Shown: positions 1 through 64,000 of the stretch, piece after piece
How the letters are laid out: each line of letters opens with the position of its first letter
Numbering within the stretch: position 1 is the first letter of the stretch
Assembly (NCBI GenBank): GCA_001829005.1
Contig: MIAG01000002.1
Location: forward strand, 378,837-442,836
Direction of reading: 5' to 3'
Length of the DNA: 64,000 nucleotides
Origin: Sphingobacteriia bacterium RIFOXYC2_FULL_35_18
GTDB taxonomy: Bacteria; Bacteroidota; Bacteroidia; Chitinophagales; Chitinophagaceae
Made by a program: the position numbers and the translations under genes
Notes under the pieces: model-generated
Database searches by the model: none
Told to the model about the DNA's origin: nothing
The model's input: only the letters and a program-made list of their open reading frames with translations

Positions 1-1
1 C

Positions 2-1039
2 AATTCCATCTTTGCTTCTTTTACCATGATTAACAAAGGAGACTATCCTGCTGAATTAAATATACCCATCCCCTTTTGCTTAATCAGCAACGATACCAAA
101 AATGACCAGCTAACCATTATGCCTGCTTATTGGTTTTTGTACAATATGTATGCATTAGCTAGAAATGCTTGGAAATATGCCCATAGAGACAAACGTTTTG
201 ATAAAACCCAAGAACTCGAATACAATTATTTAGCACCTGATAGCATCAATGAAATTTTTACTGCTTTAGAGAAGCTTGAACTCTACACGGGTAAAGCATA
301 TTTGCGTTCAGAAAAAAAGACCGATTCAGATATCACCGAAGCCATTGCAGTTGGTAAACTTTTACTAAAGAGCAACAACAAATTGGTAGACAGTTTACTC
401 ATTACTGCTGATGATATTGAAAACAGCAAAAGAAAAACCGTACTCGTAAAAGTAAGACAAGCTTACAAAGTATTTGAAGACGTGTTGTTATTCTACGGAG
501 TAAAAGAATTGATTGGTTTCATTAAAGCCAATGGCCCTACTAGTTTAGCTGAATTGCGCAAACAGTTGCCTAGTAAGCTTTCCAGAGACAAGTGGATCAA
601 TCTAGGTGGTCAATTAATGCCTGAAGCAGATTTAACTGAACTGCGCAAAAAAATCAATACGGGTAAAATAAAAGGCTGGGACGATTTACATGCACAATAT
701 GCCATTAAAGGCTGTTTATACGCTAACCAAAAATGCTTGCACGGATTAGCCACATTAAAAGAAATTGCTGGGCTTCCATTGAATAAATTAGACGAACACC
801 AATTAAGTTATTTGTTCAACAGTGCTATAGCCACAATGGAATGGATTACCAAAGGCATTCACGATTCTAGAGCAAAAGATTACAGCAATCCTTTTAGGAA
901 AATGGTATATGAAAGCTTTGCAGAAATGAATGAAGTGGTAGGCAAGTTAGAAGACAACAGCTTCATTAAAGAACAAATAATGGAACTGAAATCTTTCAAG
1001 AAAGAAATCAGTTCCTTAAAGAAGCAAATCGGGGTTTAG
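2..1039 (+). CDS. DUF4954-family protein, C-terminal part (5' end cut by window)
   Basis: The frame is open from the window edge through the first internal ATG at base 26 with no stop, and the residues before that ATG continue naturally into it, so this is probably the 3' part of a longer gene and not a complete 337-residue protein. The visible sequence (NIPIPFCLISND near the start, then PAYWFLYNMYALARN) resembles the C-terminal region of Bacteroidota DUF4954 proteins, which usually carry an N-terminal left-handed beta-helix like sugar-nucleotide transferases. The function is not established. The C-terminus is Lys/Glu-rich and probably coiled. The stop codon overlaps that of the convergent beta-barrel gene by three bases. 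Confidence 0.65.
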   Translation, partial: NSIFASFTMINKGDYPAELNIPIPFCLISNDTKNDQLTIMPAYWFLYNMYALARNAWKYAHRDKRFDKTQELEYNYLAPDSINEIFTALEKLELYTGKAYLRSEKKTDSDITEAIAVGKLLLKSNNKLVDSLLITADDIENSKRKTVLVKVRQAYKVFEDVLLFYGVKELIGFIKANGPTSLAELRKQLPSKLSRDKWINLGGQLMPEADLTELRKKINTGKIKGWDDLHAQYAIKGCLYANQKCLHGLATLKEIAGLPLNKLDEHQLSYLFNSAIATMEWITKGIHDSRAKDYSNPFRKMVYESFAEMNEVVGKLEDNSFIKEQIMELKSFKKEISSLKKQIGV

Positions 1040-1611
1040 AATTTTAATCCTATACCTAATTGAACTTGTTGATTGGTCCATTTTTGTTGGTCGGAGAAAT
1101 CATTGATATTCTGTAAGCCAACATTGTAACGACCATACACCCTGAGTACTTTTAAATTTACCTGAGCGCCTAGTACCATCGATAAGTCGCCAGATTTAAA
1201 TGCCTGCTGACCGTTCTGTAATAAATTGTCGTTCTTATTCATTAAAATGCCAAACTGTGGACCTGCAACAAAACTCAATAGTCCTATTGGGCTGTATCGC
1301 AATAACACTGGCACCATTAAATAATCTAACTTAACATCAGAAGGTAAAGTAGAATAAATGGCATCTAAATTAGTGCCTCGCTTTGTTGAAGTTTGGCTCC
1401 AAATTACTTCGGGCTGTATGCCCCAACGTTTACTGAAATCATATTCAGCAAATGCGCCTAGATGATAAGAGAAATCAAATCCTTGGTCGAACGATTGACC
1501 TTCAATCTTGTTTAGGTTGGCTCCCGCTTTTACACCTAATCTAAAACCCTTTTGGGCATTCACTGTTGTACCAGCTATTAATAAAGCTGCAAATAAAAAA
1601 ATCGTACGCAT
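1036..1611 (-). CDS. PorT-like outer-membrane beta-barrel protein
   Basis: A roughly 191-residue secreted protein with an N-terminal signal peptide (MRTIFLFAALLIAGTTVNAQ, cleavage expected after AQ) followed by alternating amphipathic strands typical of the small outer-membrane barrel family common in Bacteroidota (KGFRLGVKAGANLNKI opening, closing on an aromatic-poor GIGLKF strand). I place the start at the ATG at 1611 because it directly begins the signal peptide; the frame extends to a TTG at 1638 that would only add a charged leader. Role unknown: such barrels are called porin-like but no substrate can be inferred. It converges on the upstream DUF4954 gene. Confidence 0.75.
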   Translation of the reverse strand: MRTIFLFAALLIAGTTVNAQKGFRLGVKAGANLNKIEGQSFDQGFDFSYHLGAFAEYDFSKRWGIQPEVIWSQTSTKRGTNLDAIYSTLPSDVKLDYLMVPVLLRYSPIGLLSFVAGPQFGILMNKNDNLLQNGQQAFKSGDLSMVLGAQVNLKVLRVYGRYNVGLQNINDFSDQQKWTNQQVQLGIGLKF

Positions 1612-1697
1612 AACAATTGGTTTAGTTAATCTATTCAATACTTATGCCATAGACGATTTTAATTGAACCAATGTTACACATGAAATGTTAAAAGAAA

Positions 1698-1973
1698 ATG
1701 ATTGTACTAGAAGAAAAAGACAGAGACCGCATAATTGAAATGGCTTGGGAAGACAGAACACCCTTTGAAGCCATTCAATTTCAGTTTGGGTTATCTGAAA
1801 AAGAAGTCATTGAATTCATGCGGTTGAACAGCAAAGCATCCAGCTTTAAAATGTGGCGCAAACGCATGAACGGCAGAACTACTAAGCACCAAAACTTACG
1901 TGAAAAGGGCATCAATCGCTTTAAATGCACCATGCAAAGGGCCATCTCAATGAATAAAATTGCGAAGCGTTAA
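1698..1973 (+). CDS. TIGR03643/DUF2805 family small protein
   Basis: A 91-residue basic protein with an acidic, helical N-terminus (EKDRDRIIEMAWEDRTPFEAI) and an Arg/Lys-rich middle (FKMWRKRMNGRTTKH). This matches my memory of the TIGR03643/DUF2805 family, in which the first half looks like a degenerate helix-turn-helix (FQFGLSEKEVIEFMR). No function is known; nucleic-acid binding would be inference. It ends four bases inside the convergent metallophosphoesterase gene. Confidence 0.7.
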   Translation: MIVLEEKDRDRIIEMAWEDRTPFEAIQFQFGLSEKEVIEFMRLNSKASSFKMWRKRMNGRTTKHQNLREKGINRFKCTMQRAISMNKIAKR

Positions 1974-3223
1974 GCTTTGGTAAACTCAATCACGGTAATC
2001 TCAGGCATGATGCCTACCCTACCTGGGTAACCAATAAATCCAAAGCCGCGATTAACATATAATTTTTGGTTCCCATCTTCATATAAACCGGCCCATTGCT
2101 TGTACATCCATTGAACAGGGCTCCATTTAAAATAGGGATTTTCTAAGCCAAACTGCATCCCATGGGTATGCCCAGAGAACATCATATCTATATCGGAATA
2201 ACTGGTTTTTACTTGTGCATCCCAATGACTTGGGTCATGACTCAACAACAATTTAAACGGAATTTGTTCAGTCCCTTTTATGGCATCTTCCATTTTGCCA
2301 TACTTCGGGAACCGTCCCTTCGCACCCCAATTTTCTATACCCAATACAGCAATTTTTTCCCCTTCTTTTTCAATGATGCGATGTTCATTCATTAAGATAT
2401 CCCATCCCATTTCTTTTTGTAGGTTGATTAGCGCCTCCAAGTTGGCTTGCTTAGCCGCTGTATTGGGCCATTGTACATAGTCTCCATAGTCGTGATTCCC
2501 AAGGGTACTATACACCCCTAATGGTGCTTTTAAACGAGCGAAAGCCGTTTTAAGCGGTTCCATTTCAGTAGCTCGATCATTTACTAAGTCTCCTGTAAAA
2601 AAGATGATATCGGCGTTTTGCTGTAAGATCAAATCAATCCCTTTGTTTACTGCACTTATATCCTGCAAGCTGCCACTGTGGACATCGCTAATTTGAACCA
2701 GCTTTAATCCATCAAAAGCCTTGGGCAAATTAGCAAAGGACAGCTGCATTTTCTTAACCTGGTATTTATACTTGTTTCTGAACCCAAACACCATGGTTCC
2801 AAATAAAGTAGACCCCAATCCCAACCCAATCCAGCTTAAAAATACCGACCTAGACACCATTTGCCCATCGCCCAATATTTGTCCACCCGAACTTTTATAC
2901 ACTTTACTGATGGCCCACCAGCCGGTGCGCCTGATATCGTCTACTAAGAAAATGGTAGCCGCTATTAATTTGGCGATGAATAATCCAGCCAAAATTGCAA
3001 AAACATAGTTCCTAAATAGTTTAGACTGTTGCAATGCGGGCACAAAAGGGAATGCCATTAATGAAAATACCGTCAGTACCGAAATGATCCAAAACCCAAC
3101 ATGGATATAGATTCTCATCCGCTCCGATAAGGGCTGAGTAACGGTTTTAATGGCTTGGTAAACATAAAAATCTAGCAAAACCATAATGGCTGCTATAAAA
3201 AACAAAGTTCCGGTACTACGCAT
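1970..3223 (-). CDS. Membrane-anchored metallophosphoesterase
   Basis: A 417-residue protein with about four N-terminal membrane segments in the first 150 residues and a calcineurin-like phosphoesterase domain after them. The metal-binding motifs are all visible in order: QISDVHSG (D-x-H), FTGDLVND (GD), TLGNHDYGD (GNHD), LLSHDPSH and SGHTHGMQFG (GHTH). Relatives include YaeI/YkuE-type phosphodiesterases acting on membrane lipids or nucleotides, but the substrate here cannot be read. The active domain is predicted to sit on one membrane face. It stands alone, convergent with the upstream small gene and divergent from parA. Confidence 0.85.
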   Translation of the reverse strand: MRSTGTLFFIAAIMVLLDFYVYQAIKTVTQPLSERMRIYIHVGFWIISVLTVFSLMAFPFVPALQQSKLFRNYVFAILAGLFIAKLIAATIFLVDDIRRTGWWAISKVYKSSGGQILGDGQMVSRSVFLSWIGLGLGSTLFGTMVFGFRNKYKYQVKKMQLSFANLPKAFDGLKLVQISDVHSGSLQDISAVNKGIDLILQQNADIIFFTGDLVNDRATEMEPLKTAFARLKAPLGVYSTLGNHDYGDYVQWPNTAAKQANLEALINLQKEMGWDILMNEHRIIEKEGEKIAVLGIENWGAKGRFPKYGKMEDAIKGTEQIPFKLLLSHDPSHWDAQVKTSYSDIDMMFSGHTHGMQFGLENPYFKWSPVQWMYKQWAGLYEDGNQKLYVNRGFGFIGYPGRVGIMPEITVIEFTKA

Positions 3224-3281
3224 ATATGTATATAAAATGTAAAGATAACCACCCTACCTTAACAGCTATTGGATAATATTG

Positions 3282-3312
3282 TTTGAGAGCTGTTACCGAA
3301 GCCGTATTTTTG
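3282..3312 (+). promoter_or_regulatory. Bacteroidota-type promoter for parAB
   Basis: TTTG at 3282-3285 and TATTTTTG at 3305-3312 are separated by exactly 19 bases, matching the Bacteroidota -33/-7 consensus (TTTG, then TAnnTTTG). The parA start codon lies 25 bases downstream of the -7 box. Confidence 0.7.
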
Positions 3313-3337
3313 GCAACCGAGAAAAGGAATAGCAATT

Positions 3338-4138
3338 ATGGCAAGAATTATTGGCGTAGCCAATCAGAAAGGCGGAGTAGGTAAAACCACCACTGCAATT
3401 AACGTAGCAGCAAGTTTAGCTGTATTAGAATACAAAACCCTGTTGGTAGATGCAGACCCGCAGGCCAACAGTACTACTGGTGTAGGGTTCGACTTGCACA
3501 ATATCACCAATAGTTTATACGACTGTATGGTGAACAATGTGACGGCCAATGAAGTCATTTTAAAAAGTGATGTGCCCAATTTAGACTTGATCCCTTCTCA
3601 TATTGATTTAGTAGGTGCCGAAATTGAAATGATCAATTACCCCAATAGAGAAAATGTAATGAAAGGCATTTTAGATGCGGTTAGAGATCGATACGATTTT
3701 ATCATCATCGACTGCTCTCCTTCTTTGGGTTTAATTACCGTAAATTCTTTAGTTGCATCTGATAGTGTAATCGTTCCTGTGCAGTGTGAATTTTTTGCAT
3801 TAGAAGGATTAGGAAAATTATTGAACACCATTAAAATTGTACAGAACAGGTTAAACCCTGCTTTGCAAATTGAGGGTATTTTAATGACCATGTACGATGG
3901 CCGTTTGCGTTTATGCAATCAAGTGGTGAGCGAAGTTAGACGCCATTTTGATGATATGGTTTTTGCTACCATCATTCATAGAAATACGCGTTTAAGTGAA
4001 GCGCCTAGTGTAGGCAAGCCTGTTATATTATACGATGCGGAAAGTAAGGGTGCAGTCAATTACTTGAATTTGTCTAAAGAAATTCTGCAAAACAACGGGA
4101 TGACAAAAATTTCTAATCAAGATCGAATTATTGAATAA
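3338..4138 (+). CDS. parA: Chromosome-partitioning ATPase ParA (Soj)
   Basis: A 266-residue deviant-Walker ATPase. The P-loop KGGVGKTTT with the signature Lys lies near residue 11, DADPQANST follows, and the Walker B-type IIDCSPSLG is at about residue 127. ParA dimerises on nucleoid DNA with ATP and is released by ParB, moving the origin region. The length is normal for chromosomal Soj/ParA. parB follows after three bases, and DUF5683 and dapB come next, an order usual for Bacteroidota chromosomes. Confidence 0.96.
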   Translation: MARIIGVANQKGGVGKTTTAINVAASLAVLEYKTLLVDADPQANSTTGVGFDLHNITNSLYDCMVNNVTANEVILKSDVPNLDLIPSHIDLVGAEIEMINYPNRENVMKGILDAVRDRYDFIIIDCSPSLGLITVNSLVASDSVIVPVQCEFFALEGLGKLLNTIKIVQNRLNPALQIEGILMTMYDGRLRLCNQVVSEVRRHFDDMVFATIIHRNTRLSEAPSVGKPVILYDAESKGAVNYLNLSKEILQNNGMTKISNQDRIIE

Positions 4139-4141
4139 TTT

Positions 4142-5065
4142 ATGAGTACTTCAAAACCAAATAAAGACCTTATAGGAAAAGGATTAAGGTCCTTATTACA
4201 AAATATAGACCAAGACCTTAAGAATACCAGTGGTAGTTTAAAGAACGAAATTGTGGAACAAGTAACTACCAGTTCTAGAATTCCTTTGGCCGATATTCAG
4301 ATTAATCCTAAAAATCCTAGAAGAGATTTTGATGAACAAGCATTACAAGAATTGTCTACTTCTATAAAGCTGCACGATATTATTCAACCGCTAACGGTTA
4401 GTAAACTACCCAATGGGAAATACCAGTTGATTGCTGGTGAAAGAAGATTTCGCGCTTCTAAATTAGCAGGGTTAAAAGACGTTCCTGCCTATATAAGACA
4501 GGCCAATGACCAACAATTATTGGAATTGGCTTTATTAGAAAATATTCAACGGGAGAACCTGAATGCCATTGAAATGGCCCTCAGTTTTAAACGCATGATG
4601 GAAGAGCTCAACTATACCCAAGAGCAGGTTGCTGAAAGAATGGGTAAAGAAAGAAGTACCGTTACCAATTATATCCGCTTATTAAAATTACCTCCAGATA
4701 TTCAAGCCGCTGTGCGCAATAATACCATCAGTATGGGGCATGCTAGGGCTTTGGTAAATATTGACACAATTGATAAGCAACTTTATGTATTTAAAGAAAT
4801 ACAGCAAAAGCAACTAAGCGTAAGACAAACGGAAGAACTCGTAAGAAAGCTATACAAAGGAGATAAGTCAGTTGCTGGAACTGCTGCTACTAAAAATGAT
4901 CTTCCGCCCGCTTACCAAAAGATTCAAGACAACCTTGCCTCTCATTTTGGAACAAAAGTGAATATGACGCATAACAAAAAGGGTTATGGCAGTATCTCTA
5001 TTGAGTATTACTCATTAGATGAGTTGAATAAGATTTTGGATTTAATGAATATAACCGTGGGTTAA
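4142..5065 (+). CDS. parB: Chromosome-partitioning protein ParB (Spo0J)
   Basis: A 307-residue ParB with an N-terminal CTP-binding ParB/Srx domain (IPLADIQINPKNPRRDFDE at about residue 49, then the GERRFRAS box for CTP binding near residue 100) and a helix-turn-helix (YTQEQVAERMGKERSTVTNYIRLL) that reads parS. A C-terminal dimerisation segment ends the protein. It acts with the ParA encoded three bases upstream. No parS-like 16-bp palindrome was searched exhaustively and I did not see one in the gene. Confidence 0.96.
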   Translation: MSTSKPNKDLIGKGLRSLLQNIDQDLKNTSGSLKNEIVEQVTTSSRIPLADIQINPKNPRRDFDEQALQELSTSIKLHDIIQPLTVSKLPNGKYQLIAGERRFRASKLAGLKDVPAYIRQANDQQLLELALLENIQRENLNAIEMALSFKRMMEELNYTQEQVAERMGKERSTVTNYIRLLKLPPDIQAAVRNNTISMGHARALVNIDTIDKQLYVFKEIQQKQLSVRQTEELVRKLYKGDKSVAGTAATKNDLPPAYQKIQDNLASHFGTKVNMTHNKKGYGSISIEYYSLDELNKILDLMNITVG

Positions 5066-5071
5066 ATTGGC

Positions 5072-5731
5072 ATGTTCAAAAAGCTAGTATTATTATTTGT
5101 TGTGGTGTTTTGTTTAGGGGCTACAGCCAACGCACAATCAACTATTGATAGTGCGGAAGTAAAACCTTTGCCTCCTTTAACGGAGAAGGAATTAGCCAAA
5201 ATAAAAAAGAAAGAAAAGGATTCTACTTGGATGGCTACCCATATTCCTCAACGTGCCACCAGACGGTCTGCTATGATACCTGGATGGGGTCAAGCATACA
5301 ATAGAGAATATTGGAAGATCCCCTTGGTATATGGTGTGTTAGCCATCCCTGCCATTACTTATTTTTACAACACTTCCTTCTATAACAAAACAAAATTTGC
5401 CTACGAAGCTCGCTTTAAAGAACAAAATGGGGATAGCTCAGACGTGGCATCGATAGATCCTGAGTTAACTGGATTAAGCATTGGCTCATTGCAGAATTAT
5501 AGAAACTCATTTAGAAGAGACCGAGACTATTCTATTCTCTGGTTTATACTTGCGTGGGGCCTTCAAGTAGTGGACGCCACGGTTTTTGGGCATTTGCGTC
5601 ATTTTGATGTAAGCAATAACCTGAGTATGCAAATTCACCCACAATTAAATCCGCATACCAGAACTCCTGCACTAACTTTGTCTTTTAATATAAAAGAGAA
5701 AAGCAAGAAGCCTTTGCTGATTGCCAGATAA
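5072..5731 (+). CDS. DUF5683 membrane protein
   Basis: A 219-residue protein with a signal peptide (MFKKLVLLFVVVFCLGATANAQ), a charged linker, then the conserved RRSAMIPGWGQAYNREYWKIP motif near residue 63 followed by a short membrane segment, and a second hydrophobic stretch (YSILWFILAWGLQVVDATVFG). This is the DUF5683 arrangement seen next to parAB in many Bacteroidota. No function is established. It starts six bases after parB and ends just before dapB, so it is probably cotranscribed. Confidence 0.85.
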   Translation: MFKKLVLLFVVVFCLGATANAQSTIDSAEVKPLPPLTEKELAKIKKKEKDSTWMATHIPQRATRRSAMIPGWGQAYNREYWKIPLVYGVLAIPAITYFYNTSFYNKTKFAYEARFKEQNGDSSDVASIDPELTGLSIGSLQNYRNSFRRDRDYSILWFILAWGLQVVDATVFGHLRHFDVSNNLSMQIHPQLNPHTRTPALTLSFNIKEKSKKPLLIAR

Positions 5732-5741
5732 ATACATTCAA

Positions 5742-6464
5742 ATGAAAATAGCACTAATAGGATATGGCAAAATGGGTAAAGCCATTGAAGCCATTGCATT
5801 GGAACAACACCATGAAATTGTTTTAAAAATTGATGTAGACAATGCTGCCGATTTTACTGCAGAAAAAATGGCTTTAGCAGATGTAGCCATTGAATTTACT
5901 GGCCCTCATAGCGCAGTAGAGAATATCATGAAATGTTTATCCTTCGGCATACCTGTGGTAAGTGGATCTACTGGTTGGTTAGAGAATTGGGATAAAGTAT
6001 CTAATTATTGTACCGAACAAAATGGCACATTGATTTACTCGAGCAATTACAGCATAGGAGTTAACTTATTTTTTGAAGTAAATAAATTTTTAGCTGGTTT
6101 AATGGAGCATTACCCTAGTTATGATGTAATGCTTAAAGAGATTCACCATACCCAGAAAAAAGACGCACCCAGTGGAACTGCTATCACATTGGCAGAACAA
6201 GTGCTGCAAAACTTAAGTAGAAAAACAAGCTGGACCAATGAACCTGTTGCTTCAAATAGCAATCTATTGGAAATTCAATCTGAAAGAATTGATCCTGCAC
6301 CAGGCACCCATCATGTAAAATACACTTCTGCTATAGATGATATAGAAATCATTCATACTGCCCACAATAGAACCGGATTTGCAGGGGGAGCAGTAACTGC
6401 TGCTCAATTTGCTATTGGAAAGAAAGGCATTTATACCATGAAAGAGGTATTAGGATTAGCATAA
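5742..6464 (+). CDS. dapB: 4-hydroxy-tetrahydrodipicolinate reductase
   Basis: Converts 4-hydroxy-tetrahydrodipicolinate to tetrahydrodipicolinate with NAD(P)H in the lysine/diaminopimelate pathway, supplying peptidoglycan. The N-terminal Rossmann motif is IGYGKMGKAIE; the catalytic segment with paired His is EIHHTQKKDAPSGTA near residue 130, where K and the SGT loop bind substrate. I place the start at the ATG at 5742; the frame opens earlier at a TTG inside the end of the DUF5683 gene, but the motif begins right after the ATG. At about 240 residues it matches the short Bacteroidota form. Confidence 0.93.
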   Translation: MKIALIGYGKMGKAIEAIALEQHHEIVLKIDVDNAADFTAEKMALADVAIEFTGPHSAVENIMKCLSFGIPVVSGSTGWLENWDKVSNYCTEQNGTLIYSSNYSIGVNLFFEVNKFLAGLMEHYPSYDVMLKEIHHTQKKDAPSGTAITLAEQVLQNLSRKTSWTNEPVASNSNLLEIQSERIDPAPGTHHVKYTSAIDDIEIIHTAHNRTGFAGGAVTAAQFAIGKKGIYTMKEVLGLA

Positions 6465-6482
6465 TTAGTAATATCTTAGCTG

Positions 6483-6893
6483 ATGCTTTCGAAGAAAACC
6501 CAATATGCATTTAAAGCGCTTACCTATATGGCAGAGCAAAAAAATGTTGGACCGTTCTTGATTGCTGAGATAGCAGAAAAAAAGAAAATACCCCTCAAGT
6601 TTCTTGAATCCATTTTATTGGAATTAAAAAAAGCCGGAATTTTAAATAGCAAGAAAGGAAAAGGCGGAGGTTATTATTTTAATGCAGAACCAAATAGCAT
6701 TAGTTTAGCAGCTGTTATGCGTTTGATAGAAGGACCAATTGCCTTATTACCTTGTGTTAGTTTAAATTTTTATGAAAAATGTGGAGACTGTAACGAAAAA
6801 AAATGTGGTCTCAACAAAATCATGGCTAAAGTAAGAGACAAAACCTTAGGTATTTTAGAAAACCAAACAATAGCAGACTTAGTAACTCAATAA
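6483..6893 (+). CDS. Rrf2-family transcriptional regulator
   Basis: A 136-residue winged-helix regulator. It opens with the Rrf2 signature (KKTQYAFKALTYMAEQ), has a recognition helix near residues 35-50 and a GKGGGYYF wing. Four cysteines cluster late (C-x8-C-x2-C-x4-C between about residues 86 and 102), a spacing different from IscR and from the second Rrf2 gene in this window, so cluster binding is possible but uncertain. It follows dapB by 18 bases and precedes a barrel protein; its targets cannot be inferred. Confidence 0.85.
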   Translation: MLSKKTQYAFKALTYMAEQKNVGPFLIAEIAEKKKIPLKFLESILLELKKAGILNSKKGKGGGYYFNAEPNSISLAAVMRLIEGPIALLPCVSLNFYEKCGDCNEKKCGLNKIMAKVRDKTLGILENQTIADLVTQ

Positions 6894-6916
6894 ATTTAAC
6901 CAATCAAACTACACCA

Positions 6917-7645
6917 ATGAAAAAATTACTTTTTTTAGCAATGTTACTGCCCTTTTTAAATGCCGATGCGCAGAAATTAATTGGCGGAAAAAATATTATC
7001 AAGTGGAATGTTGGTTCCATGGCTGCAAGAAATTTTCATGTGACTTATGAAAGAAGCTTAACAAAGAATATATCTTTCTCATTAAGTTATAGAACCATGA
7101 GTAAAGGTGCCCTACCATTTAAAGATCAGTTTAAAGAAGCCATTAATAGCAATGATATCAATTTAGATAATTTCCAAATTGGCAATACCGCCATTACACC
7201 AGAATTACGCATCTATTTAAGCTTAGGTAGAATGAAAGGATTTTACTTAGCTCCTTATGTAAGATTTGCCACTTTCGATTTAGGTGCTCCTATCAAGTAC
7301 ACAGCGTCAACTAGCCCATTAATAGAAAAAGAAGCAGTATTTAATGGTAAAATTAAAAGTACCAGTGCTGGCTTAATGATTGGTTACCAGTTCCAAATTG
7401 CTACTAAAATTGTGTTAGACTTTCAAATCATTGGAGGACACTATGGTACAAGTAAAGGAGACTTAAATTTTGCATCTGCACTTAATCCATTTGAAGAGCA
7501 GGAATTACGTAAGAATTTAAATGAGATTGATGCCAAGCCATTTAAGTTTACTTCTACTGTAAATGCTAGCGGTGCTCAAATTGTTTCTGATGGACCATGG
7601 GCAGGTATCAGAGGATTAAATTTAGGTTTAGGAATTCGATTCTAA
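6917..7645 (+). CDS. Outer-membrane beta-barrel protein of unknown function
   Basis: A 242-residue secreted protein: signal peptide (MKKLLFLAMLLPFLNADAQ), then beta-strand-rich sequence ending in the strand GLNLGLGIRF expected of a barrel C-terminus. YERSLTKNISFSLSYRTM and GFYLAPYVRF are typical DUF3575-like barrel strands, but I cannot assign a named family. It follows the Rrf2 gene by 23 bases, so the two may share a transcript. A strong shared hairpin lies 38 bases after its stop. Confidence 0.7.
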   Translation: MKKLLFLAMLLPFLNADAQKLIGGKNIIKWNVGSMAARNFHVTYERSLTKNISFSLSYRTMSKGALPFKDQFKEAINSNDINLDNFQIGNTAITPELRIYLSLGRMKGFYLAPYVRFATFDLGAPIKYTASTSPLIEKEAVFNGKIKSTSAGLMIGYQFQIATKIVLDFQIIGGHYGTSKGDLNFASALNPFEEQELRKNLNEIDAKPFKFTSTVNASGAQIVSDGPWAGIRGLNLGLGIRF

Positions 7646-7683
7646 ATCAATTTGAACTCTTTTCTACCGTCATTCATAAAAAT

Positions 7684-7710
7684 AAAACCTGCGCTATTTG
7701 CGCAGGTTTT
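7684..7710. terminator. Bidirectional intrinsic terminator
   Basis: An 11-bp perfect stem (left arm 7684-7694, right arm 7700-7710, loop TATTT) with A-run and T-run flanks on both strands. It follows the barrel gene on the plus strand and ends the threonine dehydrogenase transcript on the minus strand; that gene's stop codon sits in the right arm and loop. Confidence 0.85.
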
Positions 7711-8644
7711 CTAACATATCTTTCGTCATTAAAGACAAATCGTATTGGGGCTTCCAGCCCCAATCTTTATTTGCGACTGTATCGTCAATGCTTTGCGGCC
7801 AACTGTCTGCAATTTGTTGTCTTGAATCGGGTTTATAAGTCATAGTAAAATCAGGTATATGCGCTTGAATGCTAGCACCAATTTCTTTTGGTGAAAAACT
7901 CATACCCGAAACATTATAGGATGTTCTAACGGAAATTTGATCCGCAGGAGCATTCATTAATTCTAAAGTTGCCCTTATAGCATCGGGCATATACATCATT
8001 GGCAAATAAGTATCTTCAGATAAAAAGCAGTTGTATTTTCTTTGTTCCAACGCTTCTGTATAAATTTCAACCGCATAATCAGTAGTGCCCCCGCCAGGTG
8101 CAGATTTGTAACTGATTAATCCAGGGTAGCGAATACTTCTAACATCTACCCCATATCTATTAAAATAATAATTACACCAGAACTCTCCAGCATATTTACT
8201 AATACCATAAACTGTTGTTGGTTCAATTACGGTTTGTTGTGGACATAGTTGTTTAGGAGAAGTAGGACCAAATACAGCAATACTACTTGGCCAATATACT
8301 TTATGTAATTTTTCTTCGCGGGCAATATCCAATACATTCAATAAGCCTTGCATATTCAAGTGCCAAGCCAAATTTGGATTCTTCTCTCCTGTTGCAGAAA
8401 GTATCGCAGCCAATAAATAAATCTGTGTGATATTTTGTCTAATTACTTGTACATGTAACATCTCTTTGTTCATCACATCCATGCTCACATAAGGTCCAGT
8501 TCCTTTTAGCAAAGGATTCTCTTCTCTCAAATCAGATGCAACCACATTATTGTTCCCGTACTGTTTTCTTAAAGCAAGTGTAAGCTCCACCCCAATTTGT
8601 CCAGACGCACCAATCACCAAAATTTTATCTTTTCTAGCAGGCAT
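7694..8644 (-). CDS. L-threonine 3-dehydrogenase, epimerase-like (SDR) type
   Basis: A 316-residue extended SDR that oxidises L-threonine to 2-amino-3-ketobutyrate with NAD+. Visible are the Rossmann motif VIGASGQIG, the SSIAVFGP segment, and the active-site YGISKYAGE (Y-x3-K). The run SIRYPGLISYKSAPGGGTTDYA near the middle is characteristic of the Bacteroidota/psychrophile TDH family and not of UDP-glucose epimerases. I use the ATG at 8644; an in-frame TTG seven codons earlier is weaker. The partner ligase (kbl) is not in the window. Its 3' end lies inside the shared terminator. Confidence 0.88.
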   Translation of the reverse strand: MPARKDKILVIGASGQIGVELTLALRKQYGNNNVVASDLREENPLLKGTGPYVSMDVMNKEMLHVQVIRQNITQIYLLAAILSATGEKNPNLAWHLNMQGLLNVLDIAREEKLHKVYWPSSIAVFGPTSPKQLCPQQTVIEPTTVYGISKYAGEFWCNYYFNRYGVDVRSIRYPGLISYKSAPGGGTTDYAVEIYTEALEQRKYNCFLSEDTYLPMMYMPDAIRATLELMNAPADQISVRTSYNVSGMSFSPKEIGASIQAHIPDFTMTYKPDSRQQIADSWPQSIDDTVANKDWGWKPQYDLSLMTKDMLENLRK

Positions 8645-8694
8645 AGCAATTTGTTTAGGCAGCAAAGAAACGAAAAAATGAATGACAATTCCGT

Positions 8695-8702
8695 TACTTT
8701 TG
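8695..8702 (+). promoter_or_regulatory. Putative -7 box for kdsA
   Basis: TACTTTTG fits TAnnTTTG and lies 30 bases before the ATG at 8733. It lies inside the longer frame starting at 8682, which argues that the translation start is 8733. No clear TTTG -33 box was seen. Confidence 0.4.
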
Positions 8703-8732
8703 TTTTATCTAATCAAGTACAAATTTTATTAT

Positions 8733-9563
8733 ATGTTGCCTAATTTTTTGCAAGACTTATTTAAAAATCAGCAATACAATCCCGAATCTTTTTTTCTTAT
8801 TGCAGGTCCTTGTGTGGTTGAGTCTGAAGAAATTGTAATGGAGATTGCAGATACAGTGAGTTACACTTGTAAACAATTGGGCATTCCCTACGTGTTTAAA
8901 GCCAGCTATAGAAAAGCCAATAGAACCAGTGCCAACTCTTTCACTGGTATTGGTGATGAAAATGGCTTATCCTTAATAAAAAAAGTAGGCCAAAAATATG
9001 GTCTCCCTACCACATCTGATATTCATGCACACGAAGAAGCTGCAATGGCTGCACCATTCATTGATATACTTCAAATACCCGCATTTTTGTGTAGACAAAC
9101 CGATTTATTAGAAGCAGCTGCAATCACAGGCAAAATTGTTAATGTTAAAAAAGGACAATTCTTAAGTGGTGCTTCCATGAAATTTGCAGTAGAAAAAATT
9201 CAAAAAGCTGGTAATCAACAAATCCTTTTAACAGAAAGAGGAAATACATTTGGTTACCAAGACTTAGTAGTAGACTATAGAAATATTCCGATCATGCAAT
9301 CGCATGGAACGCCAGTAGTAATGGATTGTACCCACTCTTTACAACAACCCAATCAAACCAGTGGTGTTACTGGAGGCAACCCAGCAATGATTGGAACCAT
9401 TGCAAAAGCAGCCATAGCAACAGGTGCAATGGGATTATTTATAGAAACACATCCCAATCCTGCAGTAGCAAAAAGCGATGGTGCCAATATGCTGGCATTG
9501 AATTTGCTACCTACCCTATTAGAGCAACTGGTAAAGTTGCGTGAAGTAGTGAATAAATTATAA
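8733..9563 (+). CDS. kdsA: 3-deoxy-8-phosphooctulonate (KDO-8-P) synthase
   Basis: Condenses phosphoenolpyruvate with arabinose 5-phosphate to KDO-8-phosphate for lipopolysaccharide core synthesis; cytoplasmic TIM barrel. Diagnostic segments are IAGPCVVESEE near residue 25, FKASYRKANRTS, LTERGNTFGYQDLVVDYRN and MDCTHSLQQPN. The length of 276 residues from this ATG matches the family, whereas the longer frame from 8682 adds 17 hydrophobic residues unrelated to KdsA. The Cys in the AGPC motif and the HAHEE region leave metal dependence open. It is followed by the DUF4197 gene after seven bases. Confidence 0.95.
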   Translation: MLPNFLQDLFKNQQYNPESFFLIAGPCVVESEEIVMEIADTVSYTCKQLGIPYVFKASYRKANRTSANSFTGIGDENGLSLIKKVGQKYGLPTTSDIHAHEEAAMAAPFIDILQIPAFLCRQTDLLEAAAITGKIVNVKKGQFLSGASMKFAVEKIQKAGNQQILLTERGNTFGYQDLVVDYRNIPIMQSHGTPVVMDCTHSLQQPNQTSGVTGGNPAMIGTIAKAAIATGAMGLFIETHPNPAVAKSDGANMLALNLLPTLLEQLVKLREVVNKL

Positions 9564-9570
9564 TTAGACA

Positions 9571-10290
9571 ATGAAAAAAATAGTATTCATCCTGCTGTTA
9601 ACAACAGGGGGCCAACCTTTATTTGCCCAAACATTAAAAGAACTGATTCAACAAAAGAGTAAACTACTTACTCAACAATCAACTCCAACAAATAGCAGCA
9701 ATGAAATTGCGAATGCCCTTAAACAGGCATTAACGATTGGCGCAGAAAAAGGAACTGCTGCATTGGCCCAACCTGATGGATTTTTTAAGAATGCTGCATT
9801 AAAAATATTATTGCCCCCAGAAGCCCAAAAAATTGAATCAACATTAAGATCGGTTGGAATGGGCAAACAAGTAGATGAAGCCATTTTAAGCATCAATAGG
9901 GCTGCAGAAGATGCTTGTAAAACAGCTGCCCCCATATTTGTGTCTGCAATAAAAGATTTAACCGTAACAGATGCAGTGAATATTTTAAAGGGAGCAGATA
10001 CGGCAGCTACGGCTTATTTAAAAACAAGTACCACGGTACCATTAACCAATGCTTTTAAGCCCATTATAGAAACATCTTTACAAAAAACAGATGCTACTAA
10101 ACACTGGTCTACATTGGTGAACGCTTACAATAAATTTAGTTTAAGAAAATTGAACCCCTCTTTAAGTGATTATGTAACTGAAAAAGCACTTACAGGAATT
10201 TATTCGCAGATTGCTTTAGAAGAGAAAAATATTAGACAGAACCCAGCTGCAAGAGCAACAGATTTATTGAAAAAAGTATTTAACCGTTAG
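9571..10290 (+). CDS. DUF4197 secreted protein
   Basis: A 239-residue protein with a signal peptide (MKKIVFILLLTTGGQPLFAQ) and an all-helical body matching DUF4197: ALKQALTIGAEKGTAALAQPDGFF, ILLPPEAQKIESTLR and VTDAVNILKGADTAATAYL are the family's recognisable blocks. Predicted periplasmic; function unknown. It follows kdsA by seven bases and is probably cotranscribed. Its last eleven bases overlap the convergent PAS sensor gene. Confidence 0.88.
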   Translation: MKKIVFILLLTTGGQPLFAQTLKELIQQKSKLLTQQSTPTNSSNEIANALKQALTIGAEKGTAALAQPDGFFKNAALKILLPPEAQKIESTLRSVGMGKQVDEAILSINRAAEDACKTAAPIFVSAIKDLTVTDAVNILKGADTAATAYLKTSTTVPLTNAFKPIIETSLQKTDATKHWSTLVNAYNKFSLRKLNPSLSDYVTEKALTGIYSQIALEEKNIRQNPAARATDLLKKVFNR

Positions 10291-11773
10291 AGAATATACC
10301 GTCTAAGTTATTGGTCTTCTTAACAATGCTTCTGATTTGCATGTCTAATTCGTTGGCACTCTCAATTAAGTGATCAAAGATTTCTTTATTGTGAACAGAG
10401 TTACTACTGTTGAGTACTTCAATTACCCCTAAAATATTCGCCAACGGACGTCTTACTTCATGCGACTGAATAAAAGCGATATCCCTTAATACTTTGTTTT
10501 GGGTTTTCATTTTTTCTTGCACTGCCACATCATCAGTGATATTACGGTTCGTACCAATCAAACGTATCGGTTTTCCCTCTGCATTTTTCTGAACAATCGC
10601 ATGGGCTTCAATATACCTGATCTTACCATTCGGCATGGTAATTCTATACACCGTTGAATCAATCGACTTTTTACCTTCAGACAACCTAGTCAGGATATTC
10701 TTCATCATCTCCTTATCGTCTGGGTGCATGGCTTTTTTGAAAATTTTGTAAGGAGGAAAAGGCGTGTCTTTGGCAAAGCCATAGAGATCATACATTTTCT
10801 CGTCCCAAAAAGTAGTACCATCTGCCAAGTCTACTTCCCATACACCAATTTGTGCAGAGTCGGTGGCCAACGAAAGCCTTTGCAATGTTTCTTGCTGTTC
10901 TTTCTCGGCATTCTTACGTTTGGTAATATCGTTTTCTATAGACATGAAACCAATATGCCTGTCTGCTTCATCAAATAATGGCTTACAATCAATCTCTAAC
11001 CAAATGGTTTTATTGTTTTTGTTGCTTACTTGTACCTCTTCAACAAAAGCCAATTTATTTTCGATAGAATAACGAATGCGTTTATTTATTTTTTCTTCTA
11101 CTCCAGATTGATTTAAATAGAAAAATATATTCTTACCCTTTGCTTCTTCAGCAGTATAACCGATGATTCTATTGAAACCCTCGTTCACCCAGATAATATT
11201 TTCTTCTTTATCGGTAATCACTACTGCATTGGTTGTATTGTGCGCCACCAATGCCATCCTGGTCACTTCTTCCTCAGATAATTCTTCTTGACGAACAGCA
11301 GGAGTAATATTAACTACATTCGATTGAATGGATTCAACTGCTTGCTCATCTAAGTAAGCCCTGCTTTGAGATAATTCAACTGCCTTGCTGTTATTGGTTT
11401 CGGTGGTGGTGATATCGTGCCCTACAGACATAATCCCCACTACATAACCCAATTCATTTTTAACAGCAGAAATTTCCCAATGGGTCCAGAAAAACTCTTC
11501 CCCTTCGCATGCTTTTCTTACTGTAATAGCCACTGGCTTCTCCGGATTCCGAATGCATTCTTTAGCAGCTTCGTTACAAGCTTTCACATCTTCAGCATAA
11601 ACTGTATCGGCAAAATGATTATTCGTTAACGTAGTAGAAATATGCGCAAACTTGTGTTGGAATAAGGGATTCACATACAAGAACCTTCCTGATAAGTCGG
11701 TAACGACTACAGAAAAAATCAATGAATTCAATAATTGCTCTGGAAGCAATTGATCTACTTTCAATAGACTCAT
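10280..11773 (-). CDS. PAS-repeat sensor with dimerisation helix but no ATPase domain
   Basis: About 497 residues with three recognisable PAS/PAC modules: one opening LLNSLIFSVVVTDLSGRFLYVN, one at MALVAHNTTNAVVITDKEENIIWVNEG with PAC WLEIDCKPLFDEADRH, and one at ATDSAQIGVWEVDLADG with IRYIEAHAIVQ. It ends in a HisKA-like helix with the H-box FIQSHEVRRPLANILG and stops about 60 residues later, so no HATPase (N, G1, G2 boxes) follows. Such kinase-dead or split forms occur in Bacteroidota. I chose the ATG at 11773; the frame extends to 11944, but that stretch runs through the lpd terminator. The extension would add two hydrophobic segments. Confidence 0.75.
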   Translation of the reverse strand: MSLLKVDQLLPEQLLNSLIFSVVVTDLSGRFLYVNPLFQHKFAHISTTLTNNHFADTVYAEDVKACNEAAKECIRNPEKPVAITVRKACEGEEFFWTHWEISAVKNELGYVVGIMSVGHDITTTETNNSKAVELSQSRAYLDEQAVESIQSNVVNITPAVRQEELSEEEVTRMALVAHNTTNAVVITDKEENIIWVNEGFNRIIGYTAEEAKGKNIFFYLNQSGVEEKINKRIRYSIENKLAFVEEVQVSNKNNKTIWLEIDCKPLFDEADRHIGFMSIENDITKRKNAEKEQQETLQRLSLATDSAQIGVWEVDLADGTTFWDEKMYDLYGFAKDTPFPPYKIFKKAMHPDDKEMMKNILTRLSEGKKSIDSTVYRITMPNGKIRYIEAHAIVQKNAEGKPIRLIGTNRNITDDVAVQEKMKTQNKVLRDIAFIQSHEVRRPLANILGVIEVLNSSNSVHNKEIFDHLIESANELDMQIRSIVKKTNNLDGIFSNG

Positions 11774-11920
11774 AGGTTTGTACGGTTGCGCTGATTTTTT
11801 AGTTAGGGGGTCACTAGTCAGCAGGATTACAAGTACAAGATACCAAGTAATCTGCATAAAATATATAAAAAACAATAAATACCAACCAGTTGGTAGATAA
11901 GCTGGGATTGACTTATGAGC

Positions 11921-11954
11921 AAAAAAAATCCCAGTTAAAAGCATAACTGGGATT
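11921..11954 (-). terminator. Intrinsic terminator of lpd
   Basis: A 10-bp perfect stem (arms 11927-11936 and 11945-11954, loop of eight) followed on the minus strand by eight T residues. It lies 43 bases past the lpd stop and overlaps the 5' extension of the PAS frame, which argues against the long PAS start. Confidence 0.85.
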
Positions 11955-11996
11955 CATTTAGGTTGATTAAAGCCCTCTTATATAAAGGACTTAAAA

Positions 11997-13406
11997 TTAA
12001 ATGTCAATAGCTTCACCATAAGCAGCTGCAGTAGCTTCTTTTAAGCCTTCGCTCATAGTTGGGTGAGGGTGAACCGCATTTAAGATTTCATGAGCAGTAG
12101 TTTCTAACTTACGAGCCACCACCGCTTCAGCAATCATTTCGGTTACATTGGTACCAATCATATGACAGCCCAAGAACTCACCGTATTTAGCATCGTAAAT
12201 TACTTTTACAAAACCTTCGGTTGCACCAGCAGCACTTGCTTTACCACTTGCCATGAATGGGAACTTACCCACTTTAATTTCGTATCCTGCTTCTTTAGCT
12301 GCTTTTTCAGTGTAACCCACACTCGCTATTTCAGGAATACAGTAAGTACAACCAGGGATATTGTTGTAATCCATGGCTTCAGGTAAATGATGGAATTTCT
12401 TTTCGGTATAACCAATATGTTCAGCAGCATTGATTCCTTCTTTAGCAGCAACATGCGCCAAAGCTTGTCCAGGAGAACAATCTCCAATGGCATAAATACC
12501 CGACACTGATGTTTGCTGGAATTTATCTACTATAACTTTTCCTTTTTCGGTTTTAATACCATTTTCTTCTAAGCCAATATTTTCAATATTCGCCACAACA
12601 CCCACTGCACTTAAAACCACATCTGCTTCTAATACAACTATTGAACCATCTTGCTTTTTAACGGTCGCTTTAACCCCAGCACCGCTGGTATCTAATGATT
12701 CAACAGAAGCATTGGTCATGATTTCAATGCCTTGCTTCTTATATTGCTTTTCTAATTCTTTAGAAATGTCTTCATCTTCAACAGGTACAATTCTAGGCAT
12801 GAATTCTACAATAGTTACTTTGGTACCCATGCTATTGTACACATAGGCAAACTCAACGCCAATGGCACCACTACCTACCACAATCATAGACTTAGGTTGC
12901 TCAGGCAAAACCATAGCTTCGCGGTAACCAATTACTTTTTTACCATCTTGCGGAAGATTAGGCAAAGCGCGGCTTCTACCACCAGTTGCAATTACAATAT
13001 GCTTTCCTTCTACAACTTGCTTGCTGCCATCTGCTGCGGTTACTTCAATTTGGCCCTTGGCTTTAATTTTACCGTAGCCCATAATCACATCAATCTTGTT
13101 CTTTTTCATAAGAAATTGAACACCCTTACTCATTTTATCGGCAACACCGCGACTTCTTTTTACAACTGCACCAAAATCGTGTTGAACGCCTGTAGCGTTG
13201 ATTCCGTAGTTGGCACTATGTTTCATATAGTCGTATACTTGAGCACTTTTAATAAGCGCTTTGGTAGGTATACAACCCCAGTTTAAACAAACTCCACCTA
13301 AACTTTCTTTTTCAATGATGGCCACTTTAAATCCTAGCTGAGAAGCACGGATTGCTGCGGGGTATCCACCAGGACCACTTCCCAGAACAATTACATCATA
13401 CGCCAT
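11997..13406 (-). CDS. lpdA: Dihydrolipoyl dehydrogenase (E3)
   Basis: Reoxidises dihydrolipoamide of 2-oxoacid dehydrogenase and glycine-cleavage complexes, passing electrons by FAD to NAD+. All signatures are present in 469 residues: FAD motif VLGSGPGGYPAA at residue 6, redox pair GGVCLNWGCIPTKA near residue 40, NAD motif VVGSGAIGVEFA near 180, second FAD motif YAIGDC, and the C-terminal catalytic HPHPTMSE with active-site His and Glu. The gene stands alone, with its own terminator and no E1/E2 genes nearby, so it may serve several complexes. Confidence 0.97.
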   Translation of the reverse strand: MAYDVIVLGSGPGGYPAAIRASQLGFKVAIIEKESLGGVCLNWGCIPTKALIKSAQVYDYMKHSANYGINATGVQHDFGAVVKRSRGVADKMSKGVQFLMKKNKIDVIMGYGKIKAKGQIEVTAADGSKQVVEGKHIVIATGGRSRALPNLPQDGKKVIGYREAMVLPEQPKSMIVVGSGAIGVEFAYVYNSMGTKVTIVEFMPRIVPVEDEDISKELEKQYKKQGIEIMTNASVESLDTSGAGVKATVKKQDGSIVVLEADVVLSAVGVVANIENIGLEENGIKTEKGKVIVDKFQQTSVSGIYAIGDCSPGQALAHVAAKEGINAAEHIGYTEKKFHHLPEAMDYNNIPGCTYCIPEIASVGYTEKAAKEAGYEIKVGKFPFMASGKASAAGATEGFVKVIYDAKYGEFLGCHMIGTNVTEMIAEAVVARKLETTAHEILNAVHPHPTMSEGLKEATAAAYGEAIDI

Positions 13407-13465
13407 GGTAACAGTATTAATTAAAATTGATAAATATTGGTTTTGCGGATGCGAAAATACTATGT

Positions 13466-14287
13466 TTATTCAAAGAATATGCGAATGGTCTGGTAAAACC
13501 ATTTATTTCCATTAGAAACACCCGATTGTTGCATATGTTCATTATACCCTTGTAATCCAAATAGCCCAGCCATATTGCCATTTCTTAGGGCAATTTCTAG
13601 GTATCCAGCCGAATTAAACCAGGCAATTTTACCATGTTCTGCAACAGAAGCATAGTTATCGCTGATTCTTTCAATCATTTCATTGCGTTTGAACATGATT
13701 TTAAAGCGCCTTCCCTTTCCATGTTCTTCAAAGTCTTTTTGGGTAATATTAATCACCACATTCTCAAAATTGTCAATAAATAATATCTGGCCTTCAATCC
13801 AGTTCTCACCAACAGTAGGCTTTAAAGGATATTTCTCTACCATTTCTTGTGTAACTGTTCCAGCTGCAGTTACCCTACCCTGTTTAAATATATTGCTTAC
13901 TGCTGCTACTAAATCGGCTGTAATAGTTAATAATCCTGCATTGGGCGATACAGGTACTCTAATAATTTGAGCAGGCTTTACGCCTGTAATCATGGTAATC
14001 AAACCATTGTCTGCACAAATAATATTCTGGCCATTCCAATGTGCAATTAAAAAATGATTGGTTTCAGACTCAAATACATTTACCAAAACCAAATGAAATG
14101 TACCCGTTGGATAAAATTTAAAGGCATTCCCACAAATATATGCAGCTAAAGGAAGATTGGTTTGAGATAAATAATGCGAAATATCAGCAATATTCAAATC
14201 TGGGATCGATTGCAGAAACTGCCCCTTGATGGCACCAACGATAAAGTCTCGCTGGCCAATATCGGAACTCAGGGTCAGTATAGGCAT
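13466..14287 (-). CDS. SAM hydroxide adenosyltransferase (DUF62 family)
   Basis: A 273-residue member of the SAM-dependent halogenase/hydroxide adenosyltransferase family, which cleaves S-adenosylmethionine with water to adenosine and methionine. The N-terminus ILTLSSDIGQRDFIVGAIKG contains the substrate-binding Asp and the family opening; ICADNGLIT supplies the conserved DNG motif and GQILFIDNFENVVINI the C-terminal domain strand. Halogenases of this fold carry a special loop; I see no evidence of it, so hydrolysis is the default reading. The physiological role is unresolved in the family. Confidence 0.88.
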   Translation of the reverse strand: MPILTLSSDIGQRDFIVGAIKGQFLQSIPDLNIADISHYLSQTNLPLAAYICGNAFKFYPTGTFHLVLVNVFESETNHFLIAHWNGQNIICADNGLITMITGVKPAQIIRVPVSPNAGLLTITADLVAAVSNIFKQGRVTAAGTVTQEMVEKYPLKPTVGENWIEGQILFIDNFENVVINITQKDFEEHGKGRRFKIMFKRNEMIERISDNYASVAEHGKIAWFNSAGYLEIALRNGNMAGLFGLQGYNEHMQQSGVSNGNKWFYQTIRIFFE

Positions 14288-14317
14288 GCTTTTATGCTAA
14301 CGAAAAACCCTATTGTA

Positions 14318-15124
14318 TTATTTTGCCAACTCCCCGTTTTTATAGAAAAACTTTCGAACTAATTTATCGGTTAAGGAAGGGAAAAATTTATTCATAAAAA
14401 CAGTGCGCTTTCCAGTGAAAGTAAGTACCAATGTTCGCTTTCTTTTTGCAATTGCTTTGGCTATATGTTGAGCACATTCTGATGCAGGCATCATTTTATC
14501 TTCTGCCATTTTAGTTTCCCCATTGGGCTTACCCGCTTTATCCAATGCAGCATTGCGAATATTAGAAGTAGTAAAACCGGGGCAAACCCACATCACATTT
14601 GTTCCAGAATCTAGTAATTCTGTTCTTAAACTTTCTAACCAACCATTCATTGCATATTTAGACGCAGAATAACCACTACGACCGGGCAAGCCTCTATAAC
14701 CTGCAATGGATGAAACTCCCACAATGGTTCCTTTGTTCTTCCTAATAAAAGGCAATGCTAGTTTGGTGCAGTAAACGGTTCCCCAGAAATTAATATCCAT
14801 AACTTTCCGAATGGCATCAAATTCTACTTCTTCTACTTCAGATCGCATAGACACTCCTGCATTATTGATTAAAATATCAATCGTGCCAAACTGCTTAACT
14901 GCCAATTGAATAAAATTGATGCAATCTTGTTCCTTGCTCACATCTGCAGTATGAATCACCAATGGCTTACCAGAATAAGCAGATTGTAACTGGTATAACT
15001 TATCATAGTTTCTTCCACAAGTGGCCACTTTTGCACCTGATTCTATAAATAAGGATACCAATGCTTTCCCAATTCCTTCTGACCCACCAGTGATTACCAC
15101 CACTTTATTCTTGAACTCGAACAT
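14318..15124 (-). CDS. Short-chain dehydrogenase/reductase
   Basis: A 268-residue classical SDR with cofactor motif TGGSEGIGK, LINNAGVS, catalytic Ser in GVSSIAGYRG and the YSASKYAMNG tetrad (Y-x3-K). After the fold a basic C-terminal tail (FMNKFFPSLTDKLVRKFFYKNG) could associate with membrane, as in lipid-acting SDRs, but that is inference. NADP preference is suggested by CGRNYDK after the second strand. It is transcribed away from tRNA-Lys and may be cotranscribed with the SAM-hydrolase gene 30 bases downstream. Confidence 0.85.
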   Translation of the reverse strand: MFEFKNKVVVITGGSEGIGKALVSLFIESGAKVATCGRNYDKLYQLQSAYSGKPLVIHTADVSKEQDCINFIQLAVKQFGTIDILINNAGVSMRSEVEEVEFDAIRKVMDINFWGTVYCTKLALPFIRKNKGTIVGVSSIAGYRGLPGRSGYSASKYAMNGWLESLRTELLDSGTNVMWVCPGFTTSNIRNAALDKAGKPNGETKMAEDKMMPASECAQHIAKAIAKRKRTLVLTFTGKRTVFMNKFFPSLTDKLVRKFFYKNGELAK

Positions 15125-15207
15125 GATTTAATTGTTTATATACATCAAATTTACATTAAAGAAAACCTTAACAGCAGAATAAAAAATCTAAAAAAAATCA
15201 ATAAAAA

Positions 15208-15238
15208 TTTGGCTGAAGTTTTATTTATCTTATTTTTG
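15208..15238 (+). promoter_or_regulatory. Promoter of tRNA-Lys
   Basis: TTTG at 15208-15211 and TATTTTTG at 15231-15238 with a 19-base spacer, an exact match to the Bacteroidota consensus. The mature tRNA begins 38 bases beyond the -7 box. Confidence 0.75.
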
Positions 15239-15275
15239 CAACCCAAATTAAAGATAACGGCAACGAAATCTTTAA

Positions 15276-15348
15276 GATTCTGTAGCTCAGTTGGTAGAGC
15301 AATACACTTTTAATGTATGGGTCCTGGGTTCGAGTCCCAGCGGGATCA
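15276..15348 (+). tRNA. tRNA-Lys (anticodon TTT)
   Basis: A 73-nt cloverleaf: acceptor GATTCTG pairs with CGGGATC (three G-U type pairs), D-arm GCTC/GAGC, anticodon stem ATACA/TGTAT with loop CTTTTAA giving anticodon TTT, and T-arm CTGGG/CCCAG with loop TTCGAGT. The discriminator is A and CCA is not encoded. An intrinsic terminator follows immediately. It marks the left border of the NO-related block. Confidence 0.96.
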
Positions 15349-15350
15349 CA

Positions 15351-15380
15351 AAGCTCCGAAGAAATTCGGAGCTTTTTTTA
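15351..15380 (+). terminator. Intrinsic terminator after tRNA-Lys
   Basis: A 10-bp perfect stem (15351-15360 with 15365-15374, loop GAAA) followed by a run of T residues to 15378. It starts two bases after the tRNA. Confidence 0.9.
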
Positions 15381-15605
15381 TGCGCTAAAGCGAGCGGAAG
15401 AAATCGTAATGCAAGAGTGAAAGCGAGACAAGCTTGCTTGGTTGAGCTTGAACGAATTGCAGTACAGCGAGCGAAGCGAGTACTTCCGCGAACACTATTA
15501 CACTAAAAAAAGCAATTGATCATTTTACAGAGATTTGGGTAAGGTCAATGCGGTGGGAAGTCGGCGCAGTGAAACGAAGCCGACAATCCAAGCGAGATTA
15601 TAAAA
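15381..15605. other. Intergenic stretch between tRNA-Lys and the NO cluster, no gene
   Basis: No convincing gene is seen. The stretch is noticeably richer in G+C than its surroundings and carries short repeated words such as GCGAGCG and AGCGAG, plus a GCGGAAG/CTTCCGC inverted pair about 90 bases apart. It could be the remains of a mobile or tRNA-linked element, but no recombinase or clear direct repeat is visible. Confidence 0.4.
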
Positions 15606-16034
15606 TTAATACCTCAAACTTTTTACACTTTTCACCTCAGCAGCCAACATTTCTATGGTTTTGGAATCGAAAAGTTCTTGTAGTTCGCGCTTTATATTTT
15701 TATATTGAGCATGCATCGGGCAAGGGCTTTTTTCAGAACATTCTTTCAACCCTAAAACACATTTATCCAAAGTAGTACTCTCACCCATTGCATCTATGAT
15801 TGTACGAATTGGCAATTGTTTTGATTCATTGAGTAAAAAAAAACCGCCATTTGGTCCAGGGGTTGATTTTATGAGCTCTTTTTTAGTTAGAATTTGCAAA
15901 ATTTTAGCGGTAAAGTATTGAGGAGAATTAATTGCAACTGAGATTTCTTCAATACCCAACTTCTTGCTTAAAGAACTATTTTTTGCAATAAATATAGTGG
16001 CTCTTAAGGCGTACTCAGTTGCTTTGGAAAACAT
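15606..16034 (-). CDS. Rrf2-family regulator, IscR/NsrR-like, probably Fe-S and NO responsive
   Basis: A 142-residue winged-helix regulator opening FSKATEYALRATIFIAKN, with the wing PGPNGGFFL near residue 60. The cluster-binding loop has C92, C99, C105 and H108 (C-x6-C-x5-C-x2-H), close to the IscR three-Cys/one-His set and to NsrR. NsrR-type proteins lose their cluster on NO and derepress NO-handling genes. Its position as last gene of the NorC/NorB-like operon (start overlapping the NorB-like end by 20 bases) supports local regulation; the inverted repeat at 17797-17814 is the candidate operator. NO sensing itself is inference. Confidence 0.82.
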   Translation of the reverse strand: MFSKATEYALRATIFIAKNSSLSKKLGIEEISVAINSPQYFTAKILQILTKKELIKSTPGPNGGFFLLNESKQLPIRTIIDAMGESTTLDKCVLGLKECSEKSPCPMHAQYKNIKRELQELFDSKTIEMLAAEVKSVKSLRY

Positions 16035-17391
16035 AATAACTGCTTTTCGTTTGTTTCAATTTACAAACGAATTTAATTCTAATTAAAGGATAAACCACCA
16101 TGAATAATCCTATTGCCAAGAAAAATCCTGAGATAAAGAAGGCAATAAAATAGGGAGACAAATTTTGCATCATTATAGAATAACTTATTTGTAATTTACT
16201 CATTTGCCACATAGATTTTTCTAAACCTGCACCAATTAGACTCAACCAAAATACCAATAAGGAAATATTAACAATCCAATAGCCCCTAATAATTATTGCC
16301 TTATATTTTTCTACCCGTATGCATGAATCATTAAACACATCAATTACAATTGCCAATAATAAAAAAGTATTAATACCTATAGTGGCACCCATGGTATGCG
16401 CTACAGTTATATGAGTGCCATGGGTATATAAATTAATTCCTGGTATCGACATTAAAACAGCCAATAGAAGGGTCAAAAAAACCCAAAAATCAGCAGCTGC
16501 TAAAAACCGAAAAGACAAAATATTAAAGTTTCTTTTAGCGGTTGAAACGGTATTCCTCCAATTGAAAATTATTCGACCAATTAAAAACAATTCGGTCATA
16601 CTAACAGTATAGCTGATATGTTTTATATAAGGAGCAGTTGGCAATGTATAAATATGATGTCCCCAATTAAACATTAAATTAAAAAGACCAGTAAAATAGA
16701 GTACAAAAGCAATTTTTGAATAACTAATATCTTTATTGTTAGTGATTTTATCCATTAAAAAAATACTTGAACCGTATATTAACATATTCCAAGAGCCAAC
16801 CATTGAACCATAAGACTTCCATTGAACAGTCATATCATTGATGATATTATTCCTAAAATAAGGTAGCAACCATAAATAAGACTCAAGATAAGTGAACAAA
16901 AAAAACACAATACCAGTTAACCACATCCAAACATAAACAGGTTGATTTTTAAATCCCCCAAATGATTTTACGAAATTGAATAACAAAAAAATCCAACCAA
17001 AGAATATTGGCAAAGCCAAATAAGGGGGATGTTCCCAGTACTCTCTTCCGCCAAATCGTCCTAAGAAATAAGATATAATGATACTAACTACTGTCAATAG
17101 AAAAATGCAATATTGCAATAAGAGTAGTCGATAGGAATAAATAACGCGTTTAGTATGTTGTTGCAGATAGGTTAACATACTACCCAATCCAGCTAAAATA
17201 ATCCAAAAAACCACTGAAGAAACATGAAGTGGCCTAACCTTTTGAAAAGAAAAACGATCCCGCATTAATCCAGGAAAAATATATTGCAAACTTCCAGTTA
17301 TACCCCATAAAAGGCCAAAAATCAACAAACACAAAGCAGTCAATATATATAAATCAATAATGCTTTTTCCTTTATTGGTGTATGGTTCCAT
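16015..17391 (-). CDS. NorB-like heme-copper oxidoreductase subunit with altered metal ligands
   Basis: A 458-residue, about twelve-helix membrane protein of the NO-reductase branch. H56 (RPLH) fits the low-spin heme ligand; H245-H246 (WGHH) fit the paired FeB ligands; E267, 21 residues on, fits the conserved pocket Glu; H332 in THGTHITVAH fits the high-spin heme ligand. Two expected ligands are missing. The helix at residues 186-212 holds no His where cNorB has HLWVEG. Residue 334 is Met where cNorB has the second low-spin heme His (HGH reads HTM here). It overlaps the NorC-like gene by 20 bases. It may be an alternative NO reductase; the reaction is unproven. Confidence 0.75.
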   Translation of the reverse strand: MEPYTNKGKSIIDLYILTALCLLIFGLLWGITGSLQYIFPGLMRDRFSFQKVRPLHVSSVVFWIILAGLGSMLTYLQQHTKRVIYSYRLLLLQYCIFLLTVVSIIISYFLGRFGGREYWEHPPYLALPIFFGWIFLLFNFVKSFGGFKNQPVYVWMWLTGIVFFLFTYLESYLWLLPYFRNNIINDMTVQWKSYGSMVGSWNMLIYGSSIFLMDKITNNKDISYSKIAFVLYFTGLFNLMFNWGHHIYTLPTAPYIKHISYTVSMTELFLIGRIIFNWRNTVSTAKRNFNILSFRFLAAADFWVFLTLLLAVLMSIPGINLYTHGTHITVAHTMGATIGINTFLLLAIVIDVFNDSCIRVEKYKAIIIRGYWIVNISLLVFWLSLIGAGLEKSMWQMSKLQISYSIMMQNLSPYFIAFFISGFFLAIGLFMVVYPLIRIKFVCKLKQTKSSYYVFQSN

Positions 17392-17773
17392 TCGTATTAA
17401 TTGTAAATGTTCTAGGATCTGCTTTGCCTGATTGATCTACATCCTTTAAGTATGCCAATAATTCTTCTATTTCCGAATCAGTCAAATCCATATTAGGCAT
17501 GATATTGGTTCCACCCCTAAGTATTGCACTTATATAGACTGCCCCCTTTTTTGAATAAACGTTGGTTAAATCTGGACCCAAATACCCACCCAGCCCATAA
17601 ATTTGATGGCAACTAATACAGTTTTTTTTTTGCCAAAGTATTTTTCCATCGTCTGCTGCTTGTGAAACAGCTATTTGCTTAACAGGTAATGAGTTGTACA
17701 GCTGAAATGTATATATTATAAAACCTCCCACTAAAAACATTGCCAAAACATATTTATTTCTATCTGAAAACAT
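17372..17773 (-). CDS. NorC-like membrane-anchored mono-heme cytochrome c
   Basis: A 133-residue protein with one N-terminal membrane anchor (YVLAMFLVGGFIIYTFQLY) and a periplasmic class I cytochrome c domain. Heme attachment is C52-I-S-C55-H56; M92 in IMPNMDL is the likely distal ligand. The surrounding KILWQKKNCISCHQIYGLGGYLGPDLTNVY pattern, given here as the block at residues 44-73, is close to NorC, the electron entry subunit of cytochrome c NO reductase. First gene of the minus-strand operon, followed by the NorB-like subunit with a 20-base overlap. It should deliver electrons to that subunit. Confidence 0.85.
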   Translation of the reverse strand: MFSDRNKYVLAMFLVGGFIIYTFQLYNSLPVKQIAVSQAADDGKILWQKKNCISCHQIYGLGGYLGPDLTNVYSKKGAVYISAILRGGTNIMPNMDLTDSEIEELLAYLKDVDQSGKADPRTFTINTNGTIHQ

Positions 17774-17796
17774 AAAATTTAAATTATCTAATAATT

Positions 17797-17814
17797 AAGG
17801 ACAAATGTATCCTT
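17797..17814. promoter_or_regulatory. Candidate operator between the divergent NO operons
   Basis: An inverted repeat AAGGA-N8-TCCTT. Its eight central bases are exactly the minus-strand -7 box, and it lies seven bases upstream of the plus-strand -7 box, covering where that promoter's -33 element would be. One bound regulator could therefore block both directions. The Rrf2 protein encoded at the end of the minus operon is the obvious candidate; binding is inference. Confidence 0.5.
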
Positions 17815-17834
17815 TATTATTATATTTGCCCAAA
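17802..17834 (-). promoter_or_regulatory. Promoter of the norC-like operon
   Basis: Read on the minus strand, TTTG (17834-17831) and TACATTTG (17809-17802) are separated by 21 bases. The NorC-like start codon lies 28 bases further on. Confidence 0.55.
17821..17828 (+). promoter_or_regulatory. -7 box of the nod-like gene
   Basis: TATATTTG matches TAnnTTTG and lies 16 bases before the ATG. No TTTG is present 19 bases upstream; that place is taken by the inverted repeat, suggesting controlled expression. Confidence 0.55.
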
Positions 17835-17844
17835 ATTTCCCCTC

Positions 17845-20124
17845 ATGTTCAAAAGAAACCTGGTAGAATATTTATTAAACCCGAAAAATTGGTGGCTTCC
17901 ACTACTCATAATTTTTGTTATAAGTATGGGTGGGGTTACCCTAATAGGAGTTCATACTTACACAGAAGCTCCTCCAATACCAAATTTTGAATCAACTCAA
18001 AAGAAAAAAATCTATAGCAAAAATGATATTTTAGATGGCCAAGCAATCTTTTTGAAATATGCATTAATGGAGTATGGAAGTATGTTCGGTGATGGTGCAA
18101 ACAGAGGACCAGATTTTACTGCTGAAGCGCTGCATCTTATAGCTGCAGAAATGAAAAATTATTATACTACTAACAGCCCAAATAATTTAACGGATTCCTT
18201 TTTTAAATATGGCATAACTGAAAAAGTTAAATACGAAATTAAAAAAAACAATTATCAAGAAATAACCAATAGTGTTGAATTAAACAAAGCTCAAGAATTT
18301 GCTATAATAAAACTAGAAAATTATTATTTAGAAAAATTCACAAATCCAATGAGCAAGGGTGCATTTAAACCTGCTGGATATATTACAGATAGTGTTGAAA
18401 TTAAATCATTAACAGCCTTCATTTTTTGGGGATCATGGGTATGCGGAGTAGAAAGGCCAGGAGAAAATTATAGCTACACACATAATTGGCCCTATGATAA
18501 AGAAGCAGGGAACACTCCAAGTGCTGCAATTATTTTATGGAGCATTTTGGGATCTTTAGGTTTAATAATAGGCCTAGGTCTTGTTTTGTATTATTACGGA
18601 AAATTAGAGAAAATAGAAGATGAAACTTTTACGAAGAAGGCCCCGAATTTTATGTCCTTTAAAGAGATTGAATTATTCAAACCCAATTCAGTTCAAATAA
18701 GTACATATAAGTTTTTCTTTACAGCAATCATTCTATTTTTAATCCAAGTATTATCTGGAATTTTAACTGTTCATGACTTTGTTGGTTTTGTACACTTTTT
18801 TGGATTTAATATCTCAGAGAGTTTACCTATTACAGTAACGAGAAGCTGGCATGTGCAATTATCTATATTATGGATTTCAGCATGTTGGATTGGAGCCTCA
18901 TTCTTTATGATGGATTTAGTTTCTCCGAATCAACCTAAATATCAAATAAAACTTATAAATGTATTATTTTGGATAACCATATTAATGGTTGGAGGGTCAG
19001 TTGTAGGACTATTTTTAGGACCTAAAGGTATCATTGGAGAGAATTGGTACTGGTGGGGACACCAAGGCTGGGAGTATATGGAACCAGGAAAAATTTGGCA
19101 AATACTTTTAGGTATCATATTTATACTTTGGGCAATCATTATTTATAGAGGTGTAAAACCTGTTATGAAAATCAAACAACCTTGGGCTTTACCCAACTGG
19201 CTAGTCTATGCAACTTTTAGTATTATCATTTTACTTGTTTCTGGTTTTATTTCAACACCCAAAACAAATTTTGTTATTGCTGATTTTTGGAGGTGGATGG
19301 TTGTTCATATGTGGGCTGAAGCATTTTTTGAAGTATTTACAACAGTTCTAATTGGGTACTTCATGGTTGTTATGGGATTGGTTAATAAAAATGCAGCAAT
19401 AAGGGTTATATATTTAGCTACCCTTCTATTTCTAGGATCGGGATTATTAGGCATTTCACATAATTTTTATTGGAATGCAAAGCCTGTATTTACAATGGCT
19501 TTGGGATCAGTATTTTCAACACTACAAGTTGTTCCTCTAATATTATTGACACTTGAAGCATGGAGATTTAGTAAACTACCAAAGGTTTTAGAAACTTCAA
19601 ACAATATAAAATTTACACAAGACAAATTTGGCTTTAGCGAAGTATTTCTTTTTTTAGTTGCAGTTAACTTCTGGAACTTTTTTGGAGCTGGTCTAATGGG
19701 ATTTATTATAAATCTACCAATTGCCAACTATTATGAACATGGTACGTATTTAACAGTAAATCATGGTCATGCTGCACTTATGGGCGTTTATGGAAACTTA
19801 GCCATTGCTTCAATATTATTTTGTAGTCAATTATTAATAAAACACAATTCATGGAATGCTCAATTAATTAAATTGTCGTTTTGGTCAATCAATATTGGAT
19901 TGTTGCTAATGGTCCTCTTAGATTTATTTCCCGCTGGAATTTGGCAATTCAATACTGTTGTAGAAAAAGGCCTATGGTATGCTAGAAGTGCAGATTTTAT
20001 TGAAAGCAATGGATTTCAAACATTAACCTGGCTTAGAATAATTGGCGGATCAGTATTTACAATTGGTGGAGTCATTCCTTTAACATGGTTTATAGCAAGT
20101 AGAATTACTAAACTTAAAAAGTAA
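17845..20124 (+). CDS. nod: Nitric oxide dismutase (Nod)-like protein of the qNOR family
   Basis: A 759-residue, about 14-helix protein. Like qNOR it has an N-terminal membrane helix, a periplasmic domain ending VERPGENYSYTHNWP, and a NorB-type core. Kept residues: H336 (low-spin heme), H488 with E492 and E496 in VVHMWAEAFFE (FeB), H539, and H640/H642 in NHGHAA. Changed residues: the second paired FeB His is N540 (HN, not HH), and the pocket Glu 21 residues on is Q561 (FSTLQ, not FSALE). At the quinol site, the Glu four residues after H310 is G314, and the Asp of the C-terminal PGD motif is G735. These are the substitutions described for NO dismutase (2 NO to N2 plus O2), so quinol-driven NO reduction is unlikely. 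Catalysis is inferred, not shown. Confidence 0.87.
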   Translation: MFKRNLVEYLLNPKNWWLPLLIIFVISMGGVTLIGVHTYTEAPPIPNFESTQKKKIYSKNDILDGQAIFLKYALMEYGSMFGDGANRGPDFTAEALHLIAAEMKNYYTTNSPNNLTDSFFKYGITEKVKYEIKKNNYQEITNSVELNKAQEFAIIKLENYYLEKFTNPMSKGAFKPAGYITDSVEIKSLTAFIFWGSWVCGVERPGENYSYTHNWPYDKEAGNTPSAAIILWSILGSLGLIIGLGLVLYYYGKLEKIEDETFTKKAPNFMSFKEIELFKPNSVQISTYKFFFTAIILFLIQVLSGILTVHDFVGFVHFFGFNISESLPITVTRSWHVQLSILWISACWIGASFFMMDLVSPNQPKYQIKLINVLFWITILMVGGSVVGLFLGPKGIIGENWYWWGHQGWEYMEPGKIWQILLGIIFILWAIIIYRGVKPVMKIKQPWALPNWLVYATFSIIILLVSGFISTPKTNFVIADFWRWMVVHMWAEAFFEVFTTVLIGYFMVVMGLVNKNAAIRVIYLATLLFLGSGLLGISHNFYWNAKPVFTMALGSVFSTLQVVPLILLTLEAWRFSKLPKVLETSNNIKFTQDKFGFSEVFLFLVAVNFWNFFGAGLMGFIINLPIANYYEHGTYLTVNHGHAALMGVYGNLAIASILFCSQLLIKHNSWNAQLIKLSFWSINIGLLLMVLLDLFPAGIWQFNTVVEKGLWYARSADFIESNGFQTLTWLRIIGGSVFTIGGVIPLTWFIASRITKLKK

Positions 20125-20232
20125 AAATGGAAATCTTAAACAATTATTTGATCAAAATGAAAGCACAAACCATTTGGAGAATAAGCTTTTACTATGAATG
20201 TGCTATCCTGAGTTTAATACAAAAATGGAGAA

Positions 20233-20607
20233 ATGGAAAAAGATTCTAAAATACCAATAATATACTCATGCTCAGGCTGCAGCAATGCAGCACAAATGAG
20301 TAATTATCTAGCTGTAAAAATGGATAGATTAGGGCATGCAGAAATGAGTTGTATAGTAGGAGTAGGTGGCAATGTCAAAAGTTTAGTCAAAACAGCAAAA
20401 TCAGGCAGAAACTTAATTGTAATTGACGGATGTCCGCTATCCTGCGCCAAAGCATGTTTGCAGAATCATCAAATTAATCCAACAATTCATTTAGAATTAT
20501 CCTCTTTTGGAGTAAAAAAGAAAAATCATGAGGACTATGATAAAACTACAGCCGATGACATAATTACCCCCATTCTTCTCTATCAAATAAAAAACTTAAA
20601 AAAATAA
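20233..20607 (+). CDS. DGC-domain putative zinc-binding protein
   Basis: A 124-residue cytoplasmic protein with the DGC-domain cysteine pattern: C13-x2-C16 (CSGCSN), C40 in MSCIVGVGG, and D65-G66-C67 with C71 and C75 (IDGCPLSCAKAC). All are proposed metal ligands. DGC proteins are often encoded near denitrification and NO-reductase genes, but their biochemical role is unknown to me. It starts the six-gene run after the nod-like gene, 108 bases downstream; I saw no clear promoter in that gap, so it may be cotranscribed with nod. Confidence 0.82.
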   Translation: MEKDSKIPIIYSCSGCSNAAQMSNYLAVKMDRLGHAEMSCIVGVGGNVKSLVKTAKSGRNLIVIDGCPLSCAKACLQNHQINPTIHLELSSFGVKKKNHEDYDKTTADDIITPILLYQIKNLKK

Positions 20608-20610
20608 TTA

Positions 20611-21069
20611 GTGACAAGCAAAAGAAACGCAAAAAAAGTTAAAGAATCCGTTACAGTAAAAACAGAAATTGTATTCCCCAACGATACAAATCCTATGGGG
20701 ATTTTACTGGGAGGACGACTTGTTGAATGGATGGATATTGCAGCTGCGATTACCGCGCAAAATCATGCAGAAAATATATGTGTAACAGCACAAATCAATA
20801 ATATCAAATTTGAACACTCTTCTCAAGTTGGAGATATAATTCATATTACAGCTAAAATAACAAGAGCATATAATTCTTCAATGGAAATAATAGTAATCGC
20901 AGAATCAAGAAAATCCGTCAACTCAAAGAAACAGCAGATTGCAATAGGTTATTTTACTTTTGTAGCAATTAATAAAGTAGGAGAAGCAACTATAGTTCCA
21001 AAATTAATGCCAATTACAAAATTAGAAAAGCAACTGTTCAACAGCGCTTTAAATAGAAAATTTAAATAA
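20611..21069 (+). CDS. Hotdog-fold acyl-CoA thioesterase
   Basis: A 152-residue acyl-CoA hydrolase of the YciA/BACH type. FPNDTNPMGILLGGRLVEWMD is the family's active-site block (conserved Asn and Asp flanking MGxxxGG) and FEHSSQVGDIIHI its second conserved strand. It starts with GTG three bases after the DGC gene; no ATG exists before the active-site block. The substrate and the reason for its place in an NO cluster are unknown; detoxifying or recycling CoA thioesters is only a guess. Confidence 0.85.
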   Translation: MTSKRNAKKVKESVTVKTEIVFPNDTNPMGILLGGRLVEWMDIAAAITAQNHAENICVTAQINNIKFEHSSQVGDIIHITAKITRAYNSSMEIIVIAESRKSVNSKKQQIAIGYFTFVAINKVGEATIVPKLMPITKLEKQLFNSALNRKFK

Positions 21070-21078
21070 TTTATTTAT

Positions 21079-22326
21079 ATGCATATTGAACAAATTGAAT
21101 TGTTATCGCCAGCAGGCTCTTTTGATTGTATTATTGCTGCTATTAAAGCTGGTGCAAACTCAATTTATTTTGGTGTAGAACAATTAAATATGAGATCATG
21201 TTCATCAAATGGCTTTATTATTTCAGATATAAAAAAAATAAAGAAAATATGTAAAGAAAATAAAGTTAAAGCATATTTAACTTTAAACAGTATCATATAT
21301 GGTCATGATATTCAATTACTCAGAAAAATTTTAGATGAAGCTAAAAAAACAAAAATTGACGCCGTTATAGCAGCAGATTTTGCTGTGATAAACCTATGCA
21401 AAGAGCTCGAGATTCCGTTACATATTTCAACACAAGCAAATATTAGCAATATAGAATCAGTCCGCTTTTTTGCACAATATGCAGAAACAATTGTTCTAGC
21501 AAGAGAATTGACTTTAAAACAAATAGCACAAATAAGCAATGCGATTATAAAGGAGCAAATTACTGGCCCATCAGGATACTTAATTAAAATTGAAGTATTT
21601 ATTCATGGCTCACTATGCATGGCAATATCAGGTAAATGCTATCTGAGTCTTCATAGTCATCAATCTAGTGCAAACAGAGGAGCTTGTATTCAAAACTGCA
21701 GGAGAAAATATATAGTTAAAGACCTAGATACAAATGAAGAATTAAAAATTGATAATGAATATATAATGTCACCAAAAGACTTATCTACAATAAATATTTT
21801 ACCTGAAATAATCAATTCAGGTGTATCAATATTAAAAATTGAAGGTAGAAGTAAAGGGTCTGATTATGTGTATAAAACAACCAAATGCTACAAAGAAGCA
21901 ATTATATCCATAAAAGAAAACAAATACAATAGATACGCCATAAGAAAATGGACCAAACAATTATCCACAGTTTATAATCGTGGTTTTTGGAATGGATATT
22001 ATTTAGGTCAAAAATTAGGAGAATGGACTTCAGTTGCTGGATCAATTGCAGAAGAAAAGAAAATATTACTTGGCAGAGGCGAAAAGTATTATCCAAAAAT
22101 TAAAATTGCTGAATTCAAAATAGAATCGGGCACAATAAAAAAGGGCGACACTATAATCATATCTGGAAAGCATATTGGATTCAAAAAAATAAAACTTGAA
22201 AAACTTTATGTAAACGGAACTGAAAGCGCTACGGCTAATCCTGGAGATAAAATCACTTTTCCCCTAAAAGATAAAATAGTTGCCAATGATAAAATATATA
22301 AAATTATAAAAGAAACACATGTTTAA
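21079..22326 (+). CDS. Peptidase U32-family protein (TrhP/YegQ-like)
   Basis: A 415-residue U32 protein. The N-terminal TIM-barrel-like part opens ELLSPAGSFDCIIAAIKAGANSIYFG, and the family signature EVFIHGSLCMAISGKCYLS is at residues 172-190. C180, C187, C203 and C207 are candidate [4Fe-4S] ligands. The C-terminal strand-rich part (GTIKKGDTIIISG) is the accessory domain of the tRNA-hydroxylation relatives TrhP/RlhA rather than of short UbiU/UbiV. Well-studied U32 proteins are oxygen-independent hydroxylases that use prephenate, not peptidases. Its last eight bases overlap the ferredoxin gene. Substrate unknown. Confidence 0.82.
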   Translation: MHIEQIELLSPAGSFDCIIAAIKAGANSIYFGVEQLNMRSCSSNGFIISDIKKIKKICKENKVKAYLTLNSIIYGHDIQLLRKILDEAKKTKIDAVIAADFAVINLCKELEIPLHISTQANISNIESVRFFAQYAETIVLARELTLKQIAQISNAIIKEQITGPSGYLIKIEVFIHGSLCMAISGKCYLSLHSHQSSANRGACIQNCRRKYIVKDLDTNEELKIDNEYIMSPKDLSTINILPEIINSGVSILKIEGRSKGSDYVYKTTKCYKEAIISIKENKYNRYAIRKWTKQLSTVYNRGFWNGYYLGQKLGEWTSVAGSIAEEKKILLGRGEKYYPKIKIAEFKIESGTIKKGDTIIISGKHIGFKKIKLEKLYVNGTESATANPGDKITFPLKDKIVANDKIYKIIKETHV

Positions 22327-22540
22327 GATAATCCATTATAGAACCAAATGTATTGGATGCGGAATATGCTATGAAATTGAACCAATTTTATGGAGGATAT
22401 CTAAAAAAGATGGAAAAGCAACACTACTTAATTCAGAATCAAAAAAAGGAATTTGTATAAGATCAGTTAATGAGTCATTTAGGCTTAAATCTGTAAATAT
22501 AGCAAAAGCATGCCCTGTTAAAATCATTAAAAATTTATGA
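22319..22540 (+). CDS. Small single-cluster ferredoxin
   Basis: A 73-residue ferredoxin with C11-x2-C14-x2-C17 and C65-Pro, the ligand set of one [4Fe-4S] cluster, plus an extra C46. It probably carries electrons to a neighbouring enzyme; the U32 protein, the PNPOx-like flavoprotein and the large nitronate-monooxygenase-like protein are the candidates. Overlaps of 8 bases with the gene before and 4 (ATGA) with the gene after indicate translational coupling. Confidence 0.85.
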   Translation: MFKIIHYRTKCIGCGICYEIEPILWRISKKDGKATLLNSESKKGICIRSVNESFRLKSVNIAKACPVKIIKNL

Positions 22541-22965
22541 ATTCACTGATAATTGATTTTATAAAAGACCAATCATGTGCTAGCATCTGCTATATTGACC
22601 TTGTGGGTAAACCTCAATGCTTTAATTGCATGTATGGTTTCGATTTTGAAAACAATTATTTATTATTTAAGTCTTCCAACGATTCATATCATTCAAAAAA
22701 TATCACTCCAAACAGTCTTATAGCAGGAACAATTTTGCCAAACAAATTAATGCCATTTCAAAATATTGGTATACAGTTTAACGGAATTACGTTAAGTACT
22801 GATCAAAACCTTAAAGAAAGAATAAACACCAACTATTATATAAAAAACCCTTTATCAATAGCAATCCCAGGAAAAATTTGGCTAATACAGTTAAATAAAA
22901 TAAAAATGACAGGAAAACTAAAAGGATTTGGACAAAAAATAACCTGGGAGAGATCCACTAATTAA
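22537..22965 (+). CDS. PNPOx-like split-barrel flavoprotein
   Basis: A 142-residue split barrel of the pyridoxamine-phosphate-oxidase-like superfamily: CASICYIDLVGKPQCFNCMYGFD is the usual first hairpin, and YLLFKSSNDSYHSKNI is the FMN-phosphate-binding strand with its Lys/Ser/His set. FMN (or F420-like) binding is inferred from the fold. Three cysteines lie in the first 30 residues. The start ATG overlaps the ferredoxin stop. Possibly an NO- or nitro-compound-linked reductase, but nothing specific can be read. Confidence 0.75.
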   Translation: MNSLIIDFIKDQSCASICYIDLVGKPQCFNCMYGFDFENNYLLFKSSNDSYHSKNITPNSLIAGTILPNKLMPFQNIGIQFNGITLSTDQNLKERINTNYYIKNPLSIAIPGKIWLIQLNKIKMTGKLKGFGQKITWERSTN

Positions 22966-22973
22966 TTCTAAAT

Positions 22974-24779
22974 ATGCAGTATCCCGAAATTCACCATTTT
23001 CATATTCCTGTTATGGGAATAGCATTTACCATTGATAGTCCAATTAAAGTAGCTAAGTATGGAATTTCATCAGTAATCTCTATAGTAGAGGATAAATTAA
23101 TAGAAATGATGAGAGAATATTATTACCCCCAAATAAAACAACCATATATTCCAATTTCTAAACAAGAGCCAAACTATAGAGCAAATAGAATTACCGACTA
23201 TTTGAATCTTGTAAACTCAATTGTACAAACACAAATTGAAAAAATCAAAAAAGCTTCTTTTGAAAAAGGATCTGAAATAGTAAAATATTTTGAGCTTTTA
23301 CCCGACGATTCAATGCTTAAAAAATTATACTTGCAAAGTGTTGGAACAACCGACTTAAACGAAAAAATAAAAATTGAAGAACTCTTAAGGAATCAAGTTA
23401 CTCCAGGTAGCATTGATGTAAATATTATGACAAAAATTGACAGAGATCTATATAAAAATGGCGAAATAGTACAAGATGAATCAGAAGCTTTAGAGGCTTT
23501 AAAGGGATATGCAAATAGTAATCTTAAAAACTCTTCTGTCATTTTTTCAGCAGGTATGAATCCTAGATTATACAATTACTTAGCCAATTTAAGAGAATTC
23601 GAAATTAATAAAGACGGAACATTTAATAAAAAAGTGATTGTAAAAGTAAGTGACTACAGATCCGCATTAATTCAGGGAAAATACTTAGCAAAAAAAGGAG
23701 TTTGGGTAAGTGAGTTTAGAATTGAGTCAGGCATAAATTGCGGAGGACATGCTTTTGTAAAAGACGGTGTTTTATTAGGTCCAATACTAGAAGAGTTCAA
23801 AATAAATAAAAGAACTTTAGTTGCAACATTATTCGAATATTATAATGTTGCATTATTAGAAAAAAATAAGAATGCGCTTAACAGACCTCCTATCATCAAA
23901 TTTTCGGTTCAAGGAGGAATTGGCGAGTACCAAGAAACACAACTATTAAGAGATTATTTCAATATTGATAGTACAGGCTGGGGGACGCCATTTTTATTGG
24001 TGCCAGAAGCCACAACTGTTGATAGCAAAACTTTAGAATTACTTTGTAACGCTAAACAAGAAAATATTTTCTTAAGTAATCATTCACCACTAGGCGTTAA
24101 ATTTCACTATCTAAAAAACAGCTCAAGTGATATTGAAAAAAAAGAAAGAATCATGAGCGGAAAATTTGGAAGTCCATGTACTGAAAAACATTTGGCACTA
24201 AATACTGAATTTACAAAAGAACCCATTTGTACGGCTTCCAAAAAATATCAGAAACTAAAACTTGAACAATTAAAAACACTTCAACTTGATGAACAAGTTT
24301 ATCAACAAAAAGTAAATGAAGTTTTAGAGAAAGAGTGTTTATGTATTGGGTTAAGTAATTCAGCTTCTTTAAACTATAATGTTGATTTTGTAAAACCCTT
24401 AAATGCAGTAACCATTTGCCCTGGGCCAAATATTGTTAACTTCTCTAAACAAGCTACGCTTAAACAAATGGTTGATCATATATATGGCAGAACAAATTTA
24501 ATTAAAAATAGCAACAGAGTTCATATGTTTATTGCAGAACTCTATTTATATATAGACTATTGGAAAGATCTACTAGAACAAGATTTTAAAAACAACCTAC
24601 TATCCAAAAACACAAAAAACCATATCGCCTTTTTCGCCAATTTAAAGAAAGGGATACGGTTTTATGAGTCATTAAAACCAAACATAAATAAAAACGTTTC
24701 GCGTTTTGCTAAAGAATTAGCCTGTGCTGAAGTAGAAATTGATTATTTGAATTATAAATATGCTATTATTCAAAGTTAG
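22974..24779 (+). CDS. Large nitronate-monooxygenase-like protein of unknown function
   Basis: A 601-residue protein with no confident family name. Several blocks echo nitronate monooxygenase/2-nitropropane dioxygenase flavoenzymes: HFHIPVMGIAFTIDSPIKVAKYGISS at 9-33 (opening strand and helix), ESGINCGGHAF at 251-261 (like the GIEAGGH loop), FSVQGGIGEYQ at 310-320 and GWGTPFLLVPEA at 335-346 (like the phosphate-binding GGI and GTxFL loops). The region from 390 on is extra and contains C402, C419, C455, C457 and C482, possible metal or cluster ligands. Last gene of the plus-strand run, nine bases after the flavoprotein. It may be a flavoenzyme acting on a nitro or NO-derived compound (inference). 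Confidence 0.55.
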   Translation: MQYPEIHHFHIPVMGIAFTIDSPIKVAKYGISSVISIVEDKLIEMMREYYYPQIKQPYIPISKQEPNYRANRITDYLNLVNSIVQTQIEKIKKASFEKGSEIVKYFELLPDDSMLKKLYLQSVGTTDLNEKIKIEELLRNQVTPGSIDVNIMTKIDRDLYKNGEIVQDESEALEALKGYANSNLKNSSVIFSAGMNPRLYNYLANLREFEINKDGTFNKKVIVKVSDYRSALIQGKYLAKKGVWVSEFRIESGINCGGHAFVKDGVLLGPILEEFKINKRTLVATLFEYYNVALLEKNKNALNRPPIIKFSVQGGIGEYQETQLLRDYFNIDSTGWGTPFLLVPEATTVDSKTLELLCNAKQENIFLSNHSPLGVKFHYLKNSSSDIEKKERIMSGKFGSPCTEKHLALNTEFTKEPICTASKKYQKLKLEQLKTLQLDEQVYQQKVNEVLEKECLCIGLSNSASLNYNVDFVKPLNAVTICPGPNIVNFSKQATLKQMVDHIYGRTNLIKNSNRVHMFIAELYLYIDYWKDLLEQDFKNNLLSKNTKNHIAFFANLKKGIRFYESLKPNINKNVSRFAKELACAEVEIDYLNYKYAIIQS

Positions 24780-24808
24780 CACCAGTTAAGAAACTGGCGC
24801 TAACTTTG
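24771..24808. terminator. Hairpin shared by two convergent gene ends
   Basis: A 38-base inverted repeat: 10 bp outer stem, one A-C mismatch, 6 bp inner stem, loop AAGA. It covers the last codons and stop of the plus-strand 601-residue gene and of the minus-strand tryptophanase. It lacks a long T-run on either strand, so it is probably a bidirectional terminator or 3'-end stabiliser. Confidence 0.6.
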
Positions 24809-26159
24809 CAGTAAAATGTCTTAATACTGGTTGTTCAGATGTGATGACCAACCCCTTTAAAGCATCTCGCTTTTTATACACTTCAATTATTACTTCAGCA
24901 ACATAATCAATATGACTTTGTGTATAAACACGTCTAGGAATTGCTAGTCGTACTAATTCCATTTGTGCTGGAATTAATTGATTCATAGAATCGTATTTAC
25001 CAAACATTAAAGAGCCTATTTCAACAGCCCTTATGCCTCCTTCAATAAACAACGCGGTCACTAATACTTGTCCTGGGAATTGTTCAATAGGAATATGAGA
25101 AAGAAACTGTTTAGCATCTAAATAAACAGCGTGACCACCTGCAGGTTGCATTACAGGAATATTCTCTTTGATTAGTTTGTTGGTCAAATACTCAATACTA
25201 TTAATCCTATATTTCAAATAATCTTCTTGTAGCACTTCTTTTAAACCAATTGCAATCGCTTCTAAATCACGGCCAGACAATCCTCCATATGTTGTAAAAC
25301 CTTCGGTTAAAATCAATAAATTTTTACACTTATTAGATAAGTCCTCGTTATGTAATGCTAGAAATCCACCCATATTAGCAAAAGCATCCTTCTTTGCACT
25401 CATAGTACAACCATCTGCATAAGAAAACATTTCTTTCGCAATTTGCTCAACAGAACTATCAGCATATTTTTTTTCACGTAACTTAATGAAATAACAGTTT
25501 TCAGCGAAACGACAAGCATCCAGGAAAAAAGAGATTCCATTCAATTTGCAAATATTTTTTACATCAATTATATTTTGCATGCTAACAGGTTGACCTCCAC
25601 CAGAATTGTTCGTTACTGTTAAGATGCAAATTGCAATATTATCTGCCCCATTTTTATCAATCAAACTTTTAAAAGCTTCAATATCTAAATTACCTTTAAA
25701 GTCGGATGGAACATTTGGCAATTTCCCTTCAGGACAAAGTAAATCTACCCCAATAGCACCTGATGCTTCAACATTAGCCCTCGTTGTGTCAAACAATGTA
25801 TTACTTACTACCATTTTTCCTTTTGCGCCCAAAACACTAAAAAGTATTTTTTCTGCAGCCCGTCCTTGGTGGGTTGGAATAATAAAAGGCATATTTGTCA
25901 AATCCTTTACCGTATTTTCAAAACGAAAAAAGCTTGGACTGCCAGCATAAGATTCATCTCCAATCATCATACCTGCCCATTGACTACTACTCATAGCACT
26001 AGTTCCACTATCTGTTAACAAGTCAATTAATACTTTTTCTGCAGGAATTAAAAATGGATTATAAAATGCATCTTTAATAATTTGTACGCGCTCTTCAACG
26101 GTAGTAATAAATATTGGTTCAACCGATTTAATTTTAAACGGTTCAATAATCGTTTTCAT
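24786..26159 (-). CDS. Tryptophanase / tyrosine phenol-lyase family beta-eliminase
   Basis: A 457-residue PLP enzyme that by family splits tryptophan to indole, pyruvate and ammonia (or tyrosine to phenol). The PLP lysine sits in TMSAKKDAFANMGG; IPTHQGRAAE is the phosphate-binding block; FFLDACRFAEN supplies the Asp and Arg of the cofactor site; GGHAVYLDAKQF is a conserved C-terminal motif. I cannot separate TnaA from Tpl from motifs alone; TnaA is the likelier for Bacteroidota. It converges on the NO block and ends within the shared hairpin. No indole or tryptophan permease lies beside it. Confidence 0.88.
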   Translation of the reverse strand: MKTIIEPFKIKSVEPIFITTVEERVQIIKDAFYNPFLIPAEKVLIDLLTDSGTSAMSSSQWAGMMIGDESYAGSPSFFRFENTVKDLTNMPFIIPTHQGRAAEKILFSVLGAKGKMVVSNTLFDTTRANVEASGAIGVDLLCPEGKLPNVPSDFKGNLDIEAFKSLIDKNGADNIAICILTVTNNSGGGQPVSMQNIIDVKNICKLNGISFFLDACRFAENCYFIKLREKKYADSSVEQIAKEMFSYADGCTMSAKKDAFANMGGFLALHNEDLSNKCKNLLILTEGFTTYGGLSGRDLEAIAIGLKEVLQEDYLKYRINSIEYLTNKLIKENIPVMQPAGGHAVYLDAKQFLSHIPIEQFPGQVLVTALFIEGGIRAVEIGSLMFGKYDSMNQLIPAQMELVRLAIPRRVYTQSHIDYVAEVIIEVYKKRDALKGLVITSEQPVLRHFTAKLAPVS

Positions 26160-26263
26160 TTATAGATATGTTAATCTGTTAAAAAATAAATAGTCCTAAA
26201 TAAATATACCCTATCAAGAGGGCCTAGCTATAATATTTTTCCAGATTTTCATACATATAAAAT

Positions 26264-28516
26264 TTACACTTTCCCCAACTCCTTCAAATAAGGCTGATTG
26301 TACAAACGTTTACCCGTTGCTTTATACAAGGCATTTGCTACTGCGGCAAACACAGGTGGGAAAGGAGGTTCACCTAATCCAGTTGGATCAATATTATTCT
26401 GCACAAAATGCACATCAATTTTCTTAGGCGCTTCTCTATGACGAATGATTCTATAATTATTTAAATTCTTTTGAACGGTCGCGCCCTTCTCTAAAATAAG
26501 CTCTCCATATAAAGCATTTCCAATTCCATCAACCACAGCACCTTCTACCATATTCTTTGCTCCTTCAGGATTCACAACAAAACCACAATCCATGGCTGTA
26601 ACTACTTTTTCTACATAAGGCTGTCCATTCTTCATTGTTACATCTACCACATGAGCGGCATAAGATGCATGACAAAAATAAGCCGATACCCCACGCTTCG
26701 CATTTTTACTAGCAGTGCTTCCCCAGTTAGATTTTTCCTTCAACAATTCCAATACAGCAATAAATCGATCTGCATTGTAATCATTATTTTTGCCAACAGG
26801 ATTTGCTTTTGCTTTCTTCAACATTTCAATACGAAAATCCAAAGGATCTTTCCCAACTGTTTCCGCTAATTCATCTAAAAATGATTGTTCTGCACTTGCA
26901 TTGAAATTAGAACGAGGTGCTCTGTAAGCGCCAATCGTAATATTCGAAGGCATATCCCAACTCTCCGCTAAATAATTGTCAAATACGCCTGCAGGAAAAC
27001 GATTTTCATGCAATGGACTTTCTGGTATTCCACCTCCTATTACATGAATAGCAGTTACATTATTGTCTTTATCAATAGCTGCTTTATAGGTCATGATATA
27101 AGTAGGTCTATAAATACCATTGGTTAAATCATCCTCTCTAGTATATATTAATTTAACCGGGGCTTTTACTCTCTTAGAAATATGTCCGGCTTCTACAATA
27201 TAATGTCCATAAGCCCTGCGGCCGAAACCACCACCCATTCTGGCCAACTTCATTTCAATTTGCTCTGGCTTAATATCTAAATTGGAAACAATATTTTGTT
27301 TCATCATTTCAGGTATTTGAATAGGTGCTACAAAAAAAGCTTTTTCATCGGTAATATGCGCCACACAGCTAATGGGCTCCATTGGATTATGCGCTAAAAA
27401 TGGAGCAGTATAGGTTCTTTCTAAAACTTTTGTTGCATTTTTAAACGCCGTTTCAGGATCTCCATCTTTTCTAGCTACACGAGTAGGCTTTTTTTGCATT
27501 TCATGCATTAAGCGCAAATGGTTTTCAGTGCTCTCTAACCCTGCAGGAATAATTTCTTCTCTTTTGCCGCCTCTTGCCATCACCATTTCCTTGGTATCTT
27601 GAATAGGCTCCCATTGAGCTACCACTTTCTTTCGCGCGTTCATGACTTCCCAAGTAGAATTACCCACAACGGCAATCAATTTATTAAAAGCACGTGTATC
27701 AAAACCTGCTTTAGCATAACCATCTTTATACACCTGAAAATCAAAAACAGCTTTTATACCAGGCATCTTCAATGCTTCTGTTGCATCAAAAGATTTTAGC
27801 TGCATGCCAAATGCAGGAGGATGTATGACCATGGCAATTAACATCCCTTCCATTTTATAATCTAAGGTGAAAAGGGATTCACCACCCACAATTTCCTTAC
27901 CCACTTTATTTTTCTGCGGAGTCCCCAATAATGTAAAATCAGCGTTCTTTTTCAACTCTACTTTCTCAGGCTTGGGCAATTTTGATGCTGCAGTTGCTAA
28001 AGCACCATAGTTCGCAGACTTATTCGATGCTTTATGCATCACTACTCCTTTAAAAACAGTTAGCTCAGACATTGGCACTCCCCATTCGTTGGATGCAGCT
28101 TGCATCAATAGAAGTCTGGCCGTTGCACCAGCTGTTCTTAATGGCTTCCAAGCCATGGCCATAGCCCTGCTACCCCCTGTAAATTGGCTCTTAAATCGAG
28201 GGGTGTCATAATCCCCCATTTCTACAATTACTTTACTCCAATCTGCTTCTAATTCTTCATTCACCATCATGGGCAATGAAGTCATCACATTGGTTCCAAA
28301 CTCTGGATTCGGATTAAATATTTTTACTTGGTTATCGGGAGTGATTTTAATAAATCCAGTAAGCTCCACCCAATCCATTTTATCAGTAGCTGCGGCTATT
28401 GCTTCATTAGGAATTAAATTAGCAAACCAACTAAATCCAATCATCATTCCACCTCCAGTTAAAGAAGTAACTTTTAGGAATGAACGTCTGCTTTGATTAT
28501 TATTTGCGTTTTTCAT
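26264..28516 (-). CDS. Molybdopterin-binding hydroxylase large subunit (IorB-like, Tat-exported)
   Basis: A 750-residue large subunit of the xanthine-oxidase family, isoquinoline 1-oxidoreductase beta type. The N-terminus carries a twin-arginine signal (QSRRSFLKV, then a hydrophobic stretch). MARMGGGFGRRAYGHY is the molybdenum-cofactor binding block, GAYRAPRSNFNA a substrate-channel motif, and GLGEPPFPPVFAAVANAL, at the end, holds the catalytic Glu (GLGE). It would hydroxylate an aldehyde or N-heterocycle in the periplasm. It forms a pair with the [2Fe-2S] subunit eleven bases upstream; no FAD subunit is present, as usual for IorAB. Confidence 0.88.
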   Translation of the reverse strand: MKNANNNQSRRSFLKVTSLTGGGMMIGFSWFANLIPNEAIAAATDKMDWVELTGFIKITPDNQVKIFNPNPEFGTNVMTSLPMMVNEELEADWSKVIVEMGDYDTPRFKSQFTGGSRAMAMAWKPLRTAGATARLLLMQAASNEWGVPMSELTVFKGVVMHKASNKSANYGALATAASKLPKPEKVELKKNADFTLLGTPQKNKVGKEIVGGESLFTLDYKMEGMLIAMVIHPPAFGMQLKSFDATEALKMPGIKAVFDFQVYKDGYAKAGFDTRAFNKLIAVVGNSTWEVMNARKKVVAQWEPIQDTKEMVMARGGKREEIIPAGLESTENHLRLMHEMQKKPTRVARKDGDPETAFKNATKVLERTYTAPFLAHNPMEPISCVAHITDEKAFFVAPIQIPEMMKQNIVSNLDIKPEQIEMKLARMGGGFGRRAYGHYIVEAGHISKRVKAPVKLIYTREDDLTNGIYRPTYIMTYKAAIDKDNNVTAIHVIGGGIPESPLHENRFPAGVFDNYLAESWDMPSNITIGAYRAPRSNFNASAEQSFLDELAETVGKDPLDFRIEMLKKAKANPVGKNNDYNADRFIAVLELLKEKSNWGSTASKNAKRGVSAYFCHASYAAHVVDVTMKNGQPYVEKVVTAMDCGFVVNPEGAKNMVEGAVVDGIGNALYGELILEKGATVQKNLNNYRIIRHREAPKKIDVHFVQNNIDPTGLGEPPFPPVFAAVANALYKATGKRLYNQPYLKELGKV

Positions 28517-28526
28517 TTGCTAAAAA

Positions 28527-28997
28527 TTATTTTTTAGATGATTTAGCTGCTTGTTGAATAGCTGCTTTGATTCTTAAATAAGTTCCACACCTGCAAATAT
28601 TACCTGTCATGGCAGATTCTATTTCAGCTTCTGTGGGATTGGGATTGCTTTTTAACAAAGCCACTGCAGACATGATTTGGCCCGTTTGACAATAACCACA
28701 TTGAGCCACATCTAGTTCTAGCCAGGCTTTTTGCACTGGATGCATTTCTTTTTCTGTACCCACAATTCCTTCAATGGTAGTAACTGCTTGTGTACCAACA
28801 GCCGATACAGGCAATTGACAAGAGCGCATTGCTCTGCCATTTAAATGCACGGTGCAAGCTCCGCAGGCGCCAACTCCACATCCAAATTTGGTGCCGACTA
28901 AATTTAAGTGATCTCTTAAAACCCAAAGCAAAGGAGTAGATGGATCTGCCTCTACTTGCAAAGGTTTACCATTTACTTTTAGTTGAAATTTTGCCAT
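28527..28997 (-). CDS. [2Fe-2S] subunit of the molybdenum hydroxylase (IorA-like)
   Basis: A 156-residue iron-sulfur subunit. The N-terminal plant-type cluster is held by CGVGACGACTVHLNGRAMRSC; the C-terminal helical cluster by CGYCQTGQ and NICRCGTY. Electrons go from molybdenum through both clusters to an external acceptor, normally a cytochrome. The length is standard. Encoded eleven bases before the large subunit and 51 bases after the FAD/Fe-S dehydrogenase gene. It has no Tat signal, so it would be exported with its partner. Confidence 0.93.
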   Translation of the reverse strand: MAKFQLKVNGKPLQVEADPSTPLLWVLRDHLNLVGTKFGCGVGACGACTVHLNGRAMRSCQLPVSAVGTQAVTTIEGIVGTEKEMHPVQKAWLELDVAQCGYCQTGQIMSAVALLKSNPNPTEAEIESAMTGNICRCGTYLRIKAAIQQAAKSSKK

Positions 28998-29048
28998 AAA
29001 AGCGATATTTAATAATGTGGTTGTTTCTAGTATTAAATTTACTACAAT

Positions 29049-31961
29049 TTACACCAACGCTTCATACAATATCTCCACAGGATGTAGTGCATTCACTTGA
29101 GTACCATCTTTTATTTGATGCCTACAAGATGTACCCGCAGCAGCAATAATAGTATCGTTAGCTTTATTACGCACAGCGGGGAACAAGACCAACTCTCCTA
29201 CCTTCTGCGAAACATCGTAATGTTCTTTTTCATACCCGAATGATCCAGCCATTCCACAACAACCCGATGGAATTATTTCAACGGTATAATTCTTTGGTAA
29301 TGATAAAATTTCTTTACTGAAGTTCTGTGAGGACAACACTTTCTGGTAACAATGTCCATGAATAGCAATATGTTTTACCTCTTGAGTAAATGCTTTAGCA
29401 TGAATATTCCCCGAATTTATTTCACGGGTAATAAATTCTTCAATAGTAAAACTATGCTGGGCAAGGTGGATGGCAGCTGCCTTATTTTCAGGGGTCGCTA
29501 AATCTTTGTATTCATCCCGAAGGGTAAGCAAGGCCGATGGCTCAATACCCACAATAGGCATATCAGCAGAAACCAATGGTGACAATAATTGAATATTTTG
29601 ATTGGCAATTGAAGCTGCTTTACGCAATAATCCTTTTGACAAATAGGATCTTCCACTTTCTAAATGTTCAGGAATAATTACTTGATAGCCCAAACGTTCT
29701 AATAATAAAATTGCTTTTTGTCCAACTGAACTATCTAAGAAATTGGTAAACTCATCACAGAAAAAATTGACTTTCTTTTGATTCTCCACCGAACGATTTC
29801 GATGCCATTTTTTCAATTGAAATTTACCCAATAAAGGCATAGAACGATCCGGATGAAATCCCACCAAGCTATTAGCTATTTTACGCAAAAAAGTCGTTCC
29901 AAAAACAAAATTATAAATAGGTCTAAACAGCGTAGCAAGTTTCATTTGAGCAGCAAAATTTCCGACCAACTTAGATCGAAACGGCGTTCCATTCGCATCA
30001 TAATATTGTTGCAAAAATTCTGCTTTCATTTTCGTGATATCAACGCTAGAAGGACATTCAATTTTACATCCCTTACAACTCAAACACAAATCCATTGCCT
30101 CCTTAATCTCAGCATGATTATAGGGTGTTGCATCATTGGGATCACTCAAGAATTGTCTCAACACATTGGCCCTTGCACGAGTGGTGTTTTTTTCACTTCG
30201 GGTGGCCATAAAACTTGGGCACATCAATCCCCCACTAATTTCAGACTTTCTACAATCACCAGAACCTGAACATTTTTCTGCCAATCTTAAAATACCTTCA
30301 TCCGCGGAGAAATCAAACAAAGTCTTTCCCAAGTTGATGGGTTGATTTTGTTTCATTCTAAAATGAGTATCCATTGCAGGGGTATTGGTGATTTTGCCTG
30401 CGTTAAAAATTCCCTTTGGATCAAATAAGTGCTTCACCTGTTTAAACAAGTCATACACTTCATTGCCCACCATCGAAGGAATAAACTCTCCTCTTAATCT
30501 TCCGTCTCCATGTTCGCCTGATAATGAACCATTGTACTTTTTAACTAAAGCTGCTGTATCGCTAAGAATTGCCCTAAACTGCTTGACCCCTTCATTTGAT
30601 TTTAAATTAATAATGGGTTCTACATGTAATTCACCCGCACCTGCATGTGCGTAATAAGAAGCTATAACTCCATGACCCGCCAACAAGGCTTGTAGTTCTT
30701 CAATATACATTGGGAGGTCATTGGTAGATACAGCGCAATCTTCAATTAAATTGACCGGCTGTGCATCGCCTTTTAAATTCCGTAATAAACCTAATCCTGC
30801 TTTTCTAATATCCCATGCATACTTAGTATCTGTATTATATAAAATAGGATAAGCATATCCCAGCGATGCTGCTTGTAATGCTTCAATAGTTGCTTTCATT
30901 TTAGCGTCTAAAGCTTGACGGCTATCATCCATGAATTCTACCATTAATAATGCCGCAGGATCTCCTTCAATAAAGAATCGATTCTTATGGTATTCAGGAT
31001 GACCAATGGTAAAATCCATAATCATTTTATCTACCAACTCAGAAGCCATCGGGCCCTGCTTTAGAACTTCAATATTCGCATACAACGATTCAACCAATGA
31101 AGAGCAATGCACAATTACCATTCCCACTTCTTTAGGCGGCAATGGCAAAAGATTCAATTTTAATTCTGTAATAAAAGCCAAAGTGCCTTCTGATCCTGCT
31201 AAGAGTTTGCATAAATTAAATTGACTGCCGGCTGAGTTAAATGGTTGCAAATCAAGCAAAGTATCCAATGCATATCCCGTATTTCTTCGAACCACTTCTT
31301 TCGCTGGAAACTGATCCTGAATTAATTGTTGACGCTCCTTGCTATTCAACATTTCAAATAAGCCATTATAGATGCTTCCTTCTAAACCTTTCAATGAAGC
31401 AATCTCCGCTTGATCTCTTTCTTTTAAAACAGCAGTTGACCCATCACTTAATATAACTGTTGCTTCTAATAAATGATCCCTTGCTGATCCCCAAACAATA
31501 CTATGTAAACCACAAGAATTATTGCCAACCATTCCGCCAATCATGGCTCTATTGGCTGTTGAGGTTTCAGGACCATACATCAGCCCAAATCCCTTTAGAT
31601 AATGATTTAAATCGTCTCTAATTACACCAGGCTGCACCCTACACCAGCGTTCTTCTATATTCACTTCAATCATTTGATTAAAGTGTTTGGAAATATCTAC
31701 TACTATTCCATTACCTACCACTTGCCCCGCTAAAGATGTGCCTGCTGCTCTCGGAATAATGGTGATTGAATGAATATTTGCAAAACCAATGATGGCTTTT
31801 ATATCCTCATTATTTTGAGGTATGGCTACGGCCAATGGCTTCTCTTGATATACAGATGCATCAGTTGAATATGCCATTAACTGCATTTGGTGTTCAGCAG
31901 TTAAATCAAAATACAGTTCCCCTTTTAAAATTGTAGAAAGTTGTTGCAGCAGTTGTTCCAT
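29049..31961 (-). CDS. FAD-linked oxidase fused to Fe-S reductase domain (YdiJ/D-lactate dehydrogenase-like)
   Basis: A 970-residue fusion. Residues about 1-540 are a GlcD-type FAD oxidase (IIPRAAGTSLAGQVVGNGIVVD is the FAD-binding loop; GELHVEPIINLK and SGEHGDGRLRGEF the catalytic region). Then two ferredoxin-type sites (CSGSGDCRKSE...CPS and CLSCKGCKIECPSSVDI), then CCG domains (HGHCYQK and SGCCGMAGSFGYE). Relatives oxidise D-lactate, glycolate or D-2-hydroxyglutarate and feed quinones. The ATG at 31961 overlaps the TonB-receptor stop by one base (TGATG); an in-frame TTG lies one codon before. The substrate is not determinable. Confidence 0.88.
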   Translation of the reverse strand: MEQLLQQLSTILKGELYFDLTAEHQMQLMAYSTDASVYQEKPLAVAIPQNNEDIKAIIGFANIHSITIIPRAAGTSLAGQVVGNGIVVDISKHFNQMIEVNIEERWCRVQPGVIRDDLNHYLKGFGLMYGPETSTANRAMIGGMVGNNSCGLHSIVWGSARDHLLEATVILSDGSTAVLKERDQAEIASLKGLEGSIYNGLFEMLNSKERQQLIQDQFPAKEVVRRNTGYALDTLLDLQPFNSAGSQFNLCKLLAGSEGTLAFITELKLNLLPLPPKEVGMVIVHCSSLVESLYANIEVLKQGPMASELVDKMIMDFTIGHPEYHKNRFFIEGDPAALLMVEFMDDSRQALDAKMKATIEALQAASLGYAYPILYNTDTKYAWDIRKAGLGLLRNLKGDAQPVNLIEDCAVSTNDLPMYIEELQALLAGHGVIASYYAHAGAGELHVEPIINLKSNEGVKQFRAILSDTAALVKKYNGSLSGEHGDGRLRGEFIPSMVGNEVYDLFKQVKHLFDPKGIFNAGKITNTPAMDTHFRMKQNQPINLGKTLFDFSADEGILRLAEKCSGSGDCRKSEISGGLMCPSFMATRSEKNTTRARANVLRQFLSDPNDATPYNHAEIKEAMDLCLSCKGCKIECPSSVDITKMKAEFLQQYYDANGTPFRSKLVGNFAAQMKLATLFRPIYNFVFGTTFLRKIANSLVGFHPDRSMPLLGKFQLKKWHRNRSVENQKKVNFFCDEFTNFLDSSVGQKAILLLERLGYQVIIPEHLESGRSYLSKGLLRKAASIANQNIQLLSPLVSADMPIVGIEPSALLTLRDEYKDLATPENKAAAIHLAQHSFTIEEFITREINSGNIHAKAFTQEVKHIAIHGHCYQKVLSSQNFSKEILSLPKNYTVEIIPSGCCGMAGSFGYEKEHYDVSQKVGELVLFPAVRNKANDTIIAAAGTSCRHQIKDGTQVNALHPVEILYEALV

Positions 31962-33958
31962 CAAAAACTAAATTGGGCAGAAATATACAAATTCCTTCCC
32001 ATACCGTTGATTCCACTTCCATGCATTCGATAGTCGGCATTAAAAATATTTGCTATTCCTGTTCTCATTTTTATTCCCCATAAACCAGTAGCTACATGAA
32101 TATTCATAACGCCAAACCCAGGAGTACCACCTATCGGTATTCTATTATCATCTTTATCGCCTTGAGCCAATCGGCTCTGTTTACTTGCATAAATATACTC
32201 CAACGTGTATTGCAATTTAGATGGCTTCCATTCAAGAAAAGTTCTACCATTCATCGGAGGAATTCTGCGCATAGGCTCTCCCCTGCTCGTATTTTGCCCA
32301 AACGAATAGGATCCATTGCTACTTATAAAAAGATTTTTTGCAATGGTGAATTGCAAATCGTACTCAATGCCTTTGATATAAGATTCTTGGTTATTCTCTT
32401 TTATATACACATTGTAACCACCAATCTGTTGCCCCGGAACCTGCACTCTATTGATGATATTGGTTAAATGCATATAATAAAATGCGATGGCAAATTTTAC
32501 CGACTTTGTTTGAACCTTATATCCAATCTCTGTATTATACGACTTCTCTGGTTCTAAGCCATAAGCAGGTACTTCATACCTAAAATCTACCAATCCCAAT
32601 GTGCCCATATCGTCAATATTGGGTGCACGATAGCCCGTGCTGTATGAAGCATAAATCGATTGATTTTTATTGAGCTGATAAAGTAGTGCAGCATTCATAA
32701 CGAATGAAGAAGGCTTTACCAATGCAGTATCTACTTCAATTTGCAAAGCATTGTAACGAACGCCTGCTTCTAGATTAAACTTACCCAAGGCAAGATGATG
32801 CAAACTGTATAAAGAGAGATTTTGCATACGCGCACCGTTGGGATATAAACCGCGCTGATTCAGGATGGTACCACTTGCAATAGCAATCTGCTGTTTGGAA
32901 CTATTTACTTTATCACTATAAAACTCTATACCAGAATTAGCACTCCAATTTTTGTTAATAACAGAAAATACATCTGTTGTTAATCCTATCGTTTTCACTT
33001 GATCTTCTTCTATGAAACGATTGGTATTACCATTTCTAAAATAAGTTCTTTTTTCTTTATTTAATTGTGAGGAAGCAGTGAAAGAAATGGTAGATAGAAT
33101 TGGAGAAGAAAATTTACCCTCCATTTTCAAATAACTTAATTGACGTTCTTGTGGATCAAATTGATAGTAGGCAAAATTTTCCAATGCTACTCGATGATAC
33201 AAGGGAACATTACTTTGTCTCAATTGCTGATGAGCTGCAGTCAGCAACCATTGACTGTTTAATTTCCATTTGAATTTCAGGTCAATAGCATTTTCTTTGT
33301 ACCCACTTGGTTGTTGAATACCTATGGAGTCACCACCAGGCAGGTCGCCAAATTTTCTTGCAGTATACCCAATTTGAAAAGTCATTTTAGCAGAACTATA
33401 CCCGAGTTCTCCTCTACCCGTATATTCAGCATCATTGCTCAACAATCTGCCAATGAAATTGCCAGACCATTTTGGCTTATTAGTAAATGCAAGTGATTTT
33501 GTAAAAACTTGAACAACTCCTCCCATTGCATCCGAACCGTATTGAACTGATCCTGTTCCTCTTGCCACTTCTATTGATTCAACTGAAAACAAATCGATGG
33601 TATTAAAATATTGATTAGGCCCGTAACGGTAAGTGGCATTATTCAAACGAATGCCATCTATCATTAATAAATTTTGATTCCCTGTTAATGAACGAACAAA
33701 TGGAGATCCTCCACCATGATTGGTTTTTTGAACAAATACACCCGCATTCCCTATTAAAGCTTCTGGAGTTGTTCTTGATTGAAATTGATCAATATTTTGC
33801 AATGATAGTTTTGAAACAGAATAAGGGCTTAATAAACTCAGTTGGTTTTTCCTAGTAGCTGTTACACTTACTTCCCTCAAAAGAACTGCAGTATCATTTT
33901 GTGCATACAAAAATCCAGATAAGAGAATCCCCAAGAATACAGCTCCAAGTTTTTTCAT
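31961..33958 (-). CDS. TonB-dependent outer-membrane receptor
   Basis: A 665-residue receptor: signal peptide (ending SGFLYAQ), plug domain with VSVTATRKNQ opening and the blocks GGGSPFVRSLTGNQNLLMIDGIRLN and VEVARGTGSVQYGSDAMGGVV-type TonB/plug motifs, then a 22-strand barrel ending in NLYISAQFSF (terminal Phe). It has no SusC-type carboxypeptidase-regulatory N-domain and no SusD beside it, so it resembles siderophore, cobalamin or metal receptors rather than glycan importers. It is coupled to the FAD/Fe-S dehydrogenase downstream and lies four bases after the beta-propeller phosphoesterase. Confidence 0.92.
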   Translation of the reverse strand: MKKLGAVFLGILLSGFLYAQNDTAVLLREVSVTATRKNQLSLLSPYSVSKLSLQNIDQFQSRTTPEALIGNAGVFVQKTNHGGGSPFVRSLTGNQNLLMIDGIRLNNATYRYGPNQYFNTIDLFSVESIEVARGTGSVQYGSDAMGGVVQVFTKSLAFTNKPKWSGNFIGRLLSNDAEYTGRGELGYSSAKMTFQIGYTARKFGDLPGGDSIGIQQPSGYKENAIDLKFKWKLNSQWLLTAAHQQLRQSNVPLYHRVALENFAYYQFDPQERQLSYLKMEGKFSSPILSTISFTASSQLNKEKRTYFRNGNTNRFIEEDQVKTIGLTTDVFSVINKNWSANSGIEFYSDKVNSSKQQIAIASGTILNQRGLYPNGARMQNLSLYSLHHLALGKFNLEAGVRYNALQIEVDTALVKPSSFVMNAALLYQLNKNQSIYASYSTGYRAPNIDDMGTLGLVDFRYEVPAYGLEPEKSYNTEIGYKVQTKSVKFAIAFYYMHLTNIINRVQVPGQQIGGYNVYIKENNQESYIKGIEYDLQFTIAKNLFISSNGSYSFGQNTSRGEPMRRIPPMNGRTFLEWKPSKLQYTLEYIYASKQSRLAQGDKDDNRIPIGGTPGFGVMNIHVATGLWGIKMRTGIANIFNADYRMHGSGINGMGRNLYISAQFSF

Positions 33959-33962
33959 GTCA

Positions 33963-36692
33963 CTATTTAATTATAATCGCTTGTTTTTGTTGACGATAAT
34001 GATCAGCCCGCATATCTTCTAACTTATCCATTTCAGGTCCCTTGATGATTTTATTCCAATCAATAGTTGTTTTGTATTTTTTCATGGCTTTGTTCACATC
34101 CAAAATTCTAGCATCATGCATTTCTAAAGTGTATGGAGTAAAATCGGGCTTATCGGTGAAAAAATCTTGTAAAAGTGTTGCAGTAACATCATATTGATTC
34201 ACATAAGGCACACTAGTAATATTATAAATGGTTTTTAAAATAGACCCAAAATTGGCATGCGTATTACTGATATATCCTTTTTTCACATAAGGGCCTGCCA
34301 TCATTAATATGGAACGATGCGCATCAATATGATCTACCCCACCTTGCGGATCATCTTCTGTAATGATAACCAACATATTCTTCCAATATTTTGTTCTAGA
34401 CAAAAAATGTAGCATTCTTCCTAAAGCCAAGTCGTTGTCTGCCATAAAAGAATGGGCACTGGTATATCCATCTTCTGGTCTTGCTTTAGCTATATGATCA
34501 TTGGGCAATTGTATGGTTATTAAACTAGGCATTTCTTCTTTACCATTAATCCATTTTCGGGTGAACTCTTTTTCAAATTGGTTGGCCCTATATTGATCGG
34601 GTATATTGGTGTTATAACCTGGATAATTTCTGCTGGTTCTAGTGAACAAGGCCTTTTGCATGGGCACCATAACACCATGACCAGCTCCTGTTGCAGTATC
34701 GTACCATTCCTCTCTTACATGTGCCGTTTCATTGGCTTCACCAAAATTGTAAAACAATTTTTTCTTTCGTTCAAAAGCTTCCCAAATACCACCAGCTTCA
34801 GCAAAATCTTCTGGATCCATACTACCTGTAGATCCGGGAAATCTTCTACCAGGTGCCGCAGAGAAAAATTTAGCCGTCTTGCTTACACTTGAATTGGTTT
34901 CAACCCATTCATTCGGAATCACCCCCATCATCCAATGGTGCCCATGTATACTTGCATCACTATCACAATAAAAATTATCACTGAATGAAAATTGACGAGC
35001 AATTTTATGGTGATTCGGTGAAACTTTTAATCCTTTGAATCTATCTCTTTGGTTAGCTAATAATGTATACGCATTATTTACGCCAAATCTGGCCAAGGTA
35101 CTATCACCTTTTGCCTCTTTAATTTGTCCAAAGACTTCGTCGTATGTTCGATTCTCTTTGGTTATGTAAACAATATGCTTAATGGGACTTTCATAAATAC
35201 CTGGCAGTGGCGGCAATGGATTTTGATTCAGCGTTACGGTTGATCTAAAAAATGTATTTGATAGTGCAGTTGCTGTATATTTCGCAAGCTGTATAGAGTC
35301 GGGCATGGCAACTTTATGAAAAGATCCCAATTGTAAATCACTAATAAAAGTTCCTTGAATAGGCTTTTTAAAATTCATACCTCCATTGGGTCCTGCACCT
35401 AATCCCCTAGCAGTAATAATATATAGCTCTTGATCATCTTTACCCAACATTACTCTAGATGGGCCCCATCCGGTAGGAATTAATCCAATCGTTTTATTGC
35501 TTTCAACATCAATTATTGCTACAGCATTAAAGCCTAATAAAGCAACAAATAATTTTTTCTCATCCTTGCTCAATGTTACCCCAAAAGGCAATAAGCCCCT
35601 GAATTGATCAATGGTGGCACTTACTTTAATAGGAATATGACGCACAATTTTTTGTGTTGAATAATCAATCACACTAATATTATCGTTGGTAGCATTGGTT
35701 ATATAAGCATACTTTTTCCCTACCGCAATAGAATTAGGACTAGCTCCTCCGACTACTTCTATATCTTCAATTAGTTCTCCAATTTGATGCCCAGTTTTTA
35801 ATTTACGCAATACTTTATTGGTGGCTAAATCTATCACAAAAACACTCATCGCTTCGGGTGACAATGGACTACCCACACCCGGTATTTTTTTCCCATCAAT
35901 AATGGTTCCGTTAATAGACTCCTTGGTATTATCTCCATATGGATGATGTGGAATAACCAAAGAATCATAATTCTTTTCGGTCATACCTTCTATCAAAGGA
36001 TAAGCATACATTCCTACATTAGCAACAAAAGCAAATCGCTTATCTGGACTTACAGATAAGCCAAAAGGCAATCTCCCACAAGGGATAGAAGCTTCAATTT
36101 GTTTGTTGTTTAAATTAATTCTGACCATTCTGTAATTAGCCCGATCTAATACCAACAACTCATTTTTTTCTTCATTAAATAATAAGTCGGAAGTAAAACT
36201 ATCATCAAACAATTCTGTACCCACTTTACCATTCAGAGAGATAGAATCTAATCGTTTCATGCCATTAATATCATATACTAATACCGCTCCATTGTCTCCT
36301 CCACTCAAATAAACAATATTAGAAGTCTTACCAAAATCTACTCCTAAAAATGAACCCTTAGAAAAAGGGGAAGCAATTTTTCCATCATAAGAAGGCACCC
36401 TTACTGGGCGCATGGTTTCAATATCAATGATAGTAAAAACGCCATTGTGTAAGGTAACTGCTTTTTTACCATCAGGAGAAATGCGCATCCCAAAAGGATC
36501 ATTCGTAATTCGAATCATTTCTCCAGCGGGACTGATATATCTTCCACTAGGCAAAACAGATACTCCTTTTTCTTGAACACGCGCATATTCAAATTTCCCA
36601 GGAACTTCTAATATGGGTATTAGCTTAGATTGTTGCGCATTTACTGTATTAAATGCCTTGACCAAAATCATCAGTAAAAAACAATATCGCAT
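33963..36692 (-). CDS. Secreted YVTN beta-propeller plus phosphoesterase-family protein
   Basis: A 909-residue secreted protein. After a signal peptide (ending TVNAQ) the first ~480 residues form YVTN-type propeller blades (GMRISPDGKKAVTLHNG, FGLSVSPDKRFAFVANVG, YITNATNDNISVIDYSTQKIVRHI). The rest is an alkaline-phosphatase-superfamily phosphoesterase (PF04185 type): HIVYITKENRTYDEVFG near residue 510, YCDSDASIHGHHW, ITEDDPQGGVDHIDAHRS with metal-binding D/H. Known relatives include phospholipase C and acid phosphatases. The substrate is unknown. It lies just upstream of the TonB receptor gene. Confidence 0.82.
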   Translation of the reverse strand: MRYCFLLMILVKAFNTVNAQQSKLIPILEVPGKFEYARVQEKGVSVLPSGRYISPAGEMIRITNDPFGMRISPDGKKAVTLHNGVFTIIDIETMRPVRVPSYDGKIASPFSKGSFLGVDFGKTSNIVYLSGGDNGAVLVYDINGMKRLDSISLNGKVGTELFDDSFTSDLLFNEEKNELLVLDRANYRMVRINLNNKQIEASIPCGRLPFGLSVSPDKRFAFVANVGMYAYPLIEGMTEKNYDSLVIPHHPYGDNTKESINGTIIDGKKIPGVGSPLSPEAMSVFVIDLATNKVLRKLKTGHQIGELIEDIEVVGGASPNSIAVGKKYAYITNATNDNISVIDYSTQKIVRHIPIKVSATIDQFRGLLPFGVTLSKDEKKLFVALLGFNAVAIIDVESNKTIGLIPTGWGPSRVMLGKDDQELYIITARGLGAGPNGGMNFKKPIQGTFISDLQLGSFHKVAMPDSIQLAKYTATALSNTFFRSTVTLNQNPLPPLPGIYESPIKHIVYITKENRTYDEVFGQIKEAKGDSTLARFGVNNAYTLLANQRDRFKGLKVSPNHHKIARQFSFSDNFYCDSDASIHGHHWMMGVIPNEWVETNSSVSKTAKFFSAAPGRRFPGSTGSMDPEDFAEAGGIWEAFERKKKLFYNFGEANETAHVREEWYDTATGAGHGVMVPMQKALFTRTSRNYPGYNTNIPDQYRANQFEKEFTRKWINGKEEMPSLITIQLPNDHIAKARPEDGYTSAHSFMADNDLALGRMLHFLSRTKYWKNMLVIITEDDPQGGVDHIDAHRSILMMAGPYVKKGYISNTHANFGSILKTIYNITSVPYVNQYDVTATLLQDFFTDKPDFTPYTLEMHDARILDVNKAMKKYKTTIDWNKIIKGPEMDKLEDMRADHYRQQKQAIIIK

Positions 36693-36715
36693 TGGATAAA
36701 GATAATAGCAAAATA

Positions 36716-38305
36716 TTACTGAACCAGCTTAACAGCTTTGCCAACTAAAATATCTGCATCATTTGCCACCACAAAGTACCCATTGGTACGCCAAACTTGT
36801 CGAGCTATTAATGATTTAATTCTATTCAATATAAAATCTTTGCTGCGTGCATCTATAGCATTGAAATTCAACCCCTCTTTAGCGGCAAATGCAACAAACC
36901 TATTCCATTGCAATTCTGTAACCTTGAAATTCACCTTAAAATCAGCAGCATCTTTGAATGCTGTGTATTGCTTTCTATTGGTAACAAAATCATAATAGGC
37001 AAAATCATTTAAAGTGCTGGTCATTAAAACTTGCAACACTGCCCTTGTGTATAATGAGGAGTCAAATAATACTGTGGTATCAGGTGTAATCCCACCCCCT
37101 CCAAAAACAATTTTACCTGCAGGTGTTTTATATTTTTTTAAAGTTCGTGCTAAAGAATCTTTTTTGGCAATTGAATCTGTTTGATGAAAACGACCTACTA
37201 CTTCATCATTGTATTTATCTATTCCGTCCGCATACGACTTTTGAATATTTCTTCCCAAAGGAGTAAAATACCTAGCAACAGTTAAACGAACAGCAGATCC
37301 ATCACTTAATTGGAATTGTTGTTGAACCAACCCTTTACCAAATGAACGACGCCCCATAATGGTTGCTCTGTCCCAATCTTGTAAAGCCCCTGCTAAAATT
37401 TCACTTGCAGATGCAGAAGATTCGTCAATTAAAACAACCAATTTCCCTTTCTCAAAAAGGCCTGGGCGTTTGGCTGTGAATTCGGTTCTTGGCGTATTTT
37501 CCCCTTCTGTATAAACAATCAATTTATTGTCTTCTAGAAACTCATCTGCCATATCAACGGCTTCCTTCATTAACCCTCCAGTATTTCCCCTTAAATCTAA
37601 AATAAGGCTTTCCATTTTTAGGGCCTGTAATTTTTCTAACTCGGTCATGAACTCTTCATAAGTTCTTTCCGCAAATTTGTTTAGGCGTATAAAACCCACT
37701 TTAGGTGCAATCATATATGCAGCATCAACTGAGCTGACAGGTATATTGCCTCTTGTTATTACTACTTCTTGTAATTTTCCTGCACGCAAAAATTTCACTT
37801 TAACTTTTGAATCAGCTGGGCCTCTAAATAATTTTCTAATGGCAGCTCCATCTAATTTTTTTCCTGCAATAGATACCGTATCATTTACAAAAATTAACTG
37901 GTCACCTGTCATTAATCCTACTTTTTCAGCTGGCCCTCCCGGCATGATGCTCATTACATTAACCGTATCATTCATTTGACGGAACTCTATTCCAATTCCT
38001 TGAAAATTTCCCATTATGTCTTCATTGGCTGCAGATAGCTCTGAAGAAGGAATAAATACCGAGTGGGGATCTAAGTGCTTCAATAATTCATTGGCCACTA
38101 ATCCATTGATGCTATCGGCTGAAACCTTGTCTACATAACGATTTTTAATCAATTCGGTTAGTTCTTGTAGAGAAGAACGACTTGATGGATTAAAAAACTG
38201 AGGAGACATGGTCTTTTCTTTCAACTGAAAGCCAATTAACATTCCCACAATCATCACAATCGCAAATAAAACCGGTAATACAACCTGCAGTTTCTTAGAA
38301 CCCAT
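36716..38305 (-). CDS. S41 carboxyl-terminal processing protease
   Basis: A 529-residue CtpA/Prc-type serine protease. One N-terminal membrane anchor (VVLPVLFAIVMIVGMLIGFQL), a PDZ domain (GIGIEFRQMNDTVNVMSIMPGGPAEKVGLMTGDQL), and the S41 core with catalytic Ser in DESSASASEILAGALQD and Lys about 25 residues later in GRRSFGKGLVQQQF. LILDLRGNTGGLM is the preceding conserved block. It is predicted to be periplasmic. It begins the minus-strand run toward the propeller, TonB receptor and dehydrogenase genes, 23 bases apart from the next. Confidence 0.93.
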   Translation of the reverse strand: MGSKKLQVVLPVLFAIVMIVGMLIGFQLKEKTMSPQFFNPSSRSSLQELTELIKNRYVDKVSADSINGLVANELLKHLDPHSVFIPSSELSAANEDIMGNFQGIGIEFRQMNDTVNVMSIMPGGPAEKVGLMTGDQLIFVNDTVSIAGKKLDGAAIRKLFRGPADSKVKVKFLRAGKLQEVVITRGNIPVSSVDAAYMIAPKVGFIRLNKFAERTYEEFMTELEKLQALKMESLILDLRGNTGGLMKEAVDMADEFLEDNKLIVYTEGENTPRTEFTAKRPGLFEKGKLVVLIDESSASASEILAGALQDWDRATIMGRRSFGKGLVQQQFQLSDGSAVRLTVARYFTPLGRNIQKSYADGIDKYNDEVVGRFHQTDSIAKKDSLARTLKKYKTPAGKIVFGGGGITPDTTVLFDSSLYTRAVLQVLMTSTLNDFAYYDFVTNRKQYTAFKDAADFKVNFKVTELQWNRFVAFAAKEGLNFNAIDARSKDFILNRIKSLIARQVWRTNGYFVVANDADILVGKAVKLVQ

Positions 38306-38376
38306 AAATACACATTAAATTATATGTCATGTAAGCATGCAAATATCTATATTTATTGCCGAATTAAACCTTTCCT

Positions 38377-39219
38377 ATGCCTGCCATATTAATTGCCGAC
38401 AGTGGCTCTACCAAATGCGAGTGGTGTTTGCTGGTAAACGGCAAGAAAAAAACCGTACTTACACCTGCTATGAGCCCCTATTTTGTATCTGGAGAAGAAA
38501 TGATCCAGATTTTAAATAAACAGCTCATCCCGAAAATAAAAAACACCCCAATAGACCAACTCTATTTTTATGGTACAGGGCTAGGCAATCCAGCCAATGT
38601 ACTGATAATGAAAAAAGTGTTTAAACAACTTTTTCCAAAAACCAAAACAGAAATCAATACAGACTTATTAGGTATCGCACGTGCTTCATGCGGTAACGAA
38701 AAGGGTATTGCCTGTATTTTAGGAACTGGCTCTAATGCATGCTATTACAATGGCAAAAAAATCGTTTCTATTAGTCCAGGATTGGGTTATGTGTTAGGCG
38801 ACGAGGGTTCTGGAGCATATTTAGGTAAAAAAGTAATTCAATATTATCTATATAAAACTTTTGATGAAGACTTGATGTCTAGGTTTCAAAAGCGTTTTGG
38901 AGAAACACATGCTAGTATTTTAGAGAACGTTTATAAGAAACCTTTAGCAAACAGATACTTGGCGGGGTTTGCCCTTTTTTTAGCAGAAAATAGGGGGCAT
39001 TTTATGATTGAAAACATCATTGAAGATGGATTAAATGACTTTTTCTTTACGCATTTATATAAGTTCAAAGAAAGCTGGACCCAGCCAATTCATTTTGTGG
39101 GCAGTGTTGGATTTGGTTTTAGAGATGTTTTAAAAGAACTTTGTAATAGTTATGAATTAGAGTTGGGTAAAGTTTTAAAGACCCCTATGTCCGGATTATT
39201 GGCATATCATAAACAGTAA
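38377..39219 (+). CDS. BadF/BadG-type sugar kinase (GlcNAc/MurNAc kinase-like)
   Basis: A 280-residue ASKHA-fold kinase: phosphate-1 motif ILIADSGSTKCEW at residue 4, phosphate-2 region ILGTGSNACYYNG, and VLGDEGSGAYLGKK. N-acetylglucosamine kinase and MurNAc kinase (MurK) belong here. murQ follows after only five bases, so the natural reading is a kinase making MurNAc 6-phosphate (or GlcNAc 6-phosphate) for cell-wall recycling; specificity is inference. Confidence 0.85.
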   Translation: MPAILIADSGSTKCEWCLLVNGKKKTVLTPAMSPYFVSGEEMIQILNKQLIPKIKNTPIDQLYFYGTGLGNPANVLIMKKVFKQLFPKTKTEINTDLLGIARASCGNEKGIACILGTGSNACYYNGKKIVSISPGLGYVLGDEGSGAYLGKKVIQYYLYKTFDEDLMSRFQKRFGETHASILENVYKKPLANRYLAGFALFLAENRGHFMIENIIEDGLNDFFFTHLYKFKESWTQPIHFVGSVGFGFRDVLKELCNSYELELGKVLKTPMSGLLAYHKQ

Positions 39220-39224
39220 GCACC

Positions 39225-40046
39225 ATGGGTAATTTTATTAAGGTTACAGAACAAGCTTCTAGGTACAACGACCTAGAAAAAATGAGCATACAGGAAATAT
39301 TAACCAATATTAACCAAGAAGACAAAACGGTACCTGATGCCGTAGAGAAAGCCATTCCACAAATAGAAAAGCTGGTTTCTGCCATCTCAGATAAAATGCT
39401 GCAGGGCGGTAGACTATTTTATATGGGTGCTGGCACTAGTGGCAGATTGGGGATTTTAGATGCCAGCGAATGTCCGCCTACTTATGGGGTTCCTTATGGA
39501 TTAGTTATAGGCTTAATTGCTGGAGGAGAAAAAGCCATCACCCAAGCTGTTGAATTTGCAGAAGACAGCGCAGATGAGGGTTGGAGCGATTTACAAAAAC
39601 ATTTCATTAATGATAAAGATGTTGTGATAGGCCTTGCCGCAAGTGGTACAACTCCATATGTAATTGGTGCATTAAAAGAATGCAGAAAAAGAGGGATTAT
39701 AACTGGCAGCATTAGCTGTAACCCCAACTCCCCTATTTCTGAAGCCGCTGATTTTCCAGTAGAAGTGGTAGTTGGTCCTGAATTTGTTACAGGCAGCACT
39801 CGCATGAAAAGTGGCACAGCTCAAAAGTTGGTGTTGAATATGATCTCAACAGCTATCATGATTCAACTAGGTCGTGTTGAAGACAATAAGATGGTGAATA
39901 TGCAATTAAGTAATATCAAATTGGTAGACCGAGGCGTAAAAATGGTGATGGATAATTTGGGGTTAAGTGATTATGAAAAAGCAAAAGACCTTTTATTAAA
40001 ATACGGCAGTGTTAAAAAAGCAGTTGAATCGGTAGGAAGCGAATAA
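39225..40046 (+). CDS. murQ: N-acetylmuramic acid 6-phosphate etherase
   Basis: Removes D-lactate from MurNAc 6-phosphate to give GlcNAc 6-phosphate. In 273 residues it shows the SIS-domain sugar-phosphate motif GAGTSGRLGILDASECPPTYG at about residue 68 (given as its key blocks GTSGRLG and ECPPTYG), the GEKA loop, IGLAASGTTPYVIGAL, and TGSTRMKSGTAQK, where family catalytic Glu and Ser lie. It is coupled to the sugar kinase upstream, and a DUF1343/NamZ MurNAc-releasing enzyme is encoded 7.6 kb away. Confidence 0.95.
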   Translation: MGNFIKVTEQASRYNDLEKMSIQEILTNINQEDKTVPDAVEKAIPQIEKLVSAISDKMLQGGRLFYMGAGTSGRLGILDASECPPTYGVPYGLVIGLIAGGEKAITQAVEFAEDSADEGWSDLQKHFINDKDVVIGLAASGTTPYVIGALKECRKRGIITGSISCNPNSPISEAADFPVEVVVGPEFVTGSTRMKSGTAQKLVLNMISTAIMIQLGRVEDNKMVNMQLSNIKLVDRGVKMVMDNLGLSDYEKAKDLLLKYGSVKKAVESVGSE

Positions 40047-40047
40047 T

Positions 40048-40614
40048 ATGCATGAAATAGAACCTTTTTTTAATTGGAGACATATTTATATTGCTGAAGA
40101 AGACAAACGCTCTCCTTTTTACGGTAGAACTTATTCTGAGTTTGAATTTTCTCAAACTGTTTACAATTATTTTATTCACCCTCAATGGGATGACTTTGGG
40201 AGTAGAACTTTGTACCTCAAAATCATTTATGTAGACTACGAATTACAATTTGCCATCATTGAATTTATTGGCGAATGGAATGATGCAATTGAGAATGATA
40301 TCATGGAACTTAAAAGAGAAATCATTGATTTGTTGGAAAAAGAAGGGATTTATAAGTTTATACTTATTGCCGAAAATGTCTTAAATTTCCATAGCAGTGA
40401 TAAAGAATATTACCAAGAATGGTTTGAAGAAGTAACAGATGAAAATGGATGGATTGTAGCCCTCAATATGCCCTTAGCTACCCAACATGATTTTAAAGGT
40501 AAGAAACTGAATTACTATATAGAGCTGATGGATTTACCAGAATGGAGGGTCTATAAACCTTATCACCTTTTTAAAAAAATTGACGACGAACTCAATAAAC
40601 GCATTGCACTATGA
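40048..40614 (+). CDS. Conserved hypothetical protein
   Basis: A 188-residue acidic, aromatic-rich cytoplasmic protein (FFNWRHIYIAEEDKRSPFYGR opening; WFEEVTDENGWIVALNMPL later). I do not recognise a domain, though the sequence looks like a conserved Bacteroidota family. It begins one base after murQ and its stop overlaps the next ATG (ATGA), so it is in the murQ operon and translationally coupled to the dienelactone-hydrolase-like gene. No membrane segment or signal peptide. Confidence 0.7.
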   Translation: MHEIEPFFNWRHIYIAEEDKRSPFYGRTYSEFEFSQTVYNYFIHPQWDDFGSRTLYLKIIYVDYELQFAIIEFIGEWNDAIENDIMELKREIIDLLEKEGIYKFILIAENVLNFHSSDKEYYQEWFEEVTDENGWIVALNMPLATQHDFKGKKLNYYIELMDLPEWRVYKPYHLFKKIDDELNKRIAL

Positions 40615-41462
40615 ACCAAGAAATAATTGACCTTTACGACGAGTATACCCATAAACCATTAAGCCGACCAGAGTTCATGAGTCGATTGGCATTACTAACA
40701 GGTGGAATGGCCGCAGCACTTAGTATTTTACCTATGATTGAGGTAAATGCAGCAAAAGCGAATATTACAGCAGATGATGATTTAGAAATAGAAACCATTA
40801 CTTACGAAGGAGTAAATGGTACAATGAGCGCCTATGTTGCTAAACCAAAGGGCAAGAAAAAATTAGCTGCCGTAGTGGTAATACATGAAAACAGAGGATT
40901 GAATGCACATATAGAAGATGTTGCTAGAAGAGCTGCAAAAGCAGGATACCTAGCTATTGCTCCCAATATACTTTCTCCGTTGGGCGAGCTTCCGAAAAAC
41001 GACGATGAACTAAGAGCCAAATTTGCAACACTAAAAGCAGAAGAGAGTTTACAAAATTTCATTCGTGCATTTAATTATTTGAGCACCCGAAAGGATTGTA
41101 ATGGTCAATTTGGTTGTGTAGGATTTTGTTGGGGTGGAGCAATGGCTAATAATTTAGCGGTAAATGTTCCCAATTTAAAAGCAGCAGTTGCTTATTATGG
41201 TAGACAACCTGAAGCTTCTAAAGTTGCACAAATAAAATCTGCAGTAATGCTCCACTATGGTGGATTAGACACCAGAGTGAATGAAGGTATTCCTACTTAT
41301 GAAGCCGCACTAAAAGAAAACAAAATCAATTACGAACTTTTTGTTTACGAAAATGTGAACCATGCATTTCACAATGATACAGCAGGTGCAAGATACAATG
41401 AAACCGCAGCAAAGCTTTCCTGGGAAAGAACTTTGGGCTTTTTTGCAAAATATTTGAAGTGA
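40611..41462 (+). CDS. Dienelactone hydrolase family protein, exported
   Basis: A 283-residue alpha/beta hydrolase of the carboxymethylenebutenolidase family. The catalytic Cys is in GFCWGGAM, Asp in GGLDTRVN and His in NVNHAFHND. A hydrophobic stretch at about residues 27-45 (LALLTGGMAAALSILPMI) followed by an ANA-type site suggests export; preceding arginines are not a true RR pair, so Tat use is doubtful. Substrate unknown; similar proteins act on diverse esters. Last gene of the sugar kinase-murQ group. Confidence 0.83.
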   Translation: MNQEIIDLYDEYTHKPLSRPEFMSRLALLTGGMAAALSILPMIEVNAAKANITADDDLEIETITYEGVNGTMSAYVAKPKGKKKLAAVVVIHENRGLNAHIEDVARRAAKAGYLAIAPNILSPLGELPKNDDELRAKFATLKAEESLQNFIRAFNYLSTRKDCNGQFGCVGFCWGGAMANNLAVNVPNLKAAVAYYGRQPEASKVAQIKSAVMLHYGGLDTRVNEGIPTYEAALKENKINYELFVYENVNHAFHNDTAGARYNETAAKLSWERTLGFFAKYLK

Positions 41463-41503
41463 CCCGACGAAATGAAATAAATTGATTTAACTAAGCGTCC
41501 CAA

Positions 41504-42487
41504 TTAAGACCCTGTACTGGCAACCGTTATAAATACGATATCACCGGCATTAAACATAAATGCAGTGGTTCTTACTTTTAAAATAAAGCCATCCACTAAT
41601 ACTTCAATTGAGTAATACGCACCAAAGAAAAATACTTTCTGCACTACGCCTTCTACAAAATGAGGTTGTGCGGGTTTGGTAACTGAAATAGCCAATTGTT
41701 CTGGCCTAATTAATGCACGCTTCCCCCTAACGCCTTCACCTAATAACTGTAAAAAAACTTCGTGTGTTTTAGTATTGATTAAGTTGTAATCACCCATTAA
41801 AGCAGCCACATACTCGTTCACTGGATGATGATACAATTGCTTGGGTGTTCCTTGTTGAACCACCTGCCCATCTTGCATAATAATAATACGATCGGCCCAA
41901 GACAATAAATCGGTTGCGTCATGAGATACCAATAAACAAGTAACTTTTAAAGTAGTACAAATATCTTCAATTACCGATCGAATAAGCTCTTTATGAACAC
42001 GGTCTAAATTAGAAAAAGGCTCATCTAACAACAACAATTTCGGGAATGAAGTCAATTGTTTTGCCAATGCAATTCGTTGCTTTTCTCCACCAGACAATTC
42101 ATCCGATTTACGCATCATCAAATGACTGATTCTACATACATCAAATATTTGTTGTGCAGACCTGGCATCTAATTGATTAGTCATTTCGAGTAGTTCATGC
42201 ACTTTGTAATTGTTGCGCAAATCAAAATGTTGAGATAAATAAGCAATTTTAGGGTGACCAGGCAATAATTGCTCATCGGGTCCTAAAACACGAACCCCCT
42301 CGAAATAAACATTCCCTTCATCAGGCTGAAGCAGACCTGCTATCAATTTTAAAAAGGTAGATTTCCCTGAGCCTGTTTCTCCGGCAATAGCCACCCGCTC
42401 TCCTTCTTGCATAGAAAAATGCATAGGCTGAAGCACCGTATTACCCCTTTCATATTTTGAAACAGCTTGTAAATCCAGAAAAACCAT
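41504..42487 (-). CDS. ABC transporter ATP-binding protein (PotA/FbpC-like)
   Basis: A 327-residue ATPase: Walker A GETGSGKST at about residue 35, Q-loop LSQHFD, signature LSGGEKQRIALAKQL, Walker B LLLDEPFSNLD and switch VSHDATD. The last ~80 residues form a TOBE-like domain (RALIRPEQLAISV), as in polyamine, iron and sulfate importers. No permease or binding protein is beside it, so the transported substance cannot be told. Divergent from the YoaK gene with 48 bases between. Confidence 0.88.
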   Translation of the reverse strand: MVFLDLQAVSKYERGNTVLQPMHFSMQEGERVAIAGETGSGKSTFLKLIAGLLQPDEGNVYFEGVRVLGPDEQLLPGHPKIAYLSQHFDLRNNYKVHELLEMTNQLDARSAQQIFDVCRISHLMMRKSDELSGGEKQRIALAKQLTSFPKLLLLDEPFSNLDRVHKELIRSVIEDICTTLKVTCLLVSHDATDLLSWADRIIIMQDGQVVQQGTPKQLYHHPVNEYVAALMGDYNLINTKTHEVFLQLLGEGVRGKRALIRPEQLAISVTKPAQPHFVEGVVQKVFFFGAYYSIEVLVDGFILKVRTTAFMFNAGDIVFITVASTGS

Positions 42488-42535
42488 TCCACAATTTACA
42501 AAATTGTACCTTCAATTGCGAATTAAGATACCCAA

Positions 42536-43255
42536 ATGTTTAGACATAGAATTGGTAAGAGAAGTTTAGAAACAAGTATTGCACTTGCCTCATTTCTTTC
42601 ATGTGTGGCAGGCATGGTAAATGTAGTAGGCTTTTTAGCCATTCAAAAATTGACCACAAATGTAACAGGGCATTTTGCCTTTTTTATCGAAGAATTTGAT
42701 CAACTTAAATTCTGGGAAGGATTGATTTACATTTACTATATTTTATTTTTTTTATTAGGTGCATTTATTTCTAATACCATTATTGAAGTTGTGTACAGAA
42801 AAGCAAAAAGATACGCTTTCAGCGTTCCCATCTTACTAGAAATAGCGCTACTTATTTATGCTGGCCTTTTTTTACAGCCATTTATTCATAGCAATCCAGA
42901 TATTATTGCTTTTATATTATTATTTACCATGGGACTGCAAAACGCTTTGGTTACCAAAATATCTGCTGCTGTTATTAGAACCACTCATTTAACAGGACTT
43001 TTTACCGACCTTGGTATAGAGCTGTCTCAATTATTTTTCTACAATTCTCCCGAACAAAAAAAACAACTAACCGACTCTATTAAATTGAGATTTACCATTA
43101 TTTTCTTCTTTTTTATAGGCGGTGTAATTGCTGGGATATTCTACAATACATTCGTATTGAAAACACTGTTATTAGCAGCAGCAATTTTATTTGTTGGATT
43201 ATTATGGAAAAATATCAAACTCCTATTTTATGATTACCGAACAATTAAGAAATGA
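42536..43255 (+). CDS. YoaK/DUF1275 membrane protein
   Basis: A 239-residue membrane protein with about six hydrophobic segments and the DUF1275 opening ASFLSCVAGMVNVVGFLAIQKLTTNVTGHF; GLQNALVTKISAAVIRTTHLTGLFTDLG is the second family repeat. No transport function is established. Its last 26 bases overlap the start of the aminotransferase gene. Confidence 0.87.
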   Translation: MFRHRIGKRSLETSIALASFLSCVAGMVNVVGFLAIQKLTTNVTGHFAFFIEEFDQLKFWEGLIYIYYILFFLLGAFISNTIIEVVYRKAKRYAFSVPILLEIALLIYAGLFLQPFIHSNPDIIAFILLFTMGLQNALVTKISAAVIRTTHLTGLFTDLGIELSQLFFYNSPEQKKQLTDSIKLRFTIIFFFFIGGVIAGIFYNTFVLKTLLLAAAILFVGLLWKNIKLLFYDYRTIKK

Positions 43256-44405
43256 ATTTTTAGTAAGAAAAGACCTTACTTTTTTAAACTTTGGCTCTTT
43301 TGGCGCATGCCCCAAACCTATATTTGAAAGGTATCAACAATATCAATTAGAACTAGAACAAGAACCCGTTTTATTTATTGTTAAAACAGGTTTAGATTAT
43401 TTACAAGAATCCCGAGAAGCCTTAGGTCAATTTTTAAATTGCTCAGCGGACGATTTGGTTTATATAGTGAACCCTTCCCATGCAGTCAATCTTGTTGCAA
43501 AAAATTTTCCGCTAAAAGCAGGCGATGAAGTGCTCACCACCAATCTCGAATATGGTGCATGTGATAGAACTTGGGAATACTATTGCAATCAAGCTGGGGC
43601 TCAATATAAAAAGCAACCAATCAGCTTGCCTTTAAATACAAAAGAAGCATTTGTTGATGATTTTTTTAAAGGAGTGAACAATCGAACTAGATTAATATTT
43701 ATTAGTCATATCACCAGTTCTACAGGATTGAGATTTCCGATAGAAGCAATTTGCACTAAAGCAAAACAGCTGGGTATACCCACTTTTATTGATGGGGCGC
43801 ATGGACCTGCGCAAGCCCCAATTGACTTGTCTTTATTGGGAGCAGATTTTTTTACGGGTGCTTGTCATAAATGGATGATGACTCCAAAAGGCAGTACATT
43901 CCTTTACGTAAATAAAGCATATCAACGCATGTTAGATCCTTTAGTAATTAGTTGGGGATTCAACAGCACCACTCCTTCTCATTCTTCCTTTTTAGATTAT
44001 CACCAAACACAAGGAACAAGGGACTTCTCCGCCTTCTTGTGCATTCCTAAAGCCATTGAATTCATGAACCAGTACAACTGGACAGCAGTTTCCTCAGTGT
44101 GTAGAGAGTTGGTTAAATCAAATGCAATGCGCTTTTGCGAGTTGGTCAACAGTCAACCACTGGCACCATTAAACGATGACTTTATTTTGCAACTATTCAG
44201 TATTCCAATCAAAACCAAGCATCCCATCCAATTAAAAAATTGCTTATTTGATCAATACAAAATTGAGGTACCAGTTATGCCGCATGGAGACCAAGTTTTC
44301 TTGAGGTATTCTATTCAAGCATTTAATACCCAATCTCACTTAGATACGCTCTATGATGCGGTTTCAGACATTATCAAAACCACCAACTTAATTGAATTAG
44401 ATTAA
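43230..44405 (+). CDS. Class V aminotransferase (isopenicillin-N epimerase-like)
   Basis: A 391-residue PLP enzyme of the cysteine-desulfurase/epimerase group. PLP-site residues: [12 protein letters not shown] (Asp and His) and the Schiff-base Lys in [30 protein letters not shown] near the N-terminus is typical of the epimerase-like family. I place the start at ATG 43230 (MITEQL); the frame opens 39 bases upstream inside DUF1275 at a weaker codon. It could be a desulfurase, epimerase or lyase; none can be chosen. Confidence 0.83.
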
Positions 44406-44620
44406 AGCGTACTAATATAAAGATCTTCCACTTTTTTACGAGCCCACGGAGTTTTTCGCAAAAAGGTAAGCGAAGATTTAATGCTAGGGTTGCTTTTAAA
44501 GCAGTTGATATTGATCATTCTGGCCAGGTCTTCCCAACCAAAATGCTTTACTAAATAAGTAAGAATCCACTCCAAGGTTTTGCCATGGAGTGGATCATTG
44601 GATATAAAGTTTTCAGACAT
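44402..44620 (-). CDS. DUF2132 (VF530-like) small protein
   Basis: A 72-residue protein matching DUF2132: [28 protein letters not shown] is the conserved helical block and [25 protein letters not shown] the second, which includes a characteristic FLRKTPWAR end. These are small DNA-binding-like proteins of unknown function. It overlaps the aminotransferase stop by four bases, convergently, and lies eight bases downstream of the secreted Arg/Pro-rich gene on the same strand. Confidence 0.85.
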
Positions 44621-44628
44621 ACCGCAAT

Positions 44629-45861
44629 TTAACCATTGTTCCTGGTTGTGCCAGTTCCATTTCTATTTCCTCTCCCGTTATTGCTTGGTCTTGCTTCCGG
44701 AGCAGTACGTTGTGGAGGATTAGGACGCGCTACAGGACGATTGGTCTGATTGGGTTGAGAAGGTCTAGCTTCAGGCCTTTGACGATCAGGACCAGCAGGC
44801 CTAGTACTTGGTCGCTCTACCCTGTCTGGACCAGCAGGCCTATTTTCTGGTGTAGGTCTAGTTTCTTGAATAGGACGAGAAGGTCTGTTGTTTACCTCAG
44901 GTCTTGAATATGGTCGATCTCGATCATTCCAATTTGGTCTTGAATTAGGACGTCGATCATTATTATTGGGTCTAGTACTAGAAACAGCAACTGGTCGCAT
45001 ATTCATTGGTACCCTATCTCTTGAAACCCTGTATCCTTCCTGTAAAGATTGAGGTCTAGAATAAGTGTTTCGGTAAAATCCTTGTTGATAACGATTAATG
45101 TACACTACCGACCTAGATCTCCATCCATTATTTCCGTAATTCCAATTGTACCAATTTTTGTTTCGATAAAATGAACTTCTAGAATAATTTCCAAAATAGA
45201 TATTGATGAAATTATAATGGTATCCATAATACCAATGCCAAGAGTATGGTCTCCAAGGTCTCCACCATCCAGGATATCTATTAAAGCCCCAAATAGAAAT
45301 CCAAGGACGATAAGTGGGAACATATATATACTGTACAATTGGCCAACTAGCTACTTCAACATAAGAAACAACTCTTCTTTCAGCTGGAATATATTCATCA
45401 TCAAATTCTGAACGAAAACCTGGATTAGGCCTTCCTTCATTGGCATAGTTGGGCTCAATGATATAATCTTTACCATATAAATCTTCGTCGCCTACTACTT
45501 GAATATATACATGGTTATTCGACTCTTTGGTAACTACAAACACAGCTATATCTTGCTGTTCTCTATTATTAATGTCTACTCGTAAAGTAATACTATGAAC
45601 ATCATCTTTAACTTTATCTACCACATTAATATAATCAATTTGATCATCACCATCTAAGTCGAGGTTATTGATTTTTTGTTCAGGGTCATTAATTGCTTTC
45701 TCAAAATCTTCTAAGGTTTTAGATTCTTGAAAAACTTTAAGGGCAGCATATAAATTTAAATTATCGCCAGGCAAACCCAACTGCTTAGGTTGCTTAGATT
45801 GTGCTTGCAATTGTAAAGCAACCGCAATGAGGAAGACCAATAGTGTTATAGTCTTTTTCAT
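44629..45861 (-). CDS. Secreted protein with Asp-rich motif and Arg/Pro/Asn-rich tail
   Basis: A 410-residue secreted protein: signal peptide ([21 protein letters not shown]), a folded part to about residue 150 with the EF-hand-like [11 protein letters not shown], a Trp/Tyr-rich stretch ([27 protein letters not shown]), and a low-complexity tail rich in Arg, Pro and Asn. No named family recognised; calcium binding and surface attachment are guesses. The tail is unlike the neighbouring proteins in composition. It is followed by the DUF2132 gene. Confidence 0.7.
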
Positions 45862-45942
45862 AATTATCCATTTAGGCTATATAAAACAAATTACATGCCA
45901 GCTATATGGTGATATAAGAAAATTGGCATTTATTTGCGTTTC

Positions 45943-46809
45943 ATGAGTTTACAAATTGCTTCATTAAATTCAGGCTCTAACGGCAACTGTTATTACATAG
46001 GAAACAGTACTGACGCTGTTTTGGTAGATATAGGTCTCTCATTAAGAGAAACAGAAATCAGGATGAAACAGCTGAATTTATCGGTAGAAAAGCTCCGAGC
46101 TATTTTCATATCCCACGAACATACCGATCATATTAAGGGGCTTTCTACTTTTGCAAATAAATATAAAATCCCCATTTATATTACTCCTGAAACAGCAAAA
46201 GGAGGACCAAAATTAATCAGGCATTTGTCTAAGCCTTTTGAAGCCAACCAACCTATTTATATAGGAAAAGATATTTCCAATCGTACAGATGGTTGCTTAG
46301 CTATTACTCCTTTTATAAAGGAGCACGATGCGGCAGACCCGCATAGTTTTATTATCAGTTACCAAGGAATTCATGTAGGAGTAATAACCGATATTGGTAT
46401 ATCCTGTAATAACGTAACGCATTATTTTCAACAATGCCATGCTGCTTTTCTAGAATCCAACTACGATGAAGTGCTGCTTAAAAACGGTCGTTATTCTCAA
46501 CCATTAAAAGATAGAATCAGTAATGGCAAGGGACATATATCTAATAGGCAAGCCTTAGATTTATTCAATAACTATCGGCCTAAAAATATGAGTCATTTAT
46601 TACTCGCTCATTTATCTAAGGAGAACAATAGCCCTGAACTAGCATTACAAACTTTCTTGCCACATGCCAAGCAAACAACCATATTAGTAGCTTCTAGATA
46701 TGAAACAAGCCCTTTAATAGAGATTGCCCCTACCAACAGATATGAATTGCAATTATTACAAAAACCAAGGCCCTTTATCAAAGCCACCCAAGGAACATTG
46801 TTTGGTTAG
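45943..46809 (+). CDS. MBL-fold metal-dependent hydrolase (YycJ/WalJ-like)
   Basis: A 288-residue metallo-beta-lactamase-fold protein. It opens IASLNSGSNGNCYYIG, a hallmark of the YycJ group, and has the metal motif ISHEHTDHIKG (H-x-H-x-D-H), IKEHDAADPHSF, and IGVITDIGIS. YycJ is a 5'-3' exonuclease linked to mismatch repair in some bacteria; assignment here is by similarity. I use the ATG at 45943, since the frame's earlier TTG at 45934 would only add MRF. Confidence 0.88.
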   Translation: MSLQIASLNSGSNGNCYYIGNSTDAVLVDIGLSLRETEIRMKQLNLSVEKLRAIFISHEHTDHIKGLSTFANKYKIPIYITPETAKGGPKLIRHLSKPFEANQPIYIGKDISNRTDGCLAITPFIKEHDAADPHSFIISYQGIHVGVITDIGISCNNVTHYFQQCHAAFLESNYDEVLLKNGRYSQPLKDRISNGKGHISNRQALDLFNNYRPKNMSHLLLAHLSKENNSPELALQTFLPHAKQTTILVASRYETSPLIEIAPTNRYELQLLQKPRPFIKATQGTLFG

Positions 46810-46817
46810 ATAATGGG

Positions 46818-46825
46818 TATATTTG
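46818..46825 (+). promoter_or_regulatory. -7 box of the ChaN-like gene
   Basis: TATATTTG, a TAnnTTTG match, lies 18 bases before the ATG at 46844 and between the MBL stop and the gene. Confidence 0.55.
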
Positions 46826-46843
46826 AAATCAAATACCCCCATC

Positions 46844-47698
46844 ATGAAAAAGTTATTATTTGCCTGTTTGTTTATTGCATTTGCTTTAGTGTTAAATGCG
46901 CAACAAAAAAGCCCCTATACTTTATTTGATGCAAAAGGCAGAAAAGTTTCTTATGCTAAAATGATTCGCCAACTAAAAGACAAAGACATAGTATTGTTTG
47001 GCGAGTACCATAATAATGCAATTGCACATTGGCTACAATTAGCAGTAACCAAAGACTTGCATGCGAAAAGACAAATGGTATTGGGTGCAGAAATGTTTGA
47101 AGCAGACAATCAAGGCGCATTAAATAATTATCTATCCGGAAAACTAAGCGCAAAAGGGCTTGACTCTAATGCTCGCCTTTGGAAAAACTACCCCACAGAT
47201 TATGCGCCATTGGTTAACTATGCCAAAGCAAATAATATCCCTTTTATTGCTACCAATATTCCTAGAAAATATGCCGCACTCGTAAACAAAGGAGGCTTTG
47301 GAAAATTAGACAGCTTAACCAGTGAAGAAAAAAAATGGATGGCTCCCTTACCAATGGCATATGATGCTTCTTTGCCAGGGTATGTAAATATGATTAAAAT
47401 GATGGGCGTTCATGCTACAGAAAATATGCCCAAAGCACAAGCCAGTAAAGATGCAACCATGGCACACTTTATTTTAACCAATCATACCAATGGTGCATTG
47501 TTTTTACATTACAATGGCGCATATCACTCAGACAATTTTGATGGCATTAATTGGCATTTAAAACAACAAAAGCCCAATCTTAAAATAGGAACAATATCTA
47601 CTGTAAGTCAGGCCAATATAAAAAGTCTGCTCGCCGAAAATTTAGGCAAAGCAGACTTTATTATTTGTGTTGATATAGATATGACGAATACTTACTAA
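46844..47698 (+). CDS. ChaN-like heme-binding/iron-uptake family protein
   Basis: A 284-residue secreted protein with a signal peptide (MKKLLFACLFIAFALVLNAQ). The body matches the ChaN family (DUF399): IVLFGEYHNNAIAHWLQ, LGAEMFEADNQGALNNYL and HFILTNHTNGALFLHYNGAYHSDN are its recognisable blocks, with histidines proposed to contact heme in Campylobacter ChaR. The start is ATG 46844; an earlier TTG in frame overlaps the -7 box. Convergent with the NamZ-like gene with a four-base overlap. Confidence 0.78.
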   Translation: MKKLLFACLFIAFALVLNAQQKSPYTLFDAKGRKVSYAKMIRQLKDKDIVLFGEYHNNAIAHWLQLAVTKDLHAKRQMVLGAEMFEADNQGALNNYLSGKLSAKGLDSNARLWKNYPTDYAPLVNYAKANNIPFIATNIPRKYAALVNKGGFGKLDSLTSEEKKWMAPLPMAYDASLPGYVNMIKMMGVHATENMPKAQASKDATMAHFILTNHTNGALFLHYNGAYHSDNFDGINWHLKQQKPNLKIGTISTVSQANIKSLLAENLGKADFIICVDIDMTNTY

Positions 47699-48900
47699 GG
47701 ATAGAGTAAATATTTTTTTCGCATGGTTTTGTATTCAGATAACCCTGGTTCCCAAGAAGCGTAAATTTCTTCCACTGACTTGCCTTCTGCAACTTGCTTG
47801 CGAAAAACATCGTTGCCTATTAATTTATTGATATCACCTATTTGGTTGCTTTGAGAGCGATCAAAAAATTGCTCTTTAGCGGGGAACTTATTGTATAGCT
47901 CTATTAACCATTCAATTTGAATTCGGTTCTTCTTTTTCAATTCAGCAATATCCACTTTGCGAAGGTCTAAACCGAAACATTCTTTATTCATATGCAAAGG
48001 AGTTTCAGCCATGCCTTTGATACTTACAGGAGTAAAAGAAAAATCATACACCCCTTTATACAATGGACTTCCAAAAATGGTAAAAGGGAACATGGTACCT
48101 CTGCCATGATTTAATACAGTTCCTTCGAACAAGCAAGTAGTAGGATACAACATAATACTTTGCTGCGTATTCAAGTTTGGAGAGGGCTTAACCGGCAATG
48201 TATAATCCATATCATGCGCATAATTGGCCACTTTAATGATTTTCAATTTGGCCTGCATTTTATTGGGCAACCAACCTTCGCCATTGATCATTTGTGCAAA
48301 CTCTGCAATGGTCATACCATGCGAAATAGGTATAGGAAACATACCAATACCCGATTTAAATTTCATGTCTAAAATAGGACCATCTACTAAGTAACCGTTG
48401 GGATTGGGCCTGTCTAAAATCAATAGTTCCTTTCCATTTTCTGCGCAGGCTTCCATGATATGACTCAACACATTGATATAGGTATAGAATCTACATCCTA
48501 CATCTTGTATATCAAATATCATCAAGTCTACATCGGCCATATCTTCTTTAGAAGGCTTACGTTTCGGGCCATATAAAGAAACTACTTTCACTCCACTTGT
48601 AAGGTCTATTTCATCGGCCACTTTTATACCCGCACTAGCATTGCCTCTGAAACCATGTTCAGGGCCAAATACTTTTACAATATTTACCCCCTTCTTTAAC
48701 ATGCTGTCTACAAAATGCTTATCACCAACAATAGTAGTTGGGTTGGCTAATAAAGCCACTCGCTTACCTTTTAAATACGACAGATATTTATCTGTTTGAT
48801 CTGCCCCTGTTTTTATAGGCTTGTCTTTTATGGGCGTTTCTGCAAAAGCAACAGTTGCAATCAACCCAAATAATAGAAATGCCAATATTGATTTTTTCAT
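47695..48900 (-). CDS. DUF1343/NamZ-family exo-beta-N-acetylmuramidase
   Basis: A 401-residue secreted enzyme (signal peptide ending AFAE). DUF1343 blocks: ALLANPTTIVGDKHFVDSM, VFGPEHGFRGNASAG, DLMIFDIQDVGCRFYTYI and PNPNGYLVDGP. The Bacillus NamZ of this family releases MurNAc from peptidoglycan glycan ends; catalytic acidic residues would lie in PEHGFRG and DIQDVG. With the sugar kinase and murQ in this window it completes a plausible MurNAc recycling set. The M28 peptidase lies 22 bases upstream on the same strand. Confidence 0.85.
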   Translation of the reverse strand: MKKSILAFLLFGLIATVAFAETPIKDKPIKTGADQTDKYLSYLKGKRVALLANPTTIVGDKHFVDSMLKKGVNIVKVFGPEHGFRGNASAGIKVADEIDLTSGVKVVSLYGPKRKPSKEDMADVDLMIFDIQDVGCRFYTYINVLSHIMEACAENGKELLILDRPNPNGYLVDGPILDMKFKSGIGMFPIPISHGMTIAEFAQMINGEGWLPNKMQAKLKIIKVANYAHDMDYTLPVKPSPNLNTQQSIMLYPTTCLFEGTVLNHGRGTMFPFTIFGSPLYKGVYDFSFTPVSIKGMAETPLHMNKECFGLDLRKVDIAELKKKNRIQIEWLIELYNKFPAKEQFFDRSQSNQIGDINKLIGNDVFRKQVAEGKSVEEIYASWEPGLSEYKTMRKKYLLYP

Positions 48901-48921
48901 ATAGGAATTTGACTTTAAAAC

Positions 48922-50493
48922 TTAATTATCATATCCACCAGCTCTCTTAGCTTTGGTTTGAGTAGGCCATGTTTGAGGGCCACGAGGACCAGCAGGTAAT
49001 TCTGCTTTATCGGTTGGCATACGCTCTGGATCTTCACATGCCATATATACTAGAATAGCAGTTAAAATGGCATTATTGCGAACATCATCAAAAACAATTT
49101 TATCGTAAGTATCTCTATTGGTATGCCAAGTATAGTTAAAATAAGACCAGTTTAATGCACCCAAAGAAAACGCAGGTGCGCCCACTGCAATAAATGAAGC
49201 ATTGTCTGAACCTCCACCTGCAGGTGAGCCAGGGAAACTGGTTCTTACCGTATCTTTAATGTAAGAAGGTGCTGCTGCTAACCAACGAGTAATAAAATCT
49301 TTTGCATACTTAAATCCGGCACCTCCTAAATTGATTACACGACCAGTTCCATTGTCTTGATTAAATAATGCTTGTAAATTTTTTACTACTTCAGGATGGT
49401 CTTCTACAAAAGCACGTGAACCATTTAATCCTTGTTCTTCAGATCCCCAATGACCCACTAAAATGCTTCTCTTAGGATTCGGATAAACTGCTTTTAAAAT
49501 GCGCATCGCTTCCATCATTACCAAAGTACCTGTTCCATTATCGGTTGCACCAGTACCACCATCCCATGAATCAAAGTGTGCCGATAACATCACATATTCA
49601 TTGGGTTTTTCAGTGCCTTTGATTTCTGCAAGTGTATTAAAAGTGGGAACTACCCCTAATTCTTTTGATTGTGTATACACAGAAATTTTTGGTGCTTTAC
49701 CAGATTCAGTTAAGCGAAACAATAAAGCATAATCTTCTAAAGCAATATCTATAGTGGGCACTTTTTTGGTATTGGCTGCAAATATTTTATTTACGCCAAA
49801 TCCGTTGCTCCATAAGCTTCCTACAACACCAACGGCTCCTGCATTTTCTAAAGCTTGCGCTAATTTAGCAGCACTTAAACCGGTTTTGCTGATTCGCTTG
49901 CGCCAAGCATCTGTAGCTTCTGTGCGTTCTTTCTTCATTTTATCAATGGATGCTTTAGATCCAAATTCAGCCCAATTATAATCAGGGCGTCCTGTTGGTT
50001 GAGGCATTGATATCAAAACAAATTTTCCTTTCACATTGGGCAACCAAGCTTTAAATGCAATAGAGTCTGCTACATCAGCCAATACAATGGTTTCAGCTGT
50101 AACTGGTTTCTTAGTAGCTGGGCTAAATGCCAATTGGGTGCCTTCTAAAGATTTGGTCCATGGTGCAACCATATCAATATGCGTTACTCCTCTGTCCCAT
50201 CCTCTCCAAGTACCATAATTTTCTCTCTTTGCTTCAATGCCCCAATTTTTATATTGTGCAATTGCCCAATCACTTGCTTGAACCATTTTAGAAGAACCCA
50301 CTAAACGAGGTCCTACTCCATCCATTAACTCATGCCCCAATCTTTGTAATTGAGAATTGGTATTGGCTTCTTTAATAATGGCTTCTACGGTAGGATTCAA
50401 CTTTTCCTGAGCCACAACCGGCAAAGCTATCAACCCTAGACCTACTGCTAGAAGGCCAAAAGATTTGTTTAATTTTTGCGTCATATTTTTCAT
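48922..50493 (-). CDS. Secreted M28-family zinc aminopeptidase
   Basis: A 523-residue exported protein (signal peptide MKNMTQKLNKSFGLLAVGLGLIALPVVAQ by length only: residues 1-29). A PA-like insert covers about 130-280 and the peptidase domain follows. Zinc ligands are visible: H and D in AHFDSWDGGTGATDNG, E-E in GSEEQGLNGSRA, D in FNQDNGTG and H in YTWHTNRDT. Start ATG 50493 is chosen because upstream codons (to 50508) only extend the leader. It precedes NamZ, so the pair may act in periplasmic peptide and wall turnover (inference). Confidence 0.87.
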   Translation of the reverse strand: MKNMTQKLNKSFGLLAVGLGLIALPVVAQEKLNPTVEAIIKEANTNSQLQRLGHELMDGVGPRLVGSSKMVQASDWAIAQYKNWGIEAKRENYGTWRGWDRGVTHIDMVAPWTKSLEGTQLAFSPATKKPVTAETIVLADVADSIAFKAWLPNVKGKFVLISMPQPTGRPDYNWAEFGSKASIDKMKKERTEATDAWRKRISKTGLSAAKLAQALENAGAVGVVGSLWSNGFGVNKIFAANTKKVPTIDIALEDYALLFRLTESGKAPKISVYTQSKELGVVPTFNTLAEIKGTEKPNEYVMLSAHFDSWDGGTGATDNGTGTLVMMEAMRILKAVYPNPKRSILVGHWGSEEQGLNGSRAFVEDHPEVVKNLQALFNQDNGTGRVINLGGAGFKYAKDFITRWLAAAPSYIKDTVRTSFPGSPAGGGSDNASFIAVGAPAFSLGALNWSYFNYTWHTNRDTYDKIVFDDVRNNAILTAILVYMACEDPERMPTDKAELPAGPRGPQTWPTQTKAKRAGGYDN

Positions 50494-50562
50494 AAAGTAA
50501 TAATACAAAACTTCTGTAAGAGTTCCCTGTGATTCGGCTGGATTATGATGGATGGATGAAAC

Positions 50563-52248
50563 TTATATACCTAAATTAAATTTTGCCGCAGTTGCTTGGG
50601 CAATTTCATAACCTGCATCTGCATGCCTAATCACACCCATACCTGGATCATTGCGTAAAACCCTTGCCAGTCTTGCAGCAGCTTCATCCGTGCCATCGGC
50701 AACTATGACCATTCCAGCGTGAATAGAATAACCCATTCCTACCCCACCGCCATGATGCAGTGATACCCAACTAGCTCCACCTGCTGTGTTTATTAACGCA
50801 TTCAATACAGGCCAATCTGCCACAGCATCAGATCCGTCTAGCATCGCTTCTGTTTCTCTATTTGGGGATGCAACTGAACCAGTATCTAAATGATCTCTAC
50901 CAATTACAATAGGTGCTTTTACTTTTCCTGTTTTAACCAATTCATTAAAAGCCAATCCTGCTTTTTCTCTTTCGCCTTGTCCTAACCAACATATACGAGC
51001 AGGCAAACCTTGAAAAGCAATTTTTTCCTTGGCCATTTTCATCCAACGTTGCATGCTTTTATTTTCGGGAAAAAGGGTTTGTATTACTTCATCTGTTACT
51101 GCAATATCAGCTGGGTCTCCACTTAATGCAGCCCACCTGAATGGCCCTTTTCCTTCACAAAATAAAGGACGGATATACGCAGGAACAAAGCCAGGAAAAT
51201 CGAATGACCTTCCAACAGCATAAGTTAAAGTCATACTTTTTGATTGTTGTTGTTCTTCGTATTCTTTAGACCTTGCTCTAATATTATTTCCGTAATCAAA
51301 CGTTATGGCACCGTTATCCATTAGTTGTAACATCAATTGCACATGCAAATGCATGCTTTCATAACTTTTAGCAATATAACCTTCGGGATTAGACGCGCGC
51401 AAAGCGGTTGCTTCCGCATTGCTCATTTGATGCGGCGTATAGCCAATCAGTGGATCATGAGCCGATGTTTGATCGGTTAAAGTATCTGGAATAATTTTTC
51501 TATTAAGTAAAGCTTGTAATAAATCAATTGCATTACATAACACACCAATACTTTTTGCTTCACCAACTGCTTTGTATTTTAATGCCTGGTCAATGGCGGC
51601 ATCAATGTCTAAAAATTTTTCGTCTAAGTATTTTGTTTCAACCCGTTTATCAATTCGCCATTCTTCCACTTCGGCAATTAATGCAACTCCTTCGTTCATG
51701 GTAATAGCCAGCGGCTGTGCTCCACCCATACCCCCTAACCCTGCAGTTACATTTAATGTGCCTTTTAAAGTACCACCAAAGTGTTTATCGGCAATGGCTG
51801 CATAGGTTTCAAATGTTCCTTGAACAATTCCTTGCGAACCAATATAAATCCAACTACCTGCAGTCATTTGGCCGTACATCATTAACCCCTTCTGCTCTAA
51901 CTCAGAAAAATGCTTCCAATTAGCCCAGTTGGGAACCAATTGCGAATTACTCAATAAAACCCTGGGGGCGTTTGTATGGGTTTTCATTATACCCACTGGC
52001 TTGCCACTTTGAATTAACAATGTTTCGTTGTCTTCTAAAGATTTTAATGAAGCAATAATATTATCTAATGCCTCAAAATTACGTGCAGCTTTACCTCTAC
52101 CGCCATATACAATTAAGTCTTCGGGCCTTTCTGCCACAGCAGGATCAAGGTTGTTCAACAACATTCTTAATGCTGCTTCTTGCACCCACCCCTTACAATT
52201 TAATTGAGTTCCGATTGGGGTCTTGTATTTTTGGTAATCGTAAGACAT
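50563..52248 (-). CDS. hutU: Urocanate hydratase
   Basis: Converts urocanate to imidazolone propionate in histidine degradation, with a tightly bound NAD+. 561 residues match the family length. Markers: [49 protein letters not shown] (NAD loop), [12 protein letters not shown] and [17 protein letters not shown]. No hutH, hutI or hutG is in the window, so the pathway genes are scattered or partial. Confidence 0.95.
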
Positions 52249-52284
52249 AATGGCAATTTTAATGGTATCGATTTTGTTTTGCTA

Positions 52285-52596
52285 CTAGTAAGCTAAGTCT
52301 TCGTAGGCAGATTGCAATTCATTATATGAATGTTGGTCTTTTGCGGCTTTTGCTGCTGCCATTCCTTTCTCATACCATTCTATGGCTGCGGTTGTTTCAC
52401 CTACTCTTTCTAGCAATTTAGCTAAATGATAATAAGAACCAATATAAGTGGGGTCTTCGGTTAAAATGGCTTCAAATAAGCCCCTCGCTTCTGCATCATT
52501 TCCAATCTTGATCCACTCCAAAGCCAATGCATGGCGCAAAAATTGGTCAGCAGGATTGGATGCTAACATTTCTTGAATTCTGTCAATTCGATTCAT
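52285..52596 (-). CDS. Small TPR protein
   Basis: A 103-residue helical protein with about two tetratricopeptide repeats: FLRHALALEWIKIGNDAEARGLFEAILTEDPTYIGSYYHLAKLLERVGETTAAIEWYEKG is here given by position (residues 19-80), showing the usual A-x3-W and Y-x-x-L spacing. No catalytic features; a protein-protein adaptor is the default reading. 37 bases downstream of hutU in transcription order terms, with the small ORF diverging from it. Confidence 0.75.
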   Translation of the reverse strand: MNRIDRIQEMLASNPADQFLRHALALEWIKIGNDAEARGLFEAILTEDPTYIGSYYHLAKLLERVGETTAAIEWYEKGMAAAKAAKDQHSYNELQSAYEDLAY

Positions 52597-52630
52597 CTGG
52601 CTAAAGTATGAAATTCCTTACTTTTACTGG

Positions 52631-52801
52631 GTGGAAAAAGACAACAACAAAGACGAAGAAAAGGAATTAGACAATGCGCTATCTAACGAAGCCTTGTCTA
52701 AAATTGAGAATAATTTAACCAACGCAGAATTAGCTGCATTGGCTTCTTTTTTTGCTAAAGAAATGAAGAAGGGAAACGACCAGCCATTATCGGATGAATA
52801 A
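52631..52801 (+). CDS. Small acidic protein, 56 residues, GTG start
   Basis: An open frame of 57 codons beginning with GTG, in a gap too short for ordinary gene finders. The protein is acidic and helical (KDEEKELDNALSNEALSK, then NAELAALASFFAKEMKKG), with no membrane segment. No ATG lies in frame upstream before the TPR gene. It precedes etfB by 115 bases but the etfB promoter is between them. Real status is uncertain; codon use looks like that of its neighbours. Confidence 0.45.
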   Translation: MEKDNNKDEEKELDNALSNEALSKIENNLTNAELAALASFFAKEMKKGNDQPLSDE

Positions 52802-52861
52802 ACAGCCGAAACTTTTTGGTTATTTTTTGGTTAAATACAAACAGTTATTAGTTTGACACAG

Positions 52862-52869
52862 TATATTTG
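52862..52869 (+). promoter_or_regulatory. -7 box of etfBA
   Basis: TATATTTG, a TAnnTTTG match, 47 bases before the etfB ATG. A TTTG at 52836-52839 lies 22 bases upstream. Confidence 0.5.
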
Positions 52870-52915
52870 CGAATAGTTGCATAAACAACTAAATTAAAAG
52901 ATAAACCTTAACCAT

Positions 52916-53659
52916 ATGAAGATTTTAGTTTGTGTAAGTAAAACACCAGACACTACTTCTAAAATTGCCTTTACCGATGGCAATACAAAATTTGATGAAG
53001 CGGGTGTACAATGGATCATTAATCCTTACGATGAATGGTATTCATTAGTTAGAGCCATTGAATTAAAAGAAGCAAATCCTGCGGCAACTATTCATTTAAT
53101 TACAGTAGGTAATGCAGACGCAGAACCAATCATCAGAAAAGCGTTGGCATTAGGTGGAGACGAAGCCATCCGAGTTAATACCGACAATAGCGACGCTTAC
53201 TATATTGCTGCACAAATTGCTGAAGTAGCAAAGCAAGGTGGTTATGATTTAATTTTCACGGGTAAAGAAACCATTGACTATAATGGTTCTTCTATTGGTG
53301 GAATGGTTGCTGAATTAGTTGATAGCCCCTATATTTCTTTAGCTACAAAATTCGATTTAAATGGAACTACTGCTACGGTGGTTCGCGAGATTGATGGTGG
53401 TGAAGAAACAGCAGAAGTAGCGCTACCTGTTGTAGTAAGTTGCCAAAAAGGAATGGCTGAACAACGCATTCCAAATATGCGTGGTATTATGGCGGCAAGA
53501 ACAAAACCACTTAAAGTGGTAGAGCCAATTGCAGTGGATGCCCTTACCAGCATACAAAGCTTTGAATTGCCACCAGCAAAAGCAGGTGTTAAATTGGTGG
53601 CCCCAGATAATGTTGCTGAACTAGTAAGATTATTACATGAAGAAGCCAAAGCCATTTAA
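52916..53659 (+). CDS. etfB: Electron transfer flavoprotein, beta subunit
   Basis: Small subunit of ETF, which takes electrons from acyl-CoA dehydrogenases to the quinone pool. 247 residues: ILVCVSKTPDTTSKI opening, KEANPAATIHLITVG, and the signature IFTGKETIDYNGSSIGGMVAELVDSPYIS (AMP/FAD-cup). SIGGMVAEL marks the type, and PNMRGIMAARTKPL is the subunit-interface block. etfA follows after 39 bases. Confidence 0.95.
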   Translation: MKILVCVSKTPDTTSKIAFTDGNTKFDEAGVQWIINPYDEWYSLVRAIELKEANPAATIHLITVGNADAEPIIRKALALGGDEAIRVNTDNSDAYYIAAQIAEVAKQGGYDLIFTGKETIDYNGSSIGGMVAELVDSPYISLATKFDLNGTTATVVREIDGGEETAEVALPVVVSCQKGMAEQRIPNMRGIMAARTKPLKVVEPIAVDALTSIQSFELPPAKAGVKLVAPDNVAELVRLLHEEAKAI

Positions 53660-53698
53660 CTATTTGGAGCTTTTTATTCACTACTAAAATTTAAAAAA

Positions 53699-54664
53699 AT
53701 GTCAGTTTTAATATTCATAGATCAATCAGAAGGTCATGTAAAAAAATCTTCTTTAGAAGCACTAACCTATGGTGCAGATGTAGCCAAGCAATTGGGAACT
53801 ACTGCTGAAGGAATTGTACTGGGCACTGTAACCGAAGACTTAACAGCTTTAGGCAAATACGGGGTGAGCAAAATTCACCAAGTGAGTAATGCTGCATTAA
53901 ACAATGTAGACGCACAGGTTTATGCAAGTGTAATTAGCGAAGCAGCTACTGCAAGTGGTGCCACAGTAATCGTATTTTCACATAACCAAACCGGTAAAGC
54001 AGTAGCTGCAAGAGTGGCTGCTAAATTAAAAGCCGGTTTAGTAGCAGGGGCTTGCGCATTGCCCAATACCAGCAATGGCTTTTCAGTTAAGAAAACAGTA
54101 TTCTCTGGTAAAGCATATGCACATGTGAATATCCTTTCTGCAGTGAAAGTGATTTCATTAAACCCGAATTCTTATAAAACAGTTGCCACAGAAGGCACTG
54201 CAGTAGTTGAAGCATTAGCGGTAACAGTGAATGAGCCGAAAGTAAAAATTACTGCTGTCAATAAAATCACTGGTGAAGTTCCTTTAACTGAAGCAGATAT
54301 TGTAGTAAGTGGTGGTAGAGGTTTAAAAGGACCTGAACACTGGGGCATTTTATTAGACCTTGCAAAAGAATTGGGTGCTGCTACTGCATGTAGCAGACCA
54401 GTAGGTGATGCACATTGGAGACCACACCATGAACACGTTGGTCAAACAGGTGTTCAAGTTGCTCCTAATTTATATATTGCTATTGGTATTTCAGGCGCTA
54501 TTCAGCACTTAGCTGGAGTAAACAGATCTAAAGTAATTGTAGTGATTAATAAAGATCCCGAAGCTCCATTCTTTAAAGCAGCAGACTACGGTATTGTAGG
54601 AGATGCATTTGAAGTAGTACCTCAACTAACTGCCGCTATTCAAAAAATGAAAGCAGGAGCTTAA
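53699..54664 (+). CDS. etfA: Electron transfer flavoprotein, alpha subunit
   Basis: A 321-residue FAD-binding subunit. The C-terminal FAD domain is clear: VVSGGRGLKGPEHWGILLDLAKELGAATACSRPVGDAHW (by position about 203-242), GQTGVQVAPNLYIAIGISGAIQHLAGV. It carries FAD between ETF dehydrogenases and quinone. It pairs with etfB directly upstream. The four-base overlap with the convergent cupin gene is at its stop. Confidence 0.95.
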   Translation: MSVLIFIDQSEGHVKKSSLEALTYGADVAKQLGTTAEGIVLGTVTEDLTALGKYGVSKIHQVSNAALNNVDAQVYASVISEAATASGATVIVFSHNQTGKAVAARVAAKLKAGLVAGACALPNTSNGFSVKKTVFSGKAYAHVNILSAVKVISLNPNSYKTVATEGTAVVEALAVTVNEPKVKITAVNKITGEVPLTEADIVVSGGRGLKGPEHWGILLDLAKELGAATACSRPVGDAHWRPHHEHVGQTGVQVAPNLYIAIGISGAIQHLAGVNRSKVIVVINKDPEAPFFKAADYGIVGDAFEVVPQLTAAIQKMKAGA

Positions 54665-55005
54665 CCTAAATTGATTCCACCTTTTTCTCGATAGTCTTCA
54701 CGCAATGGCGTGAAGACGTCGAGTATAAAACAGTTGGTAATTGCGCGACCACTGTGCATGGTATTAGAAGGAATTACAAAAACCTGGCCGGGTTCTAATA
54801 CATACTTTACATCTTCTACTGTTAATTCAAAACTGCCATCTAAAATATAAGACACTTGTTCTTGCGGATGTGAATGTGTGGGCAATACCGCACCTGCAGC
54901 AGCTTTTACATGAGAATACGTTGCATTGGCAGTATGAATAAACTGCGCATCATATCCGTCAATTAAATTACAAGAAGGAATATCCTGAATATTAAACAAT
55001 GGCAT
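54661..55005 (-). CDS. Cupin-domain protein
   Basis: A 114-residue single-cupin protein with metal-motif HTHPQEQVSYILDGSFELTVE near residue 42 (H-x-H-x5-E-type, using H/H/E) and a second motif PSNTMHSGRA (His). Metal-dependent but substrate unknown; AxVLPTHSH is usual in sugar-isomerase-like and dioxygenase-like small cupins. It converges on etfA. Confidence 0.85.
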   Translation of the reverse strand: MPLFNIQDIPSCNLIDGYDAQFIHTANATYSHVKAAAGAVLPTHSHPQEQVSYILDGSFELTVEDVKYVLEPGQVFVIPSNTMHSGRAITNCFILDVFTPLREDYREKGGINLG

Positions 55006-55045
55006 AGTAGCTATTTTAGCTTCACAATTTGCACATAAAATTTGG

Positions 55046-55053
55046 TAGTTTTG
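55046..55053 (+). promoter_or_regulatory. -7 box, probably leaderless, of the DUF3817 gene
   Basis: TAGTTTTG matches TAnnTTTG; the ATG of the DUF3817 gene starts only five bases later, so transcription would begin at or very near the start codon. Confidence 0.4.
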
Positions 55054-55058
55054 CCCCT

Positions 55059-55364
55059 ATGCAAAAATCAGCTGGCACTTCCCTCCCTTTTTTTCGAAAG
55101 ATTGGTTACGCAGAAGGAATTTCTTTATTGGTTTTATTAGGAATTGCGATGCCGCTGAAATATTTAGCGGGTTATCCATTAGCAGTAAAATACACAGGTT
55201 GGGCGCATGGACTTTTATTTGTTGCCTATCTAGCTTTGGCATTATGGGTAAAAGAACAAGAAAACTGGCCTTTTAAATATTTGATTTACGCATTTTTAGC
55301 AGCCTTTTTTCCATTTGGAACTTTCCTTTTCGACAAATGGCTGAAGAAACATAACCAAGCATGA
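55059..55364 (+). CDS. DUF3817 membrane protein
   Basis: A 101-residue protein with three membrane segments matching DUF3817: FRKIGYAEGISLLVLLGIAMPLKYLAGYP, then YTGWAHGLLFVAYLALALW, and FLAAFFPFGTFLFDKWLKK. The ATG at 55059 (MQKSAG) is chosen; an earlier in-frame TTG would include the -7 box. Function unknown. Confidence 0.8.
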   Translation: MQKSAGTSLPFFRKIGYAEGISLLVLLGIAMPLKYLAGYPLAVKYTGWAHGLLFVAYLALALWVKEQENWPFKYLIYAFLAAFFPFGTFLFDKWLKKHNQA

Positions 55365-55399
55365 TTCATTCGTATTTTTAAGTTAATTTAGCACACAAT

Positions 55400-55993
55400 A
55401 TGAAGAAGATTGAACTGGAAATTGTAGCGCTTTCTCACAGCATTACACAAACCCACTCTTACGCTGTTGTATTGGGTGAAATTAATGGATTACGTAGACT
55501 TCCTATAGTAATTGGAGGGTTTGAAGCGCAAGCCATTGCGGTTGCATTAGAGAATATGCACCCCAGTCGTCCACTTACACATGACCTCATGAAAAATTTC
55601 ATGAATGCTTTTGGGGTAGAATTACAAGAGATTATAATTAACGATTTACAAGAAGGAATTTTCTACTCTAAACTAGTTTGTTACACCGACAATGATACTG
55701 TGGAAATTGATAGCAGAACCAGCGATGCATTGGCATTGGCGGTGAGATTTGGATGTCCTATTTATACGTATGATAATATTTTAGAAAGTGCAGGCATTGC
55801 CATGGAAGAAGGTGGAACCGCTAAACCTAAAATGGAAGCAGTGGGTGCAGAAGAGCCCGCTGGCACAAGCGAAAGAACAGACCTGAGTTCATTAAATATT
55901 GAAGAACTGAACAACTTACTAAATGAAGTACTAGACCAAGAAGATTATATCAGGGCAATTGCCATACGTGATGAGTTGAAAAAAAGAAAATAG
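55400..55993 (+). CDS. Bifunctional nuclease family protein (DUF151) with UVR tail
   Basis: A 197-residue protein. The N-terminal ~130 residues are DUF151 (IELEIVALSHS, LPIVIGGFEAQAIAVALENMHPSRPLTHDLM). The C-terminal LNNLLNEVLDQEDYIRAIAIRDELKKR is a UvrB/UvrC-interaction (UVR) motif. DUF151 proteins have reported RNase and DNase activity in some organisms. It follows the DUF3817 gene by 35 bases. Confidence 0.88.
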   Translation: MKKIELEIVALSHSITQTHSYAVVLGEINGLRRLPIVIGGFEAQAIAVALENMHPSRPLTHDLMKNFMNAFGVELQEIIINDLQEGIFYSKLVCYTDNDTVEIDSRTSDALALAVRFGCPIYTYDNILESAGIAMEEGGTAKPKMEAVGAEEPAGTSERTDLSSLNIEELNNLLNEVLDQEDYIRAIAIRDELKKRK

Positions 55994-56011
55994 TGCTTTG
56001 CACAAAAGCCC

Positions 56012-56821
56012 ATGGTCATTTTTCCCAATTGCAAAATCAATCTAGGATTACATATTACCGGAAAAAGGCCGGACGGTTTTCATGAATTAGAAACCGTTTT
56101 CTATCCTGTACCATTAAAAGATATTTTTGAATTAGTTACCGCAGCAGAATTGCAATTTGATTCAACTGGCTTATCTATCCCAGGCAATCCAGATAATAAT
56201 CTTTGTATAAAAGCATACCATTTATTAAAACAAGATTTTCCGCATTTACCGCCTGTGCATATGCACTTGCATAAGATGATTCCAATGGGTGCAGGATTAG
56301 GGGGAGGAAGTGCAGACGGTGCATTTGCTTTGCAATTGCTCAACGAAAAATATAAATTAAATATTCCTACTCAAGATTTGATTGCTTATGCTGCAAAACT
56401 GGGAAGCGATTGTCCTTTTTTCATCATCAATAAAGCTTGTTATGCAACAGGAAGAGGAGAAATATTAAAGCCCATTCAATTAGATTTATCGAACCATTAC
56501 TTTGTGTTGGTGAACCCAGGGATTCATGTAAATACCAAGTGGGCGTTTGAACAAATAATCCCTGGTCCATCTAAACAAAATATTGTATCCATTTTGGAAC
56601 AACCCATTGAAGAATGGCGAAAATATTTATTCAACGATTTTGAAGCACCGATTACCAAAGCACACCCTATGATTGGGGTAATCAAAGATCAGCTGTACCA
56701 ATTGGGCGCTAGTTATGCAGCCATGAGCGGCAGCGGCTCTACCCTATTTGGTATATTTAAAACAAAGCCCTCAGATACAATCAAATCTGCATTTGATTGC
56801 AGCGTTTTCATTACATCTTAA
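56012..56821 (+). CDS. ispE: 4-diphosphocytidyl-2-C-methyl-D-erythritol kinase
   Basis: Phosphorylates CDP-ME in the MEP isoprenoid pathway. A 269-residue GHMP kinase: PNCKINLGLHITGKRPDGFHELETVFYPV at residue 5 with the catalytic Lys/Asp region, ATP loop PMGAGLGGGSADGA near 92, and GSDCPFF. The final glycine-rich SGSGSTLFG motif is the third conserved loop. The 143-base gap to gltB shows no gene and no clear promoter match. Confidence 0.95.
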   Translation: MVIFPNCKINLGLHITGKRPDGFHELETVFYPVPLKDIFELVTAAELQFDSTGLSIPGNPDNNLCIKAYHLLKQDFPHLPPVHMHLHKMIPMGAGLGGGSADGAFALQLLNEKYKLNIPTQDLIAYAAKLGSDCPFFIINKACYATGRGEILKPIQLDLSNHYFVLVNPGIHVNTKWAFEQIIPGPSKQNIVSILEQPIEEWRKYLFNDFEAPITKAHPMIGVIKDQLYQLGASYAAMSGSGSTLFGIFKTKPSDTIKSAFDCSVFITS

Positions 56822-56964
56822 TTTTTATCTAAGCTTTTAGCTTTAATATTAGAAATTATTTAAACTTACAACCATTAGTTTAAATAATATTTTGAATTAA
56901 TCCCAGGTTTTATTAATTTAGTTCAGATTGCCGCCATTATTAACCCACGTTTAAACTGGACTGA

Positions 56965-59900
56965 ATGTTTAGTAACCAAAACAATGGAGGCCTCTATAAC
57001 CCCCAATTTGAGCACGACGCTTGCGGCATTGGATTTGTTGCCAATATCAAAGGACACAAGAACCACCAACATATTTCGGATGCACTTACTGTATTAGAAA
57101 ATATGGAACATCGCGGCGCATGTGGATGTGAAGTAAATACAGGAGATGGCGCGGGTATACTGATTCAAATTCCACATGAGTTTTTCTTTGATGAATGTTT
57201 ACTTCTTGGCAAACATTTACCTAATGCGGGCCGCTATGGTGTGGGAATGATTTTTTTCCCTAAATCAGTTGGTCTGCGCGAAGAGTGCAGGGATATTTTT
57301 AATAGGGCTGCAGAAAAACTGGGGTTAGAAATTATTACTTACAGAAAAGTACCTGTAAATAAATCGAACATTGGTTCCACTGCCCTTTCTGTTGAACCTT
57401 GTATGGAACAGGTTTTTATTGCATGCCCCGACCATATTCAAGACCAAGAAGCCTTCGAAAGAAAATTATTTATCCTTCGAAATTATGCTTCCCATACTAT
57501 TAATAATACCATTCGAAAAGATGATATAGGTTTTTACATTGTCTCGCTTTCCTCTAGAACAATTATTTATAAAGGGCAACTTACCAGTAATCAAGTTCGC
57601 CAGTATTTTACCGATTTGTCTAATAAGAGAATGGTGTCGGCATTTGGTTTAGTTCACTCCAGATTTGCTACCAACACTTTCCCTTCTTGGAAACTAGCAC
57701 AGCCTTTTAGATATATAGCACACAATGGAGAAATCAATACGTTACAAGGAAATTTAAACTGGTTGCGATCTAGTGAAAAAGGATTTACAACTCCTGCTTT
57801 TACAAAAGAAGAATTAGACATGATTCTTCCCATTGTTACCAATGGGCAATCGGATTCTGCTTGTTTAGACAATATGATTGAATTGCTCACATTAACGGGC
57901 CGCTCATTGCCTCATGTGATGATGATGTTGATTCCAGAAGCTTGGGATGGAAATAATAGCATGGACCCTGTTAAAAAAGCTTTTTATGAATACCATGCAT
58001 GTTTAATGGAACCCTGGGATGGTCCCGCTTCTATTTCTTTCACCAATGGGCAAATGATAGGGGCCACATTAGATCGGAATGGATTAAGGCCATCTAGATA
58101 TACGATTACCCACGACAACAGAGTCATCATGGCCTCCGAAACAGGTGTGCTCCCCATAGACCCTGCCAATGTAAAAGAGAAAGGCAGATTACAACCGGGG
58201 AAAATGTTTGTAGTAGATATGAGTGAAGGAAGAATTATTTCTGATGATGAATTAAAAGAGAAAATTTGTTCGCAAAAACCGTATGCAGAGTGGTTGAATA
58301 AATATAAAATTCGTTTAGAAGAACTACCTGAGCCACGTGTAATGTTTACGCATTTAGAACACGATCAAGTATTTAAATACCAAAAAGCATTTGGATACAC
58401 AACAGAAGATTTAGATACGATTATTGCCCCCATGGCTATTGATGGCAAAGAACCAATTGGCTCTATGGGGAATGATGCTCCATTGGCTATTTTAAGTAAT
58501 CAACCACAACATTTAAGTGCCTATTTTAAACAATTGTTTGCACAGGTAACCAATCCACCAATTGACCCCATTCGTGAAAAAATGGTCATGTCGTTGGCAA
58601 CCTTTGCAGGAAGCAATGGAAATTTATTAATTGAAGAGCCCACCGCATGTCATAGTGTAGCATTACAACATCCCATTCTCAATAATCATGAATTAGAAAA
58701 AATAAGAAGTATAGATACTGGTGTTTTCCAAGCCAAAACCTTACAAACTTATTTTAGAGCAGATGGGAAACCAGGCTCTTTAAAAGCAGGTATAGATCGA
58801 CTTTGCAGGTATGCGGTTGATGCCGTTCAAGATGGATTTGAAGTAATCATTTTAACAGATCGTGCAATCGATTCGGACCACGCCCCTATTCCTTCATTAC
58901 TAGCCACTGCAGCAGTTCATCATCACTTAATCAAGAAGGGATACAGAGGTCAAGTGGGTTTAATTATTGAAGCTGGAGATGTTTGGGAAACCCATCATTT
59001 TGCTTGCTTAATTGGATTTGGAGCTACAGCCATCAATCCATATTTGGCTTTATCTTCAATTAGAGATATGAAACTATCTAATAAAATAGATAGCCCTTTA
59101 GATATTGAACAATTAAAGAAGAACTACATTAAAGCCGTAAATGATGGCTTGCTAAAAGTGTTTTCTAAAATGGGGATTTCAACCCTGCAAAGTTACCAAG
59201 GTGCGCAAATTTTTGAAATCATTGGAATCAATAGCAGCGTAGTAGATTTATATTTTACAGGCGCTACTTCTAGAATTGAAGGAATGGGACTAGACGAAAT
59301 TGCCAGAGAAACTTTAGCCAAACATTTTTTTGCATTCAGTAAGAAAAATAAAACCATTGATCGCTTACCGGTTGGAGGTGTATACCAATGGAAAAGGAAA
59401 GGAGAATTTCATTTGTTCAACCCGCAAACCATTCACTTATTACAAGATGCAACGAAGAGAAATGATTATACAACTTTCAAAAAATATTCATCGCTCATTA
59501 ATAATCAAAGTGAACAAGCTTGTACCCTAAGAAGTCAATTAGATTTTAAAACAAATCGTCCTTCTATTTCAATAGATCAAGTAGAGCCTGCAGAAAATAT
59601 TTATAAACGTTTTGCAACTGGAGCCATGTCTTTTGGTTCTGTTTCTTGGGAAGCCCATACTACATTGGCCATTGCAATGAATAGACTAGGTGGCAAAAGC
59701 AATACAGGCGAGGGTGGTGAAGATGAAATTAGGTACACCCCTTTGCCAAATGGAGACTCCATGCGTTCGGCTATTAAACAAGTGGCTTCTGCAAGATTTG
59801 GAGTTACTGCACTTTACTTAACAGAAGCAGACGAAATTCAAATTAAAATGGCTCAGGGCGCAAAGCCTGGTGAGGGTGGACAATTACCTGGTCATAAAGT

Positions 59901-61491
59901 AGACGAATGGATTGGAAAAACAAGACATGCAACACCCGGTGTTGGATTAATTTCTCCGCCACCACACCATGATATTTATTCAATTGAAGACTTGGCACAA
60001 TTGATATTTGATTTAAAAAATGCCAATCGTGCAGCACGTATTAATGTGAAACTGGTTTCTAAAGCAGGGGTTGGCACCATAGCCGCAGGGGTTGTTAAAG
60101 CGAAAGCTGATGTGGTATTGATTGCAGGTCATGATGGTGGCACAGGTGCTTCACCTGTAAGTTCAGTGAAACATGCGGGTTTACCATGGGAATTAGGATT
60201 GGCAGAAACACATCAAACCTTGGTAAAAAACAAGTTGCGTTCTAGGGTGATTGTTCAGGCCGATGGCCAAATGAAAACAGGCAGAGATATAGCAATGGCT
60301 GCATTATTAGGAGCAGAAGAATGGGGCGTTGCAACTGCAGCATTGATTGTTGAGGGCTGCATTATGATGCGAAAATGTCATTTAAATACCTGCCCGGTAG
60401 GTGTTGCAACCCAAGATGAAACATTGCGTAAGCGTTTTACTGGTGACCCCAACCATGTAGTAAACTTTTTTAAATTCATTACCCAAGAATTGCGTGAAAT
60501 AATGGCCGAATTGGGTTTTAGAACCGTTAATGAAATGATAGGTCAAACCGACTATTTAAAACAAAGACCGGTTATTAATCATTGGAAATATACCCAGCTT
60601 GATTTATCAAAAATATTATACAAAGAACCTGCTGATTCTAATACAGGGTTATATGCACAAGAATTACAAGACCATGGTTTGGCTGAAGTACTTGATTGGA
60701 AATTATTGTCTGTTGCAAAATTAGCAATTGAAAATGGAGAAAAAGTGTTTGGAGAATTCCCCATAATCAATACAGATAGAACAGTTGGAACGATTGTGTC
60801 CAATGAAATTACAAAACGTTTTAAAAGCATTGGATTACCCGAAGACACGATTCATTTTAAATTCAAAGGAACCGCAGGACAAAGCTTTGGGGCATTCAAT
60901 ACCACTGGACTAAAATTAGAATTGGAAGGAGATGCGAATGATTATTTTGGGAAAGGTTTGAGCGGCGCTAAACTGATTGTATATCCTGATTCATCTGCAC
61001 AATTTATTGCAGAACAAAATAGCATTATTGGAAATGTTGCCTTATACGGAGCAACCAATGGGGAAGCATATATTAGAGGAAAAGCAGGTGAGCGATTTGC
61101 GGTAAGAAATTCTGGTGCCAAAGTAGTAGTGGAAGGAATTGGAGACCATGGCTGCGAATATATGACTGGAGGCATTGCAGTCATTCTAGGTAAAACAGGA
61201 AGAAATTTTGGGGCAGGCATGAGTGGGGGGATTGCTTATATCTATGATACTTCCAATGAATTTGCTAACAATTGTAATGTAGAAATGGTAGAGTTGGATC
61301 CAATAGACGAAGGAGATGCAATGCAATTAAGACTATTGATTCAACAACATTATGATTACACCAATAGTAGCGTTGCTGCTTTTATCTTGAAAGATTTTGA
61401 CAATCAATTGGCCCATTTTATTAAAGTATTCCCTACTGACTTTAAAAAAGCATTGGCTAAAAAAAATCAACACAACACTGTTTTAAAATAA
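56965..61491 (+). CDS. gltB: Glutamate synthase, large subunit
   Basis: 1508 residues. An N-terminal glutamine amidotransferase: a short propeptide of 19 residues precedes catalytic C20 (DACGIGF). Central and FMN-binding domains carry GGKSNTGEGGEDEIRY, KPGEGGQLPGHKV and AGHDGGTGASPVSS. The [3Fe-4S] cysteines are in CIMMRKCHLNTCPVG. The C-terminal GXGXG beta-helix (GNVALYGATNGEAYIRGKAGERF and later blocks) ends it. It makes two glutamates from glutamine and 2-oxoglutarate, with electrons from gltD, five bases downstream. Confidence 0.97.
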   Translation: MFSNQNNGGLYNPQFEHDACGIGFVANIKGHKNHQHISDALTVLENMEHRGACGCEVNTGDGAGILIQIPHEFFFDECLLLGKHLPNAGRYGVGMIFFPKSVGLREECRDIFNRAAEKLGLEIITYRKVPVNKSNIGSTALSVEPCMEQVFIACPDHIQDQEAFERKLFILRNYASHTINNTIRKDDIGFYIVSLSSRTIIYKGQLTSNQVRQYFTDLSNKRMVSAFGLVHSRFATNTFPSWKLAQPFRYIAHNGEINTLQGNLNWLRSSEKGFTTPAFTKEELDMILPIVTNGQSDSACLDNMIELLTLTGRSLPHVMMMLIPEAWDGNNSMDPVKKAFYEYHACLMEPWDGPASISFTNGQMIGATLDRNGLRPSRYTITHDNRVIMASETGVLPIDPANVKEKGRLQPGKMFVVDMSEGRIISDDELKEKICSQKPYAEWLNKYKIRLEELPEPRVMFTHLEHDQVFKYQKAFGYTTEDLDTIIAPMAIDGKEPIGSMGNDAPLAILSNQPQHLSAYFKQLFAQVTNPPIDPIREKMVMSLATFAGSNGNLLIEEPTACHSVALQHPILNNHELEKIRSIDTGVFQAKTLQTYFRADGKPGSLKAGIDRLCRYAVDAVQDGFEVIILTDRAIDSDHAPIPSLLATAAVHHHLIKKGYRGQVGLIIEAGDVWETHHFACLIGFGATAINPYLALSSIRDMKLSNKIDSPLDIEQLKKNYIKAVNDGLLKVFSKMGISTLQSYQGAQIFEIIGINSSVVDLYFTGATSRIEGMGLDEIARETLAKHFFAFSKKNKTIDRLPVGGVYQWKRKGEFHLFNPQTIHLLQDATKRNDYTTFKKYSSLINNQSEQACTLRSQLDFKTNRPSISIDQVEPAENIYKRFATGAMSFGSVSWEAHTTLAIAMNRLGGKSNTGEGGEDEIRYTPLPNGDSMRSAIKQVASARFGVTALYLTEADEIQIKMAQGAKPGEGGQLPGHKVDEWIGKTRHATPGVGLISPPPHHDIYSIEDLAQLIFDLKNANRAARINVKLVSKAGVGTIAAGVVKAKADVVLIAGHDGGTGASPVSSVKHAGLPWELGLAETHQTLVKNKLRSRVIVQADGQMKTGRDIAMAALLGAEEWGVATAALIVEGCIMMRKCHLNTCPVGVATQDETLRKRFTGDPNHVVNFFKFITQELREIMAELGFRTVNEMIGQTDYLKQRPVINHWKYTQLDLSKILYKEPADSNTGLYAQELQDHGLAEVLDWKLLSVAKLAIENGEKVFGEFPIINTDRTVGTIVSNEITKRFKSIGLPEDTIHFKFKGTAGQSFGAFNTTGLKLELEGDANDYFGKGLSGAKLIVYPDSSAQFIAEQNSIIGNVALYGATNGEAYIRGKAGERFAVRNSGAKVVVEGIGDHGCEYMTGGIAVILGKTGRNFGAGMSGGIAYIYDTSNEFANNCNVEMVELDPIDEGDAMQLRLLIQQHYDYTNSSVAAFILKDFDNQLAHFIKVFPTDFKKALAKKNQHNTVLK

Positions 61492-61496
61492 TTACC

Positions 61497-62975
61497 ATGG
61501 GTAAACCAACTGGGTTTTTAGAATTTGATCGACTGGTTCCATCAAAGCAGTCCACCACAGAAAGAGTTGCGCATTATAAAGAATTTGTTGCGCCCTTATC
61601 TGAACAAGCTTTAAATCAACAAAGTTCCAGGTGCATGAATTGCGGTGTTCCATTTTGTCATAATGGATGCCCTTTAGGAAATATTATTCCAGAATTCAAC
61701 GACGCAGTATATAAAAAAAACTGGGCAGAAGCGTATGAAATTCTTTCTTCTACCAATAACTTCCCTGAGTTTACTGGAAGAATTTGTCCTGCACCCTGCG
61801 AGTCTGCTTGTGTGTTGGGCATTAATCAACCCCCAGTTACCATTGAAGAAATAGAAAAGCATATTATTGAAATTGCTTTTGAAAAAGGGTTAGTCATTCC
61901 AAATAAACCAATCACTAGAACAGGAAAGACCATAGCAGTCATTGGCTCAGGACCTGCAGGGCTTGCTGCAGCTGCACAATTGAATTACGCAGGACATCAG
62001 GTAACTGTATTTGAAAGAGACGACGCCCCAGGAGGCTTACTTAGATATGGCATACCAGACTTTAAACTAGAGAAATGGGTGATTGATAGAAGAATTCAAT
62101 TAATGGAAGAGGAAGGAGTGATATTCAAGTGCAATGTTCATGTGGGTGTATCCATTAGCATTAATGATTTATTGCGCGAATACAGCGCCATCGTTTTAGC
62201 TGGTGGCTCTACTATACCTAGAGACTTAAATATAGAAGGAAGGGAATTAAATGGTGTTCACTTTGCGATGGATTATTTAAAACAACAAAACAAAAGAGTT
62301 GCAGATATTCATTTTGATGAAAACCCAATTGTTGCAACAAATAAAAATGTGGTGGTGATTGGTGGTGGCGATACCGGCAGTGATTGCATAGGAACGGCCA
62401 ACAGACAAAAAGCTGCCAGTGTAACCCAGTTTGAATTAATGCCTAAACCACCCATATCAAGAAACAGTCATATGCCTTGGCCTCAATATCCATTTATATT
62501 AAAAACCACTTCTTCGCATGAAGAAGGTGCAAATAGAGAATGGGCCATTGCAACTAAAAAATTCATTGGAGACGAAAACGGAAATCTCAAATCATTGGTT
62601 ACTGTTCAATTGGAGTGGAAAATAACGGAAGATGGAAAGACCGCTGGGTTTATTGAAATTGCTGGGACGGAAAAAGAAATCCCTTGTGAATTAGCTTTGT
62701 TAGCAATGGGTTTTGTGAGTCCACAAAAAACAGGACTTTTAGAAAAATTAGAAATTGAACTTGACGAAAGAGGTAATGTAAAAGCCACCGAAAAACAGTA
62801 TCAAACCAATATTCAAAAAGTATTCGCAGCAGGAGATATGCGAAGAGGGCAAAGCCTAGTGGTTTGGGCCATAAGTGAAGGCAGAGAATGTGCAAGGAAA
62901 GTAGATGAATATTTGATGGGCAGTTCTTTATTAGAATCGAAGGACATCAATACGGTAATGAGCGCCTACCTTTAA
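61497..62975 (+). CDS. gltD: Glutamate synthase, small subunit
   Basis: A 492-residue FAD/NAD(P)H and Fe-S subunit feeding electrons to GltB. N-terminal clusters: SRCMNCGVPFCHNGCPLGN and CPAPCESACVLG. FAD motif VIGSGPAGLAAAAQL near 148, NAD(P) motif VVIGGGDTGSDCIGTANRQ near 285, and a C-terminal FAD segment VFAAGDMRRGQSLVVWAI. Five bases after gltB. Confidence 0.96.
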   Translation: MGKPTGFLEFDRLVPSKQSTTERVAHYKEFVAPLSEQALNQQSSRCMNCGVPFCHNGCPLGNIIPEFNDAVYKKNWAEAYEILSSTNNFPEFTGRICPAPCESACVLGINQPPVTIEEIEKHIIEIAFEKGLVIPNKPITRTGKTIAVIGSGPAGLAAAAQLNYAGHQVTVFERDDAPGGLLRYGIPDFKLEKWVIDRRIQLMEEEGVIFKCNVHVGVSISINDLLREYSAIVLAGGSTIPRDLNIEGRELNGVHFAMDYLKQQNKRVADIHFDENPIVATNKNVVVIGGGDTGSDCIGTANRQKAASVTQFELMPKPPISRNSHMPWPQYPFILKTTSSHEEGANREWAIATKKFIGDENGNLKSLVTVQLEWKITEDGKTAGFIEIAGTEKEIPCELALLAMGFVSPQKTGLLEKLEIELDERGNVKATEKQYQTNIQKVFAAGDMRRGQSLVVWAISEGRECARKVDEYLMGSSLLESKDINTVMSAYL

Positions 62976-63022
62976 CTATTTGAGTCATTTTTTTTGGTGA
63001 AAGCCAAACTGTTTAATATCTT

Positions 63023-63790
63023 ATGAGCGCTATGGCGCTGTTAAAGAAAGTTGGCTTATTCCTATTCACCATTTATGCTTTAATCACATTTGTGATTGCC
63101 ATGCTCTTGGTTTTTCCTTTTGCCATGTTAGCCATTTCTGCTGGTAAAGTAAAAGGAGGAAATTTAGTGTACCGTTGTTGTAGAATTTGGGCTCAACTTT
63201 GGTACTACAGCATTGGAGTATCACATAAAGAAATTTATGAACACCCACACGACACCAACAAGCAATATATTTTTGTAGCCAACCATATTTCCTACATGGA
63301 TATCCCCCCAATTGTTTTAGCTATCCATCAACCCATCAGGGCATTGGGAAAATATGAAATGGTTAAAGTACCCGTATTTGGTTGGATTTATAGAGCAGCT
63401 GTTATTTTAGTGAATAGAAAAGATGCAGAAACAAGAGCTAAAAGTGTTCGTGCCCTAAAAGCTGCTATTAAAAATCATATTTCCATTATTATTTTTCCTG
63501 AAGGAACATTTAATGAAACCAGACAACCCTTAAAAAGTTTTTTTGATGGCGCTTTTAGAATTGCTATTGAAACTCAAACTCCTATTAAACCACTTTTGTT
63601 AGTAGACACACTCAAACGTATGCATTATCGTTCCCTTTTCGAATTAAACCCAGGTGAGAATAGAGTGGTTTATTTAAAGGAGGTACCAGTTGAAGGGCTT
63701 ACTATGAAAGATTTACCCATATTAAAAAATACCGTTTACCAAATGATGGAAGAGGGGTTGAAACGTTATATCTCTTATCCCACTCCTTAA
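63023..63790 (+). CDS. 1-acyl-sn-glycerol-3-phosphate acyltransferase (PlsC family)
   Basis: A 255-residue membrane acyltransferase. One or two N-terminal hydrophobic helices, then the motif block FVANHISYMDIPPIV (H-x4-D, HISYMD) and FPEGTFNE (substrate-binding EGT) with later FKS-type basic region. It transfers an acyl chain to lysophosphatidate or a related lysolipid. The exact acceptor is unclear. 48 bases after gltD. Confidence 0.87.
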   Translation: MSAMALLKKVGLFLFTIYALITFVIAMLLVFPFAMLAISAGKVKGGNLVYRCCRIWAQLWYYSIGVSHKEIYEHPHDTNKQYIFVANHISYMDIPPIVLAIHQPIRALGKYEMVKVPVFGWIYRAAVILVNRKDAETRAKSVRALKAAIKNHISIIIFPEGTFNETRQPLKSFFDGAFRIAIETQTPIKPLLLVDTLKRMHYRSLFELNPGENRVVYLKEVPVEGLTMKDLPILKNTVYQMMEEGLKRYISYPTP

Positions 63791-63793
63791 ACG

Positions 63794-63801
63794 TATTTTT
63801 G
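63794..63801 (+). promoter_or_regulatory. -7 box of priA
   Basis: TATTTTTG matches TAnnTTTG and lies 14 bases before the TTG start codon of priA, immediately after the acyltransferase stop. Confidence 0.5.
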
Positions 63802-63815
63802 TTTAAAATCTCAAT

Positions 63816-64000
63816 TTGTTTGTTGAAGTAATTATACCATTGGCGTTGCCTAAGAATTATACCTGGCAAGTTCCGGAGCAAATGCAGTTAGCTATTGTTC
63901 CCGGAATTAGAGTGGAAGTTGTATTGAGAAAAAACAAGAAATACGCTGGCATTGTAAAGAGAATTGTGAAAGAAATTCCAGTAGGATTTACCCCTTCCCC
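63816..64000 (+). CDS. priA: Primosomal protein N' (PriA), N-terminal part, cut by window end
   Basis: 61 codons are visible before the edge. The sequence FVEVIIPLALPKNYTWQVPEQ followed by GIRVEVVLRKNKKYAGIV matches the N-terminal DNA-binding domain of PriA, the replication-restart helicase. A stop at 63804-63806 in frame and no ATG after it mean translation must start at the TTG at 63816; this reading also aligns with the usual M-x-V-E-V opening. The helicase motifs lie beyond the window. Confidence 0.8.
   Translation, partial: MFVEVIIPLALPKNYTWQVPEQMQLAIVPGIRVEVVLRKNKKYAGIVKRIVKEIPVGFTPS

Follow-up and report, generated by a model that had tools for sequence, protein, structure and literature searches.

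A nitric oxide dismutase family gene facing a NorCB-like operon across a predicted common operator in a Chitinophagaceae genome

The residue pattern of nitric oxide dismutase (Nod) was defined for Methylomirabilis, strain HdN1 and Muricauda, a Flavobacterium (Ettwig 2012, PMC3413370), and in the available passages of that source these proteins are qNOR-like, have no haem c, carry Asn in place of an FeB His and Gln in place of the adjoining Glu, and possess a degraded quinol site. The exchange of His560 for Asn is given as consistent in nod in the relevant part of PMC10286720, nod is reported from Sediminibacterium and Algoriphagus MAGs in that of PMC10264387, and a Bacteroidota Nod clade, with NsrR-type regulators at some nod loci, is described in that of PMC13386854; the portion of PMC6636425 that was available holds no passage on residues or on Bacteroidota. 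Whether Nod makes O2 is still debated: according to the available part of PMC13386854, in which opposing results are cited, no Nod has so far been isolated and characterised.

Here we describe a nod locus of Sphingobacteriia bacterium RIFOXYC2_FULL_35_18 (Chitinophagaceae), situated in a 64,000-nucleotide stretch of contig MIAG01000002.1 (hereafter the window, to which all coordinates refer). The gene (17845..20124, plus strand) is an intact ORF with an ATG start, encoding a qNOR-type protein of 759 aa in which Pfam domains for NorB cytochrome c-like and COX1 sequences are found and from which any CXXCH haem-c motif, including an N-terminal one, is absent. Its nearest PDB chain is the Geobacillus qNOR 3ayf (E 1.3e-157), and with the qNORs as a group (3ayf, 8bgw, 6qq5 and that of Cupriavidus necator pHG1, L150) it shares domain order, fold and haem ligands but differs at the second FeB His, the pocket Glu, E332 and D746, all of which are altered. 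In the alignment with 3ayf the active site keeps H488, E492 and H539 (H559 in 3ayf), whereas N540 stands for H560 and Q561 for E581; in the quinol region H310 (H328) and F318 (F336) are kept and G314 and G735 take the places of E332 and D746. H336, H640 and H642 are also retained, as seen in the row alignment described below. The second paired FeB His has therefore become Asn, the Glu next to the active site has become Gln and quinol-site residues are substituted, as in Nod, and with N540, Q561, G314 and G735 the paired FeB His, pocket Glu, quinol Glu and C-terminal Asp of qNOR are all missing. These residue calls had been made in a preliminary description of the same DNA and were all found to be correct in the 3ayf and row alignments; its statement that they amount to the described NO dismutase pattern agrees with the definition in the available part of PMC3413370. 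It had also warned that generic annotation would miss the protein, which is borne out by the source names of homologues ("cbb3-type cytochrome c oxidase subunit I", "nitric-oxide reductase", "nitric oxide reductase subunit B") and by an NCBIfam scan that gave no match at E 0.001.

All 82 aligned Nod rows agree at the active-site residues H336, H488, E492, H539, N540, Q561, H640 and H642. These rows are the window plus 81 loci, two of which are L001, from the host genome itself, and L002, a nearly identical copy, and they include MAGs labelled Planctomycetota, Proteobacteria, Armatimonadetes and Chlorobiota, and N540 and Q561 recur in 13/13 additional full-length Nods of a family sample of 195 genomes, apparently Chitinophagaceae. 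With such conservation the residue pattern is not due to chance, and that across the 82 rows likewise rules out local drift or sequencing error. Over 735 columns the host Nod shows no difference from that of the MAG Sphingobacteriia bacterium 24-36-13. Changes at the quinol site are looser than those at the active site across the Nod rows: at position 314, 57 rows carry G, 18 N, 6 D and one H; at 735, 62 carry G and 18 A, and two are gapped; at 310, 17/82 carry N; and two additional Nods carry N, K and A at 310, 314 and 318. Eight qNOR controls were used, four drawn from the family sample and four being qNOR-type proteins of plasmids. In every one of them positions 539-540 read HH, 561 is E and 735 is D, and 314 is E in seven and D in one; none has the N540/Q561 combination.

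In a quick tree of 75 rows, none of them named NC10, from which the 10 diagnostic columns had been removed, 51 Nod rows fall into a single clade (SH-aLRT 98), 8 qNOR rows into another (82), and cNOR and NorBx (see below) stand apart with 99 each, the tree having long branches (CcoN, L152 and two NorBx rows) and letter make-up warnings on some rows, the window row included. Placement within canonical qNOR, which the preliminary description had named as the result that would speak against it, is ruled out by this separate clade, found even though the diagnostic columns were dropped. The clade takes in rows named Planctomycetes, Scalindua (Scalindua japonica, P0300), Rhodocyclales, Burkholderiaceae and Myxococcota, and a protein search with a Planctomycetota Nod query gave no NC10-named protein among the 120 matches listed. 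An ordinary qNOR that has undergone neutral drift at its active site would belong to the same fold family and might well show the observed 36-38% identity to the qNORs of the family sample, but the strict conservation of the altered residues over 82 rows across phyla and the separate clade make this explanation scarcely credible. By its sequence, the ORF at 17845-20124 is a member of the NO dismutase family. The Nod of Sediminibacterium, Algoriphagus and other Bacteroidota (in the available parts of PMC10264387 and PMC13386854) is of the same phylum and protein family as that of the window, and since Nod in Bacteroidota is already in print the enzyme itself is not new; the placing of a Nod in a Bacteroidota genome by the preliminary description is upheld as to family membership by residues and clade, and Muricauda was already included in the portion of PMC3413370 that was available.

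The nod gene faces an operon that the preliminary description did not mention, nor did it mention the palindrome in the gap between them. The operon, on the minus strand, consists of norCx (17372..17773), encoding a NorC-like cytochrome c of 133 aa with a CISCH motif, norBx (16015..17391), encoding a NorB-like haem-copper protein, and rrf2 (15606..16034), encoding an Rrf2-family regulator; norCx and nod start 71 bp apart on opposite strands, and norCx overlaps norBx, and norBx overlaps rrf2, by 20 bp each. NorBx was compared over 155 rows (149 distinct), made up of 120 listed database matches, the window and 34 locus frames taken above a score and length limit, with shorter or weaker frames excluded. 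The paired His and the Glu, i.e. the residues lost from Nod, are retained in 155/155 of these rows; the His and Glu that Nod retains are absent, and Met replaces one low-spin haem His. Position 194, the site of the first FeB His, is Y, N, L or M in all 155 rows, V stands at the E211 site in 153/155 and N at the E215 site (cNOR numbering). H56 is kept and M334 is present in 155/155 rows, in place of the bis-His ligation of low-spin haem b in cNOR, the ligation in NorBx being inferred from the alignment. In the ten rows aligned with cNOR the first FeB His, E211 and one low-spin haem His are missing in all. NorBx has a NorC partner and the cNOR/cbb3 fold, as cNOR does, but not the three FeB His plus E211, and compared with cNOR (4xyd, 3o0r) the first FeB His, E211, E215 and the second low-spin haem His have all been changed. 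As far as alignments can tell, it is a strictly conserved haem-copper family whose ligand set is unlike that of any NOR compared. As its members are named at source, for example, cbb3-type cytochrome c oxidase subunit I or nitric oxide reductase subunit B, the family may be miscounted in gene surveys. Two NorBx matches, L120 and L136 (genomes G052 and G089), contain an in-frame stop and are perhaps decaying copies or assembly errors.

The host genome (3.3 Mb, 13 contigs) contains, away from nod, nirK and a nosZ cluster; ORFs resembling NosD, ABC transporters and globins, named by reading their translations, belong to the latter. Four COX1-type proteins were found in the genome: an aa3 oxidase accompanied by its operon, a CcoNO fusion of cbb3 type (both oxidases typed by reading motifs), Nod and NorBx. 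Searches of the host genome gave no match for canonical cNOR, no second match to the Nod query (qNOR included) and none for ODP flavodiiron protein, the last search matching 8/14 controls. By these cNOR, qNOR and ODP flavodiiron searches, no ordinary respiratory NO reductase was found in the host. No oxygen-using enzyme was recognised adjoining nod.

The divergent intergenic region between nod and norCx (17774..17844) is 71 bp long and contains the palindrome AAGGACAAATGTATCCTT (17797..17814), which is predicted to be the operator of the Rrf2 regulator; extended to 30 bp, it agrees with its own reverse complement at 24 positions. The Bacteroidota -7 element has the consensus TAnnTTTG. It is matched on the plus strand by TATATTTG (17821..17828), the predicted nod promoter, and on the minus strand, inside the palindrome, by TACATTTG (17802..17809), the predicted norCx promoter. 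The Rrf2 protein has the three cluster cysteines of NsrR (C92, C99 and C105), scoring 28.2 bits against the NCBIfam NsrR equivalog, far below the cut-off of 182, and the palindrome, of pattern AAGGAYA-N4-TRTCCTT, is unlike the NsrR operator consensus gATGyAT-N5-ATrCATc published in the part of PMC1274295 that was available.

Among 80 Nod loci, 4 of which have no usable upstream stretch, and with nod starts set by alignment to that of the window, this pattern lies upstream of nod with at most one mismatch in 17 of the 76 usable loci and with at most two in 26 (8 exact, 9 with one and 9 with two mismatches); 25 of these 26 sites are 27-65 bp before the start and one is at 222, and at 50/76 nods no palindrome with at most two mismatches is found within 250 bp upstream. 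The remaining 1.37 Mb of the Nod loci hold 26 sites at up to one and 57 at up to two mismatches, a background rate at which about 0.4 and about 0.9 sites, respectively, would be expected in the nod-upstream stretches. When the 64-kb window was shuffled, 75 of 100 shuffles had at least one site with two mismatches or fewer, so that one such site in 64 kb is in itself nothing remarkable, although the window's own site has 0 mismatches. No other exact match to the pattern exists in the 3.3-Mb host genome, and two further candidates with one mismatch (L155 and L156) both lie within ORFs and were rejected. In the loci of relatives it precedes rrf2, norCx, the gene of a 601-aa protein (see below), genes for RIC/ScdA, for hemerythrin and for a multicopper-cytochrome c protein, and nrdD or the adjoining nadA, a set that fits an NO/anoxia regulon, some members of which (nrdD, nadA) are oxygen-independent enzymes. 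In the host no exact palindrome precedes nirK, nosZ or other genes, and a wider NO regulon is for this reason unsupported there. That the linked Rrf2 protein binds the palindrome and that NO is the signal we infer from their linkage, from its three Cys and from the genes concerned.

Genome counts, which ignore kinship and make any Fisher p value indicative only, gave within the 195 genomes of the family sample NorBx in 33, Nod in 15, nosZ in 96, nirK in 32, cNOR in 5 and qNOR in 4; the nirS search matched none of the 195, which does not establish absence, as control genomes likewise gave no match. The Nod query had matched 19 genomes; 4 of them were excluded as qNOR, each having HH/E/D at 36-38% identity, and of the 15 remaining Nods 14 are complete in length and carry N540 and Q561, that of G142 being a 285-aa fragment that ends short of both. 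All 15 Nod-bearing genomes possess nosZ (14 above the family cut-off, G059 by two fragments below it), compared with 81 of the 180 others. An N2O route is thus possible, and a pathway that simply bypasses N2O is not favoured; the association would also fit an N2O-making Nod, or merely a shared niche. The Nod-clade protein could accordingly be a detoxifying NO reductase that makes N2O, with electrons arriving by a non-canonical route and NosZ finishing the work, a reading that would suit not only the nosZ count but also the absence of any canonical NOR match from a host with nirK and nosZ, the retention of H310 and F318 in the quinol region and an NO-type regulator with its operator. It would, however, have to operate with a second FeB His and a pocket Glu lost in 82/82 rows and kept in 8/8 qNOR controls, and with E332 and D746 equivalents lost in the window and kept in 7/8 and 8/8 controls, respectively, and we regard it as possible though somewhat unlikely.

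Nod and NorBx are separable: 27/33 NorBx genomes of the family sample lack Nod and 9/15 Nod genomes lack NorBx, the two being found together in 6/195 (Fisher 0.024) and adjacent in 4. NorBx (at least 40% identity) lies near nod in 15 of the 80 Nod loci, head to head with it in 6 of these, and canonical cNOR is present in five other loci. In a phylum sample called by identity alone, where 24 of 28 matches to the Nod query (31-37% identity) were taken as qNOR, NorBx was rare, being found in 5/296 genomes, and Nod (at least 56% identity) was found in 4/296, both together only in the host. nosZ is present in 26/33 NorBx genomes against 70/162 without NorBx in the family sample.

These counts bear on another explanation, that NorCBx is the genome's real NO reductase and that Nod acts as a sensor or in an auxiliary role. 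In its favour, every NorBx row keeps the paired His and Glu, a NorC-like partner is present, and of the 33 NorBx-bearing family genomes 8 have nosZ and 3 have nirK at a distance of about 11 kb or less from NorBx, while 24 have no cNOR, qNOR or Nod by the searches used. Weighing against it are the loss of the first FeB His, E211 and one low-spin haem His from all ten cNOR-aligned rows and the fact that two of the three genomes with NorBx near nirK also carry cNOR there (79-80% identical to a canonical one); as both stand a few kb apart in these two genomes, NorBx is not simply a replacement for cNOR, and we consider the explanation improbable. The loci concerned, L123 and L124 (genomes G159 and G082, of one genus), contain NorBx, a canonical-type cNOR and nirK within about 10 kb.

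NO dismutation appears to be the likeliest single function of the window Nod. The fuller proposal, that Nod turns 2 NO into N2 and O2 in the membrane and, under an Rrf2 repressor predicted to sense NO, is co-induced with its NorCB-like partner, is one on which we find belief and doubt about evenly balanced. Two NO molecules would bind between haem b3 and the metal held by His, His and Asn, and Gln for Glu together with the want of a proper quinol site would preclude electron and proton uptake for N2O formation; since these electrons and protons could not be taken up, Nod would disproportionate NO. At the level of control, NO would damage the Fe-S cluster of Rrf2, which would then leave the palindrome and free both promoters. 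More tentatively, NorCBx, fed by cytochrome c, might handle NO reductively or serve as an electron- or NO-binding partner, with a two-His-one-Glu centre as its site, and the cell might split NO between O2 formation and N2O formation, NosZ consuming the N2O. A broader reading joins Nod and NorCBx in one two-enzyme NO module, i.e. haem-copper paralogues that would be co-induced from one operator and would each have lost the opposite half of an ancestral FeB site, Nod disproportionating NO to N2 and O2 and NorCBx consuming NO or passing electrons at a centre with a His/Met-ligated haem and two His and one Glu; this we put forward only tentatively, as it is rather unlikely to hold in full.

In comparison with the Nods of Ettwig 2012, as represented in the available part of PMC3413370, the window Nod belongs to a nirK- and nosZ-bearing Bacteroidota host with no methane monooxygenase recognised beside nod, and its gene is transcribed away from a NorCB-like operon, a palindrome lying between the two. 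What appears to be new is the co-located and predicted co-controlled NorCBx, with a complementary rewired site, in a host in which no recognised NO reductase was found. The available parts of PMC10264387 and PMC13386854 contain no mention of a NorCBx partner, a DGC fusion (see below) or an operator, and no published account of the nod/norCx-norBx-rrf2 arrangement was found, though recent work may already cover NorBx or such loci. If the two-enzyme reading is true, the host would be a denitrifier from nitrite to N2 without a canonical NO reductase. Genomes of this type lend themselves to a clean test, as the NO step between those of nirK and nosZ, for which these searches gave no canonical NOR, has two candidate genes at a single locus, and named strains carrying Nod include Hydrotalea flava CCUG 51397, Flavihumibacter solisilvae 3-3 and Algoriphagus alkaliphilus DSM 22703.

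Downstream of nod, and on the same strand, lie genes for a DGC-domain protein (PF08859; 20233..20607; in 15/80 Nod loci), a 4HBT thioesterase (20611..21069; in 8/80), a U32 family protein (21079..22326; in 5/80), which is kin to TrhP/UbiU and under their curated cut-offs, a YhbP-like protein (22537..22965; in 11/80), also under the curated cut-off, and a 601-aa protein (22974..24779; in 23/80). In Flavihumibacter solisilvae a protein of the same DGC family as that following the window nod is fused to Nod (L006 39-2717, P0114). The 601-aa protein has no Pfam or NCBIfam match and no PDB match by single sequence, and its profile gave only a stray best match in the PDB (E 0.012); its predicted FabX/nitronate monooxygenase fold, matched to FabX by structure only, and its conserved Cys, six of them invariant, would make it possibly a flavin and Fe-S enzyme. 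Further along are a beta-eliminating lyase family protein (24786-26159), a cluster with the same Pfam family (one member scanned) occurring in 9/80 Nod loci, and the genes for a molybdopterin-binding oxidoreductase large subunit and an adjoining 2Fe-2S subunit (26264-28997). A family of about 415 aa, one scanned member of which had no Pfam match, recurs with nos genes and NorBx in seven loci (L131, L132, L135, L136, L139, L143 and L145).
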